Source of the DNA: Vibrio ostreae
GTDB lineage: Bacteria > Pseudomonadota > Gammaproteobacteria > Enterobacterales > Vibrionaceae
Assembly (NCBI RefSeq): GCF_019226825.1
Contig: NZ_CP076643.1
Span: 2,914,001-2,978,000, forward strand
Length of the DNA: 64,000 nucleotides
Direction: 5' to 3'
Of the stretch, positions 1-64,000 are shown in pieces. Below the pieces are notes generated by a model, which made no database searches, was not told the origin of the DNA, and saw only the letters and a program-made list of their open reading frames with translations. The stretch's first letter is position 1; each line of letters opens with the position of its first letter. Position numbers and translations under genes: made by a program.

Positions 1-869
1 TCGTATGGTAATTCGATGCCTTCTACTGCCGGATCATCGGTATTCAGACATGCTGGCACACCGTGCTCAAGGAAACGTTTGAGCGGGTGTTGTGCCAGAC
101 TGGCAACGGTGCTGGTTTGAATGTTCGATGTCAGGCACGACTCAATACCAATCCGGTGTTTAGCCAGATAATCCATCAGCTGCGGATCTTCAATTGCTTT
201 GACACCGTGGCCTATACGGGTTGCGCCTAATTCGCGAATAGCCTGCCACATGCTCTGCGGGCCAGCGGCTTCGCCTGCGTGGACGGTAATATTCAGTCCG
301 GCATCGCGTGCTTGTTTAAAGTGGCTGACAAAGCGATCTCCAGGTTGTCCCAGCTCATCCCCGGCTAAATCGAGTGCGACGATGTGCTGTTTCTGGCTCA
401 GAATGCCCTCCAGCTCTTGCTGACACGCTTTTGTGCCGAAAGTACGGCTCAGTATGCCAATCAGGTTAGCTTGCACGCCAAAATCGCGTACACCGGCTTG
501 TACGCCATCGACCACGGCTTCGACGACACCGGCAATGGGCAGGTTATGTTTCATTGCCATGTAATACGGAGAAAAACGCAGTTCGGCATAATCGATCTGC
601 GCGTTGAGTGCATCCTCAACGTTTTCGTAGGCCACGCGGCGGCAAGCGTCCAGATCACCCAGTACTGCCACACCCCAGTCAAGTTTCGACAGAAAGGCAA
701 CCAGAGAGGGTTCGGCTTCGACAATTTGTACATGCGGTGTCAGAGCTTCCACAGTATCGGCGGGTAACGCCATACCAAACTTCTGGCCAAGCTCAAGGAT
801 GGTTTGAGTGCGGATGTTGCCGTCAAGGTGGCGGTGTAGATCAGTCAGGGGAATATTTTTTGTAATCAT
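1..869 (-). CDS. add: Adenosine deaminase, C-terminus cut by window edge
   Basis: Deaminates adenosine and deoxyadenosine to inosine and deoxyinosine in cytoplasmic purine salvage. About 289 residues are visible; the family is about 330, so roughly 45 C-terminal residues lie beyond the left edge. Visible metal and catalytic motifs are TDLHRHLDG near the N-terminus (HxH zinc ligands), HAGE in the middle, and LNTDDPA near the edge (the Asp pair at the active site). The start is the ATG at 869-867, giving [10 protein letters not shown]; its ribosome binding site is weak. It lies downstream of ntrC on the same strand but behind a terminator, so it is probably a separate unit. Confidence 0.93.
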
Positions 870-1042
870 TGTCATCTACCAAGTCAAATTCTGCGCTAAG
901 TATAAAAACCAATCGGGTCAGTGTCAGTAGCTGTAATGGCTGAATCTGGCTTATTTTGCTGCGACTTTGTTCTTGTTTACTGTATATGTTGATCTCTCGT
1001 CGCTCGCTGAAAGGAGACTGCTGCGGGCTGAATGCAGCGGCG

Positions 1043-1078
1043 GAAAATAAAAAGGTGGCCTGATTACAGACCACCTTG
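1043..1078 (-). terminator. Rho-independent terminator after ntrC
   Basis: Reading leftward, an inverted repeat (AAGGTGG and CCACCTT arms with an inner CTG/CAG pair) spans 1052-1077 and is followed by a T-rich run, TTTTTATTTT. It lies 30 bp past the ntrC stop codon, separating ntrC from adenosine deaminase. Confidence 0.85.
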
Positions 1079-1107
1079 CATAGCTCTCAGTGAGATTATG
1101 CTTCGGG

Positions 1108-2511
1108 CTAATACAATTCTTTAAGCTTGCGCGTCAGGGTATTACGTCCCCAGCCAAGCACTTTGGCTGCATCTTGTTTATGGCCGTTAGTATGATTCAA
1201 AGCGGCTTCCAGCAGGATGCGTTCAAATTCCGGCAGAGCATAAGAGAGGATTTCAGTTTCACCAGATGCTAGGGCGGATTTTGCCCAGGCTTCAAGCTGC
1301 TTCTGCCAACTGACATCACTGTCAAAGTCGACCGTTTTCTTCTCTGCCAGTAACTCAGAAGGCAGGTCGCTTGGTAACACTTCGGTACCACTTGCCATTA
1401 CCGTCAGCCAGCGGCACATGTTTTCTAACTGACGTACGTTACCCGGCCAATCGAGACGATTGAGAATTTCGATTGTTTTGCTATGCAGAGTTTTCATCTC
1501 CACGCCTAACTCTTTGGCAGCCAGAGCAAGAAAATGTTTGGTCAGTTTGTCGATGTCCTGACGACGCTCACGCAAAGCAGGAATTTGAATGCGGATGACG
1601 TTAAGACGGTGGAACAGGTCTTCACGGAACTTGCCCTGATGAACCAGTTTTTCCAGATTCTGGTGCGTTGCGGCGACAATTCGCACATCGACTTTGATTG
1701 CGGAATGGCCGCCGACACGATAGAACTGTCCATCGGCCAGTACCCGCAGCAAACGGGTCTGAATGTCGAGCGGCATGTCACCGATTTCATCCAGAAACAG
1801 TGTTCCGCCATTAGCCTGTTCAAAACGGCCCTGACGTACATTGTTGGCGCCGGTAAACGCGCCTTTTTCGTGGCCAAACAGTTCAGATTCGATCAGGTCT
1901 TTCGGGATAGCGGCCATATTGAGGGCGATAAAAGGGTTCTGCGCCCGCGGGCTGTGACGATGCAGAGCATGAGCGACCAATTCTTTACCGGTACCCGATT
2001 CACCGTTAATCAACACTGAAATCGAAGAGCGGGACAGGCGGCCGATGGCGCGAAACACTTCCTGCATTGCTGGCGCTTCGCCGATGATTTCCGGTGTATC
2101 GTAGGTGGGGACCTGATTTTGTGACTGCTCTTTACGCTGTTCCTGACCGTGGGCAATCGCACGTTCAACCAGAGTGAGGGTCTCATCCACATCAAACGGC
2201 TTAGGCAGATATTCGAATGCCCCCTTCTGATAGGCATTTACGGCTGCATCCAGGTCGGAGTGGGCCGTCATGATGATCACCGGGAGCTCTGGTGAGCGCG
2301 AGTGTACCTGATGCAGTAACTCGATTCCGTCGATCCCGGGCATACGAATATCAGAAACCAGTACATCCGGCGTTTCTCGTTCTAATGCCATCAGAACGCT
2401 TTCCGCATCGGAGAAGGTTTCACATTTAATGTTTGCTGACGACAGGGTTTTCTCCATCACCCAACGAATAGAACTGTCGTCATCGACAACCCAAACGTAT
2501 CCTTTACTCAT
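1108..2511 (-). CDS. glnG: Nitrogen regulation response regulator NtrC
   Basis: Sigma-54-dependent activator of nitrogen-limitation genes, phosphorylated by NtrB. With the start at 2511 (MSKGYVWVVDDD) it has 467 residues. The receiver domain covers about 1-120, with the acidic pocket D11/D12 and phospho-acceptor D54 (VSDIRMPG), the same number as in E. coli. The AAA+ domain has Walker A GESGTGKE and the sigma-54 contact loop GAFTGA. The C-terminus is a Fis-type helix-turn-helix. I chose this start over an in-frame ATG 21 bp upstream because GAGGAA sits at the right distance and the homologues begin here. It lies 53 bp downstream of ntrB, probably co-transcribed. Confidence 0.97.
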   Translation of the reverse strand: MSKGYVWVVDDDSSIRWVMEKTLSSANIKCETFSDAESVLMALERETPDVLVSDIRMPGIDGIELLHQVHSRSPELPVIIMTAHSDLDAAVNAYQKGAFEYLPKPFDVDETLTLVERAIAHGQEQRKEQSQNQVPTYDTPEIIGEAPAMQEVFRAIGRLSRSSISVLINGESGTGKELVAHALHRHSPRAQNPFIALNMAAIPKDLIESELFGHEKGAFTGANNVRQGRFEQANGGTLFLDEIGDMPLDIQTRLLRVLADGQFYRVGGHSAIKVDVRIVAATHQNLEKLVHQGKFREDLFHRLNVIRIQIPALRERRQDIDKLTKHFLALAAKELGVEMKTLHSKTIEILNRLDWPGNVRQLENMCRWLTVMASGTEVLPSDLPSELLAEKKTVDFDSDVSWQKQLEAWAKSALASGETEILSYALPEFERILLEAALNHTNGHKQDAAKVLGWGRNTLTRKLKELY

Positions 2512-2564
2512 AGTATTCTTCCTCAACAGCAACCTACATTCTCAGTGGTCGCATAATCACACCA

Positions 2565-3611
2565 TCAGATGGGTAAATAAATCGTAAATATGGTTCGTCC
2601 TGGCCAGCTTTCTACATCGATTTTTCCATTGTGCTGGTCGATCAGGTTTTGAGAGATTGACAGACCAAGTCCGGTCCCACCTTCCCGGCCACTGACCATC
2701 GGGTAGAACAGTGTATCCTGTAGTTCGAGTGGGATACCCGGGCCGTTATCAATGATCTCAATGCGGGCCACCAACTTATGTCGCTGGCCGTGAATATTGG
2801 CTTGGTGCACGGTGCGGGTGCGTAGGGTAATCACGCCATGCGACTGCTGTGACAAAATTTGCGCCGCATTACTGACGATATTGAGTAGAGCCTGCTCGAT
2901 TTGATCGGTATCCATCATGATATTAGGCAGGCTGGGATCGTAATCCCGCTCAATCTGCAACTCTTTGCCACCTTCGAGTTCAACCAGCTGACGAACCTTT
3001 TCCAGAATCAGATGCAGGTTCTCCGACGTTTTCTTGCCAGGCTTCTGCGGGCCAAGTAAACGGTCGACCAGCGCACGCAGACGATCTGCCTGTTCGATAA
3101 TAATCTGGGTGTATTCGGTCAGGCTCTGGTCCGGTAACATGCGTTCCAGCAACTGAGCTGCGCCGCGCAACCCCCCTAACGGGTTTTTAATTTCATGAGC
3201 TAAACCTCGCACCAGCAGTTTCGCTGCTTGTTGCTGCGCATGCTGATTGAGCTCCTGAGTCAGGCGGCGTTGCTGACCGATTTTTCGCATTTCAACCAAC
3301 AGCATCAAGCTCTTCTGCCACGAAATCGGACTAACGGTCACTTCCAGCATTAAGGGTTTGCCGTCAACCACGAAGGTGACATCACTGTCTGTAATACTCT
3401 GTCCGCTTTGCAATGGCTGAGACAGTAAAGCCAGGTCCATCGAAGCGTGTTGAATCAGTTTTGACAGCGGTTGATTGATAATGCGCTTGGCACTTTGGGA
3501 AAACAGTTGTTCGGCCGCCGGGTTGGCGTAACGTACGCACAATGTTTCATCCAACATCAAGGTGGCGGTTACAACATTGTTCAGAATGGTTTCGCTTAGC
3601 TCTGCACTCAC
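2565..3611 (-). CDS. glnL: Nitrogen regulation sensor histidine kinase NtrB
   Basis: Cytosolic PAS histidine kinase/phosphatase that phosphorylates NtrC under PII control. The GTG start at 3611 follows AAGGA and gives MSAELSETIL, 348 residues. An N-terminal PAS domain (about 1-110) precedes the H-box LAHEIKNP, whose histidine falls at 139 as in E. coli NtrB. The N-box (LLNIVSNAAQ), G1 (DNGPGIP) and G2 (GGTGLGLS) ATP-binding boxes follow. The open frame extends 44 codons further upstream, but that extension would translate an NtrC-like operator and looks like noise. Unlike in E. coli, a DUF4124 gene separates ntrB from glnA. Confidence 0.96.
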   Translation of the reverse strand: MSAELSETILNNVVTATLMLDETLCVRYANPAAEQLFSQSAKRIINQPLSKLIQHASMDLALLSQPLQSGQSITDSDVTFVVDGKPLMLEVTVSPISWQKSLMLLVEMRKIGQQRRLTQELNQHAQQQAAKLLVRGLAHEIKNPLGGLRGAAQLLERMLPDQSLTEYTQIIIEQADRLRALVDRLLGPQKPGKKTSENLHLILEKVRQLVELEGGKELQIERDYDPSLPNIMMDTDQIEQALLNIVSNAAQILSQQSHGVITLRTRTVHQANIHGQRHKLVARIEIIDNGPGIPLELQDTLFYPMVSGREGGTGLGLSISQNLIDQHNGKIDVESWPGRTIFTIYLPI

Positions 3612-3645
3612 AGTATCGTCCTTGCCGTGTTCCAAAATGATGCAA

Positions 3646-3662
3646 TGCACAATAATGGTGCA
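3646..3662. promoter_or_regulatory. Probable NtrC operator upstream of ntrB
   Basis: TGCACAATAATGGTGCA is an 11-of-12 match, in the two arms, to the NtrC dyad TGCACC-N5-GGTGCA. It lies 35 bp upstream of the ntrB GTG. In E. coli a comparable site between glnA and glnL represses the local promoter; the same negative autoregulation is inferred here. Confidence 0.8.
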
Positions 3663-3745
3663 CTGTTTTGTCAAGTATGGCGCAACGGTATAGAAATAAA
3701 AAGTGAAATCCCCTGTTAAATCGGGCGATTGAGTGTTGTTCACAC

Positions 3746-4291
3746 CTATTTAATGGATGCCCGATGCAGATACACCGTTACTTTACTAGACGATGCAATA
3801 ACCTTGCCGCTTACAAGAGCCTGAATTAAAAAGGTATGTGAGCCGCGTGCAATATTACTCAGCTGCCACACTGTTTTGGTGCCGGGTGCACCAAAAGGCT
3901 GATCATCGAGCAGTAATTGCAGTGTCTCTTGCTCAGACAGCGGGCGGTTTAGTGCGATATGCAGGGTGATGTTGCCCTGATTGTCGTGAACCGTCTGTTC
4001 ATGAGTCGGTTTTAACCACTCTATGTGCAGCTCTGTTTGAGTGGTTGTGTGCTGTTTCGGTGCAACCTGTGCCGTTGCCGCATTGACCGACGGGGTTAAG
4101 GCCGGCGGTGTGTCATTAACGAGCAGTGCGTCATTAACGGATAGTCGCAGCACCCGGCTATGGGCATGACTTGGATTATCACTAAAATGAACGGTGCCGT
4201 GATGATCGGTCCAGGTATAGATGGTCTGGGGCTGAGTGTCTGCTGCGGGCAGCAGACACAGCAGTAATGCAAGGGGAGTGGTCCGTTTCAT
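3746..4291 (-). CDS. DUF4124 domain-containing exported protein
   Basis: Function unknown. With the ATG at 4291 it has 181 residues: a basic, hydrophobic signal peptide (MKRTTPLALLLCLLPAADTQ), then the DUF4124 signature (IYTWTDHHGTVHFSDNP). The remainder is a threonine/glutamine-rich stretch and a C-terminal beta-rich region that recalls an immunoglobulin-like fold. The start has a strong AAGGAG 5 bp upstream; an in-frame upstream extension of 22 residues lacks one. It lies between glnA and ntrB on the same strand. Genes of this family often sit in this glnA-ntrB interval in Vibrio and relatives (from memory). Probably periplasmic. Confidence 0.8.
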   Translation of the reverse strand: MKRTTPLALLLCLLPAADTQPQTIYTWTDHHGTVHFSDNPSHAHSRVLRLSVNDALLVNDTPPALTPSVNAATAQVAPKQHTTTQTELHIEWLKPTHEQTVHDNQGNITLHIALNRPLSEQETLQLLLDDQPFGAPGTKTVWQLSNIARGSHTFLIQALVSGKVIASSSKVTVYLHRASIK

Positions 4292-4363
4292 GCGACTCCT
4301 TGGCTGAGCTGTCATATGGCAGTGAGAAGACAAGGATAATAAGGCTCTGAACGTCAACCAATA

Positions 4364-4393
4364 GAAAAAAGGCCCGCCTGCGAGGCGAGCCTT
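4364..4393 (-). terminator. Rho-independent terminator of glnA
   Basis: Reading leftward, AAGGCTCGCCT and AGGCGGGCCTT arms around CGC form a GC-rich hairpin followed by TTTTTTC. It lies about 45 bp beyond the glnA stop codon. Confidence 0.88.
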
Positions 4394-4435
4394 ATTATTG
4401 ATTGCAACCGCGGTTACAACGGCACTGAGTGCGAA

Positions 4436-5845
4436 TTATACAGAGTAGTACAGTTCGAACTCTAGTGGGTGTACTGCTACGTTCACGCGCTCTACATCTT
4501 TAGATTTCAGGTCGATGTAAGAGTTGATGAAGTCATCAGAGAATACGCCACCTGCTGTCAGGAACTCGCGGTCTTCGTCTAGGCATTGCAGAGCTTGTTG
4601 CAGAGATTCTGCCACTTTTGGAATTTCTGCAGCTTCTTCTGCTGGTAGATCGTACAGATCTTTATCCATCGCTTCACCTGGGTGGATCTTGTTCTTGATA
4701 CCGTCAAGACCAGCCATCAGCATTGCTGCAAACGCCAGGTATGGGTTCGCTGCTGGATCGCCGAAACGAATTTCGATACGACGTGCTTTAGGGCTTGGTA
4801 CCACTGGGATACGGATAGACGCTGAACGGTTACGTGCAGAGTATGCCAGCATAACTGGTGCTTCGAAGTGAGGAACCAGACGCTTGTATGAGTTAGTCGC
4901 TGGGTTAGCGAATGCGTTGATTGCACGAGCGTGTTTGATGATACCACCGATGTAGTAGATCGCCATTTCAGACAGGCCGCCGTACTTGTCGCCTGCGAAC
5001 AGGTTAACGCCGTCTTTTGCCAGAGATTGGTGCACGTGCATACCTGAACCGTTGTCGCCAACGAGTGGTTTAGGCATGAAAGTCGCTGTTTTACCGAATG
5101 CGTGAGCAACGTTATGAACAACGTACTTGTAGATTTGGATTTCGTCCGCTTTAGTCGTCAGAGTGTTGAAACGCGTTGCGATTTCGTTCTGACCCGCTGT
5201 TGCTACTTCGTGGTGGTGTGCTTCAACAACCAGACCCATTTCTTCCATGATCAGACACATAGCTGAACGGATGTCTTGAGATGAGTCAACTGGCGCTACT
5301 GGGAAGTAACCGCCTTTCACACCTGGACGGTGACCTTTGTTACCGTTTTCGTATTCAGTGCCAGTGTTCCATGCCGCTTCCACGTCATCGATCTTGAAGA
5401 AAGAACCTGACATGTCAGTAGAGAATTTCACGTCGTCAAACAGGAAGAACTCTGGCTCTGGACCAACCAGAACAGTGTCTGCGATGCCAGTTGAACGCAT
5501 GTATTCTTCAGCACGTTTTGCGATAGAACGTGGGTCACGATCGTAGCCTTGCATAGTTGCAGGCTCAAGAATGTCACAACGGATGTTTAGCGTTGCGTCT
5601 TCTGTGAACGGGTCTAGTACAGCAGATGATGCATCCGGCATCATTACCATGTCAGATTCGTTGATACCTTTCCAGCCAGCAACTGATGAACCATCGAACA
5701 TTTTACCTTCTTCGAAGAAGTCTGCGTCGATTTGGTGAGCAGGAATAGAGATATGTTGCTCTTTACCTTTTGTATCTGTGAAGCGTAGGTCAACAAACTT
5801 AACTTCGTTTTCTTGGATCAGCGATAGAACGTTTTCTACTGACAT
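4436..5845 (-). CDS. glnA: Glutamine synthetase type I
   Basis: ATP-dependent condensation of ammonia and glutamate to glutamine; a cytoplasmic dodecamer and the main enzyme of ammonia assimilation. It has 469 residues, exactly the E. coli length. Visible motifs are the beta-grasp N-terminal domain with [13 protein letters not shown], the glutamate/metal site GPEPEFF, the ATP region [16 protein letters not shown], and NRSASIRIP. The adenylylation tyrosine is in DLYDLP at position 398 counting Met (397 in mature numbering), so activity is likely tuned by GlnE. GGAGG precedes the ATG. Transcription is probably from the -24/-12 promoter at 5950-5965 under NtrC. Confidence 0.99.
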
Positions 5846-5899
5846 CTTGGATAACCTCCAGTGTTAATAAAGCGGTTTGGGCTCGAATCAAAGTGAAAC

Positions 5900-5939
5900 C
5901 AGCATTGCTTAAGGCTGCACTATTTCTTAAGCAATGCTG
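5900..5939 (-). promoter_or_regulatory. 14-bp perfect hairpin at the 5' end of glnA mRNA
   Basis: Inverted repeat CAGCATTGCTTAAG (5900-5913) and CTTAAGCAATGCTG (5926-5939) with a 12-nt loop. The start predicted from the -24/-12 promoter (about 5938) coincides with the outer edge of the hairpin, so the mRNA would begin with this stem, about 55 nt ahead of the start codon. A 5'-terminal stem can protect an mRNA from RppH/RNase E decay; that role, or use as a protein operator, is inference. Confidence 0.6.
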
Positions 5940-5949
5940 ATTTTATTAA

Positions 5950-5965
5950 GCTAATATCGTGCCAA
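5950..5965 (-). promoter_or_regulatory. Sigma-54 (-24/-12) promoter of glnA
   Basis: On the minus strand TTGGCACGATATTAGC matches the consensus TTGGCACG-N4-TTGC with one mismatch and has the required GG-N10-GC spacing. Transcription should start near 5938, leaving a leader of about 93 nt. It corresponds to E. coli glnAp2. Confidence 0.85.
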
Positions 5966-6026
5966 TTTCTTAAGTTCCGTAATTTCAATGCTTTGCGAGT
6001 GTTTGGTTCTTTTTGGTGCTTTCCAT

Positions 6027-6094
6027 TGCACCATGATGATCCCTTACTGCACTCTTATGGTGCATAGTGGTTTTTGCTGCACCAATTTATAACA
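6027..6094. promoter_or_regulatory. NtrC enhancer region upstream of glnA
   Basis: A strong NtrC dyad TGCACTCTTATGGTGCA lies at 6048-6064, about 118 bp upstream of the predicted glnA start. Half-sites beginning TGCACC lie at 6027 and 6078, roughly 21 and 30 bp to either side, and a further GGTGC element lies at 6015. A cluster of strong and weak NtrC sites at about -90 to -150 is the known architecture of the glnA enhancer. Confidence 0.75.
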
Positions 6095-6340
6095 AAGCGA
6101 ACACTATTCAGCCGATTATTTCTGTGATTGTCAATTGTCTTTTCTGCTCCAGGACGGTTTGTGTTCATTTCAATTCGCGACTAGGCTCTAAATGTGCGAA
6201 ATTCACAGAGTCAGATCACATATTTCTAGGCTTTTCGCCAAAATCTGGTACATTATTGGCCGTTTTTTTAACCAAACTCAGGTACTGGTTTGCACTTCCG
6301 TAAATCGGGCCATTTGTGTAATTAAGTGAAGCAAAATTCC
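6095..6340. other. Rest of the glnA-typA intergenic region
   Basis: The full gap between glnA and typA is 495 bp. Beyond the glnA control region this part must hold the typA promoter, which I could not place with confidence. A CTAGGC motif is repeated at 6181 and 6227. I see no gene in it. Confidence 0.4.
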
Positions 6341-8161
6341 ATGGCTACTCAGATTGAAAAACTAAGAAACATCGCGATCATCGCGCACGTTGACCACGGC
6401 AAAACGACCCTGGTAGATAAACTGCTCCAGCAATCGGGCACGCTAGAGTCGCGCGGTGACGTTGAAGAGCGAGTCATGGACTCGAACGACATCGAAAAAG
6501 AGCGTGGTATTACCATCCTGGCGAAGAACACAGCGATCAACTGGAATGATTTCCGTATCAACATCGTTGACACCCCGGGACACGCGGACTTCGGTGGTGA
6601 AGTAGAGCGTATTATGTCGATGGTAGACTCTGTACTGCTGATCGTTGACGCGGTTGACGGCCCAATGCCACAAACCCGCTTTGTAACGCAGAAAGCGTTT
6701 GCTCACGGTCTGAAGCCTATCGTTGTTATCAACAAAATCGACCGCCCTGGCGCGCGTCCTGACTGGGTTATGGACCAGGTATTTGACCTGTTTGACAACC
6801 TGGGCGCGACTGACGAACAGCTTGACTTCCAAGTGGTTTACGCATCAGCACTGAACGGTTGGGCATCGCTGGAAGAAGGCGAGACCGGCGAAAACATGGA
6901 ACCGCTGTTCCAGGCAATCGTTGATAATGTTGAATCACCAAACGTTGACCTTGATGGTCCACTGCAGATGCAGATTTCACAGCTGGATTACAGCTCTTAC
7001 GTTGGTGTTATCGGTGTTGGCCGTGTAACCCGTGGTAGCGTGAAGCCAAACCAGCAAGTGACGGTAATCAGTGCTGATGGCAAGAAGCGTAACGGCAAAG
7101 TGGGTACGGTTCTGGGTTACCTGGGTCTGCAACGTTCTGAAACTGACCTGGCAACGGCTGGTGACATCGTTGCGATCACAGGTCTGGGTGAGCTGAAAAT
7201 CTCTGACACTATCTGTGACGTGAACACAGTAGAAGCTCTGCCTGCACTGACTGTTGATGAACCAACCGTTACGATGACTTTCCAGGTCAACACTTCTCCG
7301 TTCGCGGGTAAAGAAGGTAAGTTCGTGACTTCACGTAACATCCTTGAGCGTCTGGAAAAAGAACTGGTACACAACGTAGCCCTGCGCGTTGAGCAAACTG
7401 ACGATCCAGATAAATTCCGTGTATCTGGTCGTGGTGAACTGCACCTGTCTATCCTGATTGAAAACATGCGCCGTGAAGGTTTTGAGCTGGCAGTATCTCG
7501 TCCGGAAGTTATTCTGCGCGAAGAAGATGGCCAACTGATGGAACCGTTTGAAACTGTGACTATCGACGTACTGGAAGAGAACCAGGGCGGTATCATGGAG
7601 AAAATCGGTCTGCGTAAAGGCGAACTGAAAGACATGTCTCCGGACGGTAAAGGCCGTGTACGTCTTGACTTCGTGATGCCATCACGTGGCCTGATCGGCT
7701 TCCAGACTGAGTTCCTGACTCTGACTTCTGGTACTGGTCTGCTGTACCATACTTTTGACCACTACGCCCCGCACAAAGGTGGCGAAATCGGTCAACGTGT
7801 TAACGGCGTACTGATCTCTAACGCAACCGGTAAAGCACTGACTTACGCACTGTTTAACCTGCAAGAGCGTGGCCGTCTGTTTGCAGAACACGCGGATGAG
7901 GTTTATGAAGGTCAGGTAGTGGGTATCCACAACCGTTCTAACGACCTGACAGTAAACTGTCTGAAAGGTAAGCAGCTGACCAACGTACGTGCTTCTGGTA
8001 CTGATGACGCTCAGGTTCTGACTCCTGCGATCAAATACACGCTGGAACAGGCTCTGGAGTTCATCGATGATGACGAGCTGGTAGAAGTAACACCGAAGAG
8101 CATCCGTATCCGTAAACGTCACCTGACTGAGAACGACCGTAAACGCGCTGCGCGTAAGTAA
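6341..8161 (+). CDS. typA: Translational GTPase TypA/BipA
   Basis: Ribosome-binding GTPase of the EF-G family that assists 50S assembly and growth at low temperature or under stress. Starting at ATG 6341 ([10 protein letters not shown]) it has 606 residues. G1 is AHVDHGKTT at 15-23, G3 begins at D77 (DTPGHADF), G4 NKID begins at N131. Domains II, III and V follow, then the TypA-specific C-terminus ending in a basic tail ([18 protein letters not shown]). A GTG five codons upstream is in frame, but the family starts at MATQ. It is divergent from glnA and has its own terminator. Confidence 0.98.
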
Positions 8162-8174
8162 TCGTTCAGCGGAT

Positions 8175-8202
8175 TAAAAAAGCCCTCATTTGAGGGCTTT
8201 TT
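8175..8202 (+). terminator. Rho-independent terminator of typA
   Basis: AGCCCTCA and TGAGGGCT arms around a TT loop, flanked by A5 upstream and a T-tract downstream, 14 bp past the typA stop codon. Confidence 0.93.
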
Positions 8203-8277
8203 TATTGTCTGGCGCCATGAGCGGATTAACCGGAGCGGTCTATCTGAATACCGCTGCCGGTCCGGTATTGGCGGTCA

Positions 8278-8919
8278 TTACTGTTTTAACTGGCTGAGGA
8301 ACTGATCTGACTCGGCAATTGCAGCATTCATCTGACTGATCGCACTGCGGATATCCTTCTCCAGTGAGGCGAATTCACCTTGCAGCGAGCCGACCGCGCT
8401 GGCGTTGAGGTTGTGTTTGAGATACAGGGTGTTGTCACGCAGTGTATTGAGCACAGGTGTCATTGTATGCTCAGCCTGTTTCATCGCTTTCAGCATGGTC
8501 TGATACGATGCCTGAGTTTGTTTCAGCTTCTGCTCACTGGCGCGACGCAACTTGCTGCTGGTATACAGCGACAACTCTTGCTGCCACTCGGCAAACAAAG
8601 CCTGGGAAACATCTTCGATTGCGGCGATACGATCGCGCACATCCGCGGCGGCGTCTTCGCTTTGCTGATACTGATCGTTGATGCGCTCATAGGCGCTTTC
8701 CAGCTCTCCACCGTCGAACTGGGTAAAGGCTGACAGGGCTTCGAGCGCGCTGGTCAGCTCCTGCTGAGCGTCTTTCTGTGAGTCTTGTGCGGCTTCAACC
8801 CGATCAACCATGATGTCACGTTTATGGTAGCCGACTTTTTCCATTGCCGAATAATACGCACTCTGGCAACCAGTCAGGGTGAAGACAGATAACAAGATGG
8901 CCAACAAGTAAGGCATCAT
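8278..8919 (-). CDS. DUF2959 family lipoprotein
   Basis: Function unknown. 213 residues with a lipoprotein signal ending in the lipobox LTGC (Cys at about 18). The rest is highly alpha-helical, with long charged heptad-like stretches that should form coiled coils, consistent with DUF2959. AAGGAG precedes two adjacent ATG codons; the second (8916) has the better spacing. It is a single gene, tail-to-tail with typA. The residue after the lipid cysteine is Gln, which favours sorting to the outer membrane. No partner gene is apparent. Confidence 0.8.
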   Translation of the reverse strand: MMPYLLAILLSVFTLTGCQSAYYSAMEKVGYHKRDIMVDRVEAAQDSQKDAQQELTSALEALSAFTQFDGGELESAYERINDQYQQSEDAAADVRDRIAAIEDVSQALFAEWQQELSLYTSSKLRRASEQKLKQTQASYQTMLKAMKQAEHTMTPVLNTLRDNTLYLKHNLNASAVGSLQGEFASLEKDIRSAISQMNAAIAESDQFLSQLKQ

Positions 8920-9210
8920 GAACTCCTTTCTATTAAAATAATTGCATTGTAACCTGATATAGTCAGCATACCGTATTCAACACCGCTTTACTGGTCGATT
9001 TAGTGATAACTGATAGTGGTGTTCAATAAACCGGTTCAGTTTGTGTATCGCGCTGCATTCTGTGTCATCTGGCCGCGTTGCGTGTCACACTAAGCGCTAT
9101 GATCCGCTACAATTTCAAAACCTTATCTGTCAGATAATTCAAATGTTCATATGATCACTCCAGCCAGATTGGTCATTCAGGGACGGATATCGTTAAATGG
9201 GAGAAACACC
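8920..9210. other. Divergent promoter region, DUF2959 gene / yihY
   Basis: Gap of about 290 bp between two divergent genes. I see no convincing promoter, operator or RNA structure and no coding potential on either strand. Confidence 0.4.
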
Positions 9211-10128
9211 TTGAACATCCAGTTACTGGTCAAGCATAGTCTGTTATTCGGCCGCTATTTATTTGCCCGCATGGGGCACGACAGAGTCAATGTGAACGCT
9301 GGCTATCTGGCTTACATCACCTTGCTGTCTATCGTGCCGATGTTGACCGTGCTGCTGTCGATCCTCTCTTCGTTTGCTATTTTCGATAACGTCGGCGATG
9401 AAGTGCAGGATTATGTCATTACCCATTTCGTGCCGGCGGCCGGTGATGCGGTGCGCACCGCGTTAGCCGAATTTGTCACCAATACCGGTAAAATGACGGC
9501 CGTTGGCGGTATGTTCCTCTTTATCGCGGCGCTGACACTGATCTCGAACATCGATAAAAATCTGAACTATATCTGGCGGGTGCGTAAAAAACGCCGTCTG
9601 GTCTTTTCATTCTCGATGTACTGGATGATCCTGACCCTGGGGCCGATTTTGGTCGGTGCCAGTATCGCGGTGACGTCGTACATTACGTCACTTAAGCTGC
9701 TGGACAATGAAGCGCTGACCGGCGCGTTTAATTTTTTCCTCGCCCGCCTGCCGTTATTGCTGTCCTTTTTTGCCTTTTCGGGGTTGTACCTGCTGGTGCC
9801 GAATAAAAAAGTCGTTATCTGGCACGCGGTCTCCGGCGCCCTGGTCGCGGCCTTGTTGTTTGAACTGAGTAAGAAAGGTTTTGCTGTTTACATTACTCAG
9901 TTTCCGTCTTACCAGCTGATTTACGGCGCGCTGGCGGCGATCCCGATTCTGTTTGTCTGGGTGTACCTGTGTTGGTTGATCGTGCTGATTGGGGCTGAAG
10001 TGACCGCGGCGCTCGGTGAGCGTGACGAGTGGAGCGACGAGCCAGACATGATAAACTCAGCGCTCAATTCCCCAACCCAACCACAAGGAAAAGAGCAGAG
10101 TGATAGCCTTGATTCAACGAGTAAGTGA
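9211..10128 (+). CDS. yihY: YihY/BrkB family inner-membrane protein
   Basis: Conserved inner-membrane protein of uncertain role; the old name RNase BN is known to be wrong. I favour the TTG start at 9211 (NIQLLVKHS), with GGGAG 7 bp upstream, giving 305 residues; an ATG at 9151 would add 20 residues that resemble non-coding sequence. About six hydrophobic segments are visible, with the family motif [17 protein letters not shown] near the N-terminus and a long cytoplasmic C-terminal tail. The 3' end overlaps dtd by 29 bp. The order yihY-dtd-fabY is conserved with E. coli. Confidence 0.88.
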
Positions 10129-10534
10129 AGCGGCAGTGCGCGTCGAAGGTGAAATTGTCGGCGAGATTGAACAGGGTTTACTGGTATTGCTCGGGGTCGA
10201 GCGTGAAGATGACGAAGCGAAAGCGAAACGCCTGATGGAACGGGTGACCAGCTACCGCGTATTTGAAGATCAAGCCGGTAAGATGAATCTGAGTGTCAAA
10301 GATGTCGGCGGCAGTGTGCTGGTGGTCTCGCAGTTTACCCTGCCAGCAGACACCAAAAAGGGCACCCGGGCCGGATTTTCCCGTGGTGCTCATCCAGAGG
10401 ATGCTGAACGCCTGTACGATTACTTCTCCGATTTATGCACTCAGGTACTACCGACACAGCGTGGCCGTTTTGCCGCGGATATGAAAGTGTCACTGATCAA
10501 TGATGGTCCGGTAACCTTCTGGTTACAGGCTTAA
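10100..10534 (+). CDS. dtd: D-aminoacyl-tRNA deacylase
   Basis: Hydrolyses D-aminoacyl-tRNAs, and Gly-tRNA(Ala), in the cytoplasm as a proofreading step. 144 residues, full length for the family. The conserved [12 protein letters not shown] motif begins at S77, and the GP motif that enforces chiral selection is in NDGPVTFW (G136-P137). The start is GTG at 10100 inside the yihY 3' end, with AAGGAA upstream, so translation is probably coupled to yihY. Confidence 0.97.
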
Positions 10535-10568
10535 CGACGGCTCTTTAGAGCCAGCAGGAACCGACTCT

Positions 10569-11495
10569 ATGTACAAACTTATTACGCCGAAGACGGATAA
10601 TCAGCTCAATAAGTATTTTCATTTTCGCTGGCAGATGTTGCGCGAGCCATGGCGAATGCCACTCGGTTCGGAGCGGGACGAATACGATGCCATGAGCCAT
10701 CACCGCATGATTGTTGACGGACGTGGCCGGCCGATGGCGATTGGACGTCTGTACATTACTCCGGACAGTGACGGCCAGATTCGTTATATGGCGGTGAAAG
10801 CGAACCGGCGCAGCAAAGGTATGGGATCACTCATCCTGGTCGCGCTGGAGTCGCTGGCGCGTCAGGAAGGGGCCAAACGGCTGGTGTGTAATGCGCGTGA
10901 GGATGCGATAAAATTCTATGAAAAGAACGGATTCGAGCAACGCGGTGAACTCACGGATGAACGCGGCCCGGTCCGCCATCAGCAAATGGTCAAACACCTT
11001 GATCCGATGGCAGATGTACTGCGCAAACCGGAATGGTGCACTGAGTTGCAGGAACGCTGGGGCGAGCATATTCCGATCAGTGAAAAAATGGGCATCAAGG
11101 TACTGCAGTACACAGGTTACCAGTTTCAGTGCGGGGCTCAGCTTAATCCTAATCTTAACCCGCACAACACCATGTTTGCCGGTTCAGCATTTACTCTGGC
11201 CACTCTGACGGGGTGGGGGATGGCCTGGCTGCTGATGCGTGAACGCAATCTGGAAGGGGATATTGTGCTGGTGGACAGCCGTATCCGTTACCGCCATCCG
11301 GTAGTCTATAACCCGGTGGCGTCCACTTCTCTGGATGGGATCAGTGGTGATCTTGACCGTCTGGAGTCCGGGCGTAAAGCGCGGATTGTGATGCGCGTTA
11401 TCATCGCCAGCGGCGACAAGGACGCGGTCGAGTTTACCGGAACCTACATGCTTATCCCCGATTATCAGTCTATTCTCGAGCACGCTCGCGACTGA
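10569..11495 (+). CDS. fabY: Bifunctional GNAT acyltransferase / hotdog thioesterase (YiiD/FabY)
   Basis: Resembles E. coli YiiD (FabY) along its full length; 308 residues. The N-terminal half is a GNAT fold with the acyl-CoA loop region (RSKGMGSLILVALE) and the late NAREDAIKFYEKNGF motif. The C-terminal half is the YiiD_C hotdog domain, with NPHNTMFAGSAFTLATLTGWG. Its link to fatty-acid initiation or thioester turnover rests on the E. coli homologue and is not certain. It is third in the yihY-dtd-fabY group, 34 bp after dtd. Its last 26 bp overlap the end of the convergent AsmA-like gene. Confidence 0.88.
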   Translation: MYKLITPKTDNQLNKYFHFRWQMLREPWRMPLGSERDEYDAMSHHRMIVDGRGRPMAIGRLYITPDSDGQIRYMAVKANRRSKGMGSLILVALESLARQEGAKRLVCNAREDAIKFYEKNGFEQRGELTDERGPVRHQQMVKHLDPMADVLRKPEWCTELQERWGEHIPISEKMGIKVLQYTGYQFQCGAQLNPNLNPHNTMFAGSAFTLATLTGWGMAWLLMRERNLEGDIVLVDSRIRYRHPVVYNPVASTSLDGISGDLDRLESGRKARIVMRVIIASGDKDAVEFTGTYMLIPDYQSILEHARD

Positions 11496-13389
11496 GTGTG
11501 TCTGCACACGCTTTGGCTGACAGAGTCTCTTCAGCCTGTTGATTACGCAGCAGGTCGAAGCGGGTTTGCTGACAGCCTTGGCGCGACTGCAGTTCAAGTG
11601 TCCCTTGCTGCGGGGCGACTAAGTCGATATTCCCTTGCAGGCGGGCATCAAGTCCGGGCCCAGCTAGCGGCGCCGCGTTAAGCTGTAAACGTCCGCGGTC
11701 CGCGCTGATAGTCAGCCCATCCAGTGTAAATGGCTGAACCACTAATTGCTGGTTCTGTTGTGTGGTGAGCACGCCATGACGCAAACCCAGTTGCAGTTCA
11801 CCGGTGAGTGAATGAGCCAGCATGGAATAATCGCCGGCCAGTCCTTCGGCATTGAGATCCAGATCCGCCAGAGCATCGAAACGAAAAGGCAGTGTCAGCC
11901 ACTGGTGCAGCTCGGTCAGCGGTAGTCCGTCGGTATGCAGCGCCACTTTCCACGGCGCGCTGTCAGCCGCGAAATGCCATTCCGCATTGGCATCGATGTA
12001 GCCTTTTTCCAGTGGCAGAAATGCGCGATCCAACCACCAGCGGCCATTGTCACTGTGCATTTCAATAATGCCCTGACTGCTGAGCACTGAACCGATACTG
12101 GCGTTATTGGCGCTGATGATGGCGGAGCCTTGCCAAAGTCCCCATTTGCCATCCCGCATCAGCTCGGTATCGCGGCCTTCGGCATTGAGTCCAGTCAACT
12201 GCCAGGCCGGAGTATGTCGCAGTTGGATCAGCTGCAGGTTGTGCAGATCAAATTGATCAATTTGCAGCGCGTGCCAGTTGCTAAGATCCATGCTGAGCCA
12301 GTGCCAGTCGCTGTCTTGTTCGCCAAACCACTTCAGACCACGAGCCGTCAGGTGGTGCAGGTGCACCTGCCCGGGAGTCAGTTCACCACTCAGTTGCAGG
12401 CTGCCCTGCAACACCTCACTGGCAAAGTCGCTGATTTGGATCTTGTCTGGTTCGAAGTCCAGTTTAACGCTTGGCTCTACCCATTGCAGGCCATGGCTGG
12501 TCATGCTGTCAGCATTGAGCGACAGGTAACCTTGCTGCTGTTGCCACCAGGTATGGTCTAACTGCAGATTTTCTGCCGACAGGGCCAGGTTGGCCATCTC
12601 GCTGCCGGCCACGCGCAGATTGCTGTTGAGAATATCCAGGCTGTTGATGCGCGCAACATGGCTGCGTAGGAGTGGCCACCAAGGGGCAGTGAGTTGAGTG
12701 AGGTCCTGATCCAGGTTGAGCTGGTTGATGGTGACATTGACCAGTGACCAGCCTTGCGGATACTGCTCGGCCTGACCGGAGAACTGACCGCCGCGCCAGA
12801 TAAAAGAGGCGCCATAAACCGTGCTGTCGGCGGGCTGGTAGTCAGCATCGACTAACACATTGTCGATGGCTTCACTGTGCCAGTAAAACTGCTCGGCAGA
12901 CAGCTGCAACTCGCCATAGGGCAGAAGTTGTGTCGCGCTGTGCCAGGACGGGTTTTTAATCTGCAGGTCAAAGCCGCGTGCAATCAGACCATCCATTGCA
13001 AAATCAATATTGTGCAGCGCCAGTTGGTTTAGTTTCAGTTCGGACAGGAAAGGGTGGCTGGGCAGCCCAGCCGAGAAATTGGCGCCATCAAGCAGCAGAC
13101 TGTCGATAACCCATTTATCATCCTGCCAGGGGCGGGCGCTAAGCCAGACATCCACCTGCTGAAAGTGCAGCGGTTTTTCATCTTGATCCAGGGTGACATC
13201 GTGCAGGCGGAAATGACGCGGATAGTCGTATTCTAACCGGGTGAAGGTCAGCTCGCCGGGCCATAAATGGTCGGTTAACCATTGAGCGGAAGGCGTCAGG
13301 TAGCGAGTATGCATCAGGCCAAATGTAGCCAGTATCAGCACCAGCAACAGTGCGATTAATCCCATCCCTAGCGCGAGCAGCTTTTTCAT
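11470..13389 (-). CDS. AsmA family protein
   Basis: Large envelope protein of the AsmA type, a family now linked to bridge-like lipid transport between inner and outer membranes. From the ATG at 13389 (MKKLLALGMGLI), preceded by AGGAAAC, it has 639 residues. One N-terminal transmembrane anchor (about 5-25) is followed by a long periplasmic region of repeated short beta-strand segments typical of the family. No catalytic motif is visible. The open frame extends 7 codons further but lacks a better ribosome binding site. It is convergent with fabY, with overlapping stop regions, and lies downstream of pckA beyond its terminator. Confidence 0.85.
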   Translation of the reverse strand: MKKLLALGMGLIALLLVLILATFGLMHTRYLTPSAQWLTDHLWPGELTFTRLEYDYPRHFRLHDVTLDQDEKPLHFQQVDVWLSARPWQDDKWVIDSLLLDGANFSAGLPSHPFLSELKLNQLALHNIDFAMDGLIARGFDLQIKNPSWHSATQLLPYGELQLSAEQFYWHSEAIDNVLVDADYQPADSTVYGASFIWRGGQFSGQAEQYPQGWSLVNVTINQLNLDQDLTQLTAPWWPLLRSHVARINSLDILNSNLRVAGSEMANLALSAENLQLDHTWWQQQQGYLSLNADSMTSHGLQWVEPSVKLDFEPDKIQISDFASEVLQGSLQLSGELTPGQVHLHHLTARGLKWFGEQDSDWHWLSMDLSNWHALQIDQFDLHNLQLIQLRHTPAWQLTGLNAEGRDTELMRDGKWGLWQGSAIISANNASIGSVLSSQGIIEMHSDNGRWWLDRAFLPLEKGYIDANAEWHFAADSAPWKVALHTDGLPLTELHQWLTLPFRFDALADLDLNAEGLAGDYSMLAHSLTGELQLGLRHGVLTTQQNQQLVVQPFTLDGLTISADRGRLQLNAAPLAGPGLDARLQGNIDLVAPQQGTLELQSRQGCQQTRFDLLRNQQAEETLSAKACADTLSRERARE

Positions 13390-13453
13390 AGTTTCCTGAC
13401 TGAGTGACATTCCTTAAGAATCACAGCTTGGAACAATTTCATTCTGGCTTCAA

Positions 13454-13481
13454 CAAAAAAAGCCCCTCAAAAGAGGGGCTT
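13454..13481 (-). terminator. Rho-independent terminator of pckA
   Basis: AGCCCCTC and GAGGGGCT arms around a short loop. Reading leftward it ends in a run of seven T, 20 bp past the pckA stop codon. Confidence 0.95.
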
Positions 13482-13499
13482 GTTGGCAAGTTTTGGTTT

Positions 13500-15128
13500 T
13501 CAGTCCAGCTGAGGGCCGGCGGAAACCAGCGCTTTGCCTTCGGCATTATCCGTGTACTTGGCAAAGTTATTGATAAAGCGGGTCGCCAGATCCTGGGCTT
13601 TGCTTTCCCATTGCAGCGGATCGGTGTAGGTATCACGTGGATCAAGGATGGAAGCATCGACGCCTGGCAGCGAGGTTGGTACCTCAAGGTTAAAGATAGG
13701 CACCTGTTTGGTTTCTGCCTGCTCAATTGAGCCATCCAGAATGGCGTCAATAATGCCACGGGTATCTTTGATCGAAATACGCTTACCAGTGCCGTTCCAG
13801 CCAGTGTTAACCAGATAAGCTTCTGCGCCTGCTGCTTCCATGCGTTTGACCAGTACTTCAGCGTATTGGGTCGGATGCAGGGTCAGGAAAGCCGCACCGA
13901 AACAGGCCGAGAAGGTCGGTGTCGGTTCAGTGATGCCACGTTCAGTACCGGCCAGCTTGGCGGTAAAGCCGGACAGGAAGTGGTACTTGGTCTGTTCCGG
14001 GGTCAGTTTGGATACCGGAGGCAGTACGCCAAACGCATCGGCCGACAGGAAAATCACTTTGTTCGCGTGGCCGCCTTTGGAAACCGGTTTAACGATGTTA
14101 TCGATATGGTAGATCGGGTAGGAAACTCGGGTATTCTCGGTTTTCGAACCGTCATCGAAGTCGATTGAGCCGTCACCACGCACGGTGACGTTTTCCAGCA
14201 AAGCGTCGCGGCGGATGGCATTGTAAATATCCGGTTCCGCTTCTTTGGACAGCTTGATGGTTTTTGCGTAGCAACCGCCTTCAAAGTTGAAGACGCCATC
14301 GTCATCCCAGCCGTGTTCGTCATCGCCAATCAGCGCGCGCTTAGGATCGGTGGACAGGGTGGTTTTACCGGTGCCGGACAGGCCAAAGAAGACCGCCACG
14401 TCACCATCCTGGCTCATGTTAGCACTGCAGTGCATTGAGGCGATGCCTTGCAGCGGCAGGAAGTAGTTCATCATCGCGAACATCCCTTTTTTCATCTCGC
14501 CGCCATACCAGGTGCCGCCGATGAGCTGCATTTTTTCGCTCAGGTTGAATACAGTGAAGTTCTCAGAGTTTAGCCCTTGCTGCTGCCAGTTCGGGTTGGT
14601 GCATTTGGCGCCGTTCATGACGACAAAATCTGGTTTAAAGTCCGCCAGCTCATCTTTGGCCGGGCGGATGAACATATTGGTCACGAAGTGGGCCTGCCAG
14701 GCGACCTCGGTAATAAAGCGCACACACAGGCGGGTATCGGCGTTGGCGCCACAGTAGCCGTCGACCACAAACAGGCGTTTGCCTGACAACTGCTGGCTGA
14801 CCAGAGATTTCAGGTCATTCCATACCGCCTGGCTAATCGGTTTATTGTCGTTTTTGGCTTGGTCAGAAGTCCACCATAAGGTGTCGCGGGTAGTGTCGTC
14901 ATTAACGATGAATTTATCTTTTGGTGAGCGGCCAGTGAAGATGCCGGTGTCTACTGCCACGGCCCCCAGTTCGGTGACCACGCCTTTCTCGTAGCCTTCC
15001 AGATCCGGACGGGTTTCTTCTTCAAATAGTAACTCGTAACTCGGGTTACGAATGACTTCGCTGGCATCGGTGATGCCGTATTGGGTAAGATCAAGTCGTG
15101 CAGCCTTTGTTTGTTCGATAACAGTCAT
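13500..15128 (-). CDS. pckA: Phosphoenolpyruvate carboxykinase (ATP)
   Basis: Converts oxaloacetate and ATP to PEP, CO2 and ADP; the first committed step of gluconeogenesis, cytoplasmic. 542 residues. The kinase-1 P-loop GLSGTGKTT lies at 249-257 with K255 (E. coli K254), followed by the kinase-2 motif [21 protein letters not shown] is also conserved. AAGGAG is well placed upstream of the ATG. A single-gene unit with its own terminator, beside hslO-hslR as in E. coli. Confidence 0.98.
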
Positions 15129-15472
15129 AGGTGCTCCTTATCGGGAATTTGTAGGGATTTTTATAATGTTTGTATTTTTTCTGCTCACCATGCTAGCAAC
15201 GGGGTCGGGAAAAAACAGGGAGATGGGTCAAAAATTAACCATGCCTGATTTGTGGTTTTAGGTAACCTGTCACATATTGCTGGCGGGCTTATTTTATATT
15301 GCGTTTTGGCGTCAGTACCAGAGCAAAACGATTATTAATTCGCGGAAATTAAGTCGGGTGTTCTGCAGGGGAGTATGTTGATTTTTTTGGGTTTTTATGG
15401 GTTTTGATCACAAAAAAGCCAGCATGAAGCTGGCTGTAAGACTGTGTTGACGTGCTTGTTAATTCACAAGAA
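15129..15472. other. pckA upstream region
   Basis: A 344-bp gap between hslO and pckA, both leftward. It holds the hslO terminator (15413-15436) and must hold the pckA promoter. An AT-rich run near 15160-15180 could be a -10 region, but I cannot assign elements. A TGTGACA half-site, minus strand at 15268-15274, is not enough to call a CRP site. No gene seen. Confidence 0.4.
15413..15436 (-). terminator. Rho-independent terminator of hslO
   Basis: Reading leftward, ACAGCCAGC and GCTGGCTT arms around TTCAT, followed by TTTTTTG, 36 bp beyond the hslO stop codon. Confidence 0.93.
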
Positions 15473-16363
15473 TTAATGCTTGGTCTGAGAACCTGAATCC
15501 TGCTGGGCGAACAATTCAAACACTTGAGTGGAATCAAATGAGTAGGTGGTACCGCAGTAATCACAATGCAGGTTCACCGCGCCGTCTTCGGCCAGAATTT
15601 GGTTCAGCTCATCACGGGCGACGGTAATAATGGCTGCCGCACTGCGTTCACGGGAGCAACCACACAGGAATTCGACGGCCTGAGGTTCAAACAGCTGGAC
15701 TTTTTCCTGGTTGTACAGACGGTAGAGTACTTCGTTCGCTTCTAGGCTGAACAGCTCTTCATTTTTCACGGTCGCAGTCAGTTGCGCCAGGTGATCGAAG
15801 TCGTCGGCGGAGCCGGTGCCGTCAGGCATGATTTGCAGCAGCATGCCGGCAGCGTGCAGTTTGCCGTCCAGCTGACCGGTGCGGATCCACAGGCGGGTCT
15901 TCAGCTGCTCTGAACGCATGAAATAAGCTTCCAGTACTTCAGCCAGATTATCTCCTTCCAGACCAACCACCCCCTGATAGCGCTCGCCTTTCTTCGGCTC
16001 GATAGTGATCACCAGATGGCCTTTGCCCATCAGATCATGCAGGCTGGCATCGTCGGCAATCTCACCGTCCCAGCGCGCTACGCCGCGAACTTTCTGGTTA
16101 TTGTCACCATTGATGACGGCCAGAGAAACCGGGCCGTCACCTTGCAGTTGCATGGTGATCGAACCTTCAAATTTCAGGGTCGCAGTCAACAGCGTGGTTG
16201 CGACTAGCAGTTCGCCCAGTAACTGTTGCAGCGGAGCTGGGTATTCCTTGCTGCTGATAATATGCTGATACGTGTCGTCCAGTTGTACCAACTCGCCACG
16301 TACCGACAGATCGTCAAACAGGTAGCGGTGTAATGTGTTTTTAGACTTTGAGCTTGTCGTCAT
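15473..16363 (-). CDS. hslO: Redox-regulated chaperone Hsp33
   Basis: Cytosolic holdase chaperone switched on by oxidative stress, when its zinc-bound cysteines form disulfides and the C-terminal domain unfolds. 296 residues. The four switch cysteines are present as CxC at C234/C236 and CxxC at C267/C270. The N-terminal domain carries the usual [12 protein letters not shown] segment. It follows hslR by 18 bp and forms an hslR-hslO operon. Confidence 0.97.
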
Positions 16364-16381
16364 AAGGAATAGTCCGGCTCG

Positions 16382-16768
16382 TTATTGATGTTTAAATTTC
16401 AGCAGATCGCGACGCTGTTTCTTATCCGGGCGGCGATCCGGTGCTGGATTGTGTGCATTCAGCTTGCGTGCCAGTGCCTGCTTTTCACGTTTCTCAACAC
16501 TGTCAGTGGTTTCTGAATAAAGGGTCTGTGCCTCGGGGGCTCCTCGTCTTTGATCGGAAACTCTTTCGATAACAACGGTTTTCTCTTCGTTGCCCTGACG
16601 CAAGGTGATGATTGCACCGAGTTCAACCAGCTTGCTGGGTTTGGTTCGTTGGCCATTATAGTGAACTTTGCCACCATCGACCATATTCCGCGCCACTGAG
16701 CGGGTTTTATAAAATCGCGCGGCCCATAACCATTTATCGAGACGCACTGCTTCAGATGGGGAACTCAT
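16382..16768 (-). CDS. hslR: Heat shock protein 15, ribosome-associated
   Basis: Binds free 50S subunits carrying a stalled nascent chain on peptidyl-tRNA and helps recycle them. 128 residues: an S4 RNA-binding domain at about 9-70 (VRLDKWLWAARFYKTRSVA), then a strongly basic C-terminal tail (RRPDKKQRRDLLKFK). First gene of the hslR-hslO pair. The gap to the divergent T2SS operon is 185 bp. Confidence 0.95.
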   Translation of the reverse strand: MSSPSEAVRLDKWLWAARFYKTRSVARNMVDGGKVHYNGQRTKPSKLVELGAIITLRQGNEEKTVVIERVSDQRRGAPEAQTLYSETTDSVEKREKQALARKLNAHNPAPDRRPDKKQRRDLLKFKHQ

Positions 16769-16953
16769 GCTGGCAAATTACCTCTAAATTCATTATTTTG
16801 CTGCGTTAATGCGGTTTACAATGGAGTCTGAGTCACAGTTTTTCAAGGTTGCGGACAATTTTAACCTAACTGAAAAGAAGTGTTCCTCGGTTGTGATATA
16901 TTGCTATATTTTATTTAAAGCCCTGAAATACAAGGCTCCGACTAATAAAAAAC
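16769..16953. promoter_or_regulatory. hslR / T2SS divergent intergenic region
   Basis: An AT-rich patch at 16890-16920 includes TATATT elements that could serve as the -10 of the rightward T2SS operon. I cannot pair it with a good -35 box or identify an operator. Confidence 0.35.
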
Positions 16954-17892
16954 ATGACGTTAGCGTTTAAAACGGAACCAAAGGACACCGAAGTGGAGCG
17001 TATCAGTTTTCAACCGCTGGCATCCGTCAACTGGATGCAGCGCCTTTCCGGCTGGCAAAAGCCGCTGAGTGTTTGGCTGGCAGTGCTGTGTATTGCGCTT
17101 TCCGCCTGGATTGTCGGCAAGATGGTGTGGATGTTTCACGGTGATCAAACCGCCGTGTCAGCCTGGGCACCCTCTGTGACTGCGCGCCAGACCAATCAAA
17201 CTCATTTTGACCTCACGAACCTGCAACAAGGTGCTATTTTTGGCCGCTATAGCGAGAAAGTGACGCCGGTGGCCACACCGGTCAAAGTCGACGCGCCGAA
17301 AACCCGTCTTAACCTTGTGCTGGTGGGGGTGGTGGCCAGTTCTGAACCAACCCAGAGCCTTGCGGTCATAGCTAACCGTGGCCAGCAGTCGACCTACGGC
17401 TTGAACGAGGTGATTGAAGGTACCCGGGTTAAGCTGAAAGCCGTTTTGCCGGATCGTGTCATTATTGATAATTCTGGTCGTAACGAGACCCTGATGTTGG
17501 AAGGGTTGGACTATTCTAAATTGAATACGGCCCAGCCAGAGCGACGTGCGCGTAATAGCGCTGAGACCGGCGCCAACGATCAGGAAGACAAACTGGCAGC
17601 CATTCGCGCTGCAGTGGCGAACAATCCCAGTGAGATCTTCCAGTATGTGACGATGTCGCAGGTTAAGCAGGATGATCAAATTTTGGGATATCGTGTCAGC
17701 CCGGGTAAAGATCGGGCGCTGTTTGAAGCCGTCGGGCTGCAAAATGGCGACATTGCCACCCAAATTAATGGTCTGGATCTGACCGATCCGGATGTGATGA
17801 GCAAACTTTTTGAGTCCGTGTCTGATTTGACCGAGCTTAACCTGACCGTAGAACGAGATGGACAGCAACATGACATCTATATTCAGTTTTAA
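16954..17892 (+). CDS. gspC: Type II secretion inner-membrane protein GspC
   Basis: Links the T2SS inner-membrane platform to the secretin and contributes to substrate choice. 312 residues with one transmembrane segment (about 38-58), a periplasmic HR domain containing APKTRLNLVLVGVVAS, and a C-terminal PDZ domain (GYRVSPGKDRALFEAVGLQNGDIATQINGLDL). Closely resembles V. cholerae EpsC. The start is uncertain: the ATG has no clear ribosome binding site, and a GTG at 16993 (VERISFQPL) is an alternative. First gene of the operon. Confidence 0.95.
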   Translation: MTLAFKTEPKDTEVERISFQPLASVNWMQRLSGWQKPLSVWLAVLCIALSAWIVGKMVWMFHGDQTAVSAWAPSVTARQTNQTHFDLTNLQQGAIFGRYSEKVTPVATPVKVDAPKTRLNLVLVGVVASSEPTQSLAVIANRGQQSTYGLNEVIEGTRVKLKAVLPDRVIIDNSGRNETLMLEGLDYSKLNTAQPERRARNSAETGANDQEDKLAAIRAAVANNPSEIFQYVTMSQVKQDDQILGYRVSPGKDRALFEAVGLQNGDIATQINGLDLTDPDVMSKLFESVSDLTELNLTVERDGQQHDIYIQF

Positions 17893-17927
17893 TTTTCACC
17901 TTTGTGTAAAGGTTGAGGAAGTATCCC

Positions 17928-19946
17928 GTGAAGCATTGGCTTAACAAAAGTGCGTGGCTGCTCGCCATGAGTCTGGCGGCATCGCCAATGGCACTGGCAA
18001 ATGAATTCAGTGCCAGTTTTAAGGGCACTGATATTCAGGAATTCATCAACATCGTCGGTCGCAATCTCGAAAAAACCATTATTGTTGACCCTTCTGTCCG
18101 CGGCAAAGTCGATGTGCGCAGTTATGACACCCTGAATGAAGAGCAGTACTACAGCTTTTTTCTCAATGTGCTGGAAGTGTACGGGTTTGCCGTGATTGAG
18201 ATGGACAACGGTGTGCTGAAAGTCGTCAAGTCGAAAGACGCCAAAACCTCGGCCATTCCGGTGCTGGGGGACAGTGACCGCATGGATGGTGACAGCGTTA
18301 TCACTCAGGTCGTGGCGGTAAAGAACGTCTCGGTGCGCGAATTGTCACCGCTGTTGCGCCAGCTGATTGATAACGCGGGTGCCGGTAACGTGGTGCATTA
18401 TGACCCGGCCAACATCATTCTGATCACCGGCCGTGCTGCGGTGGTCAACCGCCTGGCAGACATCATTCGCCGGGTCGATCAGGCCGGTGACAAAGATATT
18501 GAAGTGGTGGAACTGAAAAATGCGTCTGCCGCTGAAATGGTGCGTATTGTCGAGGCGCTGAATAAAGCGAATGACACTAAAAATACGCCTGAATTCCTGC
18601 AGCCAAAGTTTGTGGCGGACGAGCGTACCAACTCAATTCTTATTTCCGGTGACCCGAAAGTACGCCAGCGCCTCAAACGTCTGATCAACAAGCTCGACGT
18701 CGAGATGGCCACCAAAGGCAACAACCGGGTGGTGTACCTCAAATACGCCAAAGCTGAAGACATGGTCGATGTGCTGAAAGGAGTCTCGGAAAACCTGGTA
18801 GCGGAGAAGAAAAGTGGCCAGCCGGGCGCTTCTGCCAAGCGGGATGATGTGATGATTGCCGCGCATGCCGATACCAACGCGATCGTACTGACCGCACCAC
18901 AGGACATTATGAGTGAATTGCTGGATGTGATTTCACAACTCGATATCCGCCGTGCTCAGGTGCTGATTGAAGCGCTGATTGTGGAAATGTCGGAAGCGGA
19001 TGGTATCAACCTCGGCGTACAGTGGGGCTCACTGGAGAGTGGTTCGGCGATTCAGTTCAGCAACAGCGGTGCCTCGATTGGTAATGTGATGGTGGGGCTG
19101 GAAGAGGCTAAGGATCAAACGACAACAGAATACTACTACGATGGCAATGGTAACCGTGTGCCTTACTCGGTGACCGAGTCTGGTGACTATTCAACCTTGG
19201 CATCGGCCTTGTCCGGCGTGAATGGTGCGGCGGTGAGCGTGCTGATGGGTGACTGGACCGCGCTGATTAATGCCGTGGCGAGCACATCGAACACCAATAT
19301 CCTCTCTTCGCCAAGCATCACTGTGATGGATAACGGCGAAGCGTCATTTATTGTCGGTGAAGAAGTGCCGGTGATTACCGGCTCGACGGCGGGTTCGAAT
19401 AATGATAATCCGTTCCAGACCGTGGATCGTAAAGAAGTGGGTATCAAACTTAAAGTGGTGCCGCAAATCAACGAAGGCGACTCGGTGCAGCTGTCGATTG
19501 AACAGGAAGTGTCGAACGTGCTGGGTGCGAACGGCGCGGTCGATGTGCGCTTTGCCAAACGTCAGCTCAATACCTCGGTGATGGTGCAGGATGGCCAGAT
19601 GCTGGTGCTGGGTGGTCTGATTGATGAGCGGACCGCCGAAAGTGAATCGAAAGTACCACTGCTGGGCGATATCCCGATTCTTGGCCAGTTGTTTACTTCC
19701 ACCAGTACTCAGGTTGAAAAACGTAACCTGATGGTGTTCATCAAGCCGACCATTATCCGTACCGGCATGACGGCTGACGGCGTGACCCAGCGTAAATATA
19801 ACTACATTCGCGCTGAGCAGTTATTTAAAGCCGATAAAGGGCTGAAACTGATGGATGACAACAATATTCCGGTGCTGCCGAAATATGGTCAGGATCGTCT
19901 GCATCCGCCGGAAATTCAGGCCTTTTTAGAACAAATGGAAGAGTAA
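17928..19946 (+). CDS. gspD: Type II secretion outer-membrane secretin GspD
   Basis: Forms the multimeric outer-membrane channel. From GTG 17928 ([11 protein letters not shown]), with GAGGAA 7 bp upstream, it has 672 residues. A signal peptide ends near ALA (about 24-25), followed by N0 ([13 protein letters not shown]) and three N1-N3 repeats, then the secretin domain with [16 protein letters not shown], and a C-terminal S-domain. There is no lipobox. The start 5 codons upstream used by the longest frame is less likely. Confidence 0.97.
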
Positions 19947-19948
19947 TC

Positions 19949-21460
19949 ATGACGGATGTTGTGGTAGCGCAGGCGGCGCGTAATCTGGTGCGCCGCTTAC
20001 CGTTCAGTTTCTCTAACCGCTTCAAACTGGTGCTGGAATGGCATGACAGCCAGGACACTCCCACCGTGTATTATGTTGCGCCGCTGTCGATGACCTCGCT
20101 GGCGGAAGTGCGCCGGGTGATTAAAGGCCGCCTCAATCTGATTGAACTGCAGCCGAATGAGTTTGAAAGTAAACTGACTCAGGTCTATCAGCGTGATTCT
20201 TCCGAGGCGCGGCAACTGATGGAAGATATCGGTGCGGACAGCGATGACTTTTTCTCGATTGCCGAGGAGTTACCGCAAAACGAAGACCTGCTGGAATCCG
20301 AAGATGATGCGCCAATCATCAAGCTGATCAACGCCATGCTTGGCGAAGCGATCAAAGAGGGGGCGTCGGATATTCATATCGAGACCTTCGAGAAAGAGTT
20401 GTCGATTCGTTTCCGGGTTGATGGAGTGCTGCGTGAGGTTTTGTCGCCGAGCCGTAAACTGGCGCCGCTGTTGGTGTCACGGGTGAAAGTGATGGCCAAA
20501 CTGGACATTGCCGAAAAACGTGTCCCGCAGGACGGGCGGATTTCGCTGCGTATCGGTGGCCGTTCGGTGGATGTGCGGGTGTCGACCATGCCGTCGTCGC
20601 ACGGCGAACGAGTGGTGATGCGCCTGCTGGATAAAAATGCCACCCGGCTTGATCTGCACAGTCTGGGGATGACGGAATATAACCACGACCATTTCCGTCA
20701 TCTGATTCAGCGCCCGCACGGGATTTTGCTGGTGACCGGACCGACCGGATCAGGTAAATCAACCACCTTGTATGCCGGGTTACAGGAGCTCAACAGCAAT
20801 GAGCGCAACATTCTGACGGTGGAAGACCCGATCGAGTTCGATATCGAAGGTATCGGCCAGACTCAGGTCAACCCGAAAGTGGACATGACCTTCGCCCGTG
20901 GTTTGCGTGCGATTTTACGTCAGGACCCGGATGTGGTGATGGTGGGCGAGATTCGTGACCTGGAAACGGCGCAGATCGCCGTGCAGGCCTCCTTGACCGG
21001 CCACCTGGTGATGTCAACCCTGCACACCAATACTGCGATTGGCGCCGTGACCCGTCTGCGTGACATGGGGATTGAGCCTTTCCTGATCTCCTCTTCGCTG
21101 CTTGGTGTACTGGCTCAGCGTCTGGTGCGCACCTTGTGTCCGGAGTGTAAAGAAGCGTATCAGCCGAACAAAGAGCAGCGTAAGTTGTTCGCACTGGACG
21201 ACGCTGAACCACTGACGCTGTATAAAGCGCATGGCTGTGACAAGTGTAACTTCAAAGGTTACCGTGGCCGGACCGGGATTCATGAGCTGGTGTTGATTGA
21301 TGATGAGCTGCAGGCGTTGATTCACGCCGAAGCCGGTGAGCAGGAAATCGAGAAACGGGTCCGTATCAGTACACCGAGTATTCGTCAGGATGGCTTGGAT
21401 AAAGTCCGGCGTGGGATTACCTCGCTGGAAGAAGTGATGCGAGTCACCAAGGAGTCCTGA
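19949..21460 (+). CDS. gspE: Type II secretion ATPase GspE
   Basis: Cytoplasmic hexameric ATPase that powers pseudopilus assembly, docked on GspL. 503 residues. Walker [10 protein letters not shown] spans 264-272 with K270, the numbering known for V. cholerae EpsE. The Asp box (LTVEDPIE), Walker B (VVMVGEIRD) and His box (STLHTNTA) follow. The zinc-binding tetracysteine is intact: C397 and C400 (CPEC), then CDKC about 30 residues later. It starts 2 bp after gspD. Confidence 0.98.
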
Positions 21461-22683
21461 TGGCGGCGTTTGAATATAAAGCGCTGGATGAGCGTGGCCG
21501 GCACAAAAAAGGGGTCCTGGAAGGGGATAATGCCCGCCAGGTGCGTCAGCGTCTCAAAGAGCAGGGGCTGGTGCCGGTGGAAGTGGTGGAAACCCGTGCC
21601 AGGGCCGCGAAATCGCAAAGCAGCGGGCTTGGGTTTTCCCAGCGTGGTATCAGCACGCCGGATCTGGCGCTGCTGACCCGTCAGTTATCGACGCTGGTGC
21701 AATCCGGCATGCCGCTGGAGGAGTGTTTGCGCGCGGTATCCGAGCAGTCGGAAAAGCCGCGCATTCGTAATATGCTCGCCGCGGTGCGCTCCAAAGTGAC
21801 CGAAGGTTACACTCTGGCGGACAGTATGGCCGATTACCCGCATATTTTTGACGATCTGTTCCGCTCTATGGTGGCGGCCGGAGAAAAGTCCGGCCACCTG
21901 GATGCGGTGCTGGAACGTCTGGCCGATTATGCGGAAAACCGCCAGAAAATGCGCTCTAAACTGCTGCAGGCGATGCTGTATCCGATAGTGCTGGTCGTAT
22001 TTGCGGTTGGCATTGTGGCCTTCCTGCTGGCCGCTGTGGTACCTAAGATTGTCGGTCAGTTTGTCCAGATGGGGCAGGAGCTGCCAAAATCGACCCAGTT
22101 CCTGCTCTCGTCCAGTGACTTTATCCAGCATTGGGGGTTGCAGCTTATGGTGCTATTCGTGTTGCTGGTGTATCTGGTGCGCTGGTTGCTGAGCAAACCG
22201 GATCTGCGCCTGCGCTGGGATCAGCGCGTGATTCATATGCCGCTGGTGGGAAAAATCTCGCGTGGCCTCAATACTTCGCGTTTTGCCCGGACTTTGTCTA
22301 TCTGTACCTCGAGCGCAATTCCGATTCTGGACGGAATGCGGGTCGCGGTGGATGTGATGTCCAATCAATACGTCAAGCAACAGGTGCGTCTGGCGGCAGA
22401 AAATGTGCGCGAAGGTGCCAGCCTGCGCAAAGCACTTGATCAAACCAAACTCTTCCCGCCGATGATGCTGCATATGATCGCCAGTGGTGAACAGAGCGGC
22501 GAACTGGAAAGCATGCTGACCCGCGCCGCAGATAACCAGGACAACAGTTTTGAAGCGACGGTTAATATTGCGCTGGGCATTTTTACCCCGGCGCTGATTG
22601 CGTTGATGGCGGGTCTGGTGCTGTTCATCGTAATGGCTACTCTGATGCCTATCCTGGAAATGAATAATTTGATGAGCCGCTGA
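21460..22683 (+). CDS. gspF: Type II secretion inner-membrane platform protein GspF
   Basis: Polytopic core of the inner-membrane platform on which pseudopilins are assembled. 407 residues with two homologous T2SSF domains (about 70-195 and 275-395) and three predicted membrane segments (near 170, 225 and 375). The ATG overlaps the gspE stop codon (TGATG), a sign of translational coupling. Confidence 0.97.
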   Translation: MAAFEYKALDERGRHKKGVLEGDNARQVRQRLKEQGLVPVEVVETRARAAKSQSSGLGFSQRGISTPDLALLTRQLSTLVQSGMPLEECLRAVSEQSEKPRIRNMLAAVRSKVTEGYTLADSMADYPHIFDDLFRSMVAAGEKSGHLDAVLERLADYAENRQKMRSKLLQAMLYPIVLVVFAVGIVAFLLAAVVPKIVGQFVQMGQELPKSTQFLLSSSDFIQHWGLQLMVLFVLLVYLVRWLLSKPDLRLRWDQRVIHMPLVGKISRGLNTSRFARTLSICTSSAIPILDGMRVAVDVMSNQYVKQQVRLAAENVREGASLRKALDQTKLFPPMMLHMIASGEQSGELESMLTRAADNQDNSFEATVNIALGIFTPALIALMAGLVLFIVMATLMPILEMNNLMSR

Positions 22684-22719
22684 TTTGGCTCACTTCGTCT
22701 TGAGTAACATGGAGTCTCT

Positions 22720-23163
22720 ATGAACAAAAAAGTAAACAAACAGTCCGGTTTTACCCTGCTGGAAGTGATGGTTGTGGTCGTTATTCTGGGTATTCTGGCC
22801 AGCTTTGTGGTGCCTAACCTTCTCGGCAACAAAGAAAAAGCCGACCAACAGAAAGCGATCACAGACATTGTCGCGCTGGAAAATGCCCTCGATATGTACA
22901 AGCTGGATAACAATGTCTATCCGACCACTGATCAGGGGCTGGATGCGCTGGTCACTATGCCAGGCAGCCCTGAGCCACGTAATTACCGCGCCGGTGGTTA
23001 CATCAAACGTCTGCCAAAAGACCCTTGGGGTAACGATTACCAATACCTGAGCCCGGGTGATAAAGCCACGATTGATGTGTTCACCTTAGGTGCGGATGGT
23101 CAGGAAGGCGGTGAAGGTACGGCCGTCGATATCGGTAACTGGAATCTGCAGGATTTTCAGTAA
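22720..23163 (+). CDS. gspG: Type II secretion major pseudopilin GspG
   Basis: Main subunit of the pseudopilus. 147 residues. The class III prepilin leader ends KQSG/FTLLE, with cleavage after Gly and Glu at mature position 5, followed by the hydrophobic helix VMVVVVILGILASF. The C-terminal region carries the calcium-site Asp residues of the family (FTLGADGQEGGEG). GGAG lies 5 bp upstream of the ATG. A terminator-like hairpin follows directly. Confidence 0.98.
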   Translation: MNKKVNKQSGFTLLEVMVVVVILGILASFVVPNLLGNKEKADQQKAITDIVALENALDMYKLDNNVYPTTDQGLDALVTMPGSPEPRNYRAGGYIKRLPKDPWGNDYQYLSPGDKATIDVFTLGADGQEGGEGTAVDIGNWNLQDFQ

Positions 23164-23172
23164 CAGGTTAAC

Positions 23173-23195
23173 GGTGGCGCTTGGCGCCACCTTTT
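23173..23195 (+). terminator. Terminator-like hairpin between gspG and gspH
   Basis: GGTGGCGC and GCGCCACC form a perfect 8-bp GC-rich stem around a TTG loop, followed by TTTTATT, 9 bp after the gspG stop codon. It should act as a partial terminator or as a 3' stabiliser, letting the abundant pseudopilin outnumber downstream minor components. That function is inferred. Confidence 0.75.
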
Positions 23196-23220
23196 ATTGA
23201 ATTCAGGTCTGGCTGTTGTG

Positions 23221-23802
23221 ATGAAGCGCAAACATGGTTTTACTCTGTTGGAAATAATGCTGGTGTTAGTGCTGCTTTCCGTCAGTGCGGTGGCCGTGAT
23301 CGCCACTCTGCCGGTCAGACATGATGATGAGATTAAAGAAGTGGCGCAGAGTATTTTTCAGCGTCTGCAACTGCTCAATGAGGAAGCCATCCTCAGCGGC
23401 CGTGATTACGGGCTGCGCATTGATGAGCAGGCACGCACACTGCGTTTTTTAAGCCTGGAACAGACAGGCTGGCAAAAATTGGATAAAAATGGCATCGCCG
23501 CGGATCTGCAGCTAGAGGAGGGACTGGCGCTGCAGTATCAAGCCGGTGGCGATGTCTGGCAGGATGAAGACCGCTTGTTTAAGCCGGGCTCTCTGTTTGA
23601 TGAAGAGATGTTTGCTGAGCAGGATGGCGAGCACAAACAGCGTCCGCCCCAGGTCTTTATCTTATCCAGCGGCGAACTGACCCCGTTTACGCTGGATATT
23701 TACGTGCAGAATGCAAGTGTTGAGCGTGGATGGCAGGTGCAGGTACAAGATAACGGTCAGATCACTCTGCTGGCACCGGGAGAACATGATGAGGCGCGCT
23801 GA
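23221..23802 (+). CDS. gspH: Type II secretion minor pseudopilin GspH
   Basis: Minor pseudopilin of the pseudopilus tip region. From ATG 23221 (MKRKHGFTLLEIM) it has 193 residues, with cleavage expected at HG/FTLLE and Glu5 present. The C-terminal domain is a variable beta-rich fold. An in-frame ATG 8 codons upstream would give an unusually long leader. It overlaps gspI by 14 bp. Confidence 0.95.
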   Translation: MKRKHGFTLLEIMLVLVLLSVSAVAVIATLPVRHDDEIKEVAQSIFQRLQLLNEEAILSGRDYGLRIDEQARTLRFLSLEQTGWQKLDKNGIAADLQLEEGLALQYQAGGDVWQDEDRLFKPGSLFDEEMFAEQDGEHKQRPPQVFILSSGELTPFTLDIYVQNASVERGWQVQVQDNGQITLLAPGEHDEAR

Positions 23803-24145
23803 GCGGGGCTTTACGCTGCTGGAAGTGCTGGTTGCGCTGGCCATCTTTGCCACTGCCGCATTGAGTGTGATGCGCGCCGTGACCCAGCACATCAATACCA
23901 TCAGTTATCTGGAAGAGAAAACGTTCGCCGCTATGGTGGTGGATAACCAGACCGCCAAGGTGTTTTTGAGTGAACAGACACCTCGGGCGCAAAACGGCAG
24001 CGAAGAGCTGGCCGGACGCACCTGGTACTGGAAAGTCGCGCCGGTGAAAACGGCCAATGATGTCCTGGCAGCATTTGATGTCAGTGCGGCGACCGAGAAG
24101 AACGGCGCGCCGGTGGTGACGGTAAGAAGTTATGTTGCAAAGTAA
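23789..24145 (+). CDS. gspI: Type II secretion minor pseudopilin GspI
   Basis: Minor pseudopilin that initiates the tip complex with GspJ and GspK. About 118 residues from ATG 23789 (MRRAERGFTLLEVLV), cleaved at RG/FTLLE. GGGAG lies 5 bp before this ATG; the adjacent ATG at 23786 is too close to it. The open frame extends 26 codons upstream inside gspH, but that part reads out of the family pattern. Confidence 0.94.
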   Translation: MRRAERGFTLLEVLVALAIFATAALSVMRAVTQHINTISYLEEKTFAAMVVDNQTAKVFLSEQTPRAQNGSEELAGRTWYWKVAPVKTANDVLAAFDVSAATEKNGAPVVTVRSYVAK

Positions 24146-24788
24146 ATATGGTTCATTGAGACGAGTTGCACGCCGCCGCGGTTTTACCCTGATTGAAGTG
24201 CTGGTCGCCATGGCGATTTTTGCCAGCCTCAGTCTGGCGGCCTATCAGGTGCTCAATCAGGTGCAACGCAGCAATACCCTGTCCGCGGAACGAGAAGCGC
24301 GTCTGAGCGAAGTGCAGCGTGCGATCGTCATGATGGATGCGGATTTTCGTCAGATGGCGTTGCGTCATTTCCGCCATAACGGGGAAGCGCCCGCTGAGCG
24401 TATGTTGCTCTGGAGCGATTATCTGAACGACTCTGACAGTAAGGGGGTGATGTTTATCCGCCTCGGCTGGCATAACCCGGAGCAGCAATTCCCGCGTGGA
24501 GAAGTGGCCAAGGTAGGCTATCGTTTAAAAGAAGGTGTGTTGGAGCGCCTTTATTGGCGCTATCCGGATACCACGGTCTCTGAGCCTGCGGTGGTGATGC
24601 CTGTGCTGACTCAGGTTGAATCCTGGTCGCTGCGTTTTTACGCCGAGGGCGGCTGGCGTGATACATGGGAGTCGGATCAGGCGTTGCCGAAAGCAGTGGA
24701 AGTGACACTGACATTGCAGGATTACGGTCAGATTCAACGAATTTATCTTACCACCGGCGCATCACTGGGAGAGGGCGGGAATGGCTAA
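24132..24788 (+). CDS. gspJ: Type II secretion minor pseudopilin GspJ
   Basis: Tip-complex pseudopilin. 218 residues with a longer basic leader and cleavage at RRRG/FTLIE. The mature helix reads [26 protein letters not shown], close to V. cholerae EpsJ from memory. It starts 14 bp inside the gspI 3' end and overlaps gspK by 8 bp. Confidence 0.96.
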
Positions 24789-25794
24789 ATCTCAACAGCG
24801 CGGTGTGGCTCTGATCATCGTTTTGCTGCTGCTGGCGATCATGGTGTCGATTGCCGCGACCATGTCGCAGCGGATGTTTACCCAGTTTCAGCGTGCCAGT
24901 CATCAGCTCAATTACCAACAGGCGTACTGGTACAGTATCGGGGTTGAAGGGCTGGCCAAAGCGGCCATCGAGCAGAGCTATAAAGACAGTGATGTCGTCA
25001 GCCTCAATCAACCCTGGTCACAGCGCGATCGCAGTTATCCGCTCGACTACGGTCAGGTGACCGGCAGTATCGTCGACAAGCAGGCCTGCTTTAACATCAA
25101 TGCGTTTGCCGGTCTGGCGCCGGTCGCAGCGCAGACCACGACACCGTATGTGTATCGGGTGTGGCGCGCCTTGCTCGATGAGCTCGATGTTGGCAGCTAT
25201 CAGGCCGAAAACATTGCCGATGGCACCTGGGAGTTTCTTGATGCCAATGATTCGGTCAACACCGCGAGCGGGGTGGAAGACAGTTATTATGAATCAGTGT
25301 CGCCGGCCTATATGGCCCCCAATGGTATACTGGCTGACGTCAGTGAATTACGTGCGGTGCACGAAGTCAGTGGCGAAGTGATGCAGAGTCTGCAGCCCTA
25401 TGTCTGTGCGTTACCGGTGCAGGACTGGCGTTTGAATATTAATACGCTGCAACCTGAGCAGGCTAAACTGCTGGCCGCCATGTTCAGCCCGAACCTGAGT
25501 GAGTCCAATGCGCGTACTGTGCTGGAAGGACGGCCCTATGACGGCTGGAGCAGTATCGAAGATTTTATGGCTGAGGCGCCTATCGCCGCGGTTGATGAGA
25601 GTGTGCGGGAACAGGCACGCGGTTATCTGAGTATCGACAGCCACTATTTTGAGCTGGATGCGAACATTCAGGTCGAGCAATCCCGGGTACGTATCCGCAG
25701 TCTGTTTTTTAGTAGTAATTTAGAAACTGCAACGGTTATTCGCCGTCGCTTTGGAGGAATCAGTGAGCGAGTTTCTGACCGTTCGGCTGAGTAG
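24781..25794 (+). CDS. gspK: Type II secretion minor pseudopilin GspK
   Basis: Large pseudopilin that caps the tip. 337 residues. The leader ends QQRG/VALII; the mature chain lacks Glu at position 5, which is normal for GspK and fits its place at the tip. The large alpha domain inserted after the first strand distinguishes it from the other pseudopilins. The gene overlaps gspJ (8 bp) and gspL (32 bp). Confidence 0.96.
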
Positions 25795-26974
25795 TCAAAA
25801 AGAAGCCACCATTCCCTGGCTGGTGTGGTCAACTGACCAGCAGGCAGTGATTGCCAGTGGTGAAATTGCGGGCCTGGATCAGCTCGAAGATCTGGCACCT
25901 TATGCGGCCCAGCGTCCGACACTGTTACTGTTGTCGGCCAGCGATGTGGTGCTGACTCAGGTTGCCATTCCGTCGGGTGCCAGTCGCCAGCTTGAGTCGA
26001 TGCTGCCTTATCTGGTGGAAGAGGAAATTGCCCAGGATGTGGATAAAATGCATTTCACCATTCTGGCGAAAAGTGGCGGAGTGGCTCAGGTTGCCGGTGT
26101 CGATCGCCAGTGGCTGCGTTCGTGCCTCGATTCGCTGCGCGCACTGCAGTTTGATGTGCGCCGGGTTGTCCCGGATGTGCTGGCTATTCCTCACTCTGAA
26201 GGGCTGAGCGCGCTGCAAATCGGTGACGAGTGGCTGGTACGTAAAAGTGAGTTTTCCGGCCTGAGTATCGACGTGCAGTGGTTGCCACTGTTTAGTCAGT
26301 CGCAGTGGGTACGTGACGGCGAAAACTGGTTAGCTCTGAACGCTTACACACCGTTGCCGGAGCTGCAGCTGGCTGAGGGGCAGGAGTGGCATAACCAGCC
26401 GGCAGCGTTGGTGATGCAGTTGCTGACCGAACAGGCGCTCAGTCACAAAATCAACCTGCTCAGTGGTGAGTTTAAAACCAAGTCATCCTGGAACAAGTAC
26501 TGGCAAGTGTGGCGTAAAGCCGCGATTGCGGCCGGTTTGCTGGTGGTGGTCAGCACCGGTTATCAGCTGGTACAGGCCAATCAGTATGAAAGTACCGCTC
26601 AAAGTTATCGCGCTGAAAGTGAACGCATTTTTCGCTCCATTTTTCCTGACAAACAGCGCATCCCGACCGTGAGCTATCTGAAGCGCCAGATGAGCGATGA
26701 AGTGGCGCTGCTGTCGGGTGGCGGGGGCGGGGAGCATGTGTTGTCCTGGCTGGATAAATTGCCGGAAACGCTACGCAATGTCAGCGCCATGCAGGTACAG
26801 AGCCTGCGCTTTGACGGGAATCGCGGTGAAGTGCGTCTGGAGGCGGTCAGCAAAGATTTTCAGACCTTCGAACAGGCACGGGTACAGCTCGAAGAGCACT
26901 TCTCGGTTGAGCAGGGCCAGCTGAGCCGCAATGGCGAACAGGTGGTGGGTTCGTATGTACTCACACGCAAATAG
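25763..26974 (+). CDS. gspL: Type II secretion protein GspL
   Basis: Bitopic inner-membrane protein whose cytoplasmic actin-like domain binds GspE and whose periplasmic ferredoxin-like domain pairs with GspM. From GTG 25763 ([10 protein letters not shown]), with GGAGG 5 bp upstream, it has 403 residues. One transmembrane helix ([18 protein letters not shown]) lies near 255-272. The frame's first ATG, 4 codons earlier, overlaps the ribosome binding site and is rejected. Confidence 0.96.
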
Positions 26975-26983
26975 GGACAGAGC

Positions 26984-27478
26984 ATGAAGAATTTACTCAA
27001 CCCGGCGCAGGCATGGTGGAGCTCGATCAGTCAGCGTGAACAGCGTCTGGTGCTGGTGTGCGGCGGACTGCTGTTGCTTGGTCTGGTGTATTGGGGGGTG
27101 GTGCAGCCACTGCAGCAACGCAGTGAAAACGCCCGGACCCGCATTCAGTCGGAGCAGCAGTTGCTGCAGTGGGTCAAATCGACCGCCGATGACATTATCA
27201 CCCTGCGTCGTCAGGGCGGCGTGGTGCGCACCAATCAGCCGTTCAACCAGGTGATTGCCAGCTCGACGCGGGATTTCAATATTGAGCTGATCCGGGTGCA
27301 GCCGCGCGGAGAAATGATGCAGGTCTGGGTTCAGCCGTTGCCATTTTCTCAGTTGGTGGCCTGGATAAACTTCCTGCGTGAGAAGCAGGGGATTGATGTC
27401 GAATTTATGGATCTGGACCGCGGCGCAGCGCCGGGTCTGGTTGAAGTCAAACGCTTGCAGTTAAAACGAGGCGGATAA
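26984..27478 (+). CDS. gspM: Type II secretion protein GspM
   Basis: Small bitopic inner-membrane protein that stabilises GspL. 164 residues: a short cytoplasmic N-terminus, one transmembrane segment (LVLVCGGLLLLGLVYWGVV, about 22-40), a coiled-coil stretch, then the periplasmic ferredoxin-like domain. It starts 9 bp after gspL, and its stop codon overlaps the gspN ATG (TAATG). Confidence 0.95.
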   Translation: MKNLLNPAQAWWSSISQREQRLVLVCGGLLLLGLVYWGVVQPLQQRSENARTRIQSEQQLLQWVKSTADDIITLRRQGGVVRTNQPFNQVIASSTRDFNIELIRVQPRGEMMQVWVQPLPFSQLVAWINFLREKQGIDVEFMDLDRGAAPGLVEVKRLQLKRGG

Positions 27479-28236
27479 TGAAAGGTGTGATTGGATACGT
27501 CAGCGTATTTGTGGTGGTGGTGCTGATTAGTGCGCTTGTCCATATCCCGGCCTCGTTGGTGGTCAAATACGCGCCGCTGCCACGTGCTCTGCAATTGCAG
27601 GGCGTCAGCGGTACTCTGTGGCAGGGCAGTGCGGAGCAGGTCAGCTGGCAGCGTAATAAACTGGGCGCCGTGCAGTGGAACTGGCAATGGTCGGCTTTGC
27701 TGGGGGCGAAAGCTCAGGCTACGGTGCGTTTTGGCCGTGGCAGTGATCTGGAGATGCGCGGTAAAGGTGTGATCGGCTATGGTCTGAGTGGCGCTTTTGC
27801 CCGTGATCTCGTGGTGTCTATGCCCGCTCAGCAAGTGGTGCAAGCACTGCAGCTGCCTGTGCCTGTCACGGCGCAAGGTCAGGTCGAACTGACGGTACGT
27901 GATTTCCAGTACGGGCAACCGTGGTGCAGCGCCGCCAGTGGTAATCTGGTCTGGACACCGAGTCAGATTGGTTCACCGCTCGGTGAGCTGCAACTGGATC
28001 GTGTGATGGCTGATGTGCAGTGTCAGGATAACGTCGTGACAGTCAATGGCAACCAGAATAGTGCCCAGGTCAGTGCAGAATTTTCTGCAGAGCTTAACGC
28101 GGCACGTCGTTATCAGGCCAAGGGCTGGTTTAAGCCCGGGGCAGAATTTCCGCCGCGTCTGAGCGAGCAGCTTAATCTGCTGCCACGTCCCGATGGGCAG
28201 GGGCGTTATCAGTTTACCCGCCAGGGCAGGCTGTAA
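27478..28236 (+). CDS. gspN: Type II secretion protein GspN
   Basis: Accessory bitopic protein found in only some T2SS operons; required or dispensable depending on species. 252 residues with one N-terminal membrane segment (YVSVFVVVVLISALVHIP) and a periplasmic region recalling AsmA-type repeats. Last gene of the operon, followed by a strong terminator. The prepilin peptidase gene (gspO) is not in this cluster; processing probably relies on a PilD-type enzyme encoded elsewhere, as in V. cholerae. Confidence 0.94.
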   Translation: MKGVIGYVSVFVVVVLISALVHIPASLVVKYAPLPRALQLQGVSGTLWQGSAEQVSWQRNKLGAVQWNWQWSALLGAKAQATVRFGRGSDLEMRGKGVIGYGLSGAFARDLVVSMPAQQVVQALQLPVPVTAQGQVELTVRDFQYGQPWCSAASGNLVWTPSQIGSPLGELQLDRVMADVQCQDNVVTVNGNQNSAQVSAEFSAELNAARRYQAKGWFKPGAEFPPRLSEQLNLLPRPDGQGRYQFTRQGRL

Positions 28237-28270
28237 CTATGTTCCACTGTGGTGAGTGACCAAATCAGCA

Positions 28271-28298
28271 AGGGCGAGTTAGAACTCGCCCTTTTTTG
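28271..28298 (+). terminator. Terminator at the end of the T2SS operon
   Basis: AGGGCGAGTT and AACTCGCCCT arms separated by AG, followed by TTTTTT, 34 bp after the gspN stop codon. Confidence 0.95.
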
Positions 28299-28321
28299 TC
28301 TTTTGGCAACGCAGTGCGCAC

Positions 28322-29149
28322 TCAGTCTTTGATTTGTAGAATCTGATCCCACGGCAGGTCAGCGTCACCGAGTACGATAAAGTTAGGATTTTCCAGCGTA
28401 TCGCGCTCGTTGTAGGACAATGGCTCAAGCTGAGTACTGAGAATACGTCCGCCAGCTTCTTCGACAATGCATTGAGTGGCCGCAGTATCCCATTCCCCGG
28501 TCGGCCCCAGGCGCAGATAACAGTCTACGGCGCCCTCGGCGACCAGACAGGCTTTCAGTGCGGCCGAGCCGAGTGGTACCAGCTCATAGTTCCACTGGCT
28601 GCTCAGGCGCTTGGTGATGCGGTTGATGTCCTGACGGCGGCTGATGGCCATCGCGATCGGCTGTCCCGGCAGTTCATGTTTGTGTGAGCGGATACGCAGG
28701 CTGTCTGACATGTCCGGGATCTTCCACGCCCCTTTGCCAGCATAAGCGTAGTAAATCACGCCGGACACCGGGCCGTACACCACGCCCATCACCGGACGAT
28801 TATGCTCGACCAGAGCAATAATTGTGGCAAAGTCGCCGCTGCGGGCAATGAATTCCTGGGTGCCGTCGAGCGGGTCAACCAGCCAGTAGCGTTGCCAGGT
28901 TTCACGGGTGGTCAGGCTGATGTTCGCCGCTTCTTCCGACAGAACCGGGATGTCCGGGGTCAGTTCCGACAAACGTTCAGTGATCAGTTTATGCGCAGCT
29001 AAGTCGGCGCTGGTGACCGGGGTCTCGTCACTCTTGGTGAATGCTTCGTACGATTTGTTTTCGTAGATGTCGAGGATAAGTTGTCCAGCTGAACGTGCAA
29101 TACTGATCACGTCAGGCAGCAGATGGGAGAGATCTTTCGCGGTTGGCAT
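28322..29149 (-). CDS. cysQ: 3'(2'),5'-bisphosphate nucleotidase CysQ
   Basis: Hydrolyses PAP to AMP, removing a by-product of sulfate assimilation, and recycles related nucleotides; cytoplasm or inner face of the membrane. 275 residues of the inositol monophosphatase fold. Metal-site motifs visible: LSEEA near 65, VDPLDGTQEF near 90 and GEWDTAATQ near 215. It lies 23 bp downstream of nudE, probably in one operon. Confidence 0.96.
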   Translation of the reverse strand: MPTAKDLSHLLPDVISIARSAGQLILDIYENKSYEAFTKSDETPVTSADLAAHKLITERLSELTPDIPVLSEEAANISLTTRETWQRYWLVDPLDGTQEFIARSGDFATIIALVEHNRPVMGVVYGPVSGVIYYAYAGKGAWKIPDMSDSLRIRSHKHELPGQPIAMAISRRQDINRITKRLSSQWNYELVPLGSAALKACLVAEGAVDCYLRLGPTGEWDTAATQCIVEEAGGRILSTQLEPLSYNERDTLENPNFIVLGDADLPWDQILQIKD

Positions 29150-29172
29150 ACGCTTTCCTATAACTCTGCGGG

Positions 29173-29721
29173 TCAGGATTTCAGATGACGCAGTGCCAGC
29201 AGCAGGGCGGTAATGCTGCGGGCTTCGCTGAAATCTAAATGGGTCAGCAACTCTTCGGCCTGCTCAAGCGGCCAGCGCACCAGTTCCAGCGGTTCCGGTT
29301 CGTCGCCATCCAACTGTTCTGAGTATAGATCCTGCGCAATGAAGAGTGTCATGCGGCTGGAAAAATAAGAGGGAGCCAGGATAACCTCTTTGAGCGCAAT
29401 TAACTCGCGGGCACCAAAACCGATCTCTTCTTTCAGCTCGCGTACCGCCGCCTGTTGCGGGGTTTCACCCGGATCGATCAGGCCTTTGGGAAAACCGAGT
29501 TCATAGTTTTCGGTACCGGCGGCGTATTCCCGGATTAACAGCAGGTCACCTTGTTCGGTCACCGGCACCATCATCACTGCGTTGCGGCCGCTCGGTTTCA
29601 TCCGTTCATAAGTGCGTTGCTCACCATTAGAAAAACGGAGATCCAGGGCTTCAATCGAGAACAGCTTTGACCTGGCCACTGTACTCTTGGCCAGAATCTC
29701 CGGTAATAATTTGGATGGCAT
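29173..29721 (-). CDS. nudE: ADP compounds hydrolase NudE
   Basis: Nudix hydrolase acting on ADP-ribose, NADH and Ap3A-type dinucleotides. 182 residues. The full Nudix box GX5EX7REUXEEXGU is present, starting GLIDPGE and ending RELKEEIGFG, at about residues 80-105. Paired with cysQ, as in E. coli and other Vibrio; both clear nucleotide by-products. Confidence 0.95.
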   Translation of the reverse strand: MPSKLLPEILAKSTVARSKLFSIEALDLRFSNGEQRTYERMKPSGRNAVMMVPVTEQGDLLLIREYAAGTENYELGFPKGLIDPGETPQQAAVRELKEEIGFGARELIALKEVILAPSYFSSRMTLFIAQDLYSEQLDGDEPEPLELVRWPLEQAEELLTHLDFSEARSITALLLALRHLKS

Positions 29722-29825
29722 ACGCTAACTCCTTCGCTTTCAAACGTTTCTTACTATATGAGAAAATTCTGCAGCTGAAAATGTTCTGTTTTAACAGGCG
29801 GCCAGATTGGTGTGAATAAAAAGAA

Positions 29826-29853
29826 AAAAAGCTGATGCACGGCATCAGCTTTT
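29826..29853 (-). terminator. Rho-independent terminator of nfuA
   Basis: Reading leftward, AAAAGCTGATGC and GCATCAGCTTTT arms around CGT, followed by a T-run, 13 bp past the nfuA stop codon. Confidence 0.92.
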
Positions 29854-29866
29854 GATAATGGGTTGC

Positions 29867-30454
29867 TTAGTAGTAAGAGTGCTCACCACGGTCATGCTCA
29901 GTCTGGTCACGCACCGCAGTCAGTTCACCTTCAAACTGAGCCAGCAGTTCTTTTTCGATGCCTTCTTTTAGCGTCACATCCACCATAGAGCAGCCGTTAC
30001 ACCCGCCGCCGAATTGCACCAGCGCAACGCCGTCGTCAGAGATTTCGATCAAACGTACGTGACCGCCGTGACCGGCAAGTTGTGGGTTAACCTGGGTTTG
30101 AATCGCATATTCAACACGTTCCATCAGCGATGCGTCATCAGACACTTTACGCATTTTGGCGTTAGGTGCTTTCAGGGTCAGTTGTGAGCCCATTTTATCG
30201 GTGACAAAATCGATCTCTGCCTCATCCAGGAACGGCAGGCTCAATTCATCGATGTACGCGGAAAAGGCGCTGTATTTGATCTCTGTATCAGTGGCTTCTA
30301 CTGCTTCTGGTGGACAGTAAGAGACGCCACACTCTGCATTCTGCGTTCCCGGGTTTACCACGAAGACGCGGATGTTGGTGCCTTCCGGTTGCTGAGCCAG
30401 AAGCTTGGCAAAGTGAGACTGGGCGTTTTCTGTAATAGTAATAGTATTTGACAC
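29867..30454 (-). CDS. nfuA: Fe-S biogenesis protein NfuA
   Basis: Carrier that delivers 4Fe-4S clusters to apo-proteins, important under oxidative stress or iron limitation. 195 residues: a degenerate A-type N-terminal domain (about 1-95) that contacts targets, and a C-terminal Nfu domain with the cluster-binding CxxC in [11 protein letters not shown]. The adjacency of bioH, comF/gntX and nfuA matches E. coli. Confidence 0.97.
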
Positions 30455-30552
30455 GACGAATACCTGAGTAAATTTGTAGGCTATTTAGTCACCATTCTAC
30501 TCCTGTCGAGCCGAGGATCCAGCCCTTTTTACTGACGCTTTTTGCATCAGAT

Positions 30553-31254
30553 TCAGCTTCCCGGCTCAGGAGTACGGCATATACAGTAAATATCAAGCCT
30601 TTTGACCCCCACATCAAGCAGTAAATTGCATAATTGCCGCATGGTACTGCCTGTGGTGACCACATCGTCGACGATAGCAATATGGCGACTGGCTGGTGGT
30701 TCACTGAGGCGGAATGCCTGAGTCAGGTTACGGGTGCGTTCGCGTTTATTCAGTCCCTGCTGCATGGCGGTGGCACGTACCCGTTGCAACAGCTGCGGCT
30801 GGTAATGACACTGCAGTGCTTGACTCAGCGCCCGCGCCAGCAGATCACTCTGATTGAAACCACGCAGCCAGTAACGGCGCCAGTGCAGGGGCACTGAAGT
30901 GAGAAGCGGAGCCGGATCCGTGATGCGTGTTGCCAGTAAACCGGCCAGTGACGGTGCCTGCCAGAACTGACGCTGATACTTGAGTTTATGCACCGCCTGA
31001 CTGAGTGGAAAACGGTAATCCCCGAGACAAATCAGGCGTTGCCAGGGCGGTGGCGAGCGCAGGCATTCACCGCATTGTGTGACCGGCATCGGGCTTGGCA
31101 GTCCGCAGCGCTCGCATCGCGGTTGCGGCGTATACCACTCGAGGCAGGCGGCGCATAAGCCGTGCGTATCCTGCTTGGCCAGCGGCAGGCGGCACAGCGG
31201 GCAGGCCGGAGCCAGCCAGGAAAGCATGGTTTTTTGAAGCTGATTCGCTAACAT
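30553..31254 (-). CDS. comF: ComF family protein (GntX-like phosphoribosyltransferase homologue)
   Basis: Needed for transformation in naturally competent relatives. In V. cholerae and Haemophilus it acts in cytoplasmic handling of incoming DNA. 233 residues. The N-terminal zinc-finger-like region has four CxxC pairs (CPLC, CAAC, CERC, CGEC). The C-terminal half is a PRTase-like fold with the PRPP loop IVDDVVTTGST. Divergent from bioH. It is called gntX in E. coli although it has no known link to gluconate. Confidence 0.93.
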   Translation of the reverse strand: MLANQLQKTMLSWLAPACPLCRLPLAKQDTHGLCAACLEWYTPQPRCERCGLPSPMPVTQCGECLRSPPPWQRLICLGDYRFPLSQAVHKLKYQRQFWQAPSLAGLLATRITDPAPLLTSVPLHWRRYWLRGFNQSDLLARALSQALQCHYQPQLLQRVRATAMQQGLNKRERTRNLTQAFRLSEPPASRHIAIVDDVVTTGSTMRQLCNLLLDVGVKRLDIYCICRTPEPGS

Positions 31255-31335
31255 AGGATCTTCTTAAATGGCAGCTGTGGGGTTGATTGTGACCGGTTGG
31301 GCTGCCTGGTGAGCATGGAATGAGTAGGAGAAAGT

Positions 31336-32112
31336 GTGACTATGGCGGCAGACTTGTATTGGCAGGTAAGTGGTAGCGGTCCGGATCTGGTGTTGGTGCA
31401 TGGCTGGGGCATGAACGGGGCTGTGTGGCAACAGACCGAGCAGCGTCTGGCGCAGCATTTCACTGTCCATGTGGTGGATTTACCCGGCTACGGTCACAGT
31501 GCGCATCTGCATGCTGACAGCCTGGAAGCGATTGCCCGGCTGTTGATTCTTAAGGCCCCCAGACAGGCGATTTGGGTTGGCTGGTCGCTGGGCGGATTGG
31601 TGGCCACGCATATGGCACTGCATCACAGCGATTATGTCGCGAAACTGGTCACAGTCGCATCGTCACCTAAGTTTGCGGCTGAGCGGCCATGGCGCGGTAT
31701 TCAGCCCCAGGTCCTGAGCGCGTTTACCGATCAACTGGTGGAAGACTTCCATGCCACCATTGAACGTTTTATGGCGTTGCAAGCCATGGGCAGCCCTTCC
31801 GCGCGGCAGGATGTCAAAACCCTCAAGCAGGCGGTGTTATCGCGTCCGACCCCGAATCCGGATTCGCTGCTGGCCGGGTTGCAGATGCTGGCGGACGTCG
31901 ATCTGCGTGAGCAACTGGCGCATATTTCCGTGCCGTTGCTGCGTCTCTATGGCCGCCTCGATGGATTGGTGCCGGTCAAAGTTGCCCACGATCTTGCGCA
32001 GGTGGTGCCACACAGCCAGCAATATATCTTCACAGAATCGTCCCATGCGCCGTTTATGACCGAATTTGATGCGTTTTGTCAGCAACTGGTTGCGTTTGGC
32101 GGGCCAAAGTAA
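31336..32112 (+). CDS. bioH: Pimeloyl-[ACP] methyl ester esterase BioH
   Basis: Cleaves pimeloyl-ACP methyl ester to end the fatty-acid-like phase of biotin synthesis; cytoplasmic alpha/beta hydrolase. 258 residues. Catalytic triad: S84 in GWSLGG, D209 in GRLDGLVP, H237 in SSHAPF. The GTG at 31336 has AGGAG 5 bp upstream; an ATG two codons later is an alternative. The bioABFCD genes are not here, as is usual. Confidence 0.95.
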   Translation: MTMAADLYWQVSGSGPDLVLVHGWGMNGAVWQQTEQRLAQHFTVHVVDLPGYGHSAHLHADSLEAIARLLILKAPRQAIWVGWSLGGLVATHMALHHSDYVAKLVTVASSPKFAAERPWRGIQPQVLSAFTDQLVEDFHATIERFMALQAMGSPSARQDVKTLKQAVLSRPTPNPDSLLAGLQMLADVDLREQLAHISVPLLRLYGRLDGLVPVKVAHDLAQVVPHSQQYIFTESSHAPFMTEFDAFCQQLVAFGGPK

Positions 32113-32241
32113 CGGATGTGGATGATTTTTGGCCCGGACGGACAAATAAGACTAAATTTTGTCCTGTTCTGGCCGATATAAAATCAGGCCCGGGTAGCAG
32201 CGAATTGCAACGGGCCGGGCGATACTGAGGAGGTTTCGGCT

Positions 32242-32712
32242 ATGATAGTGTCACCGACCAATGTCGGCGTGCCACTCATCGCCCCATCAGTGAACGTTCC
32301 GACAGAACAGGTTGCGCGCGATAACCGCGCCCGTGAACCTGTGACGCCGACCGTAGCGCTGACCAAAACCCACGCTGAACGTAAGATTAAAGCAGATGAC
32401 AAACGACGCAGAGACTCATCCTGGGATCCGGCCGAACATCCGGGCTATGAACTGGATGCGGAGGATGGGGTCGGTTGGGAGGGCGATGATCAACCGTCCA
32501 GTGAACTGGAACGACTGTTCGGATTGCTGGCATTAGCCAGCTACAGTGAAGAGCAGGGCAAGGGTTATGCGATGCGGTTTCGCCTGCCGAAACGCGTCAT
32601 TGATGAAGCGATAACTGAGGGCAAAATGGCGCAGCGCCGCACCGTGATTAAATACCACTACGGTCAGGCTGTGGCGCCCAATACACCGTCAGAAGTGATT
32701 GCAGTCCTGTAG
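32242..32712 (+). CDS. Conserved hypothetical protein
   Basis: I do not recognise a domain. 156 residues, no signal peptide or membrane segment. The N-terminal half is low-complexity and proline/threonine-rich, then a highly charged stretch (ERKIKADDKRRRDSSWDPAEHP). The C-terminal 60 residues look folded (LERLFGLLALASYSEEQGKGYAMRFRLP). GAGG lies upstream of the ATG. Codon use matches its neighbours and it ends at a strong terminator, so it is real. It probably exists in other Vibrio between bioH and tex (recall, not checked). Confidence 0.72.
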   Translation: MIVSPTNVGVPLIAPSVNVPTEQVARDNRAREPVTPTVALTKTHAERKIKADDKRRRDSSWDPAEHPGYELDAEDGVGWEGDDQPSSELERLFGLLALASYSEEQGKGYAMRFRLPKRVIDEAITEGKMAQRRTVIKYHYGQAVAPNTPSEVIAVL

Positions 32713-32738
32713 TGATCGCGTCAGTGATGAGACTGAAA

Positions 32739-32777
32739 TAAAAATCCCCGCCCGGTAGCCCGGACGGGGATTTTTTC
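32739..32777. terminator. Bidirectional terminator between hypothetical gene and tex
   Basis: AAAAATCCCCGTCCGG-type hairpin: AATCCCCGCCCGG and CCGGACGGGGATT arms around TAGC, with A-run and T-run flanks. It serves the rightward hypothetical gene and the leftward tex. Confidence 0.93.
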
Positions 32778-32792
32778 TGTGCGAGTAAAGGC

Positions 32793-35099
32793 TTATTTCT
32801 TGGCTTTGGCAAAAGCTGCGGCAAACGCCCCGCTCATCGCTCCGCCGGACTGTGTTTCCTCGCGGCGGCGTGGTTTACGTTCTGCGTTTGGTGCGCTGGC
32901 GCGCGCGCCACGGCTTTCCTGACCCGGTTCATCGTTAAGACGCATGGACAGGGCGATTCGCTTACGCTGCACATCCACTTCCATCACTTTGACTTTGACG
33001 ATATCGCCGGCTTTGACCACTTCACGCGGGTCAGAAACAAAACGGTCGGTCAGGGCAGAAATGTGTACCAGGCCATCCTGATGGACACCGATATCGACAA
33101 ATGCGCCGAAGTTGGCCACGTTGGAAACCACGCCTTCCAGTACCATGCCGACTTCAAGATCGGACACCTGATTGACGCCGTCGGCGAACGTGGCGGTTTT
33201 AAATTCCGGGCGTGGGTCACGGCCGGGTTTATCCAGTTCTTTAATGATGTCGGTTACGGTCGGCACGCCGAAATGTTGGTCGGTGTAATCAACTGCGCGC
33301 AGACCACGCAGAAACTCACTGTTACCTATCAGCGTCTTAATCTGCTGCTGATTCTTTTCGGCGATCGCTTTGACGACCGGGTAGGCTTCCGGGTGCACCG
33401 CAGAACCGTCGAGCGGATTCTTGCCGTGCATGATACGCAGGAAACCGGCACACTGTTCAAATGCTTTGGGCCCCAGACGGGCGACTTTTTTCAGCGCGGT
33501 ACGCGATTCAAAGCGGCCGTTTTCATCGCGATAATCGACGATATTCTGCGCCAGAGTACTCGACAGGCCCGCGACGCGGGTTAGCAGAGCCGGGGAGGCG
33601 GTGTTAACATCGACACCGACGGCGTTCACACAGTCTTCCACCACCGCATCAAGACGTTTGGCGAGCAGAGTCTGGCTGACATCGTGCTGGTACTGACCAA
33701 CCCCGATTGATTTCGGGTCAATTTTAACCAGCTCGGCGAGCGGATCCTGCAGACGACGTGCGATAGACACGGCGCCGCGCAGCGAGACATCCAGGTTCGG
33801 AAACTCTTTCGCGGCCAGTTCAGAGGCCGAGTAGACCGATGCCCCAGCTTCGCTGACCATGATCTTCTGCACTTTGAGGTTGCCACGCTTAATCAGATCC
33901 GCGGCGAAGGCATCGGTTTCGCGCGAAGCGGTACCGTTACCGATCGCAATCAGATCGACATTGTGCTGTTTGACCAGCGCGGTCACGCTCGCCATGGCGC
34001 GATCGTACTGGTTTTGTGGCTGGTGCGGATAGATGGTATCGGTCGCCAGGACTTTGCCGGTGGCATCTACCACGGCCACTTTACAGCCGGTACGCAGGCC
34101 CGGATCCAGACCCAGAGTCGCACGCGGGCCTGCCGGTGCTGCCATCAGCAGGTCTTTAAGGTTAGTGGCGAACACTTCAATGGCTTCGATTTCAGCGCGC
34201 TCTTTCATCGCACTCATCAGCTCGGTTTCCATATGCATCGATACTTTGATGCGCCATGACCAGCTGATGACCTGCTTACGCCACGCGTCCGCAGCCGCCT
34301 GGCTGAGATGAATGCCGTAATGCTCGGCGATCAGGGTTTCGCAGTACGACTGGCGTACGCCCTCTTCCTGCTCCGGATCCGCATTGAGGGTCAGGGTCAG
34401 AAAGCCTTCGTTACGGCCACGCAGCATCGCCAGAGCGCGATGGGAAGGTGTCTTACTGATCGGCTCCTGATGGGCAAAGTAGTCTTTAAACTTCTCCCCG
34501 TCGCGCTCTTTACCTTCGACCACGCGCGCCACGATATGAGCGTTACGGTTGAGGTGCTGACGAATCTTTTCCAGCAAATCTGCATCTTCGGCGATACGTT
34601 CCATGATGATAGCGCGTGCGCCATCCAGAGCCGCTTTGCTGTCTTCGATGCCGTGTTGCGCAGCAAGATATTTGCCTGCTTCCAGCTCCGGATCGGTGTG
34701 CGGATGATGCCACAAGGTATCCGCCAGAGGCTCCAGACCGGCTTCAATCGCGATCTGGCCTTTGGTGCGGCGCTTCGGTTTATACGGCAGATACAAGTCT
34801 TCGAGACGGGTTTTGCTGTCGGCATCAATAATCGCCTGCTCCAGTTCCGCAGTGAGTTTACCCTGGTCCTGAATCGATTTGAGGATGGTTTGACGGCGGT
34901 CGTCCATTTCACGCAGGTAGGACAAGCGGCTGTCCAGGGTGCGCAGTTGAGTGTCATCCAGCCCGCCGGTGACTTCTTTACGGTAGCGGGCGATGAATGG
35001 CACTGTGTTGCCGTCGTCAATCAGTTTGACGGCGGCGATGACTTGCTCTGAGCGAACGTTCAGCTCTTGGGCAATCGAATGACAGATAGCTAAGCTCAT
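32793..35099 (-). CDS. tex: Tex family RNA-binding transcription accessory protein
   Basis: Conserved nucleic-acid-binding protein related to eukaryotic Spt6; in E. coli (YhgF) linked to transcription and ribosome quality. From ATG 35099 ([13 protein letters not shown]) it has 768 residues. The Tex N-terminal domain, a YqgF-like RNase H fold ([22 protein letters not shown]), paired helix-hairpin-helix ([16 protein letters not shown]) and a C-terminal S1 domain ([23 protein letters not shown]) can be seen. A basic tail with RKPRRRE follows. The ribosome binding site is weak. An in-frame ATG four codons earlier is possible. Confidence 0.96.
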
Positions 35100-35154
35100 G
35101 GTTGGTATCACTTGTTACAACAGACTTCTTGATGTGGGGACAAGATAGTCTATT

Positions 35155-35817
35155 TTAAACGTTTACCGGCGTTGTCAGAGCAGATTCAGCGACAGAAGTG
35201 CTACGTTGTGCACAAATGCAGTGGCGATAGGCCCCATAGGTCATCCAGGAGTAGCCCAGTAATTCCAGACCTTCCTGCAGCGCGCTTTTCAGCACATAGT
35301 CATAGTCATCGCCCATGATGTGTTCCCACAACAGGTGACCACTGCCAAATACACGGCTGAACACCAGCAGCAGCAGAACGCCACCGACCATAAAGACATA
35401 CTCACGTGAACGGGTATAGTCTGCCATCGGTGCCAGTACGGAATCTTTATAACGGGTCATCGCCATGCCGATACAGGTCGCGGCGGTGATCGCGGCCGGG
35501 ATCTGCCAGAAGCCGTGCCAGATGTAGTCCAGGAACTGATCGAGTTCGCGGATCAGAATGCAGGCAAAAAAGCCGCTGACCAGCAGGTAAAAACCGCGTG
35601 ACGACGGGGTGGTTTTCGCGGCGCGGGCAAACATCAGCATGGAGAGTAATACGAAACCCTCTTGAGCTAGTTCGGTCACTGAGATTTCGCCGACATCGTT
35701 TTTAAGCACGGCCAGATCGAGATAGAGTGCCAGAGGAGCGACAAGCAACAGAGCGATGATGGCGATAAGCTCTTTGCTGGCGTTGAAAATTTGCTGTTTT
35801 GCATCAGGTGCGGACAT
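35155..35817 (-). CDS. Conserved inner-membrane protein of unknown function
   Basis: 220 residues with about five predicted hydrophobic segments (near 15-35, 55-68, 75-90, 100-118 and 140-158). I do not recognise the family. A WHGFWQIPAA segment and charged loops (RYKDSVLAPMADYTRSREY) are notable. It lies alone between tex and divergent greB; no operon partner is evident. Confidence 0.7.
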   Translation of the reverse strand: MSAPDAKQQIFNASKELIAIIALLLVAPLALYLDLAVLKNDVGEISVTELAQEGFVLLSMLMFARAAKTTPSSRGFYLLVSGFFACILIRELDQFLDYIWHGFWQIPAAITAATCIGMAMTRYKDSVLAPMADYTRSREYVFMVGGVLLLLVFSRVFGSGHLLWEHIMGDDYDYVLKSALQEGLELLGYSWMTYGAYRHCICAQRSTSVAESALTTPVNV

Positions 35818-35964
35818 AATGGTTTTGACTCCGAAAAGGTAACTCAGAATCGCGTAATTCTATTAAAACAGTGTTTTTTAATCTAATAAAACAACCTAAA
35901 ATGTTCTGTTTTTATCTTTTTATAAATTTGTAAGATTTTGATTATTAATTATTTTGTGGATTAA
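35818..35964. other. AT-rich divergent spacer upstream of greB
   Basis: 147 bp, markedly AT-rich compared with its neighbours, with AAAACAG and CTGTTTT repeats in opposite orientation at 35865 and 35902. It should hold divergent promoters; I cannot assign them. No gene. Confidence 0.4.
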
Positions 35965-36450
35965 ATGAAAACGAAACTTATTACTCGTGAAGGGTTTAAT
36001 AAACTCAAAAAAGAGCATGATTTTCTCTGGAATGAACGGCGTCCTGAGGTCACCAAAATTGTGACATGGGCCGCAAGCTTGGGTGATCGCTCTGAAAACG
36101 CTGATTACACTTTCAACAAACGACTGCTGCGCCAGATCGATCGCCGCGTGCGCTTCCTGCGTAAATTGCTGCCGGAACTGACCATAGTTGACTACTCGCC
36201 GCAGCAGGATGGCAAGGTGTTTTTTGGTGCCTGGGTGGAGATTGAAAACGAAGCCGGTGAGATGAAAAAGTTTCGAATCGTCGGTCCGGAAGAAATTTAT
36301 GGTGATGAGGTCAAAAATTACATATCAATTGACTCACCAATGGCGCGTGCGCTGCTGAAAAAAGAGGTGGATGATGAATTTGTCGTCAGGACGCCAAGTG
36401 GCGATAAAGTCTGGTTCATCAATAGCATTGAGTATAAAATAGATGCATAG
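35965..36450 (+). CDS. greB: Transcription elongation factor GreB
   Basis: Rescues backtracked RNA polymerase by stimulating cleavage of the transcript 3' end through the secondary channel. 161 residues. The N-terminal coiled coil carries the acidic tip (SLGDRSENADYTF, with D and E at the loop), and the C-terminal FKBP-like domain carries RIVGPEEIYGD. The GreB-specific basic patch RRPEVTKIVTWAA distinguishes it from GreA. Confidence 0.96.
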   Translation: MKTKLITREGFNKLKKEHDFLWNERRPEVTKIVTWAASLGDRSENADYTFNKRLLRQIDRRVRFLRKLLPELTIVDYSPQQDGKVFFGAWVEIENEAGEMKKFRIVGPEEIYGDEVKNYISIDSPMARALLKKEVDDEFVVRTPSGDKVWFINSIEYKIDA

Positions 36451-36502
36451 AAACTAGTTTATTATCATTTTTGCTCTGTTTTGTGAAAAGCTGGCATAGT
36501 TT

Positions 36503-36518
36503 CAGTTATCCGTATGTT
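36503..36518. promoter_or_regulatory. Weak GntR-like operator upstream of gntR
   Basis: CAGTTATCCGTATGTT keeps the GTTA...CGTA core of the GntR dyad but matches only about 9 of 16 positions. It could allow autoregulation, but this is a weak call. Confidence 0.3.
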
Positions 36519-36583
36519 TTATGATAAAAGTCTGACGCGAGGTCAACCCGGGCGGAAACCTGTCGCCACTGATTAGGAAAAGT

Positions 36584-37582
36584 ATGCAGCGAAAAACCAG
36601 ACCCACCTTACAAGACATTGCTGACCAGGTGGGGATTACCAAAATGACGGTGTCGCGTTATTTGCGTGACCCGGGCTCGGTAGCCCAGAAAACCCAGCAA
36701 AAAATCGCCGCTGTAATTGAAGAGCTGGGTTATATTCAGAATCGGGTACCGGCGATTTTGTCCAAATCCTCCAGCCGTGCTATCGGTATTATTCTGCCCT
36801 CGTTGTCGAATCAGGTGTTCGCTCATTTAGTGCAGGGGATTGAGTCTGTGACCAAGCAGGCCGGCTATGACACCCTGATAGCCCACACCGGTTACAGCTC
36901 GAAGGAAGAAGAAGAAAAAATTGCGGCGTTACTGTCGTATCGCGTCGATGGCCTGATCCTGACCGAAACCAACCATACGGAACGCACCCTGCAGATGCTG
37001 AGATCAGCCGCGGTGCCTGTGGTGGAAACCATGGAGATCCCGGCCTGCCCGATTGATATGGCTGTGGGGCTGGATCATGAGCAGACATCGTATGAAGTGG
37101 TGCAGGAGATGCTGGCGCGCGGGCGGAAAAATATTGTCTATCTCGGCGCCCGGCTGGATACCCGGACCCGGTTACGGATGCAGGGCTACGAGCGTGCGAT
37201 GCGTGATGCCGGTCTGGAGCCACAACAGATTTCAACCGGTGAACACTCCAGTTTCACCATAGGTGGAGTGTTGCTGGAAAAAGCGCTGGCGCAATGTCCG
37301 CAGCTCGATGCGATTTTCTGTACTAACGATGACGTGGCGATTGGGGCCATGATGTACTGCGCCCATAAAGGCATTGAGGTACCGAAACAGATTGCGGTGG
37401 TCGGCTACAATGCGTTGGATATCGGCCAGGCGATTATTCCTAAGCTGACCAGTGTGGAGACGCCGCGTTTTGCGATTGGCAAGAAAAGTGCAGAATTACT
37501 CTTAGCGGCGCTGGCCGGAGAGGAAGCGGAGCAGAAAGTCTACGATCTGGGCTACCGCCTGACGATCGGAGACAGTCTGTAA
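36584..37582 (+). CDS. gntR: Gluconate utilisation repressor GntR (LacI family)
   Basis: LacI-type repressor released by gluconate or a derivative. 332 residues. The N-terminal helix-turn-helix reads TLQDIADQVGITKMTVSRYL, with hinge helix PAILSKSSSRAIG, then a periplasmic-binding-protein-like effector domain. It closely resembles E. coli GntR and is convergent with edd. The operators at 40031-40060 between gntK and the permease are its likely targets. Confidence 0.93.
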   Translation: MQRKTRPTLQDIADQVGITKMTVSRYLRDPGSVAQKTQQKIAAVIEELGYIQNRVPAILSKSSSRAIGIILPSLSNQVFAHLVQGIESVTKQAGYDTLIAHTGYSSKEEEEKIAALLSYRVDGLILTETNHTERTLQMLRSAAVPVVETMEIPACPIDMAVGLDHEQTSYEVVQEMLARGRKNIVYLGARLDTRTRLRMQGYERAMRDAGLEPQQISTGEHSSFTIGGVLLEKALAQCPQLDAIFCTNDDVAIGAMMYCAHKGIEVPKQIAVVGYNALDIGQAIIPKLTSVETPRFAIGKKSAELLLAALAGEEAEQKVYDLGYRLTIGDSL

Positions 37583-37586
37583 TAGC

Positions 37587-37609
37587 ACGGGCTGACCAGG
37601 TCAGCCCGT
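37587..37609. terminator. Hairpin between convergent gntR and edd
   Basis: ACGGGCTGACC and GGTCAGCCCGT form an 11-bp perfect inverted repeat around a single A. It lacks a T-run on either strand, so it is an imperfect terminator candidate serving both converging genes, or a 3'-end protector. Confidence 0.55.
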
Positions 37610-37630
37610 ACAGGCCGGTTTTAAGGCTGT

Positions 37631-39436
37631 TTACAGCGCTGGAAACAGAAAGGTTGCGCCCTGATCGGCAGCGGTGACCTGCTGGCGCGCCAGAGCAAAC
37701 AGTTCGCGTCCCCAGTCGTGCTGATCGGCTTCACTGGCTGGAACTGTGGCGCTGCGCTGGCTGAGGTCAGCCAGACAGGTCAGTTCGCCATTTTGGGCAT
37801 CCAGCCGCAAAATATCCCCGTCTTCTACCAGGCCAATCATGCCGCCCCGCAGAGCTTCCGGCGACATATGAATCGCGGCCGGGATCTTACCCGAGGCGCC
37901 GGACAGGCGGCCGTCGGTCACCAGGGCGACTTTGAAACCGGCTTTTTGCACGTTGCCGAGGATCGGCATCAGTTTGTGCAGCTCCGGCATCCCATTGGCT
38001 GCCGGGCCACTGTAGCGTACCACGACCACACAATCCTGATTCAGCTCACCGCGTTGATAGGCGGCTTCTACCGCATGCTGCGAGTTGAAGACTTTCGCTG
38101 GTGCTTCAATCAGATGATGCTCAGCTTTGACCGCGGAAATTTTAATGACACTCTGACCCAGATTGCCTTTCAGCACCTTAATACCACCGCTGGTCTGATA
38201 GCAGGTCTGCTTGGCGGCAATGACGGCCGGGTTGAGGGTGTCACCACATGGCTGCCATACCAGTTCACCGTCAGCGAGCTGCGGGCGTTGGAGCTGCAGG
38301 GAAAAATCACCGATAGCCGGGGTGACACTGCGGTGTAACAGAGCGCGTTCATCCAGGCGGGACAACAGCATAGGGACGCCGCCGGCCGCTTCGAACTCGT
38401 TGATATCGGCCGTGCCGTTCGGATAAACGTTGGTCAGCAGAGGTACCACGTCAGACAGGTCACTGATATCCTGCCAGGTCAGGATCAGACCGGCAGCCCG
38501 CGCCAGCGCGACCAGATGAATGGTGTGGTTACTGCTGCCGCCGGAGGCGAGCAGGGCAACCAGTCCGTTAACCAGGCTTTCTGCCGTGACCACTTCGCTC
38601 AGCGGTCGGTAGGCCGGAGTGCCCGGCGCCATGGCAGCGATCGCTTTGGCGGCATACTCAGTCAGCGCAGTGCGCAGCGGGCTGTCCGGATGCACAAAAG
38701 CCGAGCCCGGCAGCATCAGTCCCATCGCCTCAAACACCAGTTGGTTGGTGTTGGCGGTTCCGTAGAAGGTACAGGTACCCGGTGAGTGGTAAGAATTACA
38801 CTCCATTTGCAGCAGCGCATCGCGGCCGACTTCACCGGCGGCGTATTTCTGGCGCACATCGACTTTTTCTTCGTTGCTGATCCCGGTCGCCATTGGCCCG
38901 GCCGGGATAAATGCGGTCGGAAGGTGCGCATAAGCCAGCGCGCCCATCAGCTGGCCCGGGGCAATCTTGTCACAGATACCGAGCAGCAGGGTGCCGTCAA
39001 ACATGTTATGGCTGAGCGACATCGCGGTCGCCTGAGCGATCAAGTCACGGGAAAACAGTGACATGTCCATACCCGGTTGCCCCTGAGTCACGCCGTCGCA
39101 CATCGCAGGGACACCACCGGCAATCTGGGCAGTATGGCCAACCGGGGCCAGGGCGGCTTTGATTTGATCCGGATAATCTTTGTAGACCTGATGCGCACTG
39201 AGCATGTCATTGTAGGCGGTGATGATGGCCAGGTTGGCACGGGTCAGATCGAGAATGTTTGATTTCTCACTCTGACAGGACGCCGCAATCGCATGAGCCA
39301 GATTACCACATGACAGGCTGGCTTTGCCTTTGCCGCTGGCGTGCTGCTGGGCTGTTTTGGCCAGAAAGCGTGCCCGCAGCTCGGCACTGCGTGAGCGAAT
39401 GTTGTCGGTCACCTGCTGAATATGCGGATGGGTCAT
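37631..39436 (-). CDS. edd: Phosphogluconate dehydratase
   Basis: Converts 6-phosphogluconate to 2-keto-3-deoxy-6-phosphogluconate (KDPG), first step of the Entner-Doudoroff pathway; cytoplasmic 4Fe-4S enzyme. 601 residues, IlvD/Edd family. Visible: [34 protein letters not shown] (cluster-type Cys), and [23 protein letters not shown] near the C-terminus. It overlaps the end of gntK by 4 bp (ATGA), showing co-transcription from the gntK promoter. Confidence 0.97.
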
Positions 39437-39954
39437 GCCGTTGCCTCCTGCTGGTACAGCGCATGCACGGCGTGCTCAACCACGACATCGATATCGTCAG
39501 CAATCGAGATGTTCAGTACGTCGGTTTCACTGTTATCTGGGCGCTGTAGCGCCGCAAACTGGCTGTCAATCATATGAGTTTTCATAAAGTGACCTTGACG
39601 AGCCTGCATACGCTTGATGATCAGAGATTTATCACCATCAAGAAAAACAAAAGTGACGCTTTGGTTGCCGTCACGAATCTGATCACGGTAACTTTTTTTC
39701 AGCGCAGAGCAGACGATGACACCGCGTTCGCTCTTGTTTTCCAGGCTGAATGCTGCATCGCGGATACGCTCAAGCCAAGGCGCGCGATCGTTATCATCCA
39801 GTGGTTCACCGCGGCGCATTTTTTCAATGTTGGCGCGGGGATGAAGGTCATCGCCATCAATGAATTTGGCGTTGAGACGTTGGGCAATCTTGGCACCGAT
39901 GGTGCTTTTTCCGCAACCACTCACGCCCATAACGATAATACTGCTACCCGTCAT
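39433..39954 (-). CDS. gntK: Gluconokinase
   Basis: Phosphorylates gluconate to 6-phosphogluconate. 173 residues. P-loop GVSGCGKST at 10-18; the substrate region DGDDLHPRANIEKMRRGEPLDDNDRAPWL follows. AAGGAG precedes the ATG. First gene of a gntK-edd operon transcribed leftward. Divergent from the permease-eda pair across a shared control region. Confidence 0.97.
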   Translation of the reverse strand: MTGSSIIVMGVSGCGKSTIGAKIAQRLNAKFIDGDDLHPRANIEKMRRGEPLDDNDRAPWLERIRDAAFSLENKSERGVIVCSALKKSYRDQIRDGNQSVTFVFLDGDKSLIIKRMQARQGHFMKTHMIDSQFAALQRPDNSETDVLNISIADDIDVVVEHAVHALYQQEATA

Positions 39955-39969
39955 ACTGACTCCTTAATC

Positions 39970-39991
39970 GCGAGATCTGAGCGAGATCTCA
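39970..39991. repeat. Two 11-bp direct repeats in the gntK leader
   Basis: GCGAGATCTGA then GCGAGATCTCA, period 11 bp, directly upstream of the gntK ribosome binding site. The second copy contains the palindrome GAGATCTC. One helical turn of spacing could suit a binding protein, but chance is also possible. Confidence 0.5.
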
Positions 39992-40021
39992 ATTTTAAAA
40001 TCTGCCGTAAGAATTGACTTT

Positions 40022-40027
40022 ATCTTA
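40022..40027 (-). promoter_or_regulatory. Candidate -10 of the gntK-edd promoter
   Basis: TAAGAT on the minus strand. A start near 40015 would place the CRP-like site at about -60 (class I geometry) and both GntR operators over the -15 to -45 region. The -35 box is poor, which fits a CRP-dependent promoter. Confidence 0.45.
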
Positions 40028-40030
40028 GTG

Positions 40031-40060
40031 GTGTTATCGGTAACATGTTACCCGTAACTT
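40031..40060. promoter_or_regulatory. Two abutting GntR operators
   Basis: GTGTTATCGGTAACAT (40031-40046) and ATGTTACCCGTAACTT (40045-40060) each match the GntR dyad ATGTTACCGGTAACAT at 14 of 16 positions. They overlap by 2 bp, so their centres are 14 bp apart. The pair lies between the two divergent transcription units of the gluconate module. Confidence 0.85.
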
Positions 40061-40067
40061 TTGAAAT

Positions 40068-40083
40068 TGTGAACTAATACACA
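40068..40083. promoter_or_regulatory. CRP-like site in the gluconate divergent promoter
   Basis: TGTGAACTAATACACA matches TGTGA-N6-TCACA at 9 of 10 conserved positions with correct spacing. It is centred about 60 bp upstream of the inferred gntK start, consistent with cAMP-CRP activation of gluconate use. Confidence 0.6.
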
Positions 40084-40113
40084 AACATCCAATCCTTGAT
40101 AAAGGTGAACAAA

Positions 40114-41493
40114 ATGGAACAATTAGCACAGAGCCCAGACCCTACCCAGCTGTTGCTTATCGCTGCCGCCGCTATTGCTGCACTGCTGGTTTTGATCATG
40201 AAATTGAAGGTGCACGCTTTTGCCTCGCTGACGTTGGTGAGTTTCGGTACTGCGCTGGCAACGGGTATGCCGAGCGATAAAGTCGTGCCGACTATGCTGT
40301 CTGGACTGGGCGGCACGTTAGCCTCAGTGGCCCTGTTAGTTGGCCTGGGTGCCATGATAGGTAAAATTCTTGAGGTGACCGGTGGCGCGAAAGTGTTGGC
40401 GGACACCCTGATTAGCCGCTTCGGCGAGCACCGTGCGCCAATGGCGCTTGGTGTGGCATCGCTGATGTTTGGTTTTCCAATCTTTTTCGATGCCGGTCTT
40501 ATCGTGATGATGCCGATTTTGTTCAGCGTGGCTAAGCGTCTGGGCGGTTCGCCGATCAAATACGCGTTCCCGGTCGCGGGGGCGTTTGCTGTGATGCATG
40601 CGTTTGTACCGCCGCATCCGGGCCCGGTGGCCGCTTCCGATCTGCTGGGCGCAGATTTAGGTCTGCTGCTGCTGGTCGGTTTGCTGATTGCGATTCCGAC
40701 CTGGTATTTCGGTGCTTATCTGTTCAGTATCTATGCCGGTAACAAGTATGTGATTTCCCTGCCGAAAGCGTTTATGAACACCGAAGTGATGTTCAAAGAC
40801 AAGCAGGATCTGCCGAAGTTTTCTACCGTGCTGCTGATTCTGCTGCTGCCGGTGATTCTGATTTTCCTCGATACTGGTCTCAATACTCTGTCTGTTGCCG
40901 GTGTGGTCGATGGCCAGCAGCCAGTGGTGGAATTTCTGCGTATGCTGGGTAAAACCCCGATTGCACTGCTGATCACTCTGCTGGTGTGTCTGGCGGTATT
41001 TACCGGTAAGTACGGTAAGCATAAACTGGAAAAACTGTGTACTGATTCTCTGGCGCCGATCTGTGCGGTGATCCTGGTCACGGGTGCCGGCGGTATGTTT
41101 GGTGGTGTACTGCGCTCAAGCGGTATCGGCCAGGCACTGGCGGATGTGCTGGCGCATACCGGTATGCCGGTGATTGTGGCCGCGTTCGTGATTTCGACCT
41201 GTCTGCGCGTGGCGCAAGGCTCTGCAACCGTCGCACTGACCACTACCGCAGCACTGATGGCACCGATTGTCGCCCAGACCACCGGACTGACTGCCCTGGA
41301 TCACTGTTTTATCGTGATTGCGATTGCCGGTGGTGCCACGGTACTGTCTCACTTTAATGACTCCGGTTTCTGGCTGGTTTCTCGTCTGCTTGAGATGGAT
41401 GAGAAAACGACCCTGAAAACCTGGACTGTAATGGAAACGCTGCTGGGGACGATCGCTTTTGTTATCGCCGCGGGTCTGAGCGTAATTTTATAA
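40114..41493 (+). CDS. GntP-family gluconate permease
   Basis: Proton-coupled gluconate uptake across the inner membrane. From ATG 40114 (MEQLAQSPD), with AAAGGTG upstream, it has 459 residues and about 12-14 hydrophobic segments. Conserved stretches of the family are FGFPIFFDAGLIVMMPI, HAFVPPHPGPVAASDLLGADLG and LRVAQGSATVALTTTAAL. Several E. coli paralogues exist (gntP, gntT, gntU, idnT); I cannot tell which is closest. Followed by eda 12 bp later. Confidence 0.93.
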   Translation: MEQLAQSPDPTQLLLIAAAAIAALLVLIMKLKVHAFASLTLVSFGTALATGMPSDKVVPTMLSGLGGTLASVALLVGLGAMIGKILEVTGGAKVLADTLISRFGEHRAPMALGVASLMFGFPIFFDAGLIVMMPILFSVAKRLGGSPIKYAFPVAGAFAVMHAFVPPHPGPVAASDLLGADLGLLLLVGLLIAIPTWYFGAYLFSIYAGNKYVISLPKAFMNTEVMFKDKQDLPKFSTVLLILLLPVILIFLDTGLNTLSVAGVVDGQQPVVEFLRMLGKTPIALLITLLVCLAVFTGKYGKHKLEKLCTDSLAPICAVILVTGAGGMFGGVLRSSGIGQALADVLAHTGMPVIVAAFVISTCLRVAQGSATVALTTTAALMAPIVAQTTGLTALDHCFIVIAIAGGATVLSHFNDSGFWLVSRLLEMDEKTTLKTWTVMETLLGTIAFVIAAGLSVIL

Positions 41494-41505
41494 GGCTGAC
41501 TGATA

Positions 41506-42111
41506 ATGACTCTTGAACAACAACTGCAACAAATCAAAATTGTTCCGGTAATTGCGATTAACCACGCCGACCAGGCTGTGCCTCTGGCTAAAGTGCTGGT
41601 TGAAAATGGCCTGCCGTGTGCTGAAGTCACCTTCCGTACTGACGCGGCACAGGAATCGATTCGTCTGATGCGAGAAGCTTATCCTGATCTGCTGATCGGG
41701 GCCGGTACCGTGCTGACTACTGAGCAGGTGGATCAGGCAATTGCAGCGGGCGCAGACTTTATTGTCAGCCCGGGCCTTAACCCGACCACAGTCAAATACT
41801 GTCAGCAACGCGGCATTGCGATTGTACCTGGCGTGAATAACCCGAGCCTGGTTGAGCAGGCGATGGAGCTGGGCCTGAAAACCGTGAAGTTCTTCCCGGC
41901 TGAACCGTCAGGCGGCACGGCGATGCTGAAAGCACTGAGCGCCGTGTATCCGGTGCAATTTATGCCAACCGGCGGCGTCAATCCTGGTAATGTGCAGGAA
42001 TACCTGGCGATTAAAGCGGTAGTGGCGTGCGGCGGCACCTGGATGGTACCGAGCGATCTGATGGATAAGGGTGACTGGGACGCGATTGCTAAACTGGTGC
42101 GCGAACTGTAA
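41506..42111 (+). CDS. eda: KDPG aldolase (2-dehydro-3-deoxy-phosphogluconate aldolase)
   Basis: Class I aldolase that splits KDPG into pyruvate and glyceraldehyde 3-phosphate, the second Entner-Doudoroff step; it may also use 4-hydroxy-2-oxoglutarate. 201 residues. Active residues: E40 in AEVTFRT and Schiff-base K128 in KTVKFFPAEPSGG. Co-transcribed with the permease. With edd on the other arm, the module is complete from gluconate to triose phosphate. Confidence 0.97.
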   Translation: MTLEQQLQQIKIVPVIAINHADQAVPLAKVLVENGLPCAEVTFRTDAAQESIRLMREAYPDLLIGAGTVLTTEQVDQAIAAGADFIVSPGLNPTTVKYCQQRGIAIVPGVNNPSLVEQAMELGLKTVKFFPAEPSGGTAMLKALSAVYPVQFMPTGGVNPGNVQEYLAIKAVVACGGTWMVPSDLMDKGDWDAIAKLVREL

Positions 42112-42145
42112 GTTCTCGCCTGAGCCGGTCACTGTCATCCACATA

Positions 42146-42172
42146 AGCCAACCCTGCGGTTGGCTTTTTTTT
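42146..42172 (+). terminator. Rho-independent terminator after eda
   Basis: GCCAACC and GGTTGGC arms around CTGC, followed by eight T, 35 bp beyond eda. Confidence 0.94.
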
Positions 42173-42396
42173 GTCTCTGCGTCAGGTCGCAGCTTAGAGA
42201 TGAGGAGTGGGCTATGATAAAAGCAACATCACACAGCGCTGCCTGGTTGGTATGATGACTTAGCCACCTTGGCTGACAGGGCTTAAGTTAGTAATAAACG
42301 TTAACAATTCTTTGAGCCCTATCATGCGCAACAGTGTTACATTTTACTCGCTTCTTTCGCTTTAAGAAGCAGACACTTATTCGTGGGACAGGACAG

Positions 42397-43119
42397 ATGC
42401 AAGAAAATCATAAAATATTAGTCGTGGATGATGATGCCCGCTTGAGAGCCCTGCTCGAACGCTATCTCTCGGAGCAAGGGTTCCAGGTACGCAGCGTGGC
42501 CAATAGTGAGCAGATGGATCGCCTGCTGACCCGTGAAACCTTCCATTTAATGGTATTGGATCTGATGTTGCCGGGTGAAGATGGTTTGTCGATTTGCCGC
42601 CGTCTGCGTAATGCCAACAACATGATCCCTATCCTGATGCTGACCGCCAAAGGTGACGAGATCGACCGAATCGTCGGTCTGGAAGTCGGGGCCGATGATT
42701 ATCTGCCTAAACCGTTTAATCCGCGTGAGCTGCTGGCCCGTATCAAAGCGGTGCTGCGCCGCCAGGTAACCGAAGCGCCCGGAGCGCCGAGTGCCGATGA
42801 CAAGATTGTGGAGTTCGGTGAGTTTCGCCTTAATCTCGGCACGCGCGAAATGTTCCGCGGTCAGGAAGCGATGCCGTTGACCTCAGGTGAATTTGCCGTG
42901 CTGAAAGCGCTGGTGACTAATGCCCGTGAACCGCTGTCGCGCGACAAACTGATGAATATGGCCCGCGGTCGCGAGTATTCGGCCATGGAACGCTCCATCG
43001 ATGTGCAGATTTCCCGTCTGCGTCGTATGCTGGAAGTCGATCCGAGCAAACCGCGCTACATTCAGACCGTATGGGGGCTGGGTTATGTGTTTGTGCCGGA
43101 CGGTAAGGAAGCCAGTTAA
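42397..43119 (+). CDS. ompR: Two-component response regulator OmpR
   Basis: Osmolarity and envelope response regulator paired with EnvZ. From ATG 42397 (MQENHKILVVDDD), with AGGACA upstream, it has 240 residues. Receiver domain with D12/D13 and phospho-acceptor D55 (VLDLMLPG), as in E. coli. The C-terminal winged helix reads MERSIDVQISRLRRMLE. An in-frame ATG 21 codons upstream is not expected to be used. Porin regulation is inferred from the family. Confidence 0.97.
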   Translation: MQENHKILVVDDDARLRALLERYLSEQGFQVRSVANSEQMDRLLTRETFHLMVLDLMLPGEDGLSICRRLRNANNMIPILMLTAKGDEIDRIVGLEVGADDYLPKPFNPRELLARIKAVLRRQVTEAPGAPSADDKIVEFGEFRLNLGTREMFRGQEAMPLTSGEFAVLKALVTNAREPLSRDKLMNMARGREYSAMERSIDVQISRLRRMLEVDPSKPRYIQTVWGLGYVFVPDGKEAS

Positions 43120-43133
43120 TCCGATCTCCGTTT

Positions 43134-43156
43134 CAGTGCCAGCCTGTCTGGCACTG
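43134..43156 (+). repeat. Hairpin between ompR and envZ
   Basis: CAGTGCCAG and CTGGCACTG form a perfect 9-bp stem around CCTGT, 15 bp after the ompR stop and 26 bp before the envZ ATG. No T-run follows. It may stabilise the ompR mRNA end or dampen envZ translation, keeping the kinase scarce relative to its regulator. Confidence 0.6.
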
Positions 43157-43181
43157 ATTGTCCTGCATTGAAAGGTATCCC

Positions 43182-44489
43182 ATGCGCATTCGCAGTTCAT
43201 TTAGCCAGACCATTGTGCTGTTTTTTACCCTGCTGGTCGCAAGCCAGGTCTACTCCTATTACGCCCTGTTTAACTATGCGCTGATGCCTAGTCTGCAGCA
43301 GTTCAATAAAATTCTCAGTCATGAAATCAGTCTGATGCTCGATGATTCGATGCACATGGATGAAAACGGTCTGGTCATGGACGCACCGTTGCGCCGCCGT
43401 GTGCTGGAACAGCTCGGGGTCAGTATCTATGCTGAAAACAGTCCGCAGGCCGAGCCGTATCATCACTCCGTCGCGATTGATTTGATGAGTGAAGAGATGA
43501 GTGAGCAGCTCGGTTCGCCGACCGAAGTGCGTATGGGCGCGGGAGAAGACAGCTATGTGCTGTGGATGAAGATCGATATGCTGCCTGGTCAGGTGCTGCG
43601 GATCCCGCTCTCAGAACTGCAGGAAGAAGATTTTGCGCCGCTGTTTCGTAACAGCATCATTATGGCGGTGCTGATTGTGCTGGGTGGCTGGCTGTTTATC
43701 CGTTTGCAGAACCGACCGCTGATTGCGCTCGAAAAAGCGGCCAAATCGGTCGGACGCGGGGCGATTCCACCGCCGCTGCAGGAAAAAGGGGCCAGTGAAA
43801 TTCGTTCGGTAACCCGGGCCTTTAATCAGATGTCGAAAGGCATTCAGGCATTGGAGGAGGACCGGGCACTGCTGATGGCCGGTATCAGTCATGACCTGCG
43901 TACGCCGCTGACCCGGATTCGTCTTGCGACCGAAATGATGTCGCCGGAAGAGAGTTATCTGGCGGAAAGCATCATCAGTGACACCGAAGAGTGTAACGAG
44001 ATCATCAGTCAGTTTATGGATTACCTGAAACCGGTCAATCGCGACAGCTTTGAAGCGGTCGATCTCAATGCGATTGCCAATGATGTCGCGACCTCGGAAG
44101 GCGGTTATGCGGTGCATATTGAAACTGACCTGCACCAGAGCATGGAAGATGCGGTCGGTAATCCGATTGCGATCAAGCGTGCGGTGAGTAATCTGGTGGT
44201 GAATGCGCTGCGTTACGGTAATGGCTGGGTTAAGGTCAGTACCGGTCTGACGGCCGATAAGAAAATGGCCTGGGTGTGTGTCGAAGACAACGGTCCGGGT
44301 ATAGATTCATCCCAGGTCAATAAGCTATTTGAACCCTTTACCCGCGGCGATACGGCGCGCGGCAGTGAAGGTACCGGGCTGGGGCTGGCTATCGTGAAAA
44401 GGATTGTCAGCCAGCACGCCGGAGCGGTGGCGGTCAATAACCGCAGCGAGGGTGGCCTCAAGGCCCAGATCAGTTTCCCGACGCGCTGA
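43182..44489 (+). CDS. envZ: Osmosensor histidine kinase EnvZ
   Basis: Inner-membrane sensor kinase/phosphatase for OmpR. From ATG 43182 (MRIRSSFSQ), with AAAGG upstream, it has 435 residues. A first membrane segment (about 10-33), periplasmic domain, second membrane segment (about 158-178), HAMP domain, and H-box [11 protein letters not shown] with H237. ATP-binding boxes VEDNGPGID and GTGLGLAIV follow. Second gene of the operon. Confidence 0.96.
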
Positions 44490-44509
44490 GCGCCAGCTTA
44501 ACTGCAAAG

Positions 44510-44549
44510 CCATAAAAGAGGCTCGCCATATGGCGAGCCTCTTTTATGG
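44510..44549. terminator. 40-bp perfect palindrome, bidirectional terminator envZ/xanP
   Basis: Both halves are exact complements: CCATAAAAGAGGCTCGCCAT and its reverse complement, centre between 44529 and 44530. A-run and T-run flanks are inside the palindrome, so it acts on both strands: envZ 21 bp to the left and xanP 65 bp to the right. Such perfection is unusual. Confidence 0.9.
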
Positions 44550-44613
44550 GTAACCCGTTACCGCAAGGGCGGTGAAGCGTATCCGCCAGGTTGTGCTGGC
44601 AGACTGGCGCGGA

Positions 44614-46002
44614 TCAGTCGCTAACCTGCGCTGCGCTTTGTTCCGCTTGTTTATGGTCTGGCAGCAGCAGGTTGAGCAGGATGGCCGTGATACCGCCGGC
44701 GGCAACGCCTGATGAGAAAATACTCTTAATGAATTCCGGCATAAACTGCAGGATCTCCGGCTTTTGTGCGATGCCAAGGCCCATAGAAAAAGAGAGCGCC
44801 ATAATGAGAATTGCGCGGCGGTCGAGATCAACGCGCGAGATGATACGTACGCCTGCCGCGGCAATAGTACCGAACATTACGATGGTCGCACCGCCCAGCA
44901 CCGGCTCCGGGATCAGCTGGACAAAGCTGGCAACACCAGGGAACAGGCCCAGCAACACCAGCATCGCGGAAATAAAGTAACCCACGTAGCGGCTGGCGAC
45001 ACCAGTCAGCATGATAATACCGTTATTCTGGCTGAAGGTGGAGTTCGGGAAGCTGTTAAATACCGCCGCCAGTGCCGAGTTGATGCCGTCGGCCAGCACG
45101 CCGCCTTTAATCCGTTTCATGTAGACAGGACCTTTGACCGGTTCACCGGACACTTCCGAGGTGGCGGTAATATCACCAATCGCTTCGAGCGCAGTGATGA
45201 GGAAAATCAGTACCAGCGGGATAAACAGGGACCAGTCAAAGCTCAGGCCGTACTGCATCGGGATAGGCAGGGCAACCAACTGGGTAGCGCTCAGTTTGCT
45301 GGTATCCACCATGCCCATCAGGTAGGCCATGATGTAGCCGACCAGCATGGCAATTACGATTGATGCTACGCGCAAATACGGGTTACGCGCGCGGTTAAGC
45401 AGGACAATAATCGCCAGGACCGTGCCCGCCAGAGCGAGTTTGTCGAGGCTGCCGAAGGTGCCGTCGCCCAGCGCCGCATAGCCGCCACCCATCGAAACCA
45501 GGCCAACCTGAACCAGGGTCAGGCCAATCAGGGTGACCACAATGCCCGATACCAGCGGAGTAATAATACGCTGCGCGTATTCCAGCACCCGCGACAGCAG
45601 AATTTCGGCAAACGATGCCAGCAAAATGGTGCCGAAAATCGCCGCCATCATGGTCGGTACATCAGCACCGCCGGCTTTAAGTGCCAGACCGGCCCCGATA
45701 ATCGGACCTAAAAAGTTAAAACTGGTGCCCTGAATGGACAGCAAGCCGGAACCAATCGGACCAAAGGTACGAATTTGGATAAAAGAGGATAAGCCGGACG
45801 CAAACAGCGACATGCTGATGATGGTGTTGGTCTGATCGGCAGGTACGCCGAGAGACTGGCAGATGATCAGTGATGGCGTGATCACGGCAACGAACATGGC
45901 CAGCAGGTGTTGCAGGGCGGCAAAAATCGTATGCGGTAAAGGTGGGCGATCATTGAGCTGATAAACCAGCTCGGATGGACGCGCAGCGTGTTGGGTTGTC
46001 AT
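44614..46002 (-). CDS. xanP: Xanthine permease XanP (NCS2 family)
   Basis: Proton symporter for xanthine across the inner membrane, nucleobase:cation symporter-2 family. 462 residues with about 14 hydrophobic segments. It resembles E. coli XanP along its length, with [19 protein letters not shown] near the N-terminus, the family signature region [14 protein letters not shown], and [32 protein letters not shown] precedes the ATG. Substrate (xanthine rather than uracil or urate) is from similarity. PurR-like operators lie upstream. Confidence 0.9.
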
Positions 46003-46097
46003 GGCAGTTTCCTAAATTGTAAATGCACTTTGTGTATGCGCTGAATGGGCACGTAAAGCGGAACACGGAACATCTCTGTGATTGCTGTTAATCAGGT

Positions 46098-46154
46098 CCG
46101 GTTCTGGAGTTCTACCCGCTACGCCAATGGCGGCCGAGCCGCTTGGCGCACCGG
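46098..46154 (-). ncRNA. Structured element in xanP leader RNA
   Basis: In the mRNA orientation three nested stems are visible: P1 CCGGT/ACCGG (46150-46154 with 46098-46102), P2 GCGCCAA/TTGGCGT (46143-46149 with 46121-46127) and P3 GCGGC/GCCGC with loop TCG (46130-46142). P2 contains one G-U pair, allowed in the mRNA but an A-C mismatch on the opposite strand. An 18-nt bulge lies on the 3' side between P2 and P1. The element starts about 35 nt after the predicted transcription start. It may be a purine-sensing switch or an attenuator; I cannot match it to a known class. Confidence 0.45.
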
Positions 46155-46160
46155 GTATAA

Positions 46161-46176
46161 AGGTAAACGTTTGCGT
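46161..46176. promoter_or_regulatory. PurR-like operator 1 (xanP)
   Basis: AGGTAAACGTTTGCGT matches the PurR dyad ACGCAAACGTTTGCGT at 14 of 16 positions. It lies just downstream of the predicted xanP start, at about +14 to +29. Confidence 0.7.
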
Positions 46177-46195
46177 TTACTCGTTTTGGGCGGCG

Positions 46196-46223
46196 ATTAT
46201 AAAACGTTTGACCATGAAAGCAA
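46196..46223 (-). promoter_or_regulatory. xanP promoter
   Basis: Minus strand -35 TTGCTT (46218-46223) and consensus -10 TATAAT (46196-46201) with a 16-bp spacer; start predicted near 46189. The leader to the ATG would be about 187 nt. Confidence 0.65.
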
Positions 46224-46233
46224 ACGATTGCTG
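46218..46233. promoter_or_regulatory. PurR-like operator 2 (xanP)
   Basis: AAGCAAACGATTGCTG matches the PurR dyad at 12 of 16 positions and covers the proposed -35 box. Together with operator 1 it would allow repression by PurR with guanine or hypoxanthine. Confidence 0.6.
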
Positions 46234-46298
46234 TAGGAGTGGGAAGAGCCGTTGTTCTCGCTCAAACGGCGCCTGTTCGGCGCTGTTTATGCTTTGAC

Positions 46299-48377
46299 TT
46301 ATGCTTTGGCGTAGACGTCGCGCTCGCCGAGCCAGCGCTCAATAATCGCACTGGCGTGCTCGGGGTATTGGTCGTGAATGTGGCGCGCAATGCGCTGAAC
46401 TTCAGGAATAAGGCGCTGATCGCGAACCAGATCGGCAATTTTGAAATCGGCCATGCCGGTCTGCTTGGTACCGAGCAGTTCACCCGGACCACGAATTTCC
46501 AGATCGCGCTGGGCAATGATAAAACCGTCATTACTTTCACGCAGCACGGCGAGGCGCTTTTGCGCGGTCTTGGAGAGCGGAGCGTGATAGAGCAGCACAC
46601 AGTGGCTGGCGACAGAGCCGCGTCCAACCCGGCCGCGTAATTGATGCAACTGAGCCAGGCCCAGCCGCTCCGGATTTTCAATGATCATCAGGCTGGAGTT
46701 CGGTACATCCACCCCGACTTCAATCACAGTGGTCGCAACCAGCAAATGGAGCTGGTTGTCTTTGAATGCCTGCATCACCGCCTGTTTCTCGGCCGGTTTC
46801 ATCCGCCCGTGCACCAGGCCGATTTTGACGTCTGGCAGCTTGCGCTGCAGATCTTCGGCGGTATCCGCTGCAGCCTGGGCTTCCAGCACTTCCGACTCGT
46901 CAATCAGGGTACATACCCAGTAGGCCTGCTTGCCTTCGGTCAGGCAGGCATGGCGCACCCGTTCGATGATGTCATCGCGCTTGGTATCGGGAATGGCGAC
47001 GGTCTGAATCGGCGTGCGGCCGGGTGGCAGTTCGTCGATAATCGAGGTTTCCAGGTCGGCGTAGGCGGTCATGGCCAGGGTACGCGGAATCGGGGTAGCC
47101 GTCATGATCAGCTGATGTGGATAGCTGCCCTGACGGGCGCCTTTTTCGCGCAGTTCGAGGCGCTGGTGGACGCCAAAACGGTGCTGCTCATCGATGATCA
47201 CCAGAGCCAGATTATCGAACACCACGTGTTCCTGAAACAGGGCGTGAGTACCTACTACCATTTTGACTTCACCGCTGGCTATGCGCTCCAGCTCGGCCTG
47301 TTTGGCTTTACCTTTCAGTTTGCCCGCCAGCCAGCCGACTTTGATGCCCATACTTTCAAACCAGTTGGCAAAGTTGAGCGCGTGCTGCTCGGCCAGCAGC
47401 TCGGTCGGGGCCATCAGAGCGACCTGACAGCCGTGCTCAATCGCCCGCACCGCAGCCAGAGCCGCAACCAGGGTTTTGCCTGAGCCGACATCGCCCTGCA
47501 CCAGGCGCATCATCGGGTGGGGTTTAGCCAGATCGGCTTCGATCTCGCTCACCACCCGGGCCTGGGCATTGGTCGGAGTAAACGGTAACTGGGCGAGCAG
47601 CTGCTGTTTGAGCGTATCCGCTACTGGCAGCGGCAGGGCGCTATCTTGCTGGCCTTTACTGCGCACCGCCAGCATCGACAGGTTCTGCGCCAGCAGCTCT
47701 TCCATTACCAGGCGGATCTGGGCCGGATGGCGGCCTTCATCAAACAGGCTGAGGTCAATATCGGCCGGCGGACGGTGAATCGTATGCAGCGCTTCGGCTA
47801 ACGTGGTTTGATGATCATACAGTCCGGCAGGCAGTAATTCCTGCACGGCGGCTTTGTCGAGCAGGGCCAGAGCCTGGTCGGTCAGATTACGCAACGTGAG
47901 CTGGCGCAGGCCGTCAGTCGCCGGGTAGACCGGGGTCAGATTGGGTTCGCTATCTGGGTTTTGTGCCGGGGCAAAGAATTTGTAATCGGGGTGGATAATT
48001 TCTAACCCGCCATTGCCACGCTTAATTTCCCCGTAAGCATGCACTAACTTACCTTCGGCGAAATTGTTTTTCATCCCGGCAGTGAAGTTGAAAAAACGCA
48101 GCGTCAGTGAGCCGTTGCCGTCGCTGATTTTGACCGTCAGCATTTTACGCCGCCCGAACAGGGTATCGACCGCCATCACTTTGCCCTGTACCGCAGCCCA
48201 CAAGCCAGGGTGCAGTTTAACGATGGGATAGACCCGGGTACGGTCTTCATAGCGCAGCGGCAGATGGAACAGCAGATCCTGGACACTGCTCAGCCCGATT
48301 TTTTCCAGTTTTTCGGCCACTTTAGCGCCCACTCCGGAGAGTGAGTTTAACGGAATTGCGGAAAGAAGCTGCGACAT
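46299..48377 (-). CDS. recG: ATP-dependent DNA helicase RecG
   Basis: Branch-migrates Holliday junctions and remodels stalled replication forks. 692 residues: N-terminal wedge (OB) domain, Walker A GDVGSGKT, motif II DEQH (IIDEQHRFG), motif III TATPIPRT, and motif VI region QLRGRVGRGS. Followed by a C-terminal TRG region. Downstream of trmH on the minus strand, 87 bp gap. Confidence 0.98.
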   Translation of the reverse strand: MSQLLSAIPLNSLSGVGAKVAEKLEKIGLSSVQDLLFHLPLRYEDRTRVYPIVKLHPGLWAAVQGKVMAVDTLFGRRKMLTVKISDGNGSLTLRFFNFTAGMKNNFAEGKLVHAYGEIKRGNGGLEIIHPDYKFFAPAQNPDSEPNLTPVYPATDGLRQLTLRNLTDQALALLDKAAVQELLPAGLYDHQTTLAEALHTIHRPPADIDLSLFDEGRHPAQIRLVMEELLAQNLSMLAVRSKGQQDSALPLPVADTLKQQLLAQLPFTPTNAQARVVSEIEADLAKPHPMMRLVQGDVGSGKTLVAALAAVRAIEHGCQVALMAPTELLAEQHALNFANWFESMGIKVGWLAGKLKGKAKQAELERIASGEVKMVVGTHALFQEHVVFDNLALVIIDEQHRFGVHQRLELREKGARQGSYPHQLIMTATPIPRTLAMTAYADLETSIIDELPPGRTPIQTVAIPDTKRDDIIERVRHACLTEGKQAYWVCTLIDESEVLEAQAAADTAEDLQRKLPDVKIGLVHGRMKPAEKQAVMQAFKDNQLHLLVATTVIEVGVDVPNSSLMIIENPERLGLAQLHQLRGRVGRGSVASHCVLLYHAPLSKTAQKRLAVLRESNDGFIIAQRDLEIRGPGELLGTKQTGMADFKIADLVRDQRLIPEVQRIARHIHDQYPEHASAIIERWLGERDVYAKA

Positions 48378-48464
48378 AAATTCAACCAGATACTCATTGA
48401 CGAGTTAACTATTCAACCATTGGACTGTCTATTTGTACAGGGGCAATTAGTGAACAGCGCGCAA

Positions 48465-49151
48465 TTACGCGCTCTGCATCGCCTTCCACCAGTCTTGGTC
48501 TGCAACGATTTGCCCTTCATCATCCAGTTGCGGGTAGGCCAGACCTTTACGCTTGGCCACTTTAGCCAGCACTGGGTGACCACGTTCGAACAGGATGCGC
48601 TGAATCGTTTCATCCGGTAATGGGCTGACATCGCGCTGATACATACCGGCGTCCTGACGCTGGCGCTGTGCTTCATACAGGATCAGCGCACCGGCCACCG
48701 ATACATTGAGTGACTGCACCATGCCGACCATAGGGATGACGATATCCTGATCCGCTAATGCCAGGGCCTGCTTGGAAATACCGACTTTTTCACTGCCGAG
48801 GATGATAGCGGTTGGCTTGGTGTAATCGATACTGCGAAAATCGACCGCCTGATCCGACAGATGAGTGACCAGCACTTGCATGCCCTGTGCTTTAAGATGT
48901 TGAATGGCTTCCAGCGTAGTGTCGTGAGTTTCCACTTCGACCCAGTTACGTGCACCGGCCGAGGTGTGGCCGAGAGTACGCATCTGCTCATTGGGCCACA
49001 CCGCATGGATTTTATGCAGGCCGACCGCGTCTGCGGTGCGGATCACGGCGGAGACATTGTTCGGTTTGTGGACTTCTTCCAGGCAGACCGTCAAATCGGT
49101 CTGGCGTGCTTTCAGTACTTGCTGAATGCGGGAGTAACGCTCTGAGTTCAT
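48465..49151 (-). CDS. trmH: tRNA (guanosine(18)-2'-O)-methyltransferase TrmH
   Basis: SPOUT methyltransferase that makes Gm18 in the D-loop of tRNAs using S-adenosylmethionine. 228 residues. Motif 1 NVSAVIRTADAVG, motif 2 AIILGSEKVGISKQAL and motif 3 IPMVGMVQSLNVSVAGALILYEA are all present. Lies between spoT and recG, as in E. coli. Confidence 0.97.
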   Translation of the reverse strand: MNSERYSRIQQVLKARQTDLTVCLEEVHKPNNVSAVIRTADAVGLHKIHAVWPNEQMRTLGHTSAGARNWVEVETHDTTLEAIQHLKAQGMQVLVTHLSDQAVDFRSIDYTKPTAIILGSEKVGISKQALALADQDIVIPMVGMVQSLNVSVAGALILYEAQRQRQDAGMYQRDVSPLPDETIQRILFERGHPVLAKVAKRKGLAYPQLDDEGQIVADQDWWKAMQSA

Positions 49152-49204
49152 GTTCGGATTCTTCAGTTAATAGTATGGCCGTTTCCTCCGGGCGGGCCAT
49201 ATGA

Positions 49205-49242
49205 ATAAAAATGCCCCTGATAGGTTGGCCTATCAAGGGCAT
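49205..49242 (-). terminator. Terminator between spoT and trmH
   Basis: Reading leftward, ATGCCCTTGATAGG and CCTATCAGGGGCAT arms (one mismatch) around CCAA, followed by TTTTATT. It lies 56 bp beyond the spoT stop codon. Confidence 0.87.
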
Positions 49243-49297
49243 GATTTCCCTTGCTGCAAGCACTGCGCAGACGCGCGGCATTATCAGGCAGCGGGAG

Positions 49298-51418
49298 TTA
49301 GTGTTTTCTGCGGCGTACCTTGAGGGTGTACGGCATAGTGCGGATCTTACGCATGATGCCAGCCAGATGAACACGGTCTTTGGTAGTCAGCAACACAGTC
49401 ACTGTATAGAGGCGGCCATCGCGTTCTTCGGTCGACAGGCCATGAATGTTCGAGCCGGTCTTCGAGATCACATTAGTCAGTTCAGCCAGAGCGCCCTGAC
49501 GGTTCTGCATGTCGACTTTCAGTTCGGCTATGAACTCCTGATCGTAGTCTCGGGTCCATTCCACCGCCATGTACTTGTCCGGTTCACGCTGGTAACCACG
49601 CACGTTCGGACAGGTTTCACGGTGCACAACCAGACCACGACCCGGGGAGACATGGGCAATGATTGAATCGTCCGGGATCGGATGACAACAGTTGGCAAAG
49701 GTCAGCAGAATGCCATCCGCACCGCGGATTGGCAGTTTCTTCTTCGGCTTACCGTCATTGCTGCTGGTCGCGGTCAGAGCTTCTGCATCGCCAAGTAAAC
49801 GACGTGCAATGACTATGCTCATCAGCTCACCCAGACCAATTGCAGCCAGCAGATCGTTCTCGCTGGCGATCTTGAGATCGCTCAGCACCTGAGTGAGGCT
49901 TTCCTGGCCGATGTCGCTCAGTGACGGGCCACCCAGCGCATGGTTGAGCAGACGACGACCGAGTGAAATCGACTCTTCACGGCGCATGGTTTTCAGTACC
50001 TGACGAATCTTGGTGCGTGCACGTGAGGTCACGACATAGTTGAGCCAGGCTGCATTCGGACGCGCGCCCGGTGCACTGATGATCTCAACCGTCTGGCCGT
50101 TCTTGAGAGATTTACTCAGCGGGTAAGGCGTGCGATCGACGCGGGCGCCGACACAGGTGTTACCCACATCGGTATGGACGGCATAGGCAAAATCGACCGC
50201 GGTCGCGCCGACTGGTAATTCGACAATGCGGCCTTTCGGTGTGAAGACGTAAATCTCGTCCGGGAACAGATCCGATTTCACGTTTTCAATGAATTCAAAG
50301 GAGTTACCGGCACTTTGCTGCAGCTCAAGCAGGCTTTGCATCCAGCGCTGCGCTTTAATTTGTGCCGTGGTTCCGCCACGTTCGCCGTTGGCTTTGTAAG
50401 ACCAGTGTGCCGCCACACCTTTGTCCGCCATCTGGTCCATGTCTTCGGTACGGATCTGCACCTCGACCGGCACGCCGTGCGGGCCGACCATAGAGGTGTG
50501 GATCGACTGATAGCCGTTGGCTTTAGGTACTGCGATGTAATCTTTCATCCGCCCCGGACGTGGCTTGTACAGGCCGTGTACCTGACCGAGCACGCGATAA
50601 CAGGTATCGGCGCTATCGACAATCACGCGGAAGGCGTAAATATCCATGATGGTATGAAAACGCTGTTCTTTGGTTTTCATCTTGTTGTAGATGGAGAACA
50701 GGTTTTTCTCGCGCCCGAGCACACGTGCCGGCAGTCCGACTTCCTGCAGACGATCTTCGATTTCGTTGTGGATGCGCTGAATCATCTCTTTACGGTTACC
50801 GCGCGCCGCTTTAACCACCTCTTTTAACACGCGGTAGCGGTTAGGATATAAGGCTTCAAAGCCGAGTTCTTCGAGCTCGGTTTTGATGTTGTGAATACCG
50901 AGACGGTGGGCGAGCGGGGCGTAAATTTCCAGCGTTTCGCGCGCGATACGACGTTTCTTATCCGGACGCAGGGCACCTAAGGTGCGCATGTTGTGGGTAC
51001 GGTCAGAGAGCTTGATCAGAATAACGCGGATGTCCTGCACCATGGCGAGAACCATTTTGCGGAAGTTTTCGGCCTGAGCCTCTTTGCGATCGCGGAATTT
51101 GAGTTTATCCAGTTTGGATACGCCATCAACCAGTTCTGCGACTGCCTGACCAAACTGCTGCTCCAAATCTTCTTTGGTGACATCACAGTCTTCGATGACA
51201 TCATGCAGGAGAGCGGCTTGCAGAGTTTCCAGATCCAGGCGCATTTCGGCCAGGATGCGGGCAACGGCAACGGGATGGATAATGTAAGGTTCACCGCTGG
51301 AGCGGGTTTGCCCTTCATGGGCATCTCTTGCCACGACATAAGATTGGCGCAGAGCCTCAATTTGAGGCTCTGAGAGATATTCCTGGGCAACATCTTTGAG
51401 GCTATCGAATAGATACAA
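49298..51418 (-). CDS. spoT: Bifunctional (p)ppGpp synthetase/hydrolase SpoT
   Basis: Makes and mainly degrades the alarmone (p)ppGpp, with responses to carbon, fatty-acid and iron limitation. 706 residues. The HD hydrolase domain (about 20-200) has LLHDVIEDCDVT. The synthetase domain follows (GYQSIHTSMVGPHGVPVEVQIRT). TGS domain (VFTPKGRIVELPVGATAVDFAYAVH), then a C-terminal ACT domain (LAELTNVISKTGSNIHGLST). Follows rpoZ by 38 bp, as in E. coli gmk-rpoZ-spoT-trmH-recG. Confidence 0.98.
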   Translation of the reverse strand: MYLFDSLKDVAQEYLSEPQIEALRQSYVVARDAHEGQTRSSGEPYIIHPVAVARILAEMRLDLETLQAALLHDVIEDCDVTKEDLEQQFGQAVAELVDGVSKLDKLKFRDRKEAQAENFRKMVLAMVQDIRVILIKLSDRTHNMRTLGALRPDKKRRIARETLEIYAPLAHRLGIHNIKTELEELGFEALYPNRYRVLKEVVKAARGNRKEMIQRIHNEIEDRLQEVGLPARVLGREKNLFSIYNKMKTKEQRFHTIMDIYAFRVIVDSADTCYRVLGQVHGLYKPRPGRMKDYIAVPKANGYQSIHTSMVGPHGVPVEVQIRTEDMDQMADKGVAAHWSYKANGERGGTTAQIKAQRWMQSLLELQQSAGNSFEFIENVKSDLFPDEIYVFTPKGRIVELPVGATAVDFAYAVHTDVGNTCVGARVDRTPYPLSKSLKNGQTVEIISAPGARPNAAWLNYVVTSRARTKIRQVLKTMRREESISLGRRLLNHALGGPSLSDIGQESLTQVLSDLKIASENDLLAAIGLGELMSIVIARRLLGDAEALTATSSNDGKPKKKLPIRGADGILLTFANCCHPIPDDSIIAHVSPGRGLVVHRETCPNVRGYQREPDKYMAVEWTRDYDQEFIAELKVDMQNRQGALAELTNVISKTGSNIHGLSTEERDGRLYTVTVLLTTKDRVHLAGIMRKIRTMPYTLKVRRRKH

Positions 51419-51456
51419 ATTTCAGGCCCGAGTGTTGATTAATTCCTGAGGCAGAA

Positions 51457-51729
51457 TTAACGGTTGTGCACGATGCTGCTTACCGCTGCCAATTCTGCCG
51501 CTTCTTGCTCTTGCTGCTCTTGGCGTTCACGCGCGTCTAGCACATCTTTAGTGATAAGACCTTCTTCGATTTCGCGCAGAGCGATAACCGTTGGCTTATC
51601 GTTCTCTTCCGGCACCAGAGAGTCTTTACCGCCAGTTTGCATTTGACGAGCGCGGCGAGCCGCAATCAGAACCAAGTCGAAACGGTTACCAACTTTTTCA
51701 ACAGCGTCTTGAACAGTTACGCGTGCCAT
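51457..51729 (-). CDS. rpoZ: RNA polymerase omega subunit
   Basis: Assists folding and assembly of the beta-prime subunit and forms part of the ppGpp binding site 1. 90 residues, starting [29 protein letters not shown], the standard omega pattern. Lies between gmk and spoT. Confidence 0.98.
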
Positions 51730-51867
51730 GAGAACTCCAAATAGTTAACTAAAATGTTGAATGACGAGAAAGTATACAACCTAACGCTGTGAGATACTAG
51801 CGACAGGCTGGCAAATTCATTAATCCTTATCTGCGGCGCAACCACCGCAGATTAAGGCGAGGCGGGA

Positions 51868-52733
<866 letters not shown>

Positions 52734-52761
52734 TTGCGGCACAAGCGGATTGCGGTATAAT
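52734..52761 (+). promoter_or_regulatory. Promoter of the queuosine-precursor transporter gene
   Basis: -35 TTGCGG (52734-52739) and consensus -10 TATAAT (52756-52761), 16-bp spacer. Start expected near 52768, giving a leader of about 107 nt that ends in the preQ1-I-like element. Confidence 0.65.
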
Positions 52762-52832
52762 CGCCGCCCCATCGCGATTGGCTGAATTTTCGCCGTCCGA
52801 TACGATAATTTATCAGGAAACAGCGTTTTCCA

Positions 52833-52868
52833 TTTGGGTTCCCTCGCCCCCAAACCAAACCAAAAAGG
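52833..52868 (+). ncRNA. preQ1-I-like riboswitch on the yhhQ ribosome binding site
   Basis: Stem P1 TTTGGG (52833-52838) pairs with CCCAAA (52849-52854) across a 10-nt loop TTCCCTCGCC. An A-rich tail CCAAACCAAAAAGG (52855-52868) ends in the Shine-Dalgarno AAGG, 6 bp before the ATG. This size and layout, with GGTTC entering the loop, CCC closing it and an A-rich tail reaching the ribosome binding site, are those of preQ1 class I riboswitches. Loop CC with tail GG would close the pseudoknot and hide the ribosome binding site. The downstream gene imports preQ1/preQ0. Confidence 0.68.
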
Positions 52869-52874
52869 TACAAT

Positions 52875-53549
52875 ATGAGTCCGTTTTCGTCGGCGCAACA
52901 GCGCAAAGCCCTGACCGTTCTGGTCCTGTTTCATTTGATCATTATTGCGTCCAGTAACTATCTGGTCCAGATCCCGTTTACCCTGTTTGGTTTTCATACC
53001 ACCTGGGGCGCGTTTACCTTTCCGTTTATTTTTCTCGCCACAGACCTGACCGTGCGGATTTATGGTCCGGCGCTGGCAAGGCGTATCATCTTTCTGGTCA
53101 TGGTGCCATCGCTGGCGGTGTCCTACCTGTTATCGGTGATTTTTTATCAGGGTCAGTTTCAGGGCCTGGCGCCACTGGGTGAATTTAACCTGTTTGTGGC
53201 CCGGATTGCGATGGCCAGCTTTATGGCCTATCTGTTCGGCCAGATGCTGGATGTGCAGGTGTTTAACCGCCTGCGTCAGATGAAGCAGTGGTGGGTCGCG
53301 CCGACAGCCTCTACCTTGTTCGGTAATGCGCTCGATACGCTGGCATTTTTCGCGATTGCGTTTTATCACAGTCCGGATCCGTTTATGGCCGAACACTGGA
53401 GTGAAATTGCCCTGGTTGATTACAGTTTTAAGCTGATCATCAGTCTGGGCCTGTTTGTGCCGATGTACGGTGTGCTGCTCAACTACCTGGTCGCGAAGCT
53501 GACCAGGTTGAATGAGCCGCAAACGTCGGCGCTGCAGCAGTGCTCGTAA
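52875..53549 (+). CDS. yhhQ: Queuosine precursor transporter (YhhQ family)
   Basis: Inner-membrane importer of 7-deazaguanine precursors of queuosine (preQ0/preQ1), as shown for E. coli YhhQ. 224 residues with about six hydrophobic segments. Family-typical stretches: NYLVQIPFTLFGFHTTWGAFTFPFIFLATDLTVRIYG near the N-terminus, and TASTLFGNALDTLAFFAIAFY in the second half. AAGG lies 6 bp upstream of the ATG. It stands alone and is divergent from gmk. Confidence 0.93.
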   Translation: MSPFSSAQQRKALTVLVLFHLIIIASSNYLVQIPFTLFGFHTTWGAFTFPFIFLATDLTVRIYGPALARRIIFLVMVPSLAVSYLLSVIFYQGQFQGLAPLGEFNLFVARIAMASFMAYLFGQMLDVQVFNRLRQMKQWWVAPTASTLFGNALDTLAFFAIAFYHSPDPFMAEHWSEIALVDYSFKLIISLGLFVPMYGVLLNYLVAKLTRLNEPQTSALQQCS

Positions 53550-53614
53550 TCGAAGTGGTTGCCAAGTAAACAGGTTGCAAATAAAGCGGCGAGTCAATCA
53601 CAACGATACAAATG

Positions 53615-53649
53615 AAAAAGCCCGGGTCAGTTCAGACCCGGGCTTTTTT
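53615..53649. terminator. Bidirectional terminator yhhQ/actP
   Basis: AAAAAGCCCGGGTC and GACCCGGGCTTTTT arms around AGTTCA. A- and T-runs on both flanks let it serve both convergent genes. Confidence 0.95.
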
Positions 53650-53694
53650 GTTCACGGCTATTTTTTTGCTTTGCTGAGCTCAGCTCAGATCAGC

Positions 53695-55398
53695 TTAGTG
53701 CGAGTGTGCCTCGCCAGCACCTTTAGGGAAGCGGATCGATTCCACCATGTCCTGTACTTCGGTCGGTACTTCTGCGGTGAATTTATTCACCACAATCGAG
53801 ACCACAAAGTTCAGACACATACCCAGAGTACCGATACCTTCAGGACTGATACCGAAGAACCAGTTGTCCGGAGTGCTGGCTGCCGGGTTAATGAACTTGA
53901 AGTAGATGATGTACGCCGCCGTAAAGGCAATACCCGCTACCATACCCGCAATCGCGCCCTCTTTGTTCATCTTCTTATAGAAGATGCCGAGGATAATGGC
54001 CGGGAAGAAGGAAGCCGCTGCCAGACCGAAGGCGAAGGCCACCACCTGAGCCACAAAGCCCGGAGGGTTGATGCCGAGATAACCGGCGGCAACAATCGCC
54101 ACGACCGCCGCGCCACGCGCGGCCAGCAGTTCCTGTTTGTCGGTCATATTCGGTTTGAAGCCTTTTTTCAGCAAGTCGTGGGAAATTGAGGTTGAGATCA
54201 CCAGCAGCAGACCCGCTGCGGTTGACAGTGCAGCCGCCAGGCCACCCGCTGCCAGCAGACCCACAACCCAGTTTGGCAGTTTCGCCAGCTCAGGAGAGGC
54301 CAGTACGATGATGTCGCGGTTGATGTTCATCTCGTTGCGCTCGTCACCGGAGTAGAACATTTTGCCATCGCCGTTTTTATCTTCCCAACTGACCAGGCCT
54401 GTGCTTTCCCAGTTCTTATACCAGCTTGGAGCCTGTGCAGCGGCAACACCCTGCATATCCGGACCGTTAATGGTGTCGATCATGTTGACGCGGGCAAACG
54501 CCGCGACCGCAGGTGCTGTGGTGTACAGCAGCGAGATAAACAGCAGTGCCCAACCGGCAGAGATACGCGCGTCACGTACTTTTGGTACGGTAAAGAAGCG
54601 GATGATAACGTGTGGCAGACCTGCAGTACCGACCATCAGTGCCGCACAGATAAAGAACACGTCGACCATACTCTTATTGCCTTCGGTATACGCGGTAAAG
54701 CCGAGTTCCTGGGTCAGGCCGTCCAGTTTATCGAGCAGATAAACGTCTGAGCCGACGGAGGTGGAACCCATACCAATTTGTGGCAGCGGGTTACCTGTCA
54801 TCATGATAGAGGTAAAGATAGCCGGAACCAGGAAGGCGAAAATGAGGACACAGAACTGTGCCACCTGGGTGTAAGTGATACCTTTCATGCCGCCAAGTAC
54901 AGCGTAAAAGAACACGATGGCCATACCAATCACGATACCGATGTTGATGTCGACTTCCAAAAAGCGCGAGAACACGACGCCCACACCACGCATCTGCCCC
55001 GCCACGTAAGTGAATGAGACGAAGATGGCACAGAACACCGCAACCATACGCGCGGTTTTGGAGTAGTAACGTTCGCCGATGAAATCCGGTACCGTAAACT
55101 GGCCGAATTTACGCAGATAAGGAGCCAGGCAGAGTGCCAGCAGCACGTAACCACCGGTCCAGCCCATCAGATAAACGGCACCATCGTAACCGATGAACGA
55201 GATGATACCCGCCATAGAAATAAACGATGCTGCCGACATCCAGTCCGCCGCGGTCGCCATACCGTTCGCTACCGGGTGAACACCGCCGCCCGCCACATAA
55301 AACTCGCTGGTTGATCCGGCACGGGCCCAAATCGCGATACCGATATACAGGGCGAATGACAGGCCAACCAATAAAAACGTCCAAGTTTGAATATCCAT
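53695..55398 (-). CDS. actP: Cation/acetate symporter (SSS family)
   Basis: Sodium:solute symporter family member of the ActP type; imports acetate and related short acids. 567 residues and about 13 membrane segments. Family features: TSEFYVAGGGVHPVANGMATAADWMSAASF near the N-terminus, and FGLAAASFFPAIILGIFYKKMNKEGA. Paired with the DUF4212 gene 12 bp upstream, which is typical for this clade. Substrate assigned by similarity and by the nearby CrbR-like gene; other monocarboxylates are possible. Confidence 0.9.
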   Translation of the reverse strand: MDIQTWTFLLVGLSFALYIGIAIWARAGSTSEFYVAGGGVHPVANGMATAADWMSAASFISMAGIISFIGYDGAVYLMGWTGGYVLLALCLAPYLRKFGQFTVPDFIGERYYSKTARMVAVFCAIFVSFTYVAGQMRGVGVVFSRFLEVDINIGIVIGMAIVFFYAVLGGMKGITYTQVAQFCVLIFAFLVPAIFTSIMMTGNPLPQIGMGSTSVGSDVYLLDKLDGLTQELGFTAYTEGNKSMVDVFFICAALMVGTAGLPHVIIRFFTVPKVRDARISAGWALLFISLLYTTAPAVAAFARVNMIDTINGPDMQGVAAAQAPSWYKNWESTGLVSWEDKNGDGKMFYSGDERNEMNINRDIIVLASPELAKLPNWVVGLLAAGGLAAALSTAAGLLLVISTSISHDLLKKGFKPNMTDKQELLAARGAAVVAIVAAGYLGINPPGFVAQVVAFAFGLAAASFFPAIILGIFYKKMNKEGAIAGMVAGIAFTAAYIIYFKFINPAASTPDNWFFGISPEGIGTLGMCLNFVVSIVVNKFTAEVPTEVQDMVESIRFPKGAGEAHSH

Positions 55399-55410
55399 GT
55401 GCGAAACCTC

Positions 55411-55677
55411 TTAGTCTTCCTGTACGTTATACTTCTTGTCTAACGCGTTCATGCGTGCGACATAGATGAAAATCAGTGCGACAAAGGTGTAGATCGAACC
55501 TTGTTGAGCAAACCAGAATCCCAGTTTGAAGCCGCCAAGATGGATTGTGTTGAGTGCATCGACGAATAAAACGCCGGCACCGTAAGAAACAATGAACCAG
55601 ATCGCCAGCAGCGATCCCATTATTCTCAAGTTTTCCTTCCAGTAGGCTTGAGCGTGTTCTGTGGATTCGAACGACAT
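55411..55677 (-). CDS. DUF4212 small membrane subunit of the SSS symporter
   Basis: 88 residues from ATG 55677 (MSFESTEHAQAYWKENL), with GGAGAAGG upstream. Two transmembrane segments (about 22-42 and 55-75). Proteins of this type precede ActP-like symporters in many proteobacteria and probably act as an accessory subunit. An upstream extension of 27 codons in frame is unlikely. Confidence 0.9.
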   Translation of the reverse strand: MSFESTEHAQAYWKENLRIMGSLLAIWFIVSYGAGVLFVDALNTIHLGGFKLGFWFAQQGSIYTFVALIFIYVARMNALDKKYNVQED

Positions 55678-56072
55678 AGCCTTCTCCTTCCGTAGCTGTC
55701 TGAGTAGATGTGATGTTAATGTAATGTTACGGTTTTTAATGTAGCAGCGAAAAGGCAAGGGATCTGTGCAACTTTAGTCGTGACTCATACCACAGCTTAT
55801 GGTGTTAAATGAGGGGATTAGCTCAGTAGCACTGGGATGGTGCATTGTTAATGTTGTGTTAAATTAGCCAAAGGTCTAATCCGGCATAAAATGAGATTGG
55901 TGGTTAGACCAGTTTGTATGAGGTGCCGGTGTGGCAGCGTGCTTGCCGCCGATCAGGCCGCGAGGTATTTGTTTACACAAACTTTTCGTCACAAGCGGCG
56001 GTTTTCGTGCACAATAGATAAGCCGTGACCGAGCGGTGCGTTGTTAGGTTTCAGTAAGCAGAGGGAGTGACA
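55678..56072. other. Divergent region upstream of actP operon and nhaP2
   Basis: 395 bp with no gene. It holds the GGTCTAA/TTAGACC inverted repeat described separately, a TTTGT/ACAAA repeat near 55967, and a TAGATAAG element near 56016 that might be a -10 for nhaP2. I could not place the actP promoter with confidence. Confidence 0.4.
55873..55910. promoter_or_regulatory. Spaced inverted repeat upstream of actP operon
   Basis: GGTCTAA at 55873-55879 and TTAGACC at 55904-55910, centres 31 bp apart (about three helical turns), some 200-230 bp upstream of the DUF4212 ATG. It could be the site of a NarL/LuxR-type regulator such as the CrbR-like protein encoded 2 kb away. This is inference. Confidence 0.45.
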
Positions 56073-57818
56073 GTGGACGCAATTACCATCAACAGTTTTT
56101 TTTTGGTCGGTGCACTGCTGATCGCGCTCAGTGTGTTGCTGAGTCCGGTCTCATCCAAACTGGGCATTCCCATTCTGCTGGTGTTTCTCGCCGTGGGCAT
56201 GCTGGCCGGTGAAGACGGTGTCGGTGGTATTCTGTTTGATAATTATCCGGTCGCGTATCTGGTCAGTAACCTGGCCCTGGCGGTGATCCTGCTCGATGGC
56301 GGGATGCGTACCCGGGTGGCCAGTTTCCGGGTCGCTTTCTGGCCCTCGGTCTCCCTGGCGACCATCGGGGTGGCCATCACTACCGCACTGACCGGGTTGA
56401 TGGCAACCTGGTTGTTTGACCTTGATTTAATGCAGGGCATTCTGGTCGGCGCGATTGTTGGCTCGACGGATGCAGCGGCGGTATTTTCTCTGCTTAAAGG
56501 GCGCAGCCTCAATGAACGGGTCGGCTCGACACTGGAAATTGAGTCCGGTACTAACGACCCGATGGCGGTCTTTCTGACGGTTACCATGATTGCGGTGCTC
56601 TCCAGCAGCGGCAGTGAACTCAGTATCGGCTTCCTCGCGCTGAGTTTTATTCAGCAATTTGGTATCGGTGCGGCGCTGGGGTTGATTGGCGGCTGGTTGC
56701 TGTGGAAGCTGATTAACCGCAATCAGCTGCCGGAAGGCCTGTACTCGATTTTAACCGTCAGCGGCGGTCTGATCATTTTTGCGTTGTCGAATGCGCTCGG
56801 CGGCAGCGGTATTTTGTCGATTTATCTGGTCGGTCTGCTGATAGGTAACCGTCCGACCCGTAGTCGCCATTCGATTCTTAACGTGCTCGATGGCATGACC
56901 TGGCTGGCCCAAATCAGCATGTTCCTAGTGCTTGGCCTGCTGGTGACGCCGTCCAATCTGGTCACGATTGCCTTGCCGGGGCTGGCACTGGCATTTGGTA
57001 TGATTCTGTTTGCGCGTCCGATTTCGGTCTGGATTGGTTTACTGCCGTTTCGCAGTTTTACCGCCCGGGAAAAATGGTTCATTTCCTGGGTCGGCCTGCG
57101 CGGCGCGGTGCCTATCATTCTGGCGGTCTTCCCGATGATGGCGGGCCTGCCCGGAGCTCAGCTCTATTTTAACCTGGCATTCTTCGTGGTGATGGTCTCG
57201 CTGATAGTGCAGGGCGGCACGCTGACCAAAGCGATGGCACTGGCCAAAGTGGAGTTGCCACCCAAACCTGAGCCGATTTCGCGCACTGGCGTTGAAGTGT
57301 TCCCGACCAGTGAATGGGAGCTTCTGATCTATACCCTGAAAGAGGACAAGTGGTGTATCGGCGAACCGCTGCGTAATCTCTTTATGCCTGAAGGGACGCG
57401 GATTGCCGCCGTATTTCGCGATAAACAGCTGTTCCATCCGTCCGGGAGTACCCAGTTGCAGGAAGGGGACACCCTGTGTGTGCTGGCGCAGGATAAAGAT
57501 CTGGAAGCGCTCAGCCGTCTGTTCAGTGAAGCGCCGCACAAAGAGTCGCTGGCGCGTTTCTTCGGTGACTTCTTCCTGGACATCGAGGCAAGACTGTCGG
57601 ATGTCGCCATGCTGTACGGTCTGGATCTGGGTGAGGGGATTGAAGGCAAAACATTGCGCGATCTCGTTGGTGAGCACCTTGGTGCCACCCCGGTACTCGG
57701 TGACCATTTTGAATGGCAGGGGCTGTACTGGGTCGTGGCCGATGTGGTGGACTGGAAAGTAACGAAAGTGGGCTTACGTCTGCCGCCGGATGATGAGGAA
57801 ACGAAGCCGGGGGAGTAA
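56073..57818 (+). CDS. nhaP2: K+/H+ antiporter NhaP2 (CvrA-type)
   Basis: Inner-membrane CPA1 antiporter that expels K+ in exchange for protons, protecting against alkali cation load; V. cholerae NhaP2 is well studied. From GTG 56073 ([10 protein letters not shown]), with AGGGAG 5 bp upstream, it has 581 residues. About 12-13 membrane segments, including [14 protein letters not shown] (the transport-site region), then a cytoplasmic RCK/TrkA-C domain and a CorC-like C-terminal domain. A GTG two codons earlier overlaps the ribosome binding site. Confidence 0.93.
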
Positions 57819-57820
57819 GA

Positions 57821-58450
57821 TTACGCGTTCAACTCGTTGAGCAAAATCACCGCCTGAGTGCGGTTTTTCACTCCGAGTTTACGGAAGATGGCCGTCATAT
57901 GCGCTTTGATGGTCGCTTCCGAGACATTGAGTTCATAGGCGATCTGCTTATTGAGCAGGCCATCGGACAGCATGCCCAGTACCTTGTACTGCTGCGGTGT
58001 CAGAGTGGCAATCTTTTCTGCTAAGTCATTGTAGCTGCTGCTGTCGGTCACCAGACCTTGCGGAAAATAGGGTTCTCCGCCCAGTACCTGGTTAATGGCA
58101 CTGATCAGCGTGCGCATATCACTCGATTTAGGAATAAAACCAAACGCGCCGTGCGATTTGGCCTGCGAGACCACAGGCGCATCTTCACTGGCTGAGACCA
58201 CCACGATCGGCAATTCCGGATATGCTGCGCGCAGGTGGATAAGCCCGGACATCCCGTTTGCGCCCGGCATTTTCAGATCCAACAGCAGCAAATCCGGTTC
58301 CGGCTCTTTTTCCAGCAGCGTCAGCAGCGCATCATGAGAATCCGCTTCCAGCAGGTTGGCCCCGCTGACCGCCATATGAACCGACTGGAACAGGGCATTA
58401 CGAAATAACGGATGATCATCGGCGATGATGATGGTGTAGGTAGAGTCCAT
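57821..58450 (-). CDS. crbR: LuxR-family response regulator, CrbR-like
   Basis: NarL/FixJ-type response regulator. From ATG 58450 (MDSTYTIIIADDHP) it has 209 residues. Receiver domain with D11/D12 and phospho-acceptor D58 (LLLDLKMPG); C-terminal LuxR helix-turn-helix (LSDGLLNKQIAYELNVSEATIKAHM). In V. cholerae, a CrbR regulator with kinase CrbS controls acs and the acetate switch, and its gene lies at the equivalent place (from memory). The kinase is not in this window. The start is the least certain part: no good ribosome binding site. It ends 2 bp from convergent nhaP2 with no terminator. Confidence 0.82.
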   Translation of the reverse strand: MDSTYTIIIADDHPLFRNALFQSVHMAVSGANLLEADSHDALLTLLEKEPEPDLLLLDLKMPGANGMSGLIHLRAAYPELPIVVVSASEDAPVVSQAKSHGAFGFIPKSSDMRTLISAINQVLGGEPYFPQGLVTDSSSYNDLAEKIATLTPQQYKVLGMLSDGLLNKQIAYELNVSEATIKAHMTAIFRKLGVKNRTQAVILLNELNA

Positions 58451-58569
58451 GAGTGTGCGCACTTTTAACAAATAAGTTGAATAAATTATTGTCTGCTTTG
58501 AAAATATGGACAATCTTCACACGCTAAAAGTCTGAACTATATCCCTATTTTGGGGCAGACTATTGCAAC

Positions 58570-58606
58570 AAAAAAGCGCCGGACGTCGAGTCGTACGTCC
58601 GGCGCT
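58570..58606 (-). terminator. Rho-independent terminator of pulA
   Basis: AGCGCCGGACGT and ACGTCCGGCGCT form a perfect 12-bp stem around an 8-nt loop. Reading leftward it ends in TTTTTTG, 26 bp past the pulA stop codon. Confidence 0.94.
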
Positions 58607-58632
58607 GCTTTACGCTCGCCAGTCAGAGACCA

Positions 58633-61600
58633 TCAGTTGGTGAGCGGCGCTTCAAACACAGCGACTGACCAGGCCGGTACCGACAACTTGCCCGCGCTGA
58701 TGCTGGCGCCAAAACCCAGTGAGGCGCTGCCGGCTTGTTGCTGGATGCTGTGCAGCTGGTAGCCACTGGCGTCCACGCCGGCAAAATCCGTCACTGCATC
58801 CGGTGACGCGTTCAGTACCACGATCAGGCCCTGGCGTCCGGCATCGATATTGGCATCGTACAGCGCGCCACTGTTATCGAGCTTCATCACGATAAGGCCG
58901 GGGATCTGTGCACTGCCGGTATTGTGGAATGTCACCCGGCGCAGGATTTCACTGCCCTTACCCAGCGTCAGTAGTCCCGAAGACGCACGCAATTGCGTCA
59001 GCTCGGTGAAGTACTGCTTCATGGCACTGATTTGTGCGCTGCCCGGTTTGGCCGCTGCACCGGCACCGTTGATCACTTGCTGGATGACAGTCCAGTTGTC
59101 ACCGTCTTTATCGGCGCGCGGCAGACCGACATCCCAGTTATTGCCTTGCATACTGAAATCAACCCGGTTGAACCAGTCGCCGGAATCGTACGAGTCGCGT
59201 TGCATCGACTTGGAACGCAGCAGTTCACTGCCCATGTGAATAAACGGTACACCCTGGCCAAGCATGGCTGAAGAGAGGCTGACAGCCTGCATTCGTACCC
59301 GGGTGTCAGCAGACGCGGCGTAGTCGATTTTGTATTGGTTGTTGTCCCACAAGGTCTGGTTGTCGTGTTTGGAGACATAGTTCTGAATCTCCCACGCATC
59401 TTCGGCATAACCGGCGGCCTGGCCGTTATAGTCCAGTTCGGCCCCTGTGATCGGGTGATCCTGGCTGTCAGTAAAGGTGAATGCTTTCAGGTTACCCGCC
59501 ATGCCAAGCCGGACCAAATCGGCAAGATGTAGTGCAGTGGCTAAATTATCGCTCGCGGCCAGCTCATTCGGTTGTACGTAGATACCGTTACCAAAACCCT
59601 GATTGGCGCGCAGCGCTTGCTGGCTGTCGAATGGGCCACCACCACGCACGGCATCACGCAGGCGATCAGAGAATGAGCCGATACCTGTGCCGCCCAGATG
59701 AGCCTGGCTGGCCTGGACAAACATGCGGTCATCGGCCACTTCACCAAAGTTCCAGCCTTCACCATAGAAGTAGACATCCGGATTAATCGTCTGGGCGGCT
59801 TGCAGCGTATGCTGGATTTGCGTCAGCGGATGATGGCCCATCAAATCCCAGCGGAAAGCGTCAATTTTGTAGTCGCGCACCCAGGTAGTGATCGAGTCAT
59901 CAATCAGTTTGGCAAACATGCGGTTTTCCGGTGCGGTGTTGGAACAGCAGGTCGAGTTTTCTACCTGGCCCGAGAACTCATTCAGGCGCTGATAATACCA
60001 GGGCACGATCCGGTCGAGCACCGATTTGGAGGACACGCCCGCTTCATTGGTATGGTTATACACCACATCCATCACCACATTCAGGCCGATATCCTGTTTG
60101 ATCGCCATGATCATCGCGCGGAATTCGCGGATGCGGGCCAGTCCGTCGGGAGCGCTGGAATATGAGCCTTCCGGTACGGTGTAGTGGTAAGGATCGTAGC
60201 CCCAGTTAAAACTGTCGACATCTCGCACCAGGGCATTGAGGCGCTGCACGGCCTGCGTCTGCTTGTCATCGCTTTGCAAAGCGCTGAACACCTCGGCCAG
60301 GGTGTCATTACTGCTACAGTAAGCGCCCAATTCGCTGTCGGCGCTGACACTTGACTGCAGTTGGCACAGCTTACTGAATGGCTGGTCGATATCGGCCACT
60401 TGATCCGGGTCTTCGTTAATGGTGGCAATATCGAAGACCGGCAGCAGATGCAGATGGGTGATCCCCGCATCCGCCAGCGCTTTGAGGTGGCTCACGGAGA
60501 CGGAATCACTCTGGGTAAATGCGCTGAACTTGCCGCGATACTGGGCTGGCATGCTGGTATCTGAAGAGGAAAAATCACGCACGTGCGCTTCATACAACAC
60601 AAATTGGGCCGGATTACTTTGTGAGTGAGGAGCCATGAGCGTTGTCCAGCCGCTGGGGGTAACATCGGCACTGTCTAAGTTAACCACCTGACTGTATTGC
60701 GAGTTGAGCGCCAGGCTGTGTGAGTAGGGGTCGGTCACCTCGTACTCCTCGACCTGATCGGTCACCGGATGGTAGACCTTGACCCGGTAACGATAGAAAT
60801 CACCATGGCCCAGACTGGTATCGTTAATAAACCAGCTGCCTGAGGCCCCATCCCAGTTCATCGCCAGCGTCGCCTGCAACTGCTTATCGGCGTTATAGGC
60901 CATCAGTTCTACCGACTGCGCAGTTGGTGCCCAGAGGCGGAAACTGGTGCTATTGCCGTTGACGACAGCACCGTACTCAAGCTGACTGGCGGCATCGGCA
61001 TAGAGTGCATCCAGGGCACTGGCCGGCTGCACTTCGGTTGCGGCTATCACACCACTGCTGTCGCTGGCTACCAGCCATAGCTGGCCTTTAAGCAGGGTTT
61101 TCAGATCGAGCGAGGCATCAGCAAAGTCAAAGTGAAAGGCGTGAAACTCGCCGGCCAGGTGGGGTTTACTGCTCTGCCAGCCGTCACTGGCAGTTTGAGC
61201 AGAGCTGACCACGGCATCAAAATCACGCACCGTTTTACTGTTGCCGTCAAAGCTCATACTGGCGTCTGCTGAGTAATACAAGGCCACGGAGGTTGCCTCA
61301 GCCGATGCGACCAGCAAGGTATTCGCGTCGGCAAAAATGGCACTGGCGCCGCTCAATTCGACCTGGGTCTGAGGTAACCGGGCGAGAGGCTGATAATAAA
61401 CTTTGTCGGTACCCTTAAACACAAATCCGATCGGACCTATCGCGCCCTGCTGAGCAAAATCGAAACTCAGATTGGCCGTCTGGTAATCGCCGTTGCTATG
61501 ACTGTTGGGGATGATATTGATGCAGTTGTTGTTGCTGTTGGTGGGCAAATCCCAATAGGCTCCATAGGTCGGGCTGAAGCCGGTGGGAGCCAAACCCGGC

Positions 61601-62214
61601 CAGGTCGTACTACTGTCAGCATAGCTGGTGCATTCACCTTCATTCCAGACATGCAGGGTAAAGCTATCGCTGTCGCCGTCTTCACTGTGCAGATAAATGC
61701 GGGTGGTATCGGCGGGCAGGTCATTCAGCGGGATTAACTCCGGATAGACAGCCGCGACATTTTGCTGAGTATAAACCTGGTTGTCGGTGCCGAGTTGGGT
61801 CAGATCGATTTTGGCATCATATTCGCCGAGGACTTTATTGCCGTCCACGCGCGGAATGAAGTTGACACACTGGGTGGCATCCTGATTGATAGGGAGCTGC
61901 CAGTACGCACCGAATTGACTGTCGATACCATCAGGGGCTAAGCCCTGAGCCCAGTCTGATGCCATGCCGGTATCGCCGGCAAAGGCATTGCAGTTGTCAT
62001 CGTTCCAGACATACAGGCTGGCATTTTGGTAGGCGTTACTGTCGGTACTGAACGTCGTCACCGTATCACTGGCTTTATAATACACGGTGACCGTCTGGGT
62101 ACGGCTCTTTGCTTGTGGGTCAGACGAAGAATTACAGCCGGCCAGAACTCCGGCGGCGATAACCGGCAGCATCGCCTGCCAGATTACCGAATGAGGCAGA
62201 GTAGGTTTGTTCAC
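58633..62214 (-). CDS. pulA: Lipoprotein pullulanase (alpha-1,6-glucosidase)
   Basis: Debranches pullulan, starch and glycogen at alpha-1,6 bonds, probably at the cell surface. 1193 residues. Lipoprotein signal ending LAGC (C27), then NSSSD; two tandem N-terminal carbohydrate-binding (CBM41/PUD-like) modules at about 40-140 and 165-265. A linker follows, a CBM48-like domain near 415-510, and the GH13 catalytic barrel. Conserved regions: I DVVYNH (D716), II FRWDLMGHH (nucleophile D790), III YGEGWNFGE (acid/base E819), IV KHDNQT (D951). Family length is about 1100. Lipoprotein pullulanases are classical T2SS substrates in Klebsiella; export by the gspC-N system is inferred. Confidence 0.94.
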   Translation of the reverse strand: MNKPTLPHSVIWQAMLPVIAAGVLAGCNSSSDPQAKSRTQTVTVYYKASDTVTTFSTDSNAYQNASLYVWNDDNCNAFAGDTGMASDWAQGLAPDGIDSQFGAYWQLPINQDATQCVNFIPRVDGNKVLGEYDAKIDLTQLGTDNQVYTQQNVAAVYPELIPLNDLPADTTRIYLHSEDGDSDSFTLHVWNEGECTSYADSSTTWPGLAPTGFSPTYGAYWDLPTNSNNNCINIIPNSHSNGDYQTANLSFDFAQQGAIGPIGFVFKGTDKVYYQPLARLPQTQVELSGASAIFADANTLLVASAEATSVALYYSADASMSFDGNSKTVRDFDAVVSSAQTASDGWQSSKPHLAGEFHAFHFDFADASLDLKTLLKGQLWLVASDSSGVIAATEVQPASALDALYADAASQLEYGAVVNGNSTSFRLWAPTAQSVELMAYNADKQLQATLAMNWDGASGSWFINDTSLGHGDFYRYRVKVYHPVTDQVEEYEVTDPYSHSLALNSQYSQVVNLDSADVTPSGWTTLMAPHSQSNPAQFVLYEAHVRDFSSSDTSMPAQYRGKFSAFTQSDSVSVSHLKALADAGITHLHLLPVFDIATINEDPDQVADIDQPFSKLCQLQSSVSADSELGAYCSSNDTLAEVFSALQSDDKQTQAVQRLNALVRDVDSFNWGYDPYHYTVPEGSYSSAPDGLARIREFRAMIMAIKQDIGLNVVMDVVYNHTNEAGVSSKSVLDRIVPWYYQRLNEFSGQVENSTCCSNTAPENRMFAKLIDDSITTWVRDYKIDAFRWDLMGHHPLTQIQHTLQAAQTINPDVYFYGEGWNFGEVADDRMFVQASQAHLGGTGIGSFSDRLRDAVRGGGPFDSQQALRANQGFGNGIYVQPNELAASDNLATALHLADLVRLGMAGNLKAFTFTDSQDHPITGAELDYNGQAAGYAEDAWEIQNYVSKHDNQTLWDNNQYKIDYAASADTRVRMQAVSLSSAMLGQGVPFIHMGSELLRSKSMQRDSYDSGDWFNRVDFSMQGNNWDVGLPRADKDGDNWTVIQQVINGAGAAAKPGSAQISAMKQYFTELTQLRASSGLLTLGKGSEILRRVTFHNTGSAQIPGLIVMKLDNSGALYDANIDAGRQGLIVVLNASPDAVTDFAGVDASGYQLHSIQQQAGSASLGFGASISAGKLSVPAWSVAVFEAPLTN

Positions 62215-62372
62215 GTGGTTGACTCCTGATTATTATGATTTATCCGGCCCATACCGGGATTTATTCAGTCGTCATGCTAGATGCTGGCGGGGTCTACAAA
62301 GTGTGAGTCAGTTTGGCAAAGATAATTTGGTGCCAGAAAAAATCGCAACCTGGAGCAAAAATCACGAAGTGT

Positions 62373-62427
62373 GGGATGAGTTGTAGTGAGTTTAAGCACA
62401 TATTGAAGGTTGAGAGGCAGGGATGAG
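62373..62427. promoter_or_regulatory. Candidate MalT boxes upstream of pulA
   Basis: GGGATGAG occurs at 62373-62380 and 62420-62427, same orientation, 47 bp apart, about 160-210 bp upstream of pulA. The MalT decamer is GGGGA(T/G)GAGG; each copy matches 8 of 10 at best. MalT controls pulA in Klebsiella. Confidence 0.45.
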
Positions 62428-62525
62428 TGCCGGAGGGTGAGCTGCCCGGCGCACACTATGCGCGGGTTCAGTATCGCAACAGCGGTGCAGTCTGGTTGTA
62501 TTAGCGCCATAAGCCGCAACAGCCA

Positions 62526-62567
62526 CCAGATATTTCAGCCGCTTAGTTTGCCGGCTAAAATATCTGG
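62526..62567. repeat. 16-bp inverted repeat after dsbD
   Basis: CCAGATATTTCAGCCG (62526-62541) and CGGCTAAAATATCTGG (62552-62567) with a 10-nt spacer and one mismatch, 28 bp beyond the dsbD stop codon. There is no T-run on either strand. A factor-assisted or structural 3' end is possible. Confidence 0.55.
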
Positions 62568-62594
62568 CTGCAGAGACGACCGCTTAGATCTTGG

Positions 62595-64000
62595 TTACAG
62601 CTTATGCTGCTGCAGATGGGTGAGGAACTCTGCTGCGGGAAGGAAGCCGGTGATACGGGCTGAGTCGAGTGGCTGCCCCTGCGCATCCCAGAACGCGATG
62701 GTTGGCAGGCCGAGTACCTGCAACTGACGCAGCAGTTCGATATCCTGTGGCTGGTTGCGGGTCACATCCGCTTGCAACAGCACGAAGTTACTCAGTTTCT
62801 GCTCGACATCTGGCTGGTGGAAGGTGTACTTCTCGAACTCTTTACACGCCACACACCAGTCAGCGTAGAAGTCGAGCATGACTGCTTTACCTTGCGCGCG
62901 TGCTGTCGCTAGTTGCTGATTGAGATCGGAGACATCGGCTATGCGGGTGAACTCAATCTGTGGCGTGTTTTGCAGCTGGGCAGTGCCGGGCATAAACCAG
63001 TGGTTCAGGGCTGGCTGAGCTGAGGCCAGCAAGCCAAGAATGGCAATGATGCCGAGCAGGCTCTGTTTCCAGCCGGCAAACGGCAGGCTGTTTTTGACAT
63101 GGTACAGCCAGCCGAAAGCGGCCAGTCCCAGTGCTGACCATAAAATAGTGGACCAGCTCTCCGGCAGCAGACGCTCCAGCAGGAAAACCGGAGCGGCGAG
63201 CAGAATGAAACCAAACAGGGTTTTGACTCGATCCATCCAGGCGCCGCCTCTTGGCAGCAGGCGGTTACCGAACATCGCGACCAGAATCAGCGGGATCCCC
63301 ATGCCGAGCGCCAGCGCGTACAAAGCAATCCCGCCAGTCAGCAAATCGCCACTTTGGGCCACGTACAACAAGGCTCCGGAAAGCGGCGCGGTGGTGCAGG
63401 GTGAGCAAACCAGACCGGATATCGCCCCCATGGCAAACACGCCAGCCAGGCTGCCACCTTGTTGCTGATTACTCAGGTCAGCCAGCCAGGTCTGAACTTT
63501 GCCGGGTAATTGGATGGTGTAGAGCCCGAACATCGACAGCGCCAGCACGACAAATAACAGACTCAGGCCGATTAATACATACGGATGCTGCAGCGCGGCC
63601 TGAAACTGTAAACCCGCCTGGGCGACGACCAAACCGAGCAGGGTATAAGTCAGTGCCATTCCTTGCACATAGACCAGGCTGAGCAACAGGGTGCGGCGTT
63701 GTGACAACGGCTTACCACCCAGAACGATACTGGTCAGGATCGGATACATCGGCAGCACACACGGGGTGAACGCGAGACCGATGCCGAGCAGTAAAAACAG
63801 CAGCGGTGTCCACCATGCCGCGGCCAGTTGCGAGGCCAGTGAGTCCTGAGGTGAGGTCGGCAACGATGTTGGCGGCGTCAGTGCTGCTGCTTTCACCTCC
63901 GGGGGCTTGGTCGATGCTGGCGTGCTGCTGTCTGTAAAATGGTTAACCTCGATCACCCGGGTCTCAGGTGGGTAACAGAAGCCAGCCTTGGCGCAGCCCT
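62595..64000 (-). CDS. dsbD: Thiol:disulfide interchange protein DsbD, N-terminus cut by window edge
   Basis: Passes electrons from cytoplasmic thioredoxin across the inner membrane to DsbC, DsbG and CcmG. About 468 residues are visible; full length is about 600. The edge falls inside the N-terminal periplasmic domain, whose redox pair shows as [13 protein letters not shown]. Eight membrane segments follow, with the redox cysteines in [10 protein letters not shown] and [13 protein letters not shown]. The C-terminal thioredoxin domain has [12 protein letters not shown] (CxxC). An internal ATG-like start at 63956 is not the real one because the frame stays open to the edge. Confidence 0.97.

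Follow-up and report, generated by a model that had tools for sequence, protein, structure and literature searches.

The question raised by this locus is whether the last 42 nt before the ATG of yhhQ in Vibrio ostreae form a riboswitch that controls the gene and, if so, of which kind. The whole stretch of DNA that was analysed, 64 kb in length, is called the window here and all positions are those of the window. When these 42 nt were read directly in the sequence, they were found to consist of a 6-bp stem (P1), a pyrimidine-rich loop of 10 nt, a linker and an A-rich tail that runs into the Shine-Dalgarno sequence (Table 1), which is the layout that the preliminary description had given. 3' of the linker the sequence reads AAAAAGGT, the A-tract overlapping the start of the Shine-Dalgarno AAGG, and 6 nt lie between the GG and the ATG at 52875. 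In the 64-kb window there is one copy of the core GGGTTCCCTNNNCCC, and 100 shuffles gave none.

Table 1. Features at and upstream of yhhQ, in window positions, and what each assignment is based on
Feature	Position	Strand	Basis
Weak -35-like hexamer TTGCGG (spacer to -10, 16 nt)	52734-52739	+	by eye
-10 box TATAAT	52756-52761	+	by eye
P0 hairpin GGAAA-CAGCGT-TTTCC, one base 5' of P1	52816-52831	+	predicted fold
P1 5' strand TTTGGG	52833-52838	+	sequence; covariation
Pyrimidine-rich 10-nt loop TTCCCTCGCC	52839-52848	+	sequence; mapped on E. coli element
Anti-Shine-Dalgarno in loop	C52842-C52843-U52844	+	mapped on E. coli element
Presumed specificity base, last of loop	C52848	+	mapped on E. coli element
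P1 3' strand CCCAAA	52849-52854	+	sequence; covariation
7-nt linker CCAAACC	52855-52861	+	sequence
A-tract AAAAA of tail, presumed P1 minor-groove strand	52862-52866	+	role by analogy with E. coli element
Shine-Dalgarno AAGG	52865-52868	+	sequence
P2, tail bases paired with loop	A52866-G52867-G52868	+	sequence; both-sided change in L147
yhhQ, queuosine-precursor transporter, 224 aa	52875-53549	+	NCBIfam models

The downstream protein had been taken for an importer of queuosine precursors and this holds, as two NCBIfam equivalog models back the identity and the product scores 372.5 bits with the NCBIfam preQ0/preQ1 transporter model, the curated cut-off of which is 252. E. coli requires YhhQ to import preQ0, and yhhQ is under preQ1 riboswitches in various bacteria (PMC5372724). 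In the genome nearest to the window the yhhQ frame agrees with that of the window over 15 residues, after which it breaks; this copy looks frameshifted and a sequencing error is possible. QueF was found in 6/6 same-genus genomes searched. One genome of the genus (G028) carries two QueF genes above the curated cut-off, and its leader is the only one with a 9-nt loop among the 82 distinct Vibrio leaders in the set of 235 distinct leaders (82 Vibrio and 153 others) that was compared. As for the promoter that had been placed upstream, its consensus -10 box stands, but the -35 hexamer is weak and the pair was not listed by the promoter scan, which requires a better -35. From this -10 box transcription would start near 52768. 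The sequence TATAATCGC was found again in 68 of the 82 distinct Vibrio leaders. Directly 3' of the -10 box is a GC-rich stretch, CGCCGCCC (52762-52769); GC-rich discriminators often accompany stringent control. The interval between the divergent gmk and yhhQ has an inverted repeat, GCCGAGT / ACTCGGC (52669-52675 and 52694-52700), upstream of the promoter of yhhQ, and between yhhQ and the convergent symporter gene there is a strong terminator-like hairpin (53615-53648) that was listed on the minus strand, although by eye T's follow it on the plus strand too.

The element that the 42 nt resemble most is known from E. coli. The yhhQ element of that species is a class I type III preQ1 riboswitch with a KD of 58 nM and a reporter repression of 6.1-fold, its Shine-Dalgarno directly contacts preQ1, and its aptamer is described as the smallest natural one (PMC10622847). 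The marks of type III, of which 293 sequences are reported, almost only in Pseudomonadota, are UU after the P1 5' strand, AC before the 3' strand and pairing of AAGG with the loop (PMC11625349). In the window UU directly follows the P1 5' strand (U52839-U52840), the loop has UCC-type complementarity to the Shine-Dalgarno, the stem, the pyrimidine-rich loop and the A-rich tail have the layout of an H-type pseudoknot, and the site is upstream of yhhQ, as are type III elements in (mostly gamma-) Proteobacteria. The specificity C of the AC mark is present as C52848, and the base 5' of the P1 3' strand is C in 235/235 distinct leaders, but the A is absent from the window, which has CC there instead. 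The corresponding sequence of the E. coli leader is ATTGGG-TTCCCTCAC-CCCAAT ... AAAAAGGT, and in the numbering of its crystal structure U6-U7 map to U52839-U52840, C9-C10-U11 to C52842-C52843-U52844, C14 to C52848 and A27-A28-G29-G30 to A52865-A52866-G52867-G52868. Thus, the two elements have in common the gene, their place on the Shine-Dalgarno, the loop sequence UUCCCUC, the three G-C pairs at the loop and the AAAAAGGU tail, whereas the window element differs in having a loop of 10 and not 9 nt, CC and not AC before the P1 3' strand, a 7-nt linker (a length found in 71/82 distinct Vibrio leaders) and a P0 hairpin adjoining P1. The near identity of loop and tail to those of the E. coli leader supports type III, and from the sequence we consider it very likely that a type III-like riboswitch of the preQ1 family precedes yhhQ. 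The earlier proposal of a preQ1-I riboswitch acting on yhhQ translation is therefore the best reading in the narrower form of the type III subgroup; the general preQ1-I consensus does not fit the window element, and neither does RF00522. Type I and type II elements (RF00522) also have an H-type pseudoknot, an A-rich tail and the same ligand pocket, but their loops are larger and contain purines and less of the Shine-Dalgarno is buried (PMC10622847). PreQ1-II and preQ1-III riboswitches have the same ligand and are partly on transporter genes, but they are larger RNAs with another pseudoknot fold (PMC11625349).

In E. coli preQ0 is excluded by the loop to which the Vibrio form has added a base, so that preQ0 is a possible ligand of the Vibrio switch. 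The loop is 10 nt long in 81/82 distinct Vibrio leaders and in 17/153 outside Vibrio, where 136/153 have 9 nt, and an A precedes the specificity C in just 16/82 Vibrio leaders compared to 131/153 of the others. In E. coli the loop A touches the ceiling of the pocket and is a possible gatekeeper, and the exclusion of preQ0 is ascribed to the phosphate of the neighbouring C12 in this loop (PMC10622847). What also fits is that E. coli YhhQ itself favours preQ0 (PMC5372724). It could then be that the switch is the same but that in the Vibrio form the extra L2 base gives a preference for preQ0, or lets both ligands be read. However, the remaining letters of the pocket are those of E. coli, the element of which prefers preQ1 over preQ0 by 133-fold (PMC10622847), and the 10-nt loop is also found outside Vibrio in the 17 leaders mentioned above. 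We regard a changed ligand as unlikely, and type III with preQ1 as its ligand is the reading followed below.

The preliminary description had proposed the Rfam PreQ1 covariance model as a check, and this check came out negative. RF00522 (PreQ1), the gathering cut-off of which is 39 bits, found nothing at E<=10 when 501 bases with the window leader were searched, so that the window element does not reach this cut-off; at E<=10 it gave no match to the E. coli yhhQ leader either, and when all Rfam families were searched over the 64-kb window none reached its cut-off. Because RF00522 also misses the E. coli element, the failure is not evidence against the element in the window; it shows that RF00522 covers type III poorly and that, as a refuting test, it is a false negative for type III. 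Over 61 relatives RF00522 gave weak matches (E<=10) in 58/61 and a match above the cut-off in 1/61, and in the control E. coli genome there was one weak match somewhere and none at the yhhQ leader. The sole relative above the cut-off is a genome of the same order (G045), in which the 43-bit match is at C22:93079-93123, away from its yhhQ on C6. In that genome no match was found with R1, a covariance model made from 24 leaders with that of the window included, and the match on C22 is another preQ1 subtype on another gene. A second model, R2, was made from 25 leaders, one of them that of E. coli and all of them from outside the genus, which keeps this test free of circularity. R2 matched the window at 52833-52869 with 35.0 bits and an E-value of 1.4e-5, the E-values being rough, and aligned to the element with one extra loop base; there was no second match below E 1 in the 64-kb window.

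The conservation of stem and tail among relatives, which the preliminary description had also proposed to check, was borne out. In the best 55 of the 223 same-genus loci by protein match, the leader has GGGTTCCCT and then AAAAAGGT in 55/55. The motif, searched with R1, was found in 223/227 genus genomes, a count of presence in the genome for which adjacency to yhhQ was checked in only part of them, and yhhQ was found in 223/227 as well; the same four lack both (G026, G080, G131 and G219, two of about 1 Mb and two incomplete). In an order-wide draw R1 matched at E<=0.1 in 203/394 genomes, chance matches included, and in a class-wide draw in 16/369 genomes, where four of the 16 precede yhhQ and a fifth, in the nearest genome, does likewise by coordinates. 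When 75 model matches were examined, the 61 with the loop all preceded yhhQ (61/61) and the 14 without it never did (0/14). No other gene was found under the motif among these 75, as none of the 14 without yhhQ has the GGGTTCYCT loop, and the one nearest to the loop among them (L097) is in sequence that by eye looks coding. The species genomes were also scanned with the pattern GGGTTCCCTNNNCCCN{2,14}AAAAAGG. Among the 118 matches listed, 115 are no more than 40 nt from a yhhQ start, and the three without yhhQ are L187 and L191, which were taken as chance, and L231, where the locus ends. The matches listed are from enterics, Pseudomonas, Halomonas, Aeromonas, Shewanella, Haemophilus, Herbaspirillum and Chromobacterium and also from MAGs labelled Desulfofustis and Desulfobulbaceae; viral contigs gave 0 matches.

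This association bears on the possibility that what is conserved is a structured ribosome-binding site the reader of which is not a queuosine precursor but an sRNA, a protein or temperature. In favour of it, the loop is complementary to the Shine-Dalgarno, and that the RNA of the window binds a ligand is an argument by analogy. However, the E. coli counterpart does bind preQ1 (PMC10622847) and the motif precedes yhhQ at 115 of the 118 matches listed, so that another reader seems very improbable to us.

The preferred explanation, a type III switch on yhhQ, would work as follows, the ligand, the direction of control and the contacts being taken from the E. coli element. When there is enough preQ1, either from conversion of preQ0 by QueF or from uptake, the ligand would stack atop P1 and pair with the loop cytosine, and C52842-C52843-U52844 would pair with A52866-G52867-G52868 in an H-type pseudoknot. 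The Shine-Dalgarno would thereby be hidden, ribosomes could not start and less transporter would be made, and without ligand the tail would loosen and yhhQ would be translated. Control by transcription termination instead of translation is less probable still. There is one terminator-like site on the plus strand, at 52913-52925, but it is inside yhhQ and has 5 pairs, 0.5 such sites are expected in shuffles, and the Shine-Dalgarno itself is part of the pseudoknot. Other pairings were tried and rejected. For switching by a pairing between the loop and the upstream leader, no excess complementarity was found (mean z +0.22, SE 0.13, 45 leaders); the linker CCAAA as a second partner of P1 failed by eye, as stems reading TTAGGG or CTTGGG have no matching copy; and a P1 moved by one position, in which a C bulges out and a 9-nt loop is left, gave -0.8 compared to -4.5 kcal/mol.

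The region does not stand out by its folding energy, the z being +0.13 for the hairpin and -0.39 for the leader, and it is therefore on conservation and covariation that the argument depends. Across the 235 distinct leaders no change is seen in the three G-C pairs adjoining the loop, and where the outer pairs of P1 are formed the fourth is UA, CG or AU, the fifth is UA, AU, GC, CG or GU and the sixth is UA, CG, AU or GU. In two alignments the P1 covariation score was higher than in 500/500 shuffles and than in every slid version, with the caveat that kinship among sequences can beat shuffles without any structure. Of the five covariation measures, two are unremarkable when set against shuffles: both-sided changes were reached by 72/500 shuffles in the first alignment and 96/500 in the second, and further pair types by 479/500 and 142/500, respectively. 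In the first alignment the P2 columns were set one off, so that its P2 rows are void and its whole-structure figures take them in; the second alignment, scored for P1 only, does not have this fault. P2 is mute on covariation because it is nearly invariant. One both-sided change in P2 was found, at L147, where a loop C to U goes with a Shine-Dalgarno G to A. At this locus (1509-1545, minus strand) the Shine-Dalgarno part reads AAGA and a second AGG precedes the ATG, which looks like a shift of the ribosome-binding site to outside the switch. In another genome of the genus (G229, locus L090) the same Shine-Dalgarno G to A is found with the loop unchanged, and P2 is broken. That the element is a chance stem next to an ordinary A-rich ribosome-binding site deserves hardly any credence, as chance could account for the folding energy alone and for the RF00522 miss but cannot account for the conservation in 223/227 genus genomes, the P1 covariation and the match of the out-of-genus model R2.

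The second feature by which the Vibrio leaders stand apart is the P0 hairpin. In predicted folds, a hairpin of at least 4 bp ending 0-3 nt before P1 was found in 40/45 non-redundant Vibrio leaders (non-redundancy being set at 70% ungapped identity, at which some kinship remains), compared to 19.3 (sd 3.6) in shuffles with a largest value of 28 in 40 rounds, and in 24 of the 40 the gap between P0 and P1 is 2 nt. The upstream 36 nt of the Vibrio leaders have a mean z of -1.77 (SE 0.20), and the pairs of P0 vary in type at each of five positions, which is a count of diversity in predicted folds and not an independent test. Outside Vibrio a hairpin at the same place was found in 39/134 non-redundant leaders compared to 53.1 in shuffles, although the folds of the upstream 36 nt of these leaders are slightly more stable than those of shuffles (mean z -0.82, SE 0.12), and in the predicted fold of the E. 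coli leader no hairpin abuts P1. The available sections of PMC10622847 and PMC11625349 do not mention such a hairpin. As a guess, P0 may serve as a support under P1, as a spacer or as protection of the 5' end. The element is filed as a clade variant of type III rather than a textbook member, as judged from its letters, because of the 10-nt loop and the missing A of AC, which concern the loop that is held to exclude preQ0 in E. coli. A broader and quite tentative reading is that Vibrio fixed a distinct type III form with P0 beneath P1 and an extra L2 base by which the A next to the specificity cytosine is mostly lost, which may read preQ0 or both ligands and in which P0 may tune folding; we think it doubtful.

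In the literature on preQ1 riboswitches with yhhQ or Vibrio we found no study of a Vibrio yhhQ switch; McCown et al. 2014, who reportedly defined type III, may list Vibrio. In the available part of the review PMC11625349 the only mention of Vibrio is a glycine riboswitch. In the part available of a 2022 survey, PreQ1 is named in 15/60 pathogens and is blank for E. coli, Salmonella and V. cholerae (PMC9495176), and the Rfam model may well be the cause of these blanks, as the standard model misses the Vibrio form along with the crystallised E. coli element. What the Vibrio leaders carry is very probably the E. coli switch in a form the loop of which is slightly longer, and practically the whole genus Vibrio would have a preQ1-type translational switch on yhhQ. 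The loops of 9 nt and 10 nt that are found in nature offer a ready test of what determines the selectivity between preQ1 and preQ0.
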